From a virus, in IMG/VR virus record IMGVR_UViG_3300036944_000899, positions 1-29,095 of that record: a DNA stretch of 29,095 nucleotides. One strand, given 5' to 3'. Positions 1-29,095 of the stretch are shown in pieces (the first letter of the stretch is position 1; each line of letters begins with the position of its first letter). The position numbers were made by a program, and so were the translations under genes. The notes below the pieces were generated by a model. That model was not told where the DNA came from and made no database searches. It was given only the letters and a program-made list of their open reading frames with translations.

Positions 1-39
1 GTCAGTTATTTTTAATGATAAGTTTGAATCTTCTGACAT
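1..39 (-). CDS. Partial CDS, N-terminal 13 residues of an unidentified protein
   Basis: An ATG at 37-39 (minus strand) opens a frame that runs off the left edge (MSEDSNLSLKITD). An AAGGA Shine-Dalgarno sequence lies about 7 nt upstream, and a near-perfect sigma70 promoter (54-82) sits just above it, so this is the first gene of a transcription unit continuing outside the window. Too little protein is visible to assign a function. Confidence 0.6.
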   Translation of the reverse strand, partial: MSEDSNLSLKITD

Positions 40-53
40 CTTTCTATCCTTTA

Positions 54-82
54 ATTATATCCTGAAACAGCAATAATGTCAA
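54..82 (-). promoter_or_regulatory. Consensus sigma70-type (early) promoter
   Basis: On the minus strand TTGACA (77-82), a 17-nt spacer and TATAAT (54-59) match the bacterial housekeeping consensus exactly. It drives the gene cut by the left edge. The -35 box overlaps the TGA stop codon of the Bfd-like gene (79-198), and the upstream sequence AAAAAGGC is shared with the promoter at 16191-16218. Confidence 0.85.
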
Positions 83-198
83 GCCTTTTTCGAAAGGCAT
101 TTACCACAACCAACGTCTTTTTGTCTAAGACGTTTCTTTAACTCAGCTTCTGACTTGTGGTCATTAGTGCTGATACGGCGGCAGCTACAAACAATCAT
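79..198 (-). CDS. Bfd-like [2Fe-2S] ferredoxin mini-protein (39 aa)
   Basis: This short ORF encodes 39 residues starting MIVCSC. It has Cys4-x-Cys6 near the N terminus and Cys31-x2-Cys34 near the C terminus (VGCGKC), the four-cysteine pattern of the BFD-like [2Fe-2S] domain found in bacterioferritin-associated ferredoxin. BFD domains are normally about 50-60 residues, so this is a minimal version. Small Bfd-like proteins are known in T4-like phages; the partner is unknown and could be host bacterioferritin or a redox enzyme. Its last codons (SKKA-stop) coincide with the upstream part of the next promoter. The fold call rests on cysteine spacing alone. Confidence 0.65.
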   Translation of the reverse strand: MIVCSCRRISTNDHKSEAELKKRLRQKDVGCGKCLSKKA

Positions 199-201
199 AT
201 A

Positions 202-465
202 TTACCAACCTGTCTCATGTGGTTTAGAACGACCTGGTTCACGATAATCAGCCCACGCATCATTCGATTTCTTGTCACGTTTTGCTTTAGCTGCTTTACC
301 TGAAGGAGTAGAATCATTCTTGGCACGCAACTCCTTAATAGCATCTTCATGTGTTCGGCAAGCAGCATGGTGAGCCTTCCAAAGATCTTCAAGAGCCTTT
401 TTATGGTCTCTTATAGTCATCTTTGGTTTAAGAGCTTCTTTGATTGTTTGTAAACGCTTGCCCAT
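202..465 (-). CDS. Hypothetical charged protein (87 aa)
   Basis: The ATG at 465 follows a GGAG ribosome binding site (CGGAGTAAACATG). The protein is very rich in Lys, Arg, Asp, Glu and Ala, with a predicted helical first half and a disordered, basic C-terminal half (SGKAAKAKRDKKS). It has no membrane segment or cysteine pair. It lies in a run of small accessory genes and ends 3 nt before the Bfd-like gene. I do not recognise a family. Confidence 0.7.
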   Translation of the reverse strand: MGKRLQTIKEALKPKMTIRDHKKALEDLWKAHHAACRTHEDAIKELRAKNDSTPSGKAAKAKRDKKSNDAWADYREPGRSKPHETGW

Positions 466-467
466 GT

Positions 468-680
468 TTACTCCGTGAGAAATTCTTTAGTGTCATTACC
501 TTCTTTGATGATCTTGATGTCAGAGTCAGCGCTCTTGATCTTATTCACCAATGCGAAAACATCACCGAAGTTCTTGTAACCTTCACCGGAACTACCGACG
601 TTGTTGCCGTTCTCAGCGATCAAGCGATAACGCCATTCGTTACCAGCATCGATGTATAGTTCGTATGTGTACTTAGACAT
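468..680 (-). CDS. DUF1508 (YegP-like) domain protein, 70 aa
   Basis: The sequence contains the DUF1508 signature: a strand with an aromatic/charged pattern (YELYIDAGNEWRYRLIAENG) followed by the NNVGSSGEGYKNF turn and an Ala/Lys helix. The family is a small beta-beta-beta-alpha fold found in bacteria such as E. coli YegP, sometimes as tandem copies; its function is unknown. Here a single repeat makes up the protein. The ATG at 680 has a GAGG site (GAGGATAACATG). An exact T4-type late motif TATAAATA lies about 90 nt upstream, inside the endolysin gene. Confidence 0.8.
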   Translation of the reverse strand: MSKYTYELYIDAGNEWRYRLIAENGNNVGSSGEGYKNFGDVFALVNKIKSADSDIKIIKEGNDTKEFLTE

Positions 681-687
681 GTTATCC

Positions 688-1182
688 TCATTTAATTTTA
701 GTGAAGTCTGGGACTTTCTCGTATCTTGTAGACTTGCCGTCTTTGTATGCTACAAGACGATCTTTCCTATTTATACCTGTTTTTCTGAGTGATACATGAA
801 TCCAACCTGAGTTGACACCCTCCATCGGGTTGTAGAACTCAAGGATCAACTGATCGTAATTGAGATGCTTTGCGATCCAGTCAGCGACTAATCTATTAGA
901 CAGACCTTCGATCTCAAAGTCTACAGCTTCACCGGAGGCATGTTGGCTATTCATAGAACCACCAACGGCACGATTAAGAGCAGGTGAGCGATACCCAGAG
1001 TTGATCTTCAGCGCACGCTTGAAGTTGTCTCTGACTGGTTGAATAACGTTTTGAACAACATGACGCAGATTAGCAACGTGCTCTACGTTTGGTGTGTTGT
1101 CGATTTTGCGGGCTACAGCTGTTGGTGAGTATGTGAACTCATCAAGGTAATAATTCTTAGAGATTAATTCTCTCTTTGACAT
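688..1182 (-). CDS. Endolysin, M15 family D-Ala-D-Ala carboxypeptidase-like
   Basis: This is a peptidoglycan peptidase of the M15A/Peptidase_M15_3 type that cleaves stem peptides at lysis. Diagnostic segments are the substrate/metal region SGYRSPALNRAVGG, the metal-ligand motif SQHASGEAVDFE (His and Asp), and the distal WIHVSLR (third metal His). There is no signal peptide or wall-binding domain, so it would reach the wall through a holin. The true start is ATG at 1182, not the longer reading to 1230: GGAG precedes it (ACGGAGTTCTGTTATG), giving 164 residues. It is preceded by a late promoter (1234-1240) and a strong hairpin, so expression is probably late. The lysis helpers are about 27 kb away at 28.2-29.0 kb. 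Confidence 0.88.
   Translation of the reverse strand: MSKRELISKNYYLDEFTYSPTAVARKIDNTPNVEHVANLRHVVQNVIQPVRDNFKRALKINSGYRSPALNRAVGGSMNSQHASGEAVDFEIEGLSNRLVADWIAKHLNYDQLILEFYNPMEGVNSGWIHVSLRKTGINRKDRLVAYKDGKSTRYEKVPDFTKIK
768..775 (-). promoter_or_regulatory. T4-type late promoter motif TATAAATA
   Basis: The exact T4 late -10 consensus TATAAATA reads on the minus strand within the endolysin gene, about 90 nt upstream of the DUF1508 start. It would give a late transcript for the small genes at 79-680. No sigma70 -35 is needed for this class. Confidence 0.5.
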
Positions 1183-1205
1183 AACAGAACTCCGTGTATG
1201 AATGT

Positions 1206-1225
1206 TCGAGGACCTAAGTCCTCGA
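1206..1225 (-). promoter_or_regulatory. 5'-leader stem-loop of the endolysin mRNA
   Basis: TCGAGGAC and GTCCTCGA form a perfect 8-bp stem closed by a 4-nt loop. It sits between the late promoter motif (1234-1240) and the endolysin Shine-Dalgarno, so it would lie at or just after the 5' end of the late transcript. A role in mRNA stability or delayed translation is plausible but inferred. There is no U-tract, so it is unlikely to be a terminator. Confidence 0.65.
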
Positions 1226-1233
1226 TCCACTCA

Positions 1234-1240
1234 TATTTAT
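1234..1240 (-). promoter_or_regulatory. Late promoter motif (ATAAATA) for endolysin
   Basis: ATAAATA on the minus strand lies in the short gap between the 1244-1432 gene and the endolysin. It is followed by the 8-bp hairpin and the endolysin ribosome binding site. Placement in an intergenic gap supports it as a T4-like late promoter. Confidence 0.6.
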
Positions 1241-1243
1241 CTG

Positions 1244-1432
1244 TTACTCGTCATAGTGCAGGTCCTGCATCTCTTTCAGCTTGCGCCGATAGGCTGCTAG
1301 TGGCATAGTGATCCAATTTGGCGGAAACCACCACGCACCCTTGAAGGTGACATTTGTTTCTTCAACCCAAAACTCAGATTCGTTTCTTTGAACCATAAGA
1401 ACACCGTCCCTACTGAAGTACATATTATTCAT
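1244..1432 (-). CDS. Hypothetical protein (62 aa)
   Basis: The ATG at 1432 follows AAGGA (AAGGATGAATAATG), and the start overlaps the end of the 1425-1571 gene. The protein is aromatic-rich in the middle (KGAWWFPPNWITM) and ends with a charged helix. No family is recognised; it is one of a set of small translationally coupled genes at 1244-2221. Confidence 0.65.
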   Translation of the reverse strand: MNNMYFSRDGVLMVQRNESEFWVEETNVTFKGAWWFPPNWITMPLAAYRRKLKEMQDLHYDE

Positions 1433-1571
1433 CCTTATTGTATTTCCAAGTCATAAATGGCGAAAGCATCAAGCTAACAACCAGAGGAACCCACCAAGGA
1501 ACATCGCCCACCCATGGGGTAGCCGTTACTCCAGCAAGCCAGTCGTCAAAACAGTACCAGAAATAGAACAT
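1425..1571 (-). CDS. Small membrane protein (48 aa)
   Basis: I place the start at the ATG at 1571, immediately after the stop of the 1573-1788 gene, instead of the longer reading to 1607, which would overlap that gene. The product is Trp/Phe-rich with one clear hydrophobic helix (PWWVPLVVSLMLSPFM) and a charged tail (KYNKDE), so it is likely a single-pass membrane peptide. The function is unknown. Confidence 0.55.
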   Translation of the reverse strand: MFYFWYCFDDWLAGVTATPWVGDVPWWVPLVVSLMLSPFMTWKYNKDE

Positions 1572-1572
1572 C

Positions 1573-1788
1573 TTAAACTTTCTCAGGCCGAATAATAACG
1601 TGAACAACTATTGTGTTTGTACCGAACACACCTTTGATGATATGCTCGACACTAATCACTTCGTATCGCGACTCACCAAAGACAATCTTCTCACCCAGGC
1701 GAGGATATCGCGGAGCAATACCTGTCATAGTGTAGAGTTGTCCGCCATCTTCAAGTAGGACTCTAACGTTCGGAACTTCAATACCCAT
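1573..1788 (-). CDS. Hypothetical protein (71 aa), beta-rich
   Basis: This is a compact protein of alternating beta-type segments (VRVLLEDGGQLYTMTGI, TIVVHVIIRPEKV), suggesting a small beta barrel or SH3-like fold, but no family is recognised. It starts 5 nt downstream of the 1794-2051 gene and is probably translated with it. Confidence 0.65.
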   Translation of the reverse strand: MGIEVPNVRVLLEDGGQLYTMTGIAPRYPRLGEKIVFGESRYEVISVEHIIKGVFGTNTIVVHVIIRPEKV

Positions 1789-1793
1789 GATCG

Positions 1794-2051
1794 TTACTCG
1801 TATGCGTGGAAGACAAGGTCGCCGCCATGCATCATGAAGGTGCCAAGGTAGCGGCCAGTGTCATCTGGGATACGGTGACCAGTTCCATAGATACGGAAGA
1901 AACGTGTCTCAGTAGGAGCATTCACATCAACTTCTGCCCAGAAGCAAGGATCACCATGCTGAACAGTTGCGAAAAGGATTTTTGCGTCCTTTGGCATATC
2001 GACCTTAACAACGTCAGTGATATGCACTTTAAATTTCCAAACCGATTTCAT
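1794..2051 (-). CDS. DUF7352-like small phage protein (85 aa)
   Basis: The sequence pattern of an opening strand (WKFKVHI), the MPKDAKIL segment, then FWAEVDVNAPTETRFFRIYGTG and IPDDTGRYLGTF matches a widespread small phage and bacterial protein family that I recall as DUF7352. Its function is unknown. The ATG at 2051 overlaps the stop of the upstream 56-aa gene as TAATG, indicating translational coupling. Confidence 0.7.
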   Translation of the reverse strand: MKSVWKFKVHITDVVKVDMPKDAKILFATVQHGDPCFWAEVDVNAPTETRFFRIYGTGHRIPDDTGRYLGTFMMHGGDLVFHAYE

Positions 2052-2221
2052 TAGATGTTTTCCGCATATTGTTGATAAACATAATCGACTTGCTGAGCAA
2101 ACTCAAGCATCTCTTCATCTGTTAGAAGAGAAATTCTCTCGCGAAGATATCGCATTTTCAGAGGATTTACAGAAAACATGATATCGGCGAGTTCTTTTAT
2201 GTGTGATTTCTTGTCGTTCAT
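2051..2221 (-). CDS. Hypothetical small helical protein (56 aa)
   Basis: An ORF of 56 residues (starting MNDKKSHIKELAD, ending QQYAENI) has an AGG site (CAGGTAATGTATG) and ends in a TAATG overlap with the next gene. It is predicted to be all-helical and acidic. No family is recognised. A UUCG-capped hairpin lies only about 18 nt upstream of its start. Confidence 0.65.
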   Translation of the reverse strand: MNDKKSHIKELADIMFSVNPLKMRYLRERISLLTDEEMLEFAQQVDYVYQQYAENI

Positions 2222-2238
2222 ACATTACCTGAAAAGAT

Positions 2239-2262
2239 TGGGGGAGACCGAAGCCTCCCCCA
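2239..2262 (-). terminator. UUCG-capped hairpin, minus-strand terminator or processing site
   Basis: TGGGGGAG pairs with CTCCCCCA (8 bp). On the minus strand the loop reads GCTTCGGT, so a C(UUCG)G tetraloop can extend the stem. It is followed by ATCTTTTC, a weak U-tract. It would block minus-strand transcription coming from the antisense side of the homing endonuclease gene. Its closeness to the start of the 2051-2221 gene also allows an mRNA stability role. Confidence 0.65.
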
Positions 2263-2281
2263 GAGTAGAAGAAGGTTAAAG

Positions 2282-2344
2282 ATAAATAGAATATCGGTCG
2301 CGGAGTACCAGTCCCACCGACTCTAACCTAAGTAGGAGGCCAGC
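2282..2344 (+). promoter_or_regulatory. Late promoter plus conserved leader of plus-strand homing endonuclease A
   Basis: ATAAATA (2282-2288) is followed after 8 nt by GTCGCGG (2297-2303), then a CCCAC...CTCTAAC-CTA-GTAGGAG block and CAGC before the ATG at 2345. The AGGAGG Shine-Dalgarno is at 2334-2339. The same order, spacing and many of the same bases recur upstream of the other plus-strand GIY-YIG gene (7099-7161), although the proteins differ strongly. Confidence 0.6.
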
Positions 2345-2833
2345 ATGACTATTTATTTGTACATCAAAATTCACAACCAAACCAATCTAAAATATCTCGG
2401 TAAAACGAAACAAAACCCACACACATACAAAGGATCAGGAAAACGTTGGAAAAATCATTTAAGAAAACACGGGAATGACGTTTCAACGTATGTGATTAAA
2501 GAGTTTTCTTCTAATGAAGAACTTAAAGTTTACTCAGAACAACTTTCTAAACAACTGAATGTTGTTGAATCAAATGAGTGGGCAAATTTAATGCTTGAGT
2601 CAGGTGATGGTGGTCCTGGTCTTTACAATCATGAAGCTAACAAAAGAAATTCTGTTCTTGGCGGATACGCTAAAGCAGCTAAGAAACTTCCGGCTTGGAA
2701 CAAAGGGGTAGCTACTGGTCCTGAGTCATCTGAGATCAGAAAGAAAAAGAGCGCCTCGCACCGAGGTATGAAGCGCTCTTACAGATCAGACGGTTCCTGG
2801 TTTTGGATTAGGCTGCAGGAACAAGCTTCTTAG
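2345..2833 (+). CDS. GIY-YIG homing endonuclease (SegB-like) with NUMOD3-like tail
   Basis: The N terminus has the GIY-YIG layout: the YLYIKI strand, then KYLGKT, then a basic patch GSGKRWKNH. A catalytic-type Glu (YSEQL) and an Asn (WANLMLESGDGG) follow at the usual spacing. The C-terminal half holds a NUMOD3-like DNA-binding segment (PAWNKG, EIRKKKSASHRGMKRS). Free-standing GIY-YIG genes in T4-like phages cleave DNA at cognate intergenic sites and spread by gene conversion. It runs opposite to its neighbours and converges on the DUF932 gene with a 26-bp 3' overlap. Its coding region also contains that gene's terminator, suggesting insertion. It is AT-rich relative to its neighbours. Confidence 0.8.
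   Translation: MTIYLYIKIHNQTNLKYLGKTKQNPHTYKGSGKRWKNHLRKHGNDVSTYVIKEFSSNEELKVYSEQLSKQLNVVESNEWANLMLESGDGGPGLYNHEANKRNSVLGGYAKAAKKLPAWNKGVATGPESSEIRKKKSASHRGMKRSYRSDGSWFWIRLQEQAS
2747..2780 (-). terminator. Rho-independent terminator of the DUF932 gene
   Basis: On the minus strand AAGAGCGC pairs with GCGCTCTT (8 bp), with an inner CCTCG/CGAGG stem, and runs directly into a T-rich tract (TCTTTTTCTTTC). It lies 28 nt past the DUF932 stop. It is embedded in the last third of the plus-strand homing endonuclease ORF, where it encodes the KKKSASHRGMKRS stretch. Confidence 0.8.
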
Positions 2834-3812
2834 ACTTCGGCTTATGAAGATCAGGCATATCAGCAGCCATTTCCATAGCAGTTTGAAGAGCCTTAACCTT
2901 CAGGTTACGTCCCCAGCCAAACCAAGCTGAGTTCATACGGTTATCTTCGTTGCGACCAATAACGTGGTCAACCATGAACGTGGCAGCGTTAAATCCTTGC
3001 CACATAGAACCCCGAGCAAACTCGGCGCCCGGTTGTTGTTCAAGAATGTCGTACGCAATTCGTGCATTGCGAGAGTTCTTGTCTTCACCAGTTTTCTTGT
3101 CTTCTTTAGAACCAAAAATGCGCCCGAAATACTCTTTGATCGATTCTTCATCATAACGCTTCGACCCGAGGAACGCTGCTGCTTCCTTGTAGGTCTGAAG
3201 CTTGTCTTTCGCAACGCCCATCATCTCTTTGACGGAATCACCATCGAACTTGACGCGGTGAGAGACGGACACGCGGTTCTTAGAGCCGAGGCTCAGAGAC
3301 AGCGACAGCGTATTCCAGCAAACGACACGGACCGGCGTGAACTGAATGTCGATCGTCTTACCATACATGTGGGGATTGGAGAAGAGCAGGTTGGCGTCAA
3401 CTCGGTCGCCTTTGAAGAGTTCGAAGGACTCTTTCACTTTCGCCATCGCGAAGACGCGTTTGCCGTTCATAATCGAGCCGGCAGTTTCCATCGTCATATC
3501 ACCGTTGCCGATGAAGTCGTTGAAAAACTCGAACGCTTCGGCGTTCTGGCAGGGGTTCCAGTCATCGCCCACGACGTCGAGCAGACGGTTATCCGACTTG
3601 CGGATCAGGGCGGACTTGCCGACAGCGATACGCTTCTTACCGACCGTAGCATACGCCGGAACCTTTTCGACTTCCCAGTCGAGACCAGCAGCTTCCATCA
3701 TTTGTTGCGGAGTCAGATCAGCGGGGACTTGTTTACCAAGGCCATGCCAAGGTGTCTCGCCGGTCCAGGCCATCTGGGCAACGCCATCGACCATTTCAAT
3801 CATATGCGACAT
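2808..3812 (-). CDS. DUF932 / phage-plasmid-like protein (TIGR03299 type), 334 aa
   Basis: The protein opens with MSHMIEM and the signature TPWHGLGKQV, followed by VEKVPAYA, SDNRLLDVVGDDWNPCQN and FTPVRVVCWNTLSLSL, all hallmarks of the DUF932/TIGR03299 family found on phages and plasmids. Its function is unknown; the length is typical. The start is the ATG at 3812 with AGGA about 8 nt upstream (a TTG two codons earlier is unlikely). It has its own sigma70-like promoter at 3863-3891 and its own terminator at 2747-2780, so it is a monocistronic, probably early gene. Confidence 0.85.
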   Translation of the reverse strand: MSHMIEMVDGVAQMAWTGETPWHGLGKQVPADLTPQQMMEAAGLDWEVEKVPAYATVGKKRIAVGKSALIRKSDNRLLDVVGDDWNPCQNAEAFEFFNDFIGNGDMTMETAGSIMNGKRVFAMAKVKESFELFKGDRVDANLLFSNPHMYGKTIDIQFTPVRVVCWNTLSLSLSLGSKNRVSVSHRVKFDGDSVKEMMGVAKDKLQTYKEAAAFLGSKRYDEESIKEYFGRIFGSKEDKKTGEDKNSRNARIAYDILEQQPGAEFARGSMWQGFNAATFMVDHVIGRNEDNRMNSAWFGWGRNLKVKALQTAMEMAADMPDLHKPKSKKLVPAA

Positions 3813-3862
3813 TATCAATTTCCTGTTTCACGTGGGCAGGTTTTTCTGACCCAACAAATAAG

Positions 3863-3891
3863 AGTATACTCTAATACAGCATAAAAGGCAA
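3863..3891 (-). promoter_or_regulatory. Sigma70-like early promoter
   Basis: TTGCCT (3886-3891), a 17-nt spacer and TATACT (3863-3868) read on the minus strand upstream of the DUF932 gene. The -35 variant resembles the TTGCTT boxes of the promoters at 7028, 13552 and 26555. Confidence 0.7.
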
Positions 3892-3929
3892 TCAAAACGT
3901 GAAAAAAAGTATTAAAAAGTGTTAATCTG

Positions 3930-4139
3930 CTAAGTCGTTGAATTTCCTAGTAAATACTCGAAAAGTTGGTTAATTTGTTCTCTCTGAAAGGCTGTTATTG
4001 TAGCCGAAAAGGCGGAATTCGTTTCATCTGTCGGAATCCATTGAATATCATACCAGTTTGCGCGGACCACTTCGACGACAAGAACAGCGTCGTCAAGCAT
4101 TCTTCTGATTGATTGCAATTCTTCTTCGTTAATGTTCAT
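3930..4139 (-). CDS. Hypothetical acidic protein (69 aa)
   Basis: The start at ATG 4139 forms an ATGA overlap with the stop of the upstream gene. The protein begins MNINEEELQSIRRML and is largely helical and acidic. No family is recognised. The roughly 115 nt between its stop and the DUF932 start hold the DUF932 promoter. Confidence 0.6.
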   Translation of the reverse strand: MNINEEELQSIRRMLDDAVLVVEVVRANWYDIQWIPTDETNSAFSATITAFQREQINQLFEYLLGNSTT

Positions 4140-4384
4140 ATTTTCAACTTCCACTTAAAGATAAGACCACCAGACTTCATTCCGATTGGAAAGTCGTCGA
4201 TGAATTTTAGGATGACGCTGGTTTCTAGATTATCATCAGAAGAGTAGTTGTTCAGTCGGAAATTATACTCGAGCGATTGTACCTCTTCCAAGTCTCTTTC
4301 AGGAATCAGCGGACCAATGATCTCACTTCTGAAACTAAAGAAAGAATCTGTTATTTCAGATTGCGATAGAACTAAGTCGTCCAT
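4136..4384 (-). CDS. Hypothetical protein (82 aa)
   Basis: I choose ATG 4384 over the TTG at 4408 because a strong AAGGAAG ribosome binding site lies 7 nt upstream. The start lies within the last 10 codons of the HAD gene. The product has an acidic helical N terminus and a beta-rich C terminus (GGLIFKWKLKI). No family is recognised. Confidence 0.6.
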   Translation of the reverse strand: MDDLVLSQSEITDSFFSFRSEIIGPLIPERDLEEVQSLEYNFRLNNYSSDDNLETSVILKFIDDFPIGMKSGGLIFKWKLKI

Positions 4385-4838
4385 TGAGAACTTCCTTCGC
4401 GATTTCAATGTCGTCTGGTTGAACCCCTACTGACCACAGTGTTCTAACAAATGGTTGACCACTCAGCATATCAGAATCATCATCAAGGATGACATATTTC
4501 TCGATACCGGGAGTTGTGTCTAGGTACTCTTGAATTTCGTATCCGCGAGCCTTACCTTTTAGGTCGGGTGTCTTGTCAAAAACTTCCGCGAACAAACCCT
4601 TCTTTTTGAACATAGCCTCGATTTGAAACACATCATGAAGCTTACGCCATGTGGATGTGATTACGATCTTTAGGTCTTCTTCTTCACAGAGTTTGTTCAC
4701 GAGAGCGCAAGCTGCCGGATCTAGCTCAGCTACTGAGCGCCAAAACATGCTTGATTCAGAATGGATTTGTTTTACGTTTTTCTCGTACCACTCATGAGAG
4801 TTAAGTACACCGTCAATGTCAAGGAATAGGATGTTCAT
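4356..4838 (-). CDS. HAD-superfamily phosphatase (SAK RNA-repair-type HAD domain)
   Basis: HAD motif I is at the N terminus (LFLDIDGVLNS, nucleophile Asp and general acid Asp), motif II is VITSTWR (Thr/Ser), and the acidic motif IV is YVILDDDSD. At 160 residues with little cap it resembles the compact HAD domain described for Swiss Army Knife RNA repair proteins, which suggests a nucleic-acid or nucleotide phosphatase. T4 has the analogous Pnkp phosphatase for RNA repair; no kinase or ligase domain is present here. The substrate is not determined by sequence. It lies 3 nt after the 4842-5054 gene in the same orientation. Confidence 0.78.
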   Translation of the reverse strand: MNILFLDIDGVLNSHEWYEKNVKQIHSESSMFWRSVAELDPAACALVNKLCEEEDLKIVITSTWRKLHDVFQIEAMFKKKGLFAEVFDKTPDLKGKARGYEIQEYLDTTPGIEKYVILDDDSDMLSGQPFVRTLWSVGVQPDDIEIAKEVLNGRLSSIAI

Positions 4839-4841
4839 GTT

Positions 4842-5054
4842 TCACATGTATCTGTATGTGGTGACAAATTTGTTTCTGGTTTTATCTTCTTCTATGCATT
4901 TTTTGGCATAGAATATGCTAGTAGTAGAGCCGTTTGGGCCGATATCCCAGTTCGGGGCTCTATCTAGATTAAACCAGAAAATAAAGAAGAATCGTTTTTG
5001 GGGGAAGTAGTAGGTTGCCTCACCCGTCTTAACCTTGATTCTATACTTGTTCAT
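4842..5054 (-). CDS. Hypothetical WDIGP-motif protein (70 aa)
   Basis: I start at ATG 5054, preceded by GAGG (GAGGACTGTTATG); the longer reading would run into the structured RNA. The protein is aromatic-rich (FFFIFWFNLD) with a NWDIGP motif. The same motif and layout (Trp/Phe-rich strand, then [DN]WDIGP, then a Ser/Ile strand and basic end) occur in the 50-aa protein at 6198-6350, so the two are likely paralogues of one small unknown phage family. Confidence 0.6.
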   Translation of the reverse strand: MNKYRIKVKTGEATYYFPQKRFFFIFWFNLDRAPNWDIGPNGSTTSIFYAKKCIEEDKTRNKFVTTYRYM

Positions 5055-5073
5055 AACAGTCCTCATGATAAAT

Positions 5074-5237
5074 TGGTCGCGGGGTTTCACACCGTCTCCT
5101 AGGCTACTAGGGCTTTAAGTCTAGTTCCACCGGCTGGCAGGAGCATTCCGGACTCTCCCGTCGTCAATACTGGAACTACCGAACCCATCTTATCCCTGTA
5201 CACAGGATCTCACAAGGTTATTACTAAGCTACCGCGA
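5074..5237 (-). ncRNA. Candidate structured RNA next to the tRNA genes
   Basis: No ORF explains this roughly 160-nt stretch. TCGCGG (5077-5082) pairs with CCGCGA (5232-5237) as an outer stem. Inside are a CCTAG/CTAGG hairpin (5098-5111), a long arm closed by TAGTTCCA/TGGAACTA (5122-5129 with 5171-5178) with an inner GGAG/CTCC stem, and a bulged ATCC-TG/CAGGAT hairpin (5192-5208). On the minus strand the RNA would end ...CGCGACCA, like the encoded CCA ends of the two tRNAs. There is no TTCRA T-loop and no readable anticodon arm, so it is not an ordinary tRNA. T4 encodes two stable RNAs of unknown function in its tRNA cluster, a possible parallel. Strand and function are inferred. Confidence 0.45.
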
Positions 5238-5240
5238 TTA

Positions 5241-5315
5241 TGGTCCCAACTCTGAGAATCGAACTCAGGTATCTGACGCCACAAGCCAGCGCTACTACCA
5301 CTGAGCTAAGTTGGG
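5241..5315 (-). tRNA. tRNA-His (GTG), CCA encoded
   Basis: Read on the minus strand: acceptor CCCAACT/AGTTGGG (7 perfect pairs), T8-A9, D-stem GCTC with an AGTGGTAG loop, anticodon stem CTGGC/GTCAG around the loop TTGTGGC (anticodon GTG), and T-arm CTGAG-TTCGATT-CTCAG. Discriminator A73 is followed by genomic CCA. The base at -1 is C, not the G that bacterial tRNA-His normally carries opposite C73. Loss of G-1 is a known feature of an alphaproteobacterial clade, so this tRNA points to the host. It lies 4 nt after the stop of the 5320-5871 gene and is probably processed from the same transcript. Confidence 0.92.
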
Positions 5316-5319
5316 GAAT

Positions 5320-5871
5320 TTATTTCTCTGCTGGTTTCCATGGTGGTAGACGCATGGGAACATACTTATTACCAGTTTTACCACTTACCCAAACGTGCTT
5401 AAGTGGTCCACTAGCTTTTTCTGGTTTTGGCTTAGGAACGCGTGCTGGACGGTTCTTAGCAGCTTCGGCTCGTTTTTGTTTCGCTTCATGATTGCGAACA
5501 GCAGCACGATATTCAGGACGGTCATCGTGGATATACATCGCCGTTACCTTTTTAGCGACGTGACGAGCAATTGATCTTCCTTGAACACCAGGTCCAACTG
5601 TCGCTGCGTCATTATAGCCTGGATGACGATGAAATTTATCATGTAGATGGTCAGCGAGATGGTCTTCTACACCGTGATAAACGCTACCGGCATTATGTTT
5701 ACCCATAACCCTAGCAGCCGAGTTTACACCGTCTTCAATGTCATCTGCGATGCTGCTAATATGATCTTTTGCGTGAGCAACCATCTTCGCGTGGAGATTT
5801 TTATTGAAGTGTTTTGGGACACCGTTACGATCGGCAAGTGATTCTGACAGATGTTCTCTAAGCGACTTCAT
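5320..5871 (-). CDS. Hypothetical protein with capsid-targeting-like N terminus (183 aa)
   Basis: I start at ATG 5871 with GAGG upstream; the longer reading to 5907 has no such site. The N terminus MKSLREHLSESL resembles the T4 capsid-targeting sequences of internal head proteins: a short amphipathic helix ending in an L-x-E site that the prohead protease gp21 type would cut (LSE). The rest is highly basic and His/Ala-rich, ending in a Pro/Lys-rich linker and a short strand region (HVWVSGKTGNKYVPM). This fits a DNA-bound protein packaged in the head and injected, but that is inference. It sits between tRNA-Thr and tRNA-His with a late motif at 5897-5903. Confidence 0.65.
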   Translation of the reverse strand: MKSLREHLSESLADRNGVPKHFNKNLHAKMVAHAKDHISSIADDIEDGVNSAARVMGKHNAGSVYHGVEDHLADHLHDKFHRHPGYNDAATVGPGVQGRSIARHVAKKVTAMYIHDDRPEYRAAVRNHEAKQKRAEAAKNRPARVPKPKPEKASGPLKHVWVSGKTGNKYVPMRLPPWKPAEK

Positions 5872-5896
5872 GGTTTGTTCCTCTTTGACTGCGGAA

Positions 5897-5903
5897 TATT
5901 TAG
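5897..5903 (-). promoter_or_regulatory. Late promoter motif (CTAAATA)
   Basis: CTAAATA on the minus strand lies 26 nt upstream of the ATG of the 183-aa candidate head protein, between it and tRNA-Thr. The same CTAAATA variant occurs before the genes at 12145 and 21361. Confidence 0.5.
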
Positions 5904-5917
5904 TCAATTACAGAAAT

Positions 5918-5993
5918 TGGTGCCCGTTGTCCGAATCGAACGAACGACATCCAGTTTACAAAACTGGCGCTCTACCAACTGAGCTAAACGGGC
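5918..5993 (-). tRNA. tRNA-Thr (TGT), CCA encoded
   Basis: Read on the minus strand: acceptor GCCCGTT/AACGGGC (7 pairs), T8-A9, D-arm GCTC-AGTTGGTA-GAGC, anticodon stem CCAGT/ACTGG around TTTGTAA (anticodon TGT, reading ACA), and T-arm GTTCG-TTCGATT-CGGAC with one G-T pair. A73 is followed by encoded CCA. The first 7 nt of the tRNA overlap the final codons of the 5984-6196 gene. It would supplement decoding of ACA. Confidence 0.95.
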
Positions 5994-6196
5994 TTATTCT
6001 TATTTATGTCTTCGAGAATATCGATTGCCTGAAGAAGTTTGACGATCAGCTGACCATCAATAAAATGTTGTGCACGCGCTGATCGGTTATTTTCTAATTT
6101 AGATAGAAGAATTTTTTCATCTTCATCACAAGCAGACATCACATTATTAAGATTCTTCAACATCAAATTCAGTTGATTTTTCACATAGACGGTCAT
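5984..6196 (-). CDS. Hypothetical helical protein (70 aa)
   Basis: The frame begins at ATG 6196, just after the stop of the 6198-6350 gene, and its TAG stop lies inside the 5' end of tRNA-Thr. The product is predicted all-helical (LNLMLKNLNNVM, QLIVKLLQAIDILEDI). No family is recognised. The overlap with a tRNA means processing of the tRNA would cut this mRNA at its 3' end. Confidence 0.6.
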   Translation of the reverse strand: MTVYVKNQLNLMLKNLNNVMSACDEDEKILLSKLENNRSARAQHFIDGQLIVKLLQAIDILEDINKNKPV

Positions 6197-6197
6197 A

Positions 6198-6350
6198 TTA
6201 AGCTTTCACTCTGCGAATTATGATGGATAATGGTCCGATGTCCCAATCATTTCGGGGATAATCGTTGTCATCAATATAGTTACGAATTGCCCAAACCCAT
6301 GAACCTGGGTCCCAAAACCAACGGATGCGTATACGTCTGACGTATTTCAT
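6198..6350 (-). CDS. Hypothetical WDIGP-motif protein (50 aa)
   Basis: This 50-residue ORF (MKYVRRIRIRWFWDPGSW..., ending SIIIRRVKA) starts in an ATGA overlap with the stop of the 6347-6547 gene. It shares the NDWDIGP motif and the aromatic-then-basic layout with the 70-aa product at 4842-5054. It is strongly basic and beta-like. The function is unknown. Confidence 0.65.
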   Translation of the reverse strand: MKYVRRIRIRWFWDPGSWVWAIRNYIDDNDYPRNDWDIGPLSIIIRRVKA

Positions 6351-6547
6351 ATGTTGTATGGTCCCTGAGCAACAGTGTAATAATCCGGAGCGGTCGCCTC
6401 AACGTTCTTTTCGTTGTACTCTTTGATGAATTGAACAGCTTCTTCACGAGTGGTGAAATAAACCCGCTCAAAAATCTTTGAACCCCAACCACGCTCATAC
6501 TCAGCAAGGTCTACGCGAGCAACACAGTTTGGTGTAACTTGTGGCAT
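6347..6547 (-). CDS. Conserved small phage protein (66 aa)
   Basis: The sequence (RVDLAEYERGWGSKIFERVYF, EEAVQFIKEYNEKN, PDYYTVAQG) has the pattern of a small ferredoxin-like or DUF protein seen widely in T4-like phages, where an ERGWG-K motif is followed by a helix and a TAPDYY ending. The function is unknown. It is coupled at both ends (TAATG with the upstream gene, ATGA with the downstream one). Confidence 0.65.
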   Translation of the reverse strand: MPQVTPNCVARVDLAEYERGWGSKIFERVYFTTREEAVQFIKEYNEKNVEATAPDYYTVAQGPYNI

Positions 6548-6765
6548 TATTCGAATTTCCTGATTAGGTGTTGAACTTGTTTGTCGGCGTAATCACCACA
6601 ATTACTCCAACGTCGAAAGGCGAAACAATCTACTTCTTGGGCGTCACACATAGCAGCCCGAATACAAGTATCACAGGGATTATCCCTCTTGGTTGGTACA
6701 GTCTCAAAGACTTCTGGCTTGGCTCTTTCGCCGCCGTTATCAACGGTGAAGGTATCACGAAGCAT
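6547..6765 (-). CDS. Cysteine-rich small protein (72 aa), possible Zn binder
   Basis: The protein contains CDTCIRAAMC, then VDC and NCGDY, five cysteines within about 27 residues with CxxC spacing. This suggests a zinc or iron-sulfur site. No named family is recognised. It lies between the 6769-7005 gene and the 6347-6547 gene in one operon served by the promoter at 7028-7056. Confidence 0.65.
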   Translation of the reverse strand: MLRDTFTVDNGGERAKPEVFETVPTKRDNPCDTCIRAAMCDAQEVDCFAFRRWSNCGDYADKQVQHLIRKFE

Positions 6766-6768
6766 GGG

Positions 6769-7005
6769 TCAGTCCTCAAGGACGCGGGTCTCAAAGTCAA
6801 CGAAGTCGAAGTTCCAGTTGAAGGTCAAACTACGCTTCGCCGGGTCTTTATACTCATCGACGTTTTTGATCGCTTTAGCTAGAGCTTCTTGAAGTCCCGC
6901 CCAGGTTCGGTGAACACCGAGTATCACGCGTCGTGAAGGAACCGTTCCCCAAAGTGGGTCGTCATAAGCATCTTTAACACCATAGAGCACATGGCAGCTT
7001 TGCAT
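6769..7005 (-). CDS. Hypothetical protein (78 aa), first gene of an early operon
   Basis: The ATG at 7005 has a strong AGGAG site (AGGAGAAACAGATG), and the gene lies directly below a sigma70-like promoter. The product has no recognised domain; it contains a mid-protein amphipathic helix (WAGLQEALAKAIKNVDEY) and an aromatic FNWNFDFVDF strand. Being promoter-proximal in an early unit, it could be a host-takeover protein, but nothing in the sequence proves this. Confidence 0.65.
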   Translation of the reverse strand: MQSCHVLYGVKDAYDDPLWGTVPSRRVILGVHRTWAGLQEALAKAIKNVDEYKDPAKRSLTFNWNFDFVDFETRVLED

Positions 7006-7027
7006 CTGTTTCTCCTAATTCACCATC

Positions 7028-7056
7028 AGTATACGCCTGATCGGAGCCAAAAGCAA
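7028..7056 (-). promoter_or_regulatory. Sigma70-like early promoter
   Basis: TTGCTT (7051-7056), 17-nt spacer, TATACT (7028-7033) on the minus strand, 23 nt above the ATG at 7005. It shares TTGCTT-TT and TATACTGA with the promoter at 13552-13580. Confidence 0.8.
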
Positions 7057-7085
7057 GCAGCAAAAGATTAAATGCATGTAATGAG

Positions 7086-7161
7086 ATAAATATATCAGCT
7101 AAATACAATGCTAGTCGCGGTCGGCAAACCCACTAGCTCTAATCTAGTAGGAGATCAGCTA
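7086..7161 (+). promoter_or_regulatory. Late promoter motifs plus conserved leader of plus-strand homing endonuclease B
   Basis: Two late-type motifs occur (ATAAATA 7086-7092; CTAAATA 7099-7105). The second is 8 nt before GTCGCGG (7114-7120), the same spacing as at 2282-2303. Then come CCCACTAG-CTCTAAT-CTAGTAGGAG and CAGC before the ATG at 7162. ACTAG/CTAGT form a 5-bp stem with a 7-nt loop, and flanking CC/GG could tie up the Shine-Dalgarno AGGAG (7149-7153). Confidence 0.6.
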
Positions 7162-7593
7162 ATGAATATTTATTACGTATACGCTTACATCAGTAAGTAT
7201 AATCATCCATACTATATTGGTAAAGGATGTAAGCAGCGCGCATTTAAAACCAAACTATACGCAAAGGTTCCGAAAGATAAATCTAAAATTATATTTTTAG
7301 GAACTAATATGTCAGAAGAATCAGCATTTGATCTTGAGAAGAAAATGATTCAATACTTTGGAAGAAAAGATAATGGAACTGGTGTATTATTAAATTTGAC
7401 TGATGGTGGAGAAGGTTGTTTTGGTATTAAACATACACAACATTCAAAGAAATTAATTTCTAATGCACAAAAGAAAATTTGGAAAGAAAAAAACTATATT
7501 CCATATGTCGGAAAGAATGAACTTGTTGAATATTACAATAACATATTTAATTATAAGCCAAGCGCAATAGATGGTATTTACAAAGTTCCGTAA
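7162..7593 (+). CDS. GIY-YIG homing endonuclease, free-standing
   Basis: The N terminus YYVYAYISKYNHPYYIGKG fits the GIY-YIG motif pair. It is followed by basic residues KQRAF, a helix with the catalytic-type Glu (FDLEKKMIQYF) and Asn in LLNLTDGGEG, then an HTQHSKKLISNAQKKIW helix like NUMOD3 (DNA binding). At 143 residues it is a short Seg-type enzyme. I start at 7162 because AGGAG lies 8 nt upstream; the 7108 reading would include the leader. It is far more AT-rich than its neighbours. It converges on the exonuclease gene with a 16-bp 3' overlap. Confidence 0.82.
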   Translation: MNIYYVYAYISKYNHPYYIGKGCKQRAFKTKLYAKVPKDKSKIIFLGTNMSEESAFDLEKKMIQYFGRKDNGTGVLLNLTDGGEGCFGIKHTQHSKKLISNAQKKIWKEKNYIPYVGKNELVEYYNNIFNYKPSAIDGIYKVP

Positions 7594-8255
7594 TACTGTT
7601 TAACTCTAGCAGCTATTTGCTTAGTATAGTCACCGGGATTCTTAACGAACACTTGTGGTTCGCTAAGATCTTCAACGCAAATGACAACTACTATCTTCTT
7701 TATTAGAATACCAGTCATTTCCCAATACATATAAGCATACATTGAAGACTGGAGAATGTAGTCTAGAATCCACTCTTCTTTCTTGATCTTAGTAGAAGTC
7801 TTATAGTCCACGATCGCCAGTTCGCCGTCCCACATCGCCACCAGATCGGTTGTTCCGGAAACCTTAAGCCGCCTACTATAAAGGGTTGCCTCTACTGCAT
7901 GGATCGCTCCAGCCCATTTGTCGAGAGCCTTCTTGATCTGAAGGAAACAAGCGGCATTAGAAGGTGCCTCATCTTTGATGTTAAATGGAACGTTGGTGAC
8001 ATAGCGTTCACACATAAAGTGAAGAGCGGTACCACGGTTTCTTGCCTGTTCAGAAATCTTGTTGGCTTGTTTCTCACCAACGTTTTTCTTCCACTGATCA
8101 AGGTATGATTTATCAGCGGTCTTATCAAGCACCGTTGTGACGGATGGGAATTTCTCCTCAGCCGTCACAACATAATGCCGTTTGCCATTGATGGTTTCAG
8201 TTTCAAGCTTGGGAAACTTAACCAGCTGGCTGTTGTCAAAAGTCTTAACTAACAT
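7578..8255 (-). CDS. PD-(D/E)XK family exonuclease (RecB/MGME1-like)
   Basis: Motifs in order: RGTALHFMCERY (motif with His near residue 79), GTTDLVAMWDG (catalytic Asp), LAIVDYKTS (D/E-x-K), and LQSSMYAYMYWE (Q-x3-Y helix). This is the core of RecB/Cas4/MGME1-type single-strand-end exonucleases, common in T4-like cyanophages and rhizobiophages next to PhoH. The role is likely DNA recombination or repair at ends, in the cytoplasm. It overlaps the PhoH gene by 7 nt at its start. It is not T4 gp46/47. Confidence 0.85.
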   Translation of the reverse strand: MLVKTFDNSQLVKFPKLETETINGKRHYVVTAEEKFPSVTTVLDKTADKSYLDQWKKNVGEKQANKISEQARNRGTALHFMCERYVTNVPFNIKDEAPSNAACFLQIKKALDKWAGAIHAVEATLYSRRLKVSGTTDLVAMWDGELAIVDYKTSTKIKKEEWILDYILQSSMYAYMYWEMTGILIKKIVVVICVEDLSEPQVFVKNPGDYTKQIAARVKQYYGTL

Positions 8256-9007
8256 TGCGGTTGGATAATTCCTCTATCCTCAAGATTCTCGCGGGCGATA
8301 ATATATTCTTTCACAAAATTACTACGCACGATGTCATCTCTATTAAATTGGATGTGACGAAAAGATTTCATCTCATCGATGACTTTAGAATAATCATTGA
8401 AGCCTGAGTTCTGACGATTGTTCTTCAAGTCATTTTGTCTAATGTCACCACACATAATAACGCGAGAGTTCTTACCGACACGTGTGGTAATAGTATGCAA
8501 CTCTTCGCTTGTCATATTCTGAATCTCATCAACAACGAAGATGGTGTTTTTAAGATTCATGCCGCGAATGTATGAGGTTGATGTAAACTTTACTAGACCC
8601 TTACTCTTCAGTGCCGAGTAGGCGTGTTCAACTTCTGACATATCTTGAAAGATAGAGAAGTATGGCATCTCATACACTTCGGACTTCTCTTGAATGCTTC
8701 CCTTCAAGAATCCCTGATCACGTGATGGGACTGTTGAACGCACGATAGTCACATCGTCATACACATCAGGCTTACTGAAAACTGTAGAGAGCGCAAGATA
8801 ACAAGCGACAAAAGATTTACCTGTGCCGGCTGTTCCGGTCAAGAGAAGGTTCTTTCCCTTATTCCATGCTTCAAACGAAAGGGCTTGGTTTGCTGTTAAA
8901 GGTTCAACAGTTTTTACTTTAAAGACCTTGTCCTTCAGAACAGTTCCTATATCAAGATCACCATGCTCTATTTGTCTTTTTTCGCGGCGGGTTAATCTTT
9001 GTTTCAT
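8249..9007 (-). CDS. phoH: PhoH-like ATPase
   Basis: Walker A is GTAGTGKS around residue 58, Walker B is FVVDEIQNM, and CGDIRQND follows as sensor/motif III, in the order of PhoH/UvrD-like P-loop proteins. PhoH is one of the commonest auxiliary genes of marine and rhizobial T4-like phages. Its function is uncertain; ATPase or RNA/DNA helicase roles are proposed. The N terminus (MKQRLTRREKRQ) is basic. It lies in an operon with the FmdB-like gene and the exonuclease. Confidence 0.9.
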   Translation of the reverse strand: MKQRLTRREKRQIEHGDLDIGTVLKDKVFKVKTVEPLTANQALSFEAWNKGKNLLLTGTAGTGKSFVACYLALSTVFSKPDVYDDVTIVRSTVPSRDQGFLKGSIQEKSEVYEMPYFSIFQDMSEVEHAYSALKSKGLVKFTSTSYIRGMNLKNTIFVVDEIQNMTSEELHTITTRVGKNSRVIMCGDIRQNDLKNNRQNSGFNDYSKVIDEMKSFRHIQFNRDDIVRSNFVKEYIIARENLEDRGIIQPQC

Positions 9008-9016
9008 ATAAACTCT

Positions 9017-9328
9017 CTACTTGTTACGCTGACGTTTCCTGTGTTTCTTCATCACTTCTTCAGTCTTCAATTGCTTGATAGACTTTTTCATATATCGGTC
9101 AGCTAGCGGGGATTGGGGGTGGTGTTCTGCAATGTTCTGCAGAACGTCATTGAACCCACCGTCGGGCTTTGCGCGGTCCCCGCCTCGGTGAGAACTAATC
9201 ATTGGCGCGCCATGAACACGTTGTTCTAGATTAGGATGGGCCGCCAGATAAGCGTCACGCTCAGAGATCGTCATAAACTCGATGAACTCTTTGCCTGTAT
9301 TTTTGTTATAGAATTTGTATGTGGGCAT
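9017..9328 (-). CDS. FmdB-like small protein (103 aa), cysteine-less
   Basis: The N terminus MPTYKFYNKNTGKEFIEFM followed by SERDAYLAAHPNLEQ matches the FmdB-like zinc-ribbon proteins seen in T4-like phages. The zinc-binding cysteines are absent, so it cannot bind metal in the usual way. The C terminus is strongly basic (KKHRKRQRNK), suggesting nucleic-acid contact. The ATG overlaps the upstream stop as TAATG. Confidence 0.65.
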   Translation of the reverse strand: MPTYKFYNKNTGKEFIEFMTISERDAYLAAHPNLEQRVHGAPMISSHRGGDRAKPDGGFNDVLQNIAEHHPQSPLADRYMKKSIKQLKTEEVMKKHRKRQRNK

Positions 9329-9999
9329 TATTTTTCGGTGCTTTCAATGGGGAACGCTCTCATTTTCACTTTTCTGTTCTTAAATCGGATTCTTCTAAAG
9401 TGGGCGATGTTATCTGAAGCGTCGTCATAAAAATCAACTGATTCTATAAACGGAACTGCTTTGATAATTTCCTGTATAATTTTCCTTTTAGCTGCGCCGC
9501 CACCAAGTTTAGTTAAGCTTCCTGCTCTAAGAATATGAGAGGTACTAGTATTCATATTTAGTCCGTGGCCTTTGAAATAGTCTAGGAAAACGTTAGGATC
9601 ATCCATATTTCCTCTAGCTGTGAGCATAATAAAAAATGTGTCTTTTCTTCCATATTCTGATACAGCTTTTTTTACGTTTTCCTCAATAACCTTAGCGTGC
9701 TTCACAAAAACAGCGCTGCTACGAAAATCAACAAAACTTTCCGGATCAGTCAATTCACCATCAGATCCAATAATTTTCTTCTGTCTTTTTGGATCAGCAA
9801 ATTCAGCTGTAGACATAGTAACAAGTTTACCCGAACGTTTTAGATAATCCTTTGTTCCTTTCTTTACAACTCGAATTCTTGTTGTGTTCTCAGGATGCCT
9901 CACGAGCGTATCATCTATATCCCATATAGATAGGTGTGTTCTTTTAGAAGCAAGCATATCCCGAATCGTAGATTCAGTTGTTTCAGTAACGATTCCCAT
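9328..9999 (-). CDS. HAD-superfamily phosphatase (223 aa)
   Basis: Motif I is LSIWDIDDTLVRH (DxDxT), motif II is FIMLTARGN (Thr), a Lys-containing loop follows (GGGAAKRK), and the acidic motif is VDFYDDASDN. The arrangement and the DDTL/LTAR wording resemble polynucleotide-kinase 3'-phosphatase-like or 5'-nucleotidase-like HAD proteins. The insert between motifs I and II acts as a cap. This is the second HAD enzyme in the window and is not closely similar to the one at 4356-4838. Confidence 0.78.
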   Translation of the reverse strand: MGIVTETTESTIRDMLASKRTHLSIWDIDDTLVRHPENTTRIRVVKKGTKDYLKRSGKLVTMSTAEFADPKRQKKIIGSDGELTDPESFVDFRSSAVFVKHAKVIEENVKKAVSEYGRKDTFFIMLTARGNMDDPNVFLDYFKGHGLNMNTSTSHILRAGSLTKLGGGAAKRKIIQEIIKAVPFIESVDFYDDASDNIAHFRRIRFKNRKVKMRAFPIESTEK

Positions 10000-10009
10000 A
10001 ACCTATCTC

Positions 10010-10186
10010 TCAGTCGTAAAGCTCATCATCAAGCTCACGGAGCTGATCGATGTTCTTTGTTTTTAGAGCGGCGTTAATTCGTTTGTTGGAAACCTTCCGG
10101 CGATGCTCATCGCGATTGGTCCTCCAGTCATCTTGCTCTTCATCATATTTTTCGAATTTAGACCGCGTATGTTTTGACTTACTCAT
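10010..10186 (-). CDS. Hypothetical charged protein (58 aa)
   Basis: This 58-residue ORF starts MSKSKHTRSKFEKYDEEQDDW and ends QLRELDDELYD. About half the residues are charged and it is predicted to be helical. It sits between the HAD gene and the DUF6433-like gene in the same direction, with GAGAGAGAG upstream of its ATG as ribosome binding region. Similar short charged proteins occur here in T4-like phages, but I cannot name a family. Confidence 0.65.
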   Translation of the reverse strand: MSKSKHTRSKFEKYDEEQDDWRTNRDEHRRKVSNKRINAALKTKNIDQLRELDDELYD

Positions 10187-10197
10187 CTCTCTCTCTA

Positions 10198-10620
10198 CTA
10201 CTTGACCAGACCAGGAAAGGCTCTGTTCACAACCTTCTTATTAATCGTTTTCCAAACTTGACCGTTTCTAATGCGCTCAAGAAACTCAGCGTCTTCCGGT
10301 AGAACGGTTTCAAGAAGCTGACGCCACAGTGTAACACGTTTCTCGATTGTCATCGCTGGAGCGTTACTATTCTCAACAAAGAGATACAGAGTGCGGGCAC
10401 GTGAATAGAGCATACCATGGAGATCAGGATATTCTTTGTTTGGCTTGTATGGAATTTCTCCTTCGGGGAGAAGCCACCTTACGCGCGAGTCAAGCGCATA
10501 CTGAAGAAGAACTCGAAGAGGAGCGACATCGTTCTTGCGTAGAAAATCTACACGTTCTTGGTCGTCTTCGAATTTAGCAGCCTCTGTGATGATGTCACTG
10601 ATAGCTCGTTTGAATGCCAT
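10198..10620 (-). CDS. Conserved T4-like phage protein, DUF6433-type (140 aa)
   Basis: The opening MAFKRAISDIITEAAK followed by DRVDFL-like helices and the motif VRWLLPEGEIPYKP matches a conserved all-helical protein of T4-like cyanophages and related phages (DUF6433 as I recall). Its function is unknown. Its constant position next to RNase H in such phages suggests a replication-associated role, which is inference. Confidence 0.75.
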   Translation of the reverse strand: MAFKRAISDIITEAAKFEDDQERVDFLRKNDVAPLRVLLQYALDSRVRWLLPEGEIPYKPNKEYPDLHGMLYSRARTLYLFVENSNAPAMTIEKRVTLWRQLLETVLPEDAEFLERIRNGQVWKTINKKVVNRAFPGLVK

Positions 10621-10622
10621 AG

Positions 10623-11504
10623 TTAAAAGTCTCCGATTACTTCCATGAGATGTTTGAGTTTGTGTGTCATGAAATAGTTGAACATTTTCTTGCGGCCTTT
10701 TCCAGCCTCACCTTCGTATTCGATCAAGATCTTTTCCTGAATGTCTTTCGGGACGCAATCTAGATCGATCAATTGTTTATTGCGATGCCAGCGCTGAAGC
10801 ATCTGCTCGTTACAAAACTCTTCGGGTTTCTGTTTAACCCAGACATCAAGTTTCTTCTGCGTCACCGGCTTGGCGCGCTCTCGAAGAACCAATGAGTTGT
10901 CAGCCATAAGAATAGAAGGAACACCATCACCTTTGTCACCCTTGATGATATGTTCGGCTTTGAATAGGTCGGGGTTGTTATGGGTAATTTTCTTTTTGCG
11001 TACTGGGTCATATTGCTCAACGGCCATGTATGTATGAAGCTGAATGAAGTCTTTGTCACCGGAAAGGATCAGGATGCGAGCACCCTCTGGTCCGTAGGTG
11101 TGAACAAGTGTCGCGATGATGTCATCCGCCTCCGCACCATCAACTTCGATAACACGATAAGGAAAGCTTTCCTTGAGCTCAGCCCGGATCTTCGCGAGAT
11201 AGGTGAAGATCGCTGACCAATCCATTGTGGTAGTCTCTTCACGAGCCTGCCTACGATTGGCTTTGTAGTAGGGGAATTGCTCGCGACGCCAGCTGCCTCG
11301 GCTATCACAGGCGATCACAAGCTCACCATATTTATCACAGTAGCGTGATGTGTAAGAGCGGATCGAGTTGAGGATCATATGCCGAAGCAAACTTTCATCA
11401 AGTTCACCACCTGGTACACCTGTGCCTGATCGAGAACGACTAGCATTACTCATCTGCATCATCAGATTAGAAATCATCACTTGTTGTAGATCGACGATAA
11501 TTAT
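10623..11504 (-). CDS. rnh: RNase H / 5'-3' flap exonuclease, non-canonical ATA start
   Basis: This T4 RNase H-type FEN nuclease removes RNA primers and flaps. Motifs: IIVDLQQ (first metal Asp), IACDSRGSWRREQFPYYKANRR, GAEADDIIATLV, ILSGDKDFIQL and GDKGDGVPS. The frame continues upstream of the first ATG (11477) and GTG (11480) through IIVDLQQV, which carries the first catalytic Asp. The only start-like codon with proper spacing is ATA at 11504, where this family normally has ATG, with GGAG 8 nt upstream. ATA overlaps the TAA stop of the upstream homing endonuclease (ATAA), like the ATGA overlaps elsewhere. Starting at 11477 would delete a catalytic residue. Confidence 0.85.
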   Translation of the reverse strand: MIIVDLQQVMISNLMMQMSNASRSRSGTGVPGGELDESLLRHMILNSIRSYTSRYCDKYGELVIACDSRGSWRREQFPYYKANRRQAREETTTMDWSAIFTYLAKIRAELKESFPYRVIEVDGAEADDIIATLVHTYGPEGARILILSGDKDFIQLHTYMAVEQYDPVRKKKITHNNPDLFKAEHIIKGDKGDGVPSILMADNSLVLRERAKPVTQKKLDVWVKQKPEEFCNEQMLQRWHRNKQLIDLDCVPKDIQEKILIEYEGEAGKGRKKMFNYFMTHKLKHLMEVIGDF

Positions 11505-12145
11505 TTGGAATTCTCCATCACTAATTTCCAGCCAGTTGTGTTATTACGCATTTTCCGCTGCTCTTCGTTCTTAGCTCTAAATCCACCATATCCAGTTGTT
11601 GGGGGAGGAACCTCTTTTCCAATATTACCTCGTAGTGGTCTTAATAGCAACTCTTTTTCAAAACAGAATTTTTCTAGTGATGTTGTAATGTTGTGTCGTT
11701 TTCCACTAGGTGAGATTGCTACCCATTTTTTAGCATTTGGATTTTGATCACCATCATAGGTTCTTCTGTTTTCAACAATTTTATGAGCCCAAGTGGTCAT
11801 TGGTTTAATCTTACGACTAGCTTTAATGGCGAGAGATTTTTTTCTTGAAGATTCTGCCGTGTAAGATGTATATCCACCACGGCCACCAACAGCCTCGTTC
11901 AATCCAATTAGAGGAATTGGCCTTAAGTTCTGTTCTATCTCAAAACATTCTTCGGAAGAGCCTGTAAAAATAACATGCATATCCTTGAATTTGAGGTCGT
12001 GTTTGCGAATATATTCACCAACAGTATATGGAGATTTGACATGACCCCGCCAACGATGTTTAAGGTTATTTGTAACCCCAACATAACAATTGACATAAGG
12101 ATGAACGATATCCTCTGATTTCCCAATGACGTAAACTTTGAACAT
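11501..12145 (-). CDS. GIY-YIG homing endonuclease inserted before rnh (214 aa)
   Basis: The N terminus KVYVIGK...NCYVGVTNNLKHRWRGH has the GIY-YIG strand pair and the catalytic-type Arg. Glu lies in CFEIEQNL and Asn in GLNEAVGGRGGY. The remainder (KKSLAIKASRK, WVAISPSGKRHNITTSLEKF) resembles NUMOD/AP2-like DNA-binding modules that recognise the insertion site. It is co-oriented with rnh and its last codons provide rnh with its Shine-Dalgarno. A CTAAATA late motif lies in the loop of a 7-bp hairpin upstream (12160-12187). Ribosome site: AGGTG. Confidence 0.83.
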   Translation of the reverse strand: MFKVYVIGKSEDIVHPYVNCYVGVTNNLKHRWRGHVKSPYTVGEYIRKHDLKFKDMHVIFTGSSEECFEIEQNLRPIPLIGLNEAVGGRGGYTSYTAESSRKKSLAIKASRKIKPMTTWAHKIVENRRTYDGDQNPNAKKWVAISPSGKRHNITTSLEKFCFEKELLLRPLRGNIGKEVPPPTTGYGGFRAKNEEQRKMRNNTTGWKLVMENSK

Positions 12146-12159
12146 GAAGCACCTGTTGT

Positions 12160-12187
12160 AACTCTATTATTTAGTCTTTGTAGAGTT
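12160..12187 (-). promoter_or_regulatory. Hairpin enclosing a late promoter motif upstream of homing endonuclease
   Basis: AACTCTA (12160-12166) and TAGAGTT (12181-12187) form a perfect 7-bp stem. The 14-nt loop contains CTAAATA (12168-12174, minus strand). Read-through transcripts would fold the hairpin, while transcripts started at the late promoter would lack its 5' arm. This recalls the early/late translational switch of T4 I-TevI, although here the Shine-Dalgarno itself is outside the stem. Confidence 0.5.
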
Positions 12188-12203
12188 TCAGCAAGAAACA
12201 TAC

Positions 12204-12425
12204 TTATATTTCTTTGTCCAAAGCATCATCAAAAAACTTAATGACTTGTCTTGCTCGCCATTGTGGGCAGGTGGCTACTTCCTTAAAAGCTAGATCACCT
12301 GGTGTCCAATTACCTTCGATCATACATTTTCTATTTCTACAAACACCATGCACAAGTCTGTTACAATCAGTATCTGGAAGCATATCTTTGAGAGCGACAT
12401 ACAACTTAAATTCTAGAGGTGTCAC
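12204..12425 (-). CDS. Hypothetical Cys-containing protein (73 aa), GTG start
   Basis: The start is GTG at 12425, overlapping the TGA stop of the upstream gene as GTGA. The protein contains CNRLVHGVCRNRKC and a later ATC, a possible four-cysteine metal site. The N terminus is hydrophobic/helical (LEFKLYVALKDML). No family is recognised. Confidence 0.6.
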   Translation of the reverse strand: MTPLEFKLYVALKDMLPDTDCNRLVHGVCRNRKCMIEGNWTPGDLAFKEVATCPQWRARQVIKFFDDALDKEI

Positions 12426-13525
12426 TTAATCACCTTTAGAATTACGATGTTCTCGTTGATTCGGCCATTCGGCCTCCGAGCTTTAGTCTTCATCTCACCC
12501 ATGAATTTCCTCAGACCAATCTTACCAGTTGAGAGAAGCTTCGCGACCTGTTCTTCAGGTTTACGGAGCGTCTTGTACTCAGATTCTTCTTGATCGAAAC
12601 CAATAAGAGTTGTCCCCTTGACACTAATACCCGCTGGTCCGGCGGCATTATAAACGGCCAGCTGCTTATATTTAGTGTTGTAGACCCACAGCTGCTGCGC
12701 ACCAATCATCTCGATTGGGTTGACAGAAACGATCTTCAGAGGCTTAAATTCTTTCTGGTACTTAAGACGCTTGATGACATCAACGGCCAGCTTCTCTTTC
12801 TTCTTACGAGGCTTCCGTTCTTTCGATACCTTACGGTTAGAGCCGTAGCGCTCGATGTCAGAGAACCATTCGTTGAAGAACTTCTTCAGACGTGCGCGAT
12901 CAGACCCATAGGCTTCCGTCACCTGAGCGTCGCGCTCGTTGAGCTCATCAAGTTTTGGTTGGTAATAAGCAGCGATCATGTTAGTGATCTGCGAAGAGAC
13001 TTCATTCTTTTGTAGGAAGTCGTACATCGAGAATTTTTCTTTGTTGGCAAAGAAGTTGTCAAGAGCATCCTCAAGGTCGGCGATAAGCTGCTCACCTTTC
13101 TCTTTGATGCGTTCCTGGATGTTGGGTGGTTTCTTCTTCGCCTTGACAGCGTCAGGGTCCTTGAGACCGGCACCCTTCTGAATGGCTGTTTGAATGCGTT
13201 CTTTGAAGCGAACAACGGTGTCTTTAGGAAGCTTCGTTCCATTCAGAGCGATCTTAGACAGCCAGTAAACGACCGAAGGAATGGCGTTGAAGTTAACACG
13301 CCTGACTGCCTGGATTTCGGCTTTCGTATAACCTTCACGAGCCATAAAGTCGAGAAGCCACACTTTACCCTTCTCAGGGTCTTGAGTGTAGTTGTACCAA
13401 GTTAGAGTGGGGTGAAGTTGAGAGTCAGTAATTTTACCAGTAAAGATCGGCTCTGCACCGTAGAAGGCATCGGTTTGTGTTCCGGAAGCTCTACGTGCGC
13501 GTTTCTTTTTGATGCCGCGAGGCAT
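12422..13525 (-). CDS. Conserved unknown protein (367 aa), early operon lead gene
   Basis: The N terminus is very basic (MPRGIKKKRARRASG). A helical region (WLLDFMAREGYTKAEIQAV) follows, then a Lys-rich middle and a C-terminal beta-rich domain (QLWVYNTKYKQLAVYNAAG, GISVKGTTLIGFDQEES). Similar large unknowns lie near replication genes in T4-like cyanophages. A virion or nucleic-acid role is possible because of the basic N terminus, but I cannot assign a function. It has a clear early promoter (13552-13580) and GGAG before its ATG. Confidence 0.75.
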   Translation of the reverse strand: MPRGIKKKRARRASGTQTDAFYGAEPIFTGKITDSQLHPTLTWYNYTQDPEKGKVWLLDFMAREGYTKAEIQAVRRVNFNAIPSVVYWLSKIALNGTKLPKDTVVRFKERIQTAIQKGAGLKDPDAVKAKKKPPNIQERIKEKGEQLIADLEDALDNFFANKEKFSMYDFLQKNEVSSQITNMIAAYYQPKLDELNERDAQVTEAYGSDRARLKKFFNEWFSDIERYGSNRKVSKERKPRKKKEKLAVDVIKRLKYQKEFKPLKIVSVNPIEMIGAQQLWVYNTKYKQLAVYNAAGPAGISVKGTTLIGFDQEESEYKTLRKPEEQVAKLLSTGKIGLRKFMGEMKTKARRPNGRINENIVILKVIK

Positions 13526-13551
13526 GGGTGGTCTCCTTCATCTGAGCCTTC

Positions 13552-13580
13552 AGTATACTACGTCCGGCCACAGAAAGCAA
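13552..13580 (-). promoter_or_regulatory. Sigma70-like early promoter
   Basis: TTGCTT (13575-13580), 17-nt spacer, TATACT (13552-13557) on the minus strand, 26 nt above the ATG at 13525. A T-run and a second TTGC precede the -35 (TTTTTTGCTTGCTT), matching the promoters at 7028 and 26555. Confidence 0.82.
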
Positions 13581-13594
13581 GCAAAAAATGTTCT

Positions 13595-14524
13595 TTATTT
13601 CAGAGAGTTTAGTAGTGATTGCCATTTATAGATAACATTAGTCCAAGAGTAACGAGTATCCGCGAAAGACTTGATGTATCTCAATAATGGTGTCATATCA
13701 TTCTGGCGAATGTTCTCAATAGCATAAGCGAGCGTATGAGCGAACACTTGTGCATGTTCATTAGGATTCTGATTACCATCATACATTACCGTCAATCCAC
13801 CGGAAGTCTCCGGCAAAGCTGCTAGATTAGGATGGACACACAAGCAACCGGCAGACATAGCTTCTGCGAGCGCAATACAAAATGTTTCCTGCCAGATAGA
13901 TGGATAAGCAAAGATATGTGCTTTCTCAAGAGCTCCTCTTACAACACTGTTTGGTTGGAATCCATGATAGTTGATTCCGGGATGCTGTCGGCAACGCTCA
14001 AAGAGCTCTTCATACGGAGCGTCTCTCTCTGGCCAACCGTAGATGTTGAAGCTTGAGAAAACATCAAGTTCGATCTGTCCATCAAACTGTTTATACAGAT
14101 GCTCAAAAACCGGTACTAGAATCTCAAGGCCGCGATGTGGTGTACTGGTGTAGATAAGACGAATCTTATCGGTAGGTTTCATCTTTAGATTGAGTGGTTC
14201 AATGCCATTGGCGATTACTGTAGACTTGTCATCCCAAGGAACACCAAGCTGGTTACGATAAGATTCGTATTGCCAGTTTGAACAAAACACCAGTTTCGAG
14301 AAACGGTTGCGACTTAGGTCTGACTTGAGATGCTGGACTTCAGGATCACCGGCAAGGTCATGTAGGTGAAGAATTCTCTTATGACGTTTCTTAAGTTCGC
14401 GCACTCGACTTGTGATCAGCTGCACGCCTTCAAACTCTTCAGGACTGATTCTTTCGAGTAGGCCACGTGTCACCAGTTCGGTGCCACCATTGGCGTTTTG
14501 GTTGAGCTCATTCAGTTCCATCAT
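13595..14524 (-). CDS. Glycosyltransferase family 4 (GT-B), 309 aa
   Basis: The N-terminal segment NANGGTELVTRGL is the acceptor-side glycine-rich loop. The C-terminal nucleotide-sugar half carries GIEPLNLKM, IYTSTPHRGLEIL and the donor-binding stretch ending in FAYPSIWQETFCIALAEAMSAGCLCV (E-x7-E motif of GT4). It lacks the full first beta-alpha unit and so is shorter than typical 350-400 aa GT4 enzymes. Likely roles are glycosylation of phage DNA bases or of virion or host surface glycans. It has an ATGA overlap with the upstream gene. Confidence 0.83.
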   Translation of the reverse strand: MMELNELNQNANGGTELVTRGLLERISPEEFEGVQLITSRVRELKKRHKRILHLHDLAGDPEVQHLKSDLSRNRFSKLVFCSNWQYESYRNQLGVPWDDKSTVIANGIEPLNLKMKPTDKIRLIYTSTPHRGLEILVPVFEHLYKQFDGQIELDVFSSFNIYGWPERDAPYEELFERCRQHPGINYHGFQPNSVVRGALEKAHIFAYPSIWQETFCIALAEAMSAGCLCVHPNLAALPETSGGLTVMYDGNQNPNEHAQVFAHTLAYAIENIRQNDMTPLLRYIKSFADTRYSWTNVIYKWQSLLNSLK

Positions 14525-14769
14525 TTGTCCAACACTTTATCTTCGATGGGACATCCATCATCTCGCCAATATTGAAGTTCAACACCCAAAGCGTTCATAA
14601 CATCTTTCGGAGAGGCAGCGGCATTGGTATAAAAGAATTCCACACCTTTATCCGTCAACAGATAATCACATTTTCCTGTGGGATCTGCTTCAGCTAGACC
14701 CAACAGTTCAAACAGTTCAGCAAAGAGTTTGTTGGTAAAGAATTGCGGAATAGGAAATTCTTGGGTCAT
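14521..14769 (-). CDS. Hypothetical protein (82 aa)
   Basis: The gene is coupled at both ends: its ATG at 14769 overlaps the SH3-fold gene by 4 nt and its TGA overlaps the glycosyltransferase start. The product has a helical N terminus (FFTNKLFAELFELLG), a short aromatic strand (GVEFFYTN) and an acidic tail. No family is recognised. Tight coupling suggests it is translated with the glycosyltransferase. Confidence 0.65.
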   Translation of the reverse strand: MTQEFPIPQFFTNKLFAELFELLGLAEADPTGKCDYLLTDKGVEFFYTNAAASPKDVMNALGVELQYWRDDGCPIEDKVLDK

Positions 14770-15056
14770 ACTTCAACTCGCAGGGCTGGTTCAAAGCTGA
14801 TAACCGAATCGACTCTAAAGCTACGCCAAGCTTGTTTTTCAAGATCAAAACAAACCACAGTGTCTTCATTTACCTTGGTATCAGGTTTAAGAGCATCATC
14901 GGGTATTTGCTTCTCAGGAATAAGCGAGTGGTGAAGAGTAGCTGGCATTCGACGGACAGAACCGTCTACTTTAGTGAAGACTACTGTGCATGGACCTTTA
15001 GTCAACTGGTTGATAAAGTTCTCGCGAGGTGTTTCTGTTTTAGGTCTGATTTTCAT
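14766..15056 (-). CDS. SH3/Sm-like beta-barrel phage protein (WYL_2 / DUF2693 type)
   Basis: The sequence KGPCTVVFTKVDGSVRRMPATL followed by a variable loop and VVCFDLEKQAWRSFRVDSVISF matches the small SH3-beta-barrel proteins widespread in T4-like phages (PF10902 type). The final WRSFR-DSV strand is diagnostic. The function is unknown; nucleic-acid or protein binding is typical of the fold. The length of 96 aa is normal. Confidence 0.78.
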   Translation of the reverse strand: MKIRPKTETPRENFINQLTKGPCTVVFTKVDGSVRRMPATLHHSLIPEKQIPDDALKPDTKVNEDTVVCFDLEKQAWRSFRVDSVISFEPALRVEV

Positions 15057-15057
15057 A

Positions 15058-15279
15058 TTAATAACTTTCTTTCAGTTGTTCAAAACCACCAATGTATTCT
15101 TCATTACAAGTGATGGCTGGAAATGTTCTAGCTGAAGGAAACTTCTTCACGAATTCCTCCATCGTGTAATCAAGATCAAGTGTCTTAACTTCAAAGTCGG
15201 CTTTCCGCATTAGCAGGAAGCTCTTAGCTTCTTGGCAGAACCGACAGTTGTTCTTAGACCAGATAACGTACTTACGCAT
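15058..15279 (-). CDS. grx: Glutaredoxin
   Basis: This thioredoxin-fold thiol reductase has active site NCRFC (CxxC, residues about 12-15), cis-Pro segment TFPAITCNEEYIGGF and the final helix start, all standard for phage glutaredoxins of about 75-85 aa. It can supply electrons to ribonucleotide reductase; the window also encodes NrdJ (21752-23617), although class II enzymes usually pair with thioredoxin. Two adjacent ATGs exist; 15279 has better spacing from GGAG than 15282, which overlaps the upstream TAA. Confidence 0.9.
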   Translation of the reverse strand: MRKYVIWSKNNCRFCQEAKSFLLMRKADFEVKTLDLDYTMEEFVKKFPSARTFPAITCNEEYIGGFEQLKESY

Positions 15280-15281
15280 CA

Positions 15282-15704
15282 TTACTCCATAAATTCAGTC
15301 ACACCACCCATAATAAGGCGCTTGACTGGTATTTTCAATTTGTTTGCTTTGTTTATCATGTCCTGAGTGCCACGACCACCATTAAAGGCGAGACACAAAT
15401 CAGGGATTGGAATTTTAGTTGCCATACGAGCGTTCCGTTTTATCGGAGAGGCTTTACCGTACTTGTCGTATTCTTCTTGCGTGACTGGCATAGGGTCTGG
15501 TGTTATACAATAGACCTTAGCGAATTTCAATGCCACGGTATCGACGCCTGGTGCAGCACCAGAGCGGATAGTGTGTTCCCAGTATCTAAGACTACTGTCG
15601 GTCCTTTGGTTCTCAATTAAAGTATTATAAATGCCATCATGAACAAAACGGCATTCATCTTCTTTTAAACCAAAGTCCCGACCACCACATACCAAAAGTA
15701 TCAT
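15282..15704 (-). CDS. YspA/SLOG-family nucleotide-binding protein (DUF2493-like)
   Basis: The N terminus ILLVCGGRDF, central SGAAPGVDTVALKFA and C-terminal LCLAFNGGRGTQDMINKA are the Rossmann-like SLOG superfamily signatures of the YspA/cpYpsA group. SLOG proteins bind nucleotides or ADP-ribose-type ligands and can be linked to NAD or stress signalling and anti-phage systems; a phage copy could act on such a ligand. The ligand is not known from sequence. It lies in an operon with glutaredoxin (TAATG overlap). Confidence 0.8.
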   Translation of the reverse strand: MILLVCGGRDFGLKEDECRFVHDGIYNTLIENQRTDSSLRYWEHTIRSGAAPGVDTVALKFAKVYCITPDPMPVTQEEYDKYGKASPIKRNARMATKIPIPDLCLAFNGGRGTQDMINKANKLKIPVKRLIMGGVTEFME

Positions 15705-15721
15705 AACTAAGTCTACCGCTT

Positions 15722-16150
15722 TTATGCAACTTTGTCAAGTTGTTTTTTGACTACTTTGATCTTTGTACGCTTACCGTTGGTAATTGTTTTAAGACCGTGT
15801 TCACGATCAATTAGTTGATACTCAACTTTCGTTGGTTCAAATTCTGAAATTGCATCAAACACAGATTTAGGATCAAGTTTCGAACATGTATATACGTCGA
15901 GTTCACACAACGCTGGAGTGCATTCGTCCCAGACGTGCATCGCGATGTGACTTGTTTCGATGATTGTGACTGCTGTGAGTCCTTGATTACCAACCATCGG
16001 AGAATACACGCTGTATGGACCCATGAGGATCTTCATACCAATGCTATCTACAAGACGAGCCATCCACTCTTTAATGGATTCTGGATCTTTTGGTGGATTG
16101 TTTAATTCTGCCCTAATGATTAGGTGCTTGTGTTCGAGTACCTGTCCCAA
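15722..16150 (-). CDS. speD: S-adenosylmethionine decarboxylase-like protein (SpeD/SpeH family)
   Basis: The protein follows the small bacterial/archaeal AdoMet decarboxylase layout: HLIIRAEL, GPYSVYS, GLTAVTIIETSHIAMHVWDE and ELDVYTCS. The conserved Ser-His, the downstream His and the Cys of YTCS are present. In the classic proenzyme the bond cut to form pyruvoyl is Glu-Ser; here the residue before Ser is Thr (ETSH), so self-processing is uncertain. AdoMetDC supplies decarboxylated SAM for spermidine, and phage copies exist in T4-like cyanophages. I start at TTG 16150 (AAGGA upstream) because the promoter at 16191-16218 would be inside a longer ORF. Length is then 142 aa. Confidence 0.75.
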   Translation of the reverse strand: MGQVLEHKHLIIRAELNNPPKDPESIKEWMARLVDSIGMKILMGPYSVYSPMVGNQGLTAVTIIETSHIAMHVWDECTPALCELDVYTCSKLDPKSVFDAISEFEPTKVEYQLIDREHGLKTITNGKRTKIKVVKKQLDKVA

Positions 16151-16190
16151 TTCACGTAATTTCCTTCTAAGATTGTTAATAGAATAGTGT

Positions 16191-16218
16191 AGTATAGTGT
16201 ATGCACGACAGTTGTCAA
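16191..16218 (-). promoter_or_regulatory. Sigma70-type promoter upstream of speD-like gene
   Basis: TTGACA (16213-16218), 16-nt spacer, TATACT (16191-16196), minus strand. The -35 overlaps the stop codon of the homing endonuclease gene (16215). Its upstream 14 bases (AAAAAGGCTTGACA) are identical to those of the promoter at 54-82. Confidence 0.85.
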
Positions 16219-16631
16219 GCCTTTTTAGAAATAGATGCTCTGTGAAATTTACCTGAAATCCAGGAATTATACCACATAGGTGTACCATCAGCCAGTTTTT
16301 CTTCTAGAACATTAAACTGGAACTGAAGTTTGGCTTCTTGGTAGTTCGTTTCGCCGCGAGTCTGACAGAACCTGAGAATTGTTCTTTTAAAGGAATTTTG
16401 GCCGTAAATCTCAAGATCAGCGAGAAGGTCTTTTGAGGAACCATAGTAGGTTCCCCAATCTGATTCTTTGCGAAGCTTCTTACGCTTACCCTTTACAACC
16501 TTGTAACCAGCCTTGGTGAAATACTTACGTCCGAGATACTTCTTGCCGTTCTTTGTACATTCGATGAGGTAAACAAACCCGAACATGTTCTCGGGAACTT
16601 CTTCCACCTCTTTACCTTCAAATATCCACAT
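16215..16631 (-). CDS. GIY-YIG homing endonuclease-like protein (138 aa)
   Basis: FGFVYLIECTKNGKKYLGRKYF carries the GIY-YIG pair. It is followed by a basic stretch, then SDWGTYYGSSKDLLADL and the Glu in NYQEAKLQFQFNVL, and ends with MWYNSWISGKFHR. This type is frequent in T4-like phages as a free-standing nuclease. Two starts are possible: ATG 16631 or ATG 16586 (just before the GIY domain); a late motif abuts 16631, so late transcripts may use the inner start. The C-terminal residues SKKA are encoded by the promoter region of the next gene. Confidence 0.78.
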   Translation of the reverse strand: MWIFEGKEVEEVPENMFGFVYLIECTKNGKKYLGRKYFTKAGYKVVKGKRKKLRKESDWGTYYGSSKDLLADLEIYGQNSFKRTILRFCQTRGETNYQEAKLQFQFNVLEEKLADGTPMWYNSWISGKFHRASISKKA

Positions 16632-16633
16632 GT

Positions 16634-16640
16634 TATTTAT
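16634..16640 (-). promoter_or_regulatory. Late promoter motif abutting the homing endonuclease start
   Basis: ATAAATA on the minus strand ends 2 nt before the ATG at 16631, so a transcript initiated there would begin inside the first codons. It could therefore favour the internal ATG at 16586. It also overlaps the last codon and stop of the 16637-17017 gene. Confidence 0.4.
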
Positions 16641-17017
16641 CTACCTAATTTGAAACGAAACTTCTTTCCGTTGGTTTCCATTGAAGCGTGTTTAGCAGGT
16701 GGATGAAAATCTGGAAAGACTTTACCCATTACTTTATTTGCGTGTTGTATAAAACTACCTTCGTCGTGTTTCGTAACAACAGCTGTTCCGGTTGGAGAAC
16801 CTTTAGCATCTCTTCGTCTTGTGTGGATTTCAAAAGTTTTATCTTTTGGATTGTGATGAATTTGAACGAAGGGTTTACTGTCTGCTGTAGCTAAATCTGA
16901 TGACAATGCAGTAGCGTGTTCAATATCACTCTTATCAACAGTTGTGGTGGTAATTCGTGAACCCTTTGGGAATCCTCGGACCTTAGTAGCTTCTGTAAAC
17001 TCTTTAAAAGTTTTCAT
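16637..17017 (-). CDS. Hypothetical protein with capsid-targeting-like N terminus (126 aa)
   Basis: The N terminus MKTFKEFTEATK is very like the capsid-targeting sequence of T4 internal head proteins (MKTYQEFIAEA type), where the prohead protease cuts after the acidic residue. The remainder is basic and beta-rich (KTFEIHTRRRDAKGSP, NGKKFRFKLGR). I start at ATG 17017 (AGGA upstream; TAATG overlap with the protease gene). A packaged, injected role is inferred from the N terminus. Confidence 0.65.
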   Translation of the reverse strand: MKTFKEFTEATKVRGFPKGSRITTTTVDKSDIEHATALSSDLATADSKPFVQIHHNPKDKTFEIHTRRRDAKGSPTGTAVVTKHDEGSFIQHANKVMGKVFPDFHPPAKHASMETNGKKFRFKLGR

Positions 17018-17457
17018 TATTGATCCTCTACCCAATTATCTTTACCGGGTTTACTTGCGAGCATTTTACTAATCCACTCAAAGCGCCAGCCATAACCTCC
17101 GGCGTTCTTTACTCGTTGTGGATAATTTACATTGTTGTCCACCACATACCAGTGACCATCTTCTTCATTGAAAACTTTAGTGGCTAGGTGGTACTCTTTA
17201 ACTCTTGGGCTCGCATCATCTACAATTGCACAGAAACAGATAGCAACGTGTTCAGGTTTAATTCCACGTTCAATAAACATCTCTGCCATAGTCAAGGCAA
17301 AGCCATCGCAGTCATCTTTAAAGTTTCCTGGACCAGCTGCAATCTCTTTCTTCCAAGATTTCCAGTATTCAACCTTACCGAATACCTTCTCATCAGATTC
17401 ATAGCTGATCCGGCGTCTTACAATATCAAACACTTCATCAATGATCTTTAGTGACAT
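17017..17457 (-). CDS. BTLCP transglutaminase-like cysteine protease (146 aa)
   Basis: The order DDCDGFALTMAEMFIERG (catalytic Cys), EYHLATKVF (His) and WYVVDNN (Asp) is the bacterial transglutaminase-like cysteine proteinase (PF06035/BTLCP) triad. These enzymes are mostly proteobacterial; phage versions are uncommon. There is no signal peptide, so it acts in the cytoplasm, in the virion or after injection. It is flanked by candidate injected proteins in a late-expressed cluster, which suggests it may process virion or host proteins (inference). Confidence 0.8.
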   Translation of the reverse strand: MSLKIIDEVFDIVRRRISYESDEKVFGKVEYWKSWKKEIAAGPGNFKDDCDGFALTMAEMFIERGIKPEHVAICFCAIVDDASPRVKEYHLATKVFNEEDGHWYVVDNNVNYPQRVKNAGGYGWRFEWISKMLASKPGKDNWVEDQ

Positions 17458-17469
17458 TAAAGTCTCCTG

Positions 17470-17637
17470 TTAACAAAGTGGAGATGTTGGGGCGTCTTGG
17501 CAGAACTGACTATAACCGTCTGGTGCTGGAGAAGGTATACCAACCTCTTCAGTCGGCGGAACTGGCGCTGGTGTTACGACAGGCACTGATGAACAAGCTG
17601 CAGTCATCAAAGCTAATGCGATTATTAGAGTTCTCAT
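17470..17637 (-). CDS. Small proline-rich lipoprotein (55 aa), Rz1-like
   Basis: MRTLIIALALMTAACSS is a lipoprotein signal with lipobox T-A-A-C (Cys15). The mature peptide is only about 40 residues, rich in Pro (VTPAPVPPTEEV), with two further cysteines near the C terminus (QFC, PLC). Size, Pro content and lipidation resemble Rz1-type o-spanins, but a better o-spanin pairs with an i-spanin at 28.2-29.0 kb. It may be a second outer-membrane lipoprotein, for example for superinfection exclusion. The ATG overlaps the upstream TGA (ATGA). Confidence 0.65.
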   Translation of the reverse strand: MRTLIIALALMTAACSSVPVVTPAPVPPTEEVGIPSPAPDGYSQFCQDAPTSPLC

Positions 17638-18632
17638 TTCGTATTCCCTTTTAATTTCTGCGACATCTTAAAAAGAGCCAGTCGATTACCAGAATCTGTT
17701 TCATAATCTGGATGATTTCTATCTAATGCATTCTTTATTTGTTCAGGAGTAGTTCCTGGTCTAAGTTTGTGTTCAGGACCTTCAGCGTAGAACTTTCCAC
17801 GATCTACCTTGTAGATCACAGAACCATGTGGTTTCCCAGACATCTTCTGTGCTTCTTTTTCAGCCGCATCCATAAAGGCTGGATGATGTTCACCATAGCT
17901 GTTGTTCTTGTGGAAAATAGTATGTCCCTGAGTGTTTTGATATGGAACACGAAACTCGCGATATTTGTCAATACCATTCTTACGACCATACATTACAACG
18001 CCGCCGTATCTGACGTGTCCATGTAGGATTCTTAGAGTGTCTTTTTCTTCTTCATCATCCATATGATAGACATCTGTATGTGATGGATGCGTCATACAAG
18101 ATCCATCAAGTTGACCTCCCTCAGATCTAGATTCTGATCCATAAGCCCAAGAATGCCCAGTTGGGTGTTCTGGCGCCGATTCAGGGTTAGACATGCCAGC
18201 GACGTGAGCTCCACGTTGAACGACCAATTCGTGGTGTTCATCAGAATGCTGGATAACTGGATTGTATTTGTGACTCGATAGGTCACGATTTCTTGATGGG
18301 TCAGAATTAAAGCGATCGCGAATACTAGAATCCTTGATCATCTTTCCGAGTTTAGTGCGATTTTGTGGTTTTTTAGGGTCTGCAGGCGTCAATCCCTCAT
18401 GGTAGTCAGAATGTGAAATTTCTCTTCCAAGGTGCTGCTCAACCTCTTGATGCACTGGGCTTTTTTTAGACCCTGGATCAGCAATTGTGAGTTTCTTCTC
18501 GTCTGAGCCCTTTCCGAAGTAACGATCAGTCTGTTTTAGGACTTCTGGCTTTCTTCTTGAAGCAACATTCTGTGCAAGCTCTGCCTGCCAGTGCGTCAGA
18601 CCCTCACGAATAAACTGTTTGAATGTATACAT
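17634..18632 (-). CDS. Hypothetical 332-aa protein, capsid-targeting-like N terminus
   Basis: The start MYTFKQFIREGLTHW has the T-F-x-x-F motif and an I-x-E site (IRE) expected for a capsid-targeting sequence cut by a gp21-type protease. The central part is His/Ser-rich (LDGSCMTHPSHTDVYHM), followed by a domain with VRYGGVVMYGRKNGIDKYREFRVPYQN, which looks like a compact enzyme or toxin-like fold, but I do not recognise it. A mono-ADP-ribosyltransferase cannot be confirmed because the R-S-E motifs are absent. A late promoter (18655-18661) lies upstream. Likely packaged and injected. Confidence 0.65.
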   Translation of the reverse strand: MYTFKQFIREGLTHWQAELAQNVASRRKPEVLKQTDRYFGKGSDEKKLTIADPGSKKSPVHQEVEQHLGREISHSDYHEGLTPADPKKPQNRTKLGKMIKDSSIRDRFNSDPSRNRDLSSHKYNPVIQHSDEHHELVVQRGAHVAGMSNPESAPEHPTGHSWAYGSESRSEGGQLDGSCMTHPSHTDVYHMDDEEEKDTLRILHGHVRYGGVVMYGRKNGIDKYREFRVPYQNTQGHTIFHKNNSYGEHHPAFMDAAEKEAQKMSGKPHGSVIYKVDRGKFYAEGPEHKLRPGTTPEQIKNALDRNHPDYETDSGNRLALFKMSQKLKGNTK

Positions 18633-18654
18633 GACAGATTCCCGAATTACCCAT

Positions 18655-18661
18655 TATTTAT
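18655..18661 (-). promoter_or_regulatory. Late promoter motif (ATAAATA)
   Basis: ATAAATA on the minus strand lies in the intergenic gap, 22 nt above the ATG at 18632 and just after the hairpin at 18671-18700. It would drive the 16637-18632 cluster. Confidence 0.65.
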
Positions 18662-18670
18662 TTGAATGTG

Positions 18671-18700
18671 TGAACGCCCAGCTGTTACACTGGGCGTTCA
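18671..18700 (-). terminator. Perfect 11-bp inverted repeat, terminator-like
   Basis: TGAACGCCCAG and CTGGGCGTTCA pair perfectly around an 8-nt loop, right after the Pro-rich repeat gene on the minus strand. No U-run follows on the minus strand; on the plus strand a six-T run starts 9 nt beyond the stem. It is best seen as a 3'-end or processing hairpin for the 18722-20236 gene. Confidence 0.65.
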
Positions 18701-18721
18701 TTAATCTACTTTTTTAGAGCG

Positions 18722-20236
18722 TTAAAGTGGAGTTGTATTTGCTACTGGTTCAGTAACTACTGGTTCGATTACAACATCAAAATCAGGAATTACTGGCGAG
18801 GCTGGTGTTTCAGGAACCGGATCAACGACTGGTGCGACCGGATCTACTGGCGCAGGTTCTGGTGTTGGTTCAACAACAGGAATGTCAACGACCGGAGTTT
18901 CTACAACAGGATCAGGAGTTACAACCACTGGGGCTGGCTCTTCAACTGGTGTAGGAACTGGTTCTTCGACGGGAACTGGAGTAGGTTCAACTACAGGCTC
19001 AGGAACTGGTTCTGGTGTTGGTTCAACAACAACTACTGGTTCTTCGACGGGAACTGGAGTAGGTTCAACTACTGGTTCTGGTGTTGGTTCAACAACAACT
19101 ACTGGTTCTTCGACGGGAACTGGAGTAGGTTCAACTACAGGCTCAGGAACTGGTTCTGGTGTTGGTTCAACAACAACTACTGGTTCTTCGACGGGAACTG
19201 GAGTAGGTTCAACTACTGGTTCTGGTGTTGGTTCAACAACAACTACTGGTTCTTCGACGGGAACTGGAGTAGGTTCAACTACTGGTTCTGGTGTTGGTTC
19301 AACGACTACCACAGGCTCAGGAACTGGCTCTGGTGTAGGTTCAACAATTACAACTGGATCTGGGGATGGTGTTGGTTCAGGAACTGGAGTTGGGGCTGGT
19401 GCAAGAGCATCAATAAGTTGTTGACTTAGTGTGTCAATTGTAGCTTGCATCACAGAAACTTGGAGTTGCAGTTCATTGACTTTTGTGTCATCAACAACTG
19501 TAACTGTTGGTCCAGGAATCTCAACAACACGTTCAGGACCAGGTACTTCAACCGTAACTTCTTTTACAACTTCAACTGTTGGACCTGGAACTTCTACGAT
19601 ACGTTCGGGTCCGGGAACTTCTACAGTGACTTCGCGAACGACTTCAACTGTTGGACCTGGAACTTCTACGATTCTTTCCGGACCTGGAACCTCAACAACA
19701 CGCTCAGGTCCTAAGACTTCTACGATTCTTTCTGGACCAGGTACTTCAACAACACGCTCTGGGCCAGGAACTTCTACAGTGACTTCACGAACGACTTCAA
19801 CTGTTGGTCCAGGAACCTCAACGTTAACTACACGCTCAGGTCCTGGTACCTCAACAATGCGCTCAGGGCCAAGAACCTCAACGATACGTTCAGGTCCTGG
19901 CACTGGCACTTCAACAAGTTTTTCGACTTCGCGAACGACTTCTACAGGGACATCAACACGTACTTCTTTGATAACTTCAACGATTACTGGTGGTTGAGCT
20001 TCAAGTCTACCTGTCATATATTTGATGACATTTTCAGACTCAAGAGCCTTTGCACCAAGAGCAGCAAGATCATCTTGAGCGTCTTTGATATCTTTAGTAA
20101 TACGCTCTTTATCTGCTTGATATGATGATTCGTTTTCCTTCAGTTTTTGCTGAAGGTTCTTAATACGCTTTTCAAGTCTTTCTCGTTCTCCGGCAATGCC
20201 ATCAACGATTCCCTGTACGTCTTCTAAAAGTCTCAT
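18722..20236 (-). CDS. Pro/Val-rich repeat structural-type protein (504 aa)
   Basis: Residues 1-85 form a coiled coil (LEKRIKNLQQKLKENE). Then come many VEVPGPERIVEV/VEVVREVTVEVPGP repeats, a second short coiled coil near residues 250-280 (VNELQLQVSVMQATIDTL), and a long PTPEPV/PVPVEEPVVVVE repeat region to the end. No catalytic motif is present. Such extended Pro/Val/Glu rods with coiled-coil ends suit fibres or flexible spacers on a virion; this is inference. The adjacent gene encodes a related protein. DNA repeats include 144-bp tandem units (18965-19318). Confidence 0.78.
   Translation of the reverse strand: MRLLEDVQGIVDGIAGERERLEKRIKNLQQKLKENESSYQADKERITKDIKDAQDDLAALGAKALESENVIKYMTGRLEAQPPVIVEVIKEVRVDVPVEVVREVEKLVEVPVPGPERIVEVLGPERIVEVPGPERVVNVEVPGPTVEVVREVTVEVPGPERVVEVPGPERIVEVLGPERVVEVPGPERIVEVPGPTVEVVREVTVEVPGPERIVEVPGPTVEVVKEVTVEVPGPERVVEIPGPTVTVVDDTKVNELQLQVSVMQATIDTLSQQLIDALAPAPTPVPEPTPSPDPVVIVEPTPEPVPEPVVVVEPTPEPVVEPTPVPVEEPVVVVEPTPEPVVEPTPVPVEEPVVVVEPTPEPVPEPVVEPTPVPVEEPVVVVEPTPEPVVEPTPVPVEEPVVVVEPTPEPVPEPVVEPTPVPVEEPVPTPVEEPAPVVVTPDPVVETPVVDIPVVEPTPEPAPVDPVAPVVDPVPETPASPVIPDFDVVIEPVVTEPVANTTPL
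18965..19318 (-). repeat. Tandem 78/66-bp coding repeats (144-bp period)
   Basis: The sequence TTCGACGGGAACTGGAG recurs at 18965, 19043, 19109, 19187 and 19253, giving alternating spacings of 78, 66, 78 and 66 bp. Each unit encodes 26 or 22 residues of the PTPEPV-PVPVEEP type. The near-identical DNA indicates recent duplication of a 144-bp block; all lengths are multiples of three, so the frame is kept. Confidence 0.85.
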
Positions 20237-20248
20237 CTCTACTTCCTC

Positions 20249-21361
20249 TTATTGTTTGTCGGCTGGAAGCTCAAGAATAAGCTCAGATTCTGCCGATGGC
20301 ACCAATACTTCATCAGTATTTAGTGGTGCTTCTTCAACGATTGATTCGAAGATAGGAGCATCTTGTAATGCAGGAGCGTCAACAAGAACTTCTTCAACAG
20401 GTGTGTCGAAGATTGGTTCTGGGAACGGGATCACTGGATCAACAATTGGCTCTGTTACTTCAGGAGCTTCGATAACCACTGTGTCATCTTCGACCATAGG
20501 TTGTTCGTCGATGATGTCTGGACTAACTGGGGCTGGTAGGTTAACCTCAGGTGTTGGTTCAACAACGACTACTGTTTCTTCAACAACAGGTGTTTCGATT
20601 ACAACTGGTTCTTCGATGATAACAACTTCATCAACAACAGGTGTTGGGACTGGCTCAACTACCACAACTTCGTCAACGACTGGTGGTGGAAGTAGAACTA
20701 GTTCTGGTGTTGGTTCATCTACAACTACTGTTTCTTCGACAGGAACTGGTGCAGGTTCTACTACAACAACTTCATCGACAACTGGTTCTGGTGTTGGTTC
20801 AACAACCACAACTTCAACCACTGGTTCTTCAACAGGAACTGGAGCGGCTTCTTCAACAGGTAGGCTAGGTTCAACTACAACAACTTCATCGACAACTGGT
20901 TCTGGTGTAGGCTCAACAACCACAACTGCAGGAGTTTCAACAACTACTGGTTCTGGTGTAGGTTCAACCACTACAACTGTTTCTTCGACTGGTGGTGCAG
21001 CTTCTTCAACAACAACAACCACAGGTGGCATGAGGAATGCGATCGCAGCAGAAGCTTGCGATGCTTTTCCAACTAGACGTGTCTTTTTAGCATTAAGAAC
21101 AGCTAACTCGCCATCAAACTCAGCTTTGATATCTGCAAACTGAGCTTCGGTTTGTGCAATCTCTGCACTAAATTGTTCAACATCAACATTAGTTTCTGCA
21201 AGAATTTCCTGCAGCTGTTCAACTAGTGTCTTAGATAATTGTTTTGGTTCAGCCACAGCCGATGCTGCAACTGGTGCGGAAAGGTGTTCAGATTCGCGCT
21301 CATCACGCTCATCGTCATTCTTCCATCCGCCACGACGGCCGAAATCCTTTTCGTTGCCCAC
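20249..21361 (-). CDS. Pro/Val-rich repeat protein with coiled coil (370 aa), GTG start
   Basis: The start is GTG 21361 with GGAG 8 nt upstream. The N-terminal 40 residues are charged (GRRGGWKNDDERDERESEH). A coiled coil follows (QLSKTLVEQLQEIL to about residue 105), then repeats of VVVVEPTPEPVV and PAPVPVEE, and an acidic, less repetitive C terminus (EVTEPIVDPVIPFPEP). It is related in composition and repeats to the 504-aa protein encoded next, so they probably form one structure. A CTAAATA late motif lies upstream at 21411. Confidence 0.75.
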   Translation of the reverse strand: MGNEKDFGRRGGWKNDDERDERESEHLSAPVAASAVAEPKQLSKTLVEQLQEILAETNVDVEQFSAEIAQTEAQFADIKAEFDGELAVLNAKKTRLVGKASQASAAIAFLMPPVVVVVEEAAPPVEETVVVVEPTPEPVVVETPAVVVVEPTPEPVVDEVVVVEPSLPVEEAAPVPVEEPVVEVVVVEPTPEPVVDEVVVVEPAPVPVEETVVVDEPTPELVLLPPPVVDEVVVVEPVPTPVVDEVVIIEEPVVIETPVVEETVVVVEPTPEVNLPAPVSPDIIDEQPMVEDDTVVIEAPEVTEPIVDPVIPFPEPIFDTPVEEVLVDAPALQDAPIFESIVEEAPLNTDEVLVPSAESELILELPADKQ

Positions 21362-21410
21362 GTGAAATTCTCCTTTTTTGCGTTTTTCTTTTCAGATATT
21401 TTCATACACC

Positions 21411-21417
21411 TATTTAG
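21411..21417 (-). promoter_or_regulatory. Late promoter motif (CTAAATA)
   Basis: CTAAATA on the minus strand lies about 50 nt above the GTG start at 21361, between the repeat-protein gene and the 21437-21742 gene. It would serve the two Pro-rich genes. Confidence 0.55.
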
Positions 21418-21436
21418 CTCGTATCGAATTTTACAG

Positions 21437-21742
21437 TTAACGATCAGTGCCGGGTGATGACCATCTGGCACTATTAAGTATCTTAGAATAAGGATCGCCG
21501 TCTTTTGTCGTGAGAAGAATTTTTATTTTTGTTTCACTTAGATCAAAATAATCAATGTTACCAGGTTTTGAAATGTCTTCTAAAGCTAGACGATAGGTTC
21601 TCTTAATAAGATCATGAGAAATCTGTCTCACTTTGTATACAGGTCCAGTTATCTCAGGCTCTGAAGTTGTGTTGTTCCAGAAATCATATTCTGGTTCTTT
21701 CAGAATGTTAATGTAGTCACCTAGCTCTAGCTCTGAAGACAT
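21437..21742 (-). CDS. Hypothetical protein (101 aa)
   Basis: I start at ATG 21742 (AGGGG upstream), not the TTG at 21748. The protein (LELGDYINILKEPEYDFWNN, GPVYKVRQISHDLIKRTYRLAL, KIKILLTTKDGDPYSKIL) looks like a small alpha/beta or beta-barrel protein. No family is recognised. It directly follows nrdJ and may be co-transcribed with it. Confidence 0.6.
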   Translation of the reverse strand: MSSELELGDYINILKEPEYDFWNNTTSEPEITGPVYKVRQISHDLIKRTYRLALEDISKPGNIDYFDLSETKIKILLTTKDGDPYSKILNSARWSSPGTDR

Positions 21743-21751
21743 ATCCAACCC

Positions 21752-23617
21752 CTAGATAGAAGTTACTTCGCATCCGCCAGCTGAGCAAGCAAGCTCCTGG
21801 CTTCCTGTAGTTTGATCTTCTTTTTCGAAGTCGCGCAGTTTATCCCAGTCGATTGATTTAGGCGAATTCTCAACCCACTTTTCATAGGTTTCCTTATCAA
21901 TATCCTGATATGGTGCTTGCTGATAGGTGTGGTCGTCACGTGGCAGGAAAGCTACTCCGGTGATCTCATCAAAGTGCTTATAAACGAATGCTGCCATGTC
22001 TACCCATTCGTCTTCACCAACGTTAATGGTTACAGAAGGTTTATGTTCACACCACTCGCGCTGAACTGTTAGCCAAGTTTCAAGATGTTCTAGAGCGGTA
22101 ATGTCATGACGTGTGACAGCACCCTTTGGTGACTTCTGGGGGAAGCTGAACACAGTAGTTTTGTTTGGCATCATCACATCTGGCTCGTTTGGAACACCTT
22201 GAGCCTTAAGGAATGTCGTCATTGCATCGAAGTTATCACCGCGAATAGTACGGAGATAGTATTCCGAGTGACGTGGGTGAATACCGGATGCTGAATCAAC
22301 AAGCTGTGATACGGTTCCAGATGGTTTCACACAGGTGATAGCAACTGACTGATTGATGCCGAGTTTCTTGGCCCACTCAGCGTTTACTTTGACAGAGAGC
22401 TCTCTAAGTTCATTCATCCACCCAATAGCTTTTGGGTTGTCGAAGATACCTGTCATAGAAACGCCGAGAAGTCTTTCCTCTTCGCAGTTGTCTTTCCAGA
22501 TCTTACGGAGATATTTGAAGTCGGTGAAGGTTGACTGGATCGTTCCGAGGATCACAGCCAGTTCTACCTTCTGCTTCAGTGTTTCGAGAGTATCTTCAGC
22601 ACGAACTACAACTTCTGTGAGGTTGCAGAATTGATACGGCCGAAGGATGATCTCTGAACACGGATTAGTGCCAAAATGAACTCCATCGATTTCTCTACGT
22701 CCGCATCGAAGGGCTTGGTTGTTTGATGCTTGACGGTTGAAGATCCCACGTTCGCCAGACTTAGACTCATATAGCGACTTCCATTCGTCAAGGAATTGGC
22801 CAACCGTTGGTTTCTCATTATACACCGCTGAGTTATTAGCAAGAGCACGGTGGGGATGGGTTGTCCACCACTGACCGTTCTTGCAGGTTGCCATCTCACG
22901 ATCATTGAGATCCGAGAGGGAGATAAGTGCTGAGCGGCGAACGCCACCAGCAACGATTACTTCTGCTGTTTTACAGCAAATATCATGAACTTCAAGCGGA
23001 CGAAGTCTACGACCACCGGCATTACGGAAGATGTCAATGCAATATTCAAAAAGACGCTTAAGTGGTTCCGGACCTGAAGCACGCCCACCGAATGTCTTTA
23101 GACGCTCACCTTCAGCACGCACCTTTGAATAATCAAGATTTGGGATTTGACCAGAATACAAAAGAGCCAGGAGCTCTTTGAAAGCTCTGGCCCAACCAGA
23201 CTTGGAATCACCGATGATGATGGTGGTATTGGTTTTCTCAAAGTGTTCAGCAATAATTGGCAGCTTGTCTGTGTACATGCGTTCAACAGAGAAGCCGACA
23301 CCTGTACCGCACATTAGGATGTACATTAGCTCATCGAATGAGCGAACATTATCAATTGGAAGATAAGAACAGTTGTAAGCGGCAACGTTGCAACGTTCCA
23401 TTGCTGGGCCAGCTGTCATTAGTGCACGCATTGAAGGCATAACTTCAAGGTTCACAATGGCGTTGAATATTTCGTCTTTAAGTTTAGTTGTAAGCTTATC
23501 TGGTAAAACAAAACTACAGTAACGTCTAACCGTCTCATCCCAAGTCTCGCGTCTATTCTCTTCCTCAAGCCATCGTGCGTATCTGGACACGGCAATGACG
23601 CGTTGGTAATCTTTCAT
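21752..23617 (-). CDS. nrdJ: Adenosylcobalamin-dependent ribonucleotide reductase, class II (NrdJ)
   Basis: This monomeric B12-dependent RNR resembles the Lactobacillus leichmannii type and makes deoxyribonucleotides. Its key residues match that enzyme: YNCSYL (first active-site Cys), NPCSEIILRPYQFCNL (thiyl Cys, Glu two residues on, second active-site Cys exactly 11 residues on), and C-terminal CSAGGC with a spacing of five (redox shuttle cysteines). At 621 aa it is shorter than the about 740-aa bacterial enzyme. It lets the phage make dNTPs without oxygen but requires host cobalamin, common in rhizobia. A late motif (23647-23653) lies upstream, and ThyA is nearby. Confidence 0.95.
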   Translation of the reverse strand: MKDYQRVIAVSRYARWLEEENRRETWDETVRRYCSFVLPDKLTTKLKDEIFNAIVNLEVMPSMRALMTAGPAMERCNVAAYNCSYLPIDNVRSFDELMYILMCGTGVGFSVERMYTDKLPIIAEHFEKTNTTIIIGDSKSGWARAFKELLALLYSGQIPNLDYSKVRAEGERLKTFGGRASGPEPLKRLFEYCIDIFRNAGGRRLRPLEVHDICCKTAEVIVAGGVRRSALISLSDLNDREMATCKNGQWWTTHPHRALANNSAVYNEKPTVGQFLDEWKSLYESKSGERGIFNRQASNNQALRCGRREIDGVHFGTNPCSEIILRPYQFCNLTEVVVRAEDTLETLKQKVELAVILGTIQSTFTDFKYLRKIWKDNCEEERLLGVSMTGIFDNPKAIGWMNELRELSVKVNAEWAKKLGINQSVAITCVKPSGTVSQLVDSASGIHPRHSEYYLRTIRGDNFDAMTTFLKAQGVPNEPDVMMPNKTTVFSFPQKSPKGAVTRHDITALEHLETWLTVQREWCEHKPSVTINVGEDEWVDMAAFVYKHFDEITGVAFLPRDDHTYQQAPYQDIDKETYEKWVENSPKSIDWDKLRDFEKEDQTTGSQELACSAGGCEVTSI

Positions 23618-23646
23618 TTTTGATAATCCTACAGGGGGTTGGGTAT

Positions 23647-23653
23647 TATTTAT
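23647..23653 (-). promoter_or_regulatory. Late promoter motif (ATAAATA) upstream of nrdJ
   Basis: ATAAATA on the minus strand lies 29 nt above the nrdJ ATG in the gap after the 54-aa gene. A late motif before a nucleotide-metabolism gene is unexpected, so nrdJ is probably also reached by read-through from early promoters. Confidence 0.5.
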
Positions 23654-23679
23654 GTGGTGTATTGTTCTTATGGACCCCG

Positions 23680-23844
23680 TTAACGATACTTAATTTTGTT
23701 GGGTGACGACAGAGAGAAACGCCCACGATCTAGGATTCTCATATTGATTGGGTAGGTGTAGAGATAGTTGTTTGATACAACAAAATCTCCCTCAAGAGGT
23801 TCAGTTGTCACAACGTTGAATGCTGTTTCGAAATGCGTAATCAT
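23680..23844 (-). CDS. Hypothetical protein (54 aa)
   Basis: A 54-residue ORF beginning MITHFETAFNVVTTEPLEGD has a GGAGATCC ribosome site just before its ATG and lies 8 nt after thyA on the same strand. The C terminus is basic (RGRFSLSSPNKIKYR). It has no recognised family. It explains most of the gap between thyA and nrdJ. Confidence 0.65.
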   Translation of the reverse strand: MITHFETAFNVVTTEPLEGDFVVSNNYLYTYPINMRILDRGRFSLSSPNKIKYR

Positions 23845-23852
23845 TGGATCTC

Positions 23853-24785
23853 CTATACGGCCATCGGGGCTTTAATTGCAGGGTGTGGATTGTAGTTCAC
23901 TAGTTTAAATTCATCTGGGTGCATCGTGTGCCACGCTTGCAGAGTATCATTAAATTCTGGAATGATTACCTTTGGTTCATCGCGGCTCAAACGTGTCAAC
24001 TGCTCACCCACTTGCTCAACGTGGTTTTCGTAGATGTGAACATCACCGAGTGACATTATCAGGCGACCCGGCTTTAGCTTGGTTACCGCAGCGATGATGT
24101 AAGTTAGAAGAGCATAGGAAGCGATGTTGAATGGAAGGCCGAGGAACGTATCCACAGAGCGCTGGAACATCATACACTCAAGGTAGCCGTCATTGGTGAC
24201 GTTGAATTGAGCAAGAATGTGGCATGGTGGTAGACACATCAGGTCAAGCTCACCAGGGTTCCATGCGGTGATGATATGACGACGACCATAGGGATCTTTC
24301 TTTAGACCTTGGATAAGATTATCAATTTGATCAATCGAATGAAACTCACCATCACGGTGGTATTGCCAGTCGCGCCATTGAACACCATAGATGCGACCGG
24401 CATCACCAACGTAACCTTGCTTGTTACGACTCACCCAGTATTCAGCTTCAACGTTGTCCGTCCAGATCGTACGATGCGTCGCAAAACTATCTTCAAGACT
24501 CTGTTCATCAGTGAAAACATACTCACCCGGCTTAGCATGAACAAGCGAAGCTAGTGAACGCTCATCTTGGTCGCCATGAAGAAACCAGATAAGCTCAGAG
24601 ACGATCGCCTTCCATGCCATGCGCTTAGTCGTAAGAGCAGGGAAGGTATCCTTCAGGTCAAACTCAATCTGCTCACCGAAGATACCGATGGTGTCAACGC
24701 CCGTTCGGTTCTTTCGTTTCACACCCTTGGCGAGAATCTTCTCTAGCAGCGTGTGGTATGTATTGTCATGGCGGTTCTTAATCAT
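23853..24785 (-). CDS. thyA: Thymidylate synthase (ThyA)
   Basis: This enzyme converts dUMP to dTMP with methylene-tetrahydrofolate. Motifs: KRKNRTGVDTIGIFG near the N terminus, SELIWFLHGD, RIYGVQWRDW, YGRRHIITAWNP, catalytic LPPCHILAQF, QRSVDTFLGLPFNIASYALL, DVHIYENH and the terminal YNPHPAIKAPMAV. It is full length (310 aa) and ends in the conserved C-terminal Val, so it should be active. It works with NrdJ to supply dTTP during phage replication. Confidence 0.97.
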   Translation of the reverse strand: MIKNRHDNTYHTLLEKILAKGVKRKNRTGVDTIGIFGEQIEFDLKDTFPALTTKRMAWKAIVSELIWFLHGDQDERSLASLVHAKPGEYVFTDEQSLEDSFATHRTIWTDNVEAEYWVSRNKQGYVGDAGRIYGVQWRDWQYHRDGEFHSIDQIDNLIQGLKKDPYGRRHIITAWNPGELDLMCLPPCHILAQFNVTNDGYLECMMFQRSVDTFLGLPFNIASYALLTYIIAAVTKLKPGRLIMSLGDVHIYENHVEQVGEQLTRLSRDEPKVIIPEFNDTLQAWHTMHPDEFKLVNYNPHPAIKAPMAV

Positions 24786-25181
24786 TTACTGATCTTTCTG
24801 TTCAACTGCTATTACGTTTCTTTCGATCCACTTAATCTGGAGAGTATAATCTTTCACATTCCAAGCATCATTCGTTGTATAAAGATCAGAGAGTCGAAAC
24901 CCATCAGCTAAATCAAGAATCTCATCGAAATAATTATACGAGTGAATCACACCATCTTTAGTTTTGATTCTGTTACCAGTCAACCGGTTTTGATCAATTG
25001 GGTCGTCAGAGACAGGACACGAATCAGATCTTCCAACAATCTCATCACCAAGAACTTCTACAAGAACACCAAGGCAACAATGCATGGTTTGTTCTTCACC
25101 GACAATCTTCAAACGTTTTTGACCATGAATATATTTTCCAGACTTAAGAGCATCGATCCAGGCTTGTTTTATGTTCGTCAT
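24786..25181 (-). CDS. Conserved phage protein (131 aa), CCLGVLV motif
   Basis: The frame begins best at ATG 25181 (GGAG 6 nt upstream; MTNIKQAWIDALKSGKYIHG). A longer reading to 25259 is possible. The W-x-ALxSGxY-xxG and HCCLGVLVEVLG segments match an unnamed family common in phages and some bacteria, of unknown function. The gene abuts thyA. Confidence 0.65.
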   Translation of the reverse strand: MTNIKQAWIDALKSGKYIHGQKRLKIVGEEQTMHCCLGVLVEVLGDEIVGRSDSCPVSDDPIDQNRLTGNRIKTKDGVIHSYNYFDEILDLADGFRLSDLYTTNDAWNVKDYTLQIKWIERNVIAVEQKDQ

Positions 25182-25243
25182 GTTATTCTCCATAATAAGT
25201 TTTGCTTCACGTAGAACGTCTTTTCTTATTGATTCGTATTCAG

Positions 25244-25456
25244 TCACAGGCGAGTCCATTTCGCACCAAAGAAAACCTTAGTCCAGAACCTGAACCACCA
25301 ACTTGGGTTCTTTGCAGTTACAAACACCCAAGTACGTTCGAGGAAACTAGCTTCCCACTTGGGTGGTGGTGGTAGCTCTAATTGCATACTACCAACATAA
25401 CTAATAGTTTCATTAATATTGCTGTACGCTGTTACCGTGGCGTCAGTTTCTGGCAT
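25244..25456 (-). CDS. Hypothetical protein (70 aa)
   Basis: I start at ATG 25456 with AAGGA 7 nt upstream (MPETDATVTAYS); ATG 25471 is also possible. The C terminus has an aromatic-rich, basic segment (PSWWFRFWTKVFFGAKWTRL) that could associate with membranes. The start overlaps the end of the primase gene. No family is recognised. Confidence 0.6.
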   Translation of the reverse strand: MPETDATVTAYSNINETISYVGSMQLELPPPPKWEASFLERTWVFVTAKNPSWWFRFWTKVFFGAKWTRL

Positions 25457-26522
25457 ATCGTTTTCCTTCATCAAGTTCGCATTTCTTACGTTGGCTAAGA
25501 ACCAAAAGAGCTTCCATTCCGGCGAATGTGTTTTCTTTGATTGTCTTTAGAATGAACTCTTGAGAGTAATCAGCCAGGATCATCTGGTTGATATCTTTGT
25601 ACTCTAGACCTTCCGGCCAGATGACAACTCTAAAGCCCTGCTCGATAGCGGTCTTGTTCTGCTTGACAATGTGTTTATTGCGAGGTTCATTATCGTAGAC
25701 AACTACTATATTCCTTCTTGGTATCTTTGTCAAGCTAATTGTCGCAGTTAAATTACCACCAGCAGCAGCAATTGAATTAGGCAGGAACATCGCATCAAAT
25801 GGACCTTCTGTAAGATACACAGTCTTTGTCTTATCCACTGTATCAAGACCATAGACCTTAGCCGCATCCTCTTGAAGCATAATCGAGATGTATCGAATCT
25901 CCGCATCCGGATCAAGACTTCTACCCTGATACCCAACCAGATTCTTCTCTTCATCCAAGAATGGGATAATGATACGTGCCTCATCATCTTCCGGATGAGT
26001 GAACTTACCCGGCAGCAGAGCATTGGTAAATGTCTTGAATTTCTCACAATAGAAAAGCTTGAAGTGTTCTTTTGAAGGAATCTTACGACCATCAATATAC
26101 TGCTTCGCAGGATGCTTAATCGGTAGTGCTGAGATCTTCACGAGTTCATTCAGCACAGTACCTTTCACGAATGATGGCTTCTTCATCTTCATTGCAAATT
26201 CTTCTACATCAGACTTAGGTTTAGTCTTATTCTTATTGACCAGTAGTTCCTTCATCATCTCACGCCACAGCTGAGAATCAATTTCCTTAAGAACATAAGT
26301 GAATCGATCAGACTTATTACACTTGTGACAGAAATACTTAAGTACACCCTTCTTAGGGAATATGTAGGCACGTGCCCGACGCTTATTCTCTTCAGAATCA
26401 CCACAAAATGGACATGACATATTATACACTGTTTTTAGTGCAGTCTTCTTCTTAAAGTTACGGAAACGGGACGAAACAAGCATCACATACTTGTTCTCTA
26501 ACCAAAGATTATCTTGCTGCAT
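25443..26522 (-). CDS. 61: DNA primase, T4 gp61-like
   Basis: An N-terminal zinc finger (SCPFCGDS ... FCHKCNKS) is followed by a linker and a TOPRIM catalytic core (VYLTEGPFDAMFLPN with Glu, then VVVYDNEPRNK with Asp), as in DnaG-type primases of T4 phages. The enzyme makes RNA primers for lagging-strand synthesis and would work with a gp41-type helicase not seen in this window. Length 359 aa is close to T4 gp61. An early promoter (26555-26582) is directly upstream. Confidence 0.92.
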   Translation of the reverse strand: MQQDNLWLENKYVMLVSSRFRNFKKKTALKTVYNMSCPFCGDSEENKRRARAYIFPKKGVLKYFCHKCNKSDRFTYVLKEIDSQLWREMMKELLVNKNKTKPKSDVEEFAMKMKKPSFVKGTVLNELVKISALPIKHPAKQYIDGRKIPSKEHFKLFYCEKFKTFTNALLPGKFTHPEDDEARIIIPFLDEEKNLVGYQGRSLDPDAEIRYISIMLQEDAAKVYGLDTVDKTKTVYLTEGPFDAMFLPNSIAAAGGNLTATISLTKIPRRNIVVVYDNEPRNKHIVKQNKTAIEQGFRVVIWPEGLEYKDINQMILADYSQEFILKTIKENTFAGMEALLVLSQRKKCELDEGKRYARN

Positions 26523-26554
26523 TCTTCACCGAATATATTAAGATCACATAAGTG

Positions 26555-26582
26555 ATTATACTCGTTTTGTCGTGGAAAGCAA
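26555..26582 (-). promoter_or_regulatory. Sigma70-like early promoter upstream of the primase gene
   Basis: TTGCTT (26577-26582), 16-nt spacer, TATAAT (26555-26560), minus strand, 32 nt above the primase ATG. It shares the CTTGCTTTC -35 region with the promoter at 13552-13580. Confidence 0.8.
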
Positions 26583-26591
26583 GTGATTTAT

Positions 26592-27242
26592 CTAGGTATC
26601 TTTTTGTTCAACAGGAATTGGTGCATTAGGCTCATAAACGCCGATTCCGATGATATAGTCTTGAGCATCTGACAGACGAACAGGAAACTTTCTACCAATG
26701 ATACGTCCAACTGTTGTTAATTCAACAACATGTTGGCCTTCTTGTGTAGTGTAAACAGTTTCATCGTTAGCAACAAATTCTGCAGCAATATCTTTGGGCC
26801 AAATATCAAAGTCTGATTTTCCATCATACAATTCTGGTGGACCCTTCAAAAATATCTTTGCATAACCAGCGGATACACGTACCATTTGATACTCACCGCT
26901 CTTCACACGTTTCTTAACCCAAGAGATTCCGGGGTCGTTGTCAATTATTGTTCTAAGAACATCAACTGGCACAAGGTTTGCATTGTGTTTAAGACGTTCC
27001 TCTACGATCTCACGAGTAAGACGCTCAATCGTTTCTTCAGCTGTCTTAAGACGATTGGTTACACGTTCAGAAAATGTGCGTTCCCGTTCGGCTTCGGTGT
27101 CTTCACGTACTACTGTTTCTTTTGCATACTTGCGGCGCTCTGCCACAATCCACACAACAGCTGCTCCGATTGGAGTTGCGATTGTTAAAATTGAGGGTAT
27201 TGCGTTTTGTAACGCCGTAAGGAAATCTACTGATGTCGTCAT
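26592..27242 (-). CDS. Membrane-anchored coiled-coil PAS-domain protein (216 aa)
   Basis: Residues 14-34 form a transmembrane helix (IPSILTIATPIGAAVVWIVA). Residues about 38-100 are a charged coiled coil (ERERTFSERVTNRLKTAEETIERL). Residues about 105-205 resemble a PAS fold: NDPGISWVKKR, AKIFLKGPPELYDGKSDFDIWP, FVANDETVY and a final IIGIGVYEP strand. PAS domains sense ligands, redox state or light or mediate dimerisation. There is no kinase or output domain. Its place in a membrane and spanin cassette suggests control of lysis or a holin-like role; this is inference. The stop codon overlaps the neighbouring early-promoter gap. Confidence 0.7.
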   Translation of the reverse strand: MTTSVDFLTALQNAIPSILTIATPIGAAVVWIVAERRKYAKETVVREDTEAERERTFSERVTNRLKTAEETIERLTREIVEERLKHNANLVPVDVLRTIIDNDPGISWVKKRVKSGEYQMVRVSAGYAKIFLKGPPELYDGKSDFDIWPKDIAAEFVANDETVYTTQEGQHVVELTTVGRIIGRKFPVRLSDAQDYIIGIGVYEPNAPIPVEQKDT

Positions 27243-27610
27243 ACTACAACCAAATACTTTCTAATTGCTGTCCAAAGGTCATATATGTATTTGATGTTCC
27301 AGAAGATAAAAATTCCTGGAAGTACTGTTGATAATAATGACGGTTGGAAAATTGGTTTGTTTGGAAAGTCGAATAGAATAATTCCAATCAGCACAAAGAA
27401 TGATAACATAAGATGCGAGATTGCCGAGTTGGAAGTTAACCTTTGGGCAATTTTTAAATTTGCTGATGGGATAGCAAGTTTATTAGGGTGCTTATCAGAT
27501 TCAACCCGAAGTTTAGAAACGAATATAAAATTCATTACTCCGAGAACAACCAGAGAAACAAACCACATCCACAATTCTATTGTTATTAAGATACTAGTTA
27601 AATCATACAT
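27239..27610 (-). CDS. Multi-pass membrane protein (123 aa)
   Basis: Hydrophobic segments occur near residues 12-30 (WMWFVSLVVLGVMNFIFV), 66-82 (HLMLSFFVLIGIILF) and 92-112 (STVLPGIFIFWNIKYIYDL). The topology and order (helix, K-L-R, loop, two helices, Tyr/Lys tail) resemble the next protein (27603-27953), so the two look paralogous. Candidate holin/antiholin or membrane regulator; nothing is diagnostic. ATGA overlap with the PAS gene. Confidence 0.65.
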   Translation of the reverse strand: MYDLTSILITIELWMWFVSLVVLGVMNFIFVSKLRVESDKHPNKLAIPSANLKIAQRLTSNSAISHLMLSFFVLIGIILFDFPNKPIFQPSLLSTVLPGIFIFWNIKYIYDLWTAIRKYLVVV

Positions 27611-27953
27611 TTACGACCACCCTCTTTATTGCTGTATATAGGCAATAAGATGTGATCAAATTAAAGAACACGAAGATTTCTAAAAACCACCACTCGAAGA
27701 TAACCTGGTTAAAGCGATCAGAAACATCGGTACCAGTGAACAAACTTAAAGCGACGCAAGCAAATGCAACCACTAGATAGTTTATCCCGAAAACAAAAAA
27801 CAGTCTTGAACCTTCGGTAGAGTTTATTTTAGGCATAGAAGCCGTATTAGGCTTCATTGATCTTAGTTTTGTTGCGAAAAATATTGACAATGTGCCAACA
27901 AGGCACATTGAGATGAACCAAACGGTTCCTTCTAGAAGTGCTGCATCAGTCAT
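27603..27953 (-). CDS. Multi-pass membrane protein (116 aa)
   Basis: Hydrophobic helices lie near residues 10-27 (VWFISMCLVGTLSIFF), 50-70 (LFFVFGINYLVVAFACVAL) and 85-108 (WWFLEIFVFFNLITSYCLY). The design parallels the following gene product. The pair may form a hetero-oligomer in the inner membrane; a holin role is possible given the adjacent spanins. It overlaps the next gene by 8 nt. Confidence 0.65.
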   Translation of the reverse strand: MTDAALLEGTVWFISMCLVGTLSIFFATKLRSMKPNTASMPKINSTEGSRLFFVFGINYLVVAFACVALSLFTGTDVSDRFNQVIFEWWFLEIFVFFNLITSYCLYTAIKRVVVNV

Positions 27954-27956
27954 AGT

Positions 27957-28178
27957 TTATTTCCCCGTCCCAGAAATCAAACGTCTCGCGGTGGCAACAG
28001 TATAGTTGGTCGAGGCGTTTGGTGAGTTAAGCATAGTTAAGGCTGCAATAAGCATCAAGATATCCTTAACCGGTGCATCCTTTTGGGATCTATAGCGGGT
28101 AAGCAAGGTAGCTATGACATTCGTCAGAGACTTCTTAGTAGCCTCGGCCGAATCTTGATCTGTTGTTTGATCTTCCAT
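27957..28178 (-). CDS. Hypothetical protein (73 aa)
   Basis: The protein has a charged N terminus (MEDQTTDQDSAEATKK) and a moderately hydrophobic helix (VKDILMLIAALTMLN), then a polar C terminus. It could be a small cytoplasmic or peripheral membrane protein. It begins just after the o-spanin with GAGG (GAGGTTAATCTATG) and a late motif at 28202-28208. No family is recognised. Confidence 0.65.
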   Translation of the reverse strand: MEDQTTDQDSAEATKKSLTNVIATLLTRYRSQKDAPVKDILMLIAALTMLNSPNASTNYTVATARRLISGTGK

Positions 28179-28201
28179 AGATTAACCTCTGTTCAGTTTC
28201 G

Positions 28202-28208
28202 TATTTAT
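28202..28208 (-). promoter_or_regulatory. Late promoter motif (ATAAATA)
   Basis: ATAAATA on the minus strand lies 23 nt above the ATG at 28178 and overlaps the end of the o-spanin gene. It would drive the 26592-28178 membrane-protein genes late in infection. Confidence 0.6.
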
Positions 28209-28555
28209 TCTTTTGGTTCTTCGTAGTACTCTTTGTAACCGATGACAACTCCGTTACTTTCGTTAACGTAACGCTGGATATCGGCAAAGTTAAGTGAAAG
28301 TGATTGATATCCATCATCAGTTAACGCGAAGAGGACCGGGTTGGTTCCGTTCTCTTTAAGTTTTTCAAACACAAGTGCTGCATTTTCTGGTGTTACGATC
28401 ATCCACTTAATGTCGCGCATATCCACAGATTGAACACCTGGGAGAATTAAAACTGGTTTAGCAATTGGAGCTACTGTTACTTCAAGCGGCGCAGTTGCAC
28501 AACTAGCTAGGAATAACAACCCCAGGGCAGTCAGAGATTTTGCCAGTATCATCAT
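28205..28555 (-). CDS. o-spanin-like outer-membrane lipoprotein (Rz1-like)
   Basis: The signal MMILAKSLTALGLLFLASC ends in a lipobox L-A-S-C (Cys19), so the mature protein is anchored in the outer membrane. The mature domain (WMIVTPENAALVFEKLKENG, PVLFALTDDGYQSLSLNFADIQRYV, KEYYEE) matches the Rz1-like lipoproteins that accompany Rz-like proteins in many phages. It overlaps the upstream i-spanin gene by 53 nt, as spanin pairs do. Together they fuse inner and outer membranes in the last step of lysis. Confidence 0.82.
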   Translation of the reverse strand: MMILAKSLTALGLLFLASCATAPLEVTVAPIAKPVLILPGVQSVDMRDIKWMIVTPENAALVFEKLKENGTNPVLFALTDDGYQSLSLNFADIQRYVNESNGVVIGYKEYYEEPKE

Positions 28556-28979
28556 ATTCTTTCTTCTCTTCTTCAGTTAATACAGATCCGGTTGAAATTT
28601 CCATACAACGAAAGACATTATCAGTTCCTTCGTTGATGATACGTTCGATAGAGTCAGGTCTGGCTTCGGCAAGCCTACCAAGGTCACGTTGACCTTCTAG
28701 TGTCATCTTTGTAAATTTACGTTCAAGATCTGTTACAGCCTTCTGAGCTTCATACTGAAGTGTTGAGATAACTTCAGCAATTCGTTTCATATCGATGTTG
28801 GCTTTTTTAACAGAGTCAATCGCTTCATCCTGAAGCTTGTTTTCCGCCTTGACAGTTCCTAGATCTTGTGATAGTGTGCTAATCTGCTTCTGAGTGTAAT
28901 CAAAGTACATGTATCCTGCGCCGAGCATGCCGCCGAACACCAGCAGAATAATAAGATATGTAAACCATGGAATTTTCAT
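28503..28979 (-). CDS. i-spanin-like inner-membrane protein (Rz-like)
   Basis: One N-terminal transmembrane helix (WFTYLIILLVFGGMLGAGYM) is followed by a long periplasmic coiled coil (KAENKLQDEAIDSVKKAN to about residue 105). The C terminus carries RPDSIERIINEGTDNVFRCMEISTG and ISDCPG, a two-cysteine ending common in Rz-like proteins. Length 158 aa is typical. It partners with the overlapping lipoprotein gene 28205-28555. AAGG precedes the ATG at 28979. Confidence 0.82.
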   Translation of the reverse strand: MKIPWFTYLIILLVFGGMLGAGYMYFDYTQKQISTLSQDLGTVKAENKLQDEAIDSVKKANIDMKRIAEVISTLQYEAQKAVTDLERKFTKMTLEGQRDLGRLAEARPDSIERIINEGTDNVFRCMEISTGSVLTEEEKKEYDDTGKISDCPGVVIPS

Positions 28980-28989
28980 TTTCTAACCT

Positions 28990-29095
28990 TTAAGCTGCAC
29001 CCGGTTCGAGTCTCTGTTTTTTTCTAGCCAACATATAATGGCGAGATTTTGGTTTTCCAAGAAGTGGATCAAAACCTTTAATAGCAGAAGATTCT
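28990..29095 (-). CDS. Partial CDS, C-terminal end of an unidentified protein
   Basis: A minus-strand frame entering from the right edge ends at TAA 28990-28992. The visible 34 residues include KGFDPLLGKPKSRHYM and end QRLEPGAA. It lies 10 nt upstream of the i-spanin start, so it belongs to the same unit. Too little is visible to assign a function. Confidence 0.55.
   Translation of the reverse strand, partial: ESSAIKGFDPLLGKPKSRHYMLARKKQRLEPGAA

Follow-up and report, generated by a model that had tools for sequence, protein, structure and literature searches.

A candidate structured noncoding RNA among the tRNA genes of a T4-superfamily phage

The RNA element and its genomic setting

The window analysed here, a whole IMG/VR record of 29,095 bases, contains an element of about 161 nt next to its tRNA-His gene, which is best read as a phage structured noncoding RNA, co-transcribed with tRNA-His from the minus strand and similar in kind to RNA C and RNA D of phage T4; a rough probability of 0.55 is assigned to this reading. 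As its fold is preserved in relatives and it matches no known family, it probably represents a new family of structured phage RNA that, in the manner of RNA C and RNA D, would be processed from a tRNA transcript. The phage itself is a T4-superfamily myovirus, because its relatives, the contigs L004 (83.9 kb) and L005 (97.4 kb), are of T4-type myoviruses, and the major capsid protein of L005 shares 59-64% identity with its counterparts in Stenotrophomonas phage DLP6 and in Pelagibacter, Methylophilales and Sinorhizobium phiM12/phiN3 phages. The surroundings of the element are as follows.

5918-5993, minus strand: tRNA-Thr(TGT), the second tRNA of the window
5897..5903, minus strand: CTAAATA, a motif-scan hit similar to a T4-type late promoter by resemblance alone, located 5' of the ORF ahead of tRNA-His
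5241..5315, minus strand: tRNA-His(GTG), the immediate upstream neighbour, called by ARAGORN/Rfam
5077..5237, minus strand: structured RNA element, from the P1 5' strand to the P1 3' strand, defined by homologues and covariation
5074..5076, minus strand: encoded CCA, 3' of P1, present in the window and L004, absent in L005
4842..5069, minus strand: 75-aa ORF, the immediate downstream neighbour; L004 and L005 lack it at the corresponding position
4356..4838, minus strand: HAD_SAK_2 gene (PF18143, Pfam E 3.4e-27), the first gene past the element in L004 and L005

Conservation among relatives

On the minus strand, the element starts 3 nt past the CCA of tRNA-His. Searches with the neighbouring proteins yielded three contigs with a homologue at the equivalent place, so that the element, absence of which from close relatives would have spoken against it, is present in L003 and L004 (4818-4979) and in L005 (1983-2145). 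The copies of L003 and L004 are near copies of the window element (97.5% identity), and that of L005 is diverged (71%); in all, two independent lineages carrying the element are known. The window and L004 share 97.5% identity over the element but only 66% over the tRNA-His beside it, and a different gene follows in each; the element is therefore conserved in its own right, independently of both neighbours. This conservation begins at the 5' edge of the element and extends to an ATGAGGA segment common to both, beyond the element. Compared with L005, the element (71% identity) is preserved to a similar degree as the adjoining protein genes (67-70%) and far better than an intergenic stretch in the vicinity (52%).

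Blocks of some 20 nt within the element are invariant, and sequences between the helices, such as UAGCUUAGUAAUA, UUCGGUAG, AGACUUAAAG and GAGACGG, do not show any change. The initial annotation described the region as free of genes, and this was borne out: a protein-coding element was rejected, as length differences among the copies disrupt every reading frame.

Consensus fold and covariation

The consensus of the three sequences is a multibranch fold with eight helices, organized as a closing stem, P1, and four arms; all positions listed below are on the minus strand.

5232..5237: helix 1 (P1), 5' strand TCGCGG, paired with 5077-5082; C-G to U-A double change in L005
5077..5082: helix 1 (P1), 3' strand CCGCGA, partner of 5232..5237
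5182..5219: helix 2 (5215-5219 with 5182-5186), which encloses helix 3; changes C-G to U-A and U-G to C-G
within 5182..5219: helix 3 (5204-5208 with 5192-5196), 7-nt loop GUGUACA; invariant
5118..5180: central arm made of helices 4, 5 and 6, from the covariation analysis
5178-5180 with 5118-5120: helix 4, part of the central arm
5171-5176 with 5124-5129: helix 5; A-U to G-C change
5155-5162 with 5136-5143: helix 6, apical and variable; two double changes and broken cells
5098..5111: helix 7, a hairpin (5106-5111 with 5098-5103); three double changes
5083..5093: helix 8, hairpin GGU-GUGAA-ACC, which abuts P1; invariant in 3/3 sequences

In the three-sequence alignment, double compensatory changes occur at 8 of the 42 pairs and 96% of the cells are paired, with the structure used for these counts coming partly from the same alignment; the counts are small because only two independent lineages are known. 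None of 500 shuffles reached eight double-change pairs or 96% of paired cells, and when the 3' partners were shifted by 1-3 columns, 34-58% of the cells stayed paired and 0-2 double-change pairs were left.

Several features proposed from the window sequence withstood this comparison: the outer stem TCGCGG/CCGCGA is present, with its C-G to U-A double change in L005, and the inner hairpins with their multibranch arrangement are conserved among the relatives; a lack of covariation in homologues would have counted against the proposal, and eight compensatory pairs were found. As for the long-range stem TAGTTCCA/TGGAACTA, described as having 8 bp, the stem is real but support extends to only 6 bp; its A64-T118 pair becomes A-G in both relatives, and A70-U112 becomes G-C.

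These data also bear on the view of the element as a functionless degenerate remnant of a broken tRNA, a piece of tmRNA or an intron, which the initial annotation had listed. Debris does collect in tRNA clusters, and related phages carry permuted tmRNA genes; the compensatory changes, the invariant junctions, the blocks of about 20 nt without change and a conservation at the level of coding sequence disfavour it, and the element is unlike the tmRNA of L003 and has no intron or tmRNA match in Rfam, so this origin is very improbable.

In every copy, the loop of helix 3 (window 5192-5208) carries the palindrome UGUACA (CUGUACAG in L005); by its sequence, this loop could in principle form loop-loop dimers or kissing interactions.

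Folding energy and strand

The thermodynamic stability of the element is ordinary for its composition: on the minus strand, the single-sequence folding energy of the window element has a z between +0.45 and +1.3 relative to shuffles, and therefore the structural case rests on the comparison of homologues. With RNAalifold, z was -4.1 for the three sequences and -5.7 for L004 and L005, against a null of column-shuffled alignments of which 0/500 were as low. Both strands outdo their own shuffles in this test, as expected; the energy of the two-sequence alignment is -43.9 for the minus strand and -29.3 for the plus strand. Moreover, some pairs are kept on the minus strand only, since they need G-U (U-G/C-G, G-U/G-C and G-C/U-G). 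When folded together with the downstream sequence, the window and L004 elements form P1 unreliably.

Overall, the claim that this stretch is a phage stable RNA is well supported by the comparison of homologues as far as a conserved structured RNA of the minus strand is concerned.

Transcription and relation to the downstream genes

On the minus strand, the interval from tRNA-His to the element showed no promoter or terminator-like site, and a terminator was not found past the element either. Because of the lack of a separating site, and with CTAAATA upstream, the element would be co-transcribed with tRNA-His.

The main rival to a stand-alone RNA is a 5' leader that acts in cis on the operon behind it, which consists of HAD_SAK_2, or of the 75-aa ORF followed by the HAD gene; the leader could act as a riboswitch, bind a protein, or shield the mRNA 5' end after tRNA-His processing. 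The end of the element lies about 17 nt ahead of the conserved ATGAGGA, at a similar distance in all three sequences, and in L004 and L005 the HAD gene begins at this segment; placement 5' of a gene with ATGAGGA suits a leader equally well. Ligand-binding leaders typically have invariant junctions in a multibranch fold, as the element does. On the other hand, a terminator after the element was not found, the SD/ATGAGGA falls outside the consensus fold, the three copies have no SD-masking structure in common, and the gene that follows in the window is a different one. A leader is thus a tentative alternative, clearly less probable than the noncoding RNA.

If the element is a noncoding RNA of the RNA C/D sort, the maturation of the tRNA-His 3' end would release its 5' end, P1 and the adjoining hairpin would protect both ends, and the molecule would accumulate as a stand-alone RNA of about 160 nt, like T4 RNA C and RNA D; with low certainty, its invariant junctions might serve in the infected cell as binding sites for a protein or for the translation machinery. 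A more specific proposal, which we regard as doubtful, is that it represents a small phage RNA of a new class, with no sequence relation to T4 RNA C and RNA D, which arose or was retained in the tRNA cluster and acts on the infected host in trans, perhaps in an RNA-protein or self-associating complex via the invariant junctions and the palindromic loop.

Comparison with known RNA families

Searches of Rfam, both at the gathering threshold and up to E<=10, gave no credible family match for the element, and the same holds for the riboswitch and leader families of Rfam 15 up to E 10; one match to the L31-Firmicutes leader (E 0.12) was discarded, being a single short hairpin under the threshold. 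Rfam introns and GOLLD/ROOL did not match either. A blastn search against 50,697 phages returned tRNA matches only, and a plasmid collection none.

The covariance model R1, built from the known copies, scores 184-203 bits on all of them. Applied to about 90 related phage records, among them Sinorhizobium phiM12/phiN3, Stenotrophomonas DLP6, Pelagibacter phages and Melnitz, it found nothing credible besides the three known copies: weak matches in L097 and L098 (E about 1) and one in L105 (17 bits, with the 3' half mostly absent) were rejected as chance. Pattern scans of viral and genome contigs gave, apart from the known copies, no candidate with a credible full-length R1 match, and several candidates lie in coding sequence (that of L210 encodes DGDGVKPS).

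T4 RNA C and RNA D are expressed and their roles are unknown (PMC3014915; PMC9697503). RNA C (rnaC, species 1) has 139 nt and RNA D (rnaD, species 2) has 119 nt; like the element, they are phage-encoded, of similar size, and placed within a T4-superfamily tRNA cluster, directly after a tRNA and on the same strand, with RNA D just past tRNA-Arg. The element accordingly shares the traits that define the kind: placement directly after a tRNA, the same strand, and a length of 100-200 nt. The RNAs differ in that no similarity emerges by sequence or covariance model: local alignments of the element with rnaC and rnaD scored at chance, and R1 found nothing above chance on the T4 tRNA cluster with filters off. 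RNA C has a canonical T arm, GGGTTCGAATCCC, and the element has none; furthermore, the T4 RNAs were detected by Northern, whereas the element is a predicted RNA. The parallel with the T4 cluster RNAs, already drawn in the initial annotation, thus fits in position, and homology at the sequence level is undetectable. With the element, a second, sequence-unrelated RNA with covariation occupies the niche of RNA C and RNA D, which suggests that RNAs of this kind recur in the tRNA clusters of the T4 superfamily, and the element offers a structure-based handle for comparing positions, conserved junctions and expression among phage lineages. With respect to T4 rnaC (L206:1909-2047), it carries an acceptor-like end in addition to the T arm (GGGTTCGAATCCC), and therefore its 3' end is itself tRNA-like.

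GOLLD and ROOL, whose function is unknown, are noncoding RNAs of phages and are frequently situated close to tRNA islands (PMC12286853); the element shares with them its probable nature and its vicinity to tRNAs, but many GOLLD RNAs exceed 800 nt, compared with about 161 nt for the element, which has no Rfam match.

Permuted (two-piece) tmRNA occurs in marine phages (PMC9004378), and related phages of the same group carry such genes; the element differs from them, having no tag reading frame and no tmRNA match (RF01849/RF04321), nor a tRNA-like domain combined with a tag ORF. Permuted tmRNA genes of the alphaproteobacterial type (RF01849/RF04321) are found at L003:9362-9724, L094:10166-10448 and L096:10602-11010, and the counterpart of the L003 gene would fall beyond the left end of the window. 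The idea that the element is a copy or piece of the L003 tmRNA was dismissed, as it has no similarity to that separate gene. A GCU-UAG-UAA-UAA run near the 5' end of the element looks like the end of a tmRNA tag; this interpretation was set aside, as the frame extends back into tRNA-His.

Likeness to tRNA

The minus-strand end CGCGACCA, noted earlier for its CCA, is found in the window and in its 97.5% identical relatives; the copy of L005 ends with GCAATTT, and because of this the encoded CCA is not conserved. The reported lack of a T-loop consensus and of an anticodon arm proved correct: neither the hairpin with the 7-nt loop GUGUACA nor GGU-GUGAA-ACC makes a canonical arm. Near the element, ARAGORN and Rfam called only tRNA-His and tRNA-Thr, and the element itself gave neither a match to the tRNA covariance model (RF00005) nor a cloverleaf; an intron-bearing tRNA was rejected as well, as ARAGORN calls none with introns allowed. 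Since the CCA is missing in the diverged copy and the fold is kept, the element is not a tRNA that requires its CCA end, nor is it evidently a remnant.

The earlier suggestion of a tRNA-like sponge accordingly finds no direct support, given the CCA that is not conserved and the missing canonical T-loop and anticodon arm. A related, possible but weak reading is a tRNA mimic that decoys a host factor (an anticodon nuclease, a synthetase or RNase P), beside an RNA-repair-type HAD phosphatase. The location in a tRNA cluster, the HAD_SAK_2 neighbour, the CCA encoded in the window and L004, a hairpin with a 5-bp stem and a 7-nt loop, and the resemblance of P1 and its abutting hairpin to an acceptor/T arm are compatible with it; the loss of CCA in L005, the mere 3 bp of hairpin 8, the C that follows the pseudo-anticodon, and the absence of any ARAGORN tRNA even with introns allowed make it unlikely.

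In another contig, L092:16632-16702 is a cloverleaf sequence resembling tRNA-Trp(CCA), located after tRNA-His, with the odd T-loop GGCGGTA; it is called by neither ARAGORN nor Rfam.

Other features of the window and its relatives

In the contig of L005 (L109:17969-18907; L109:19441 to L110:628), an ORF with a start like that of the large terminase has only 312 aa and is followed by an ORF of 395 aa, and the large terminase counterpart in L004 has 553 aa; this arrangement suggests an inserted element. In the window, two adjacent minus-strand ORFs of 504 and 370 aa (18722-21361) consist mostly of VEPTPEPV/VEVPGPERIV repeats, and 21752-23617 encodes a ribonucleotide reductase of 621 aa with a match to the B12-dependent insertion domain (PF21995).
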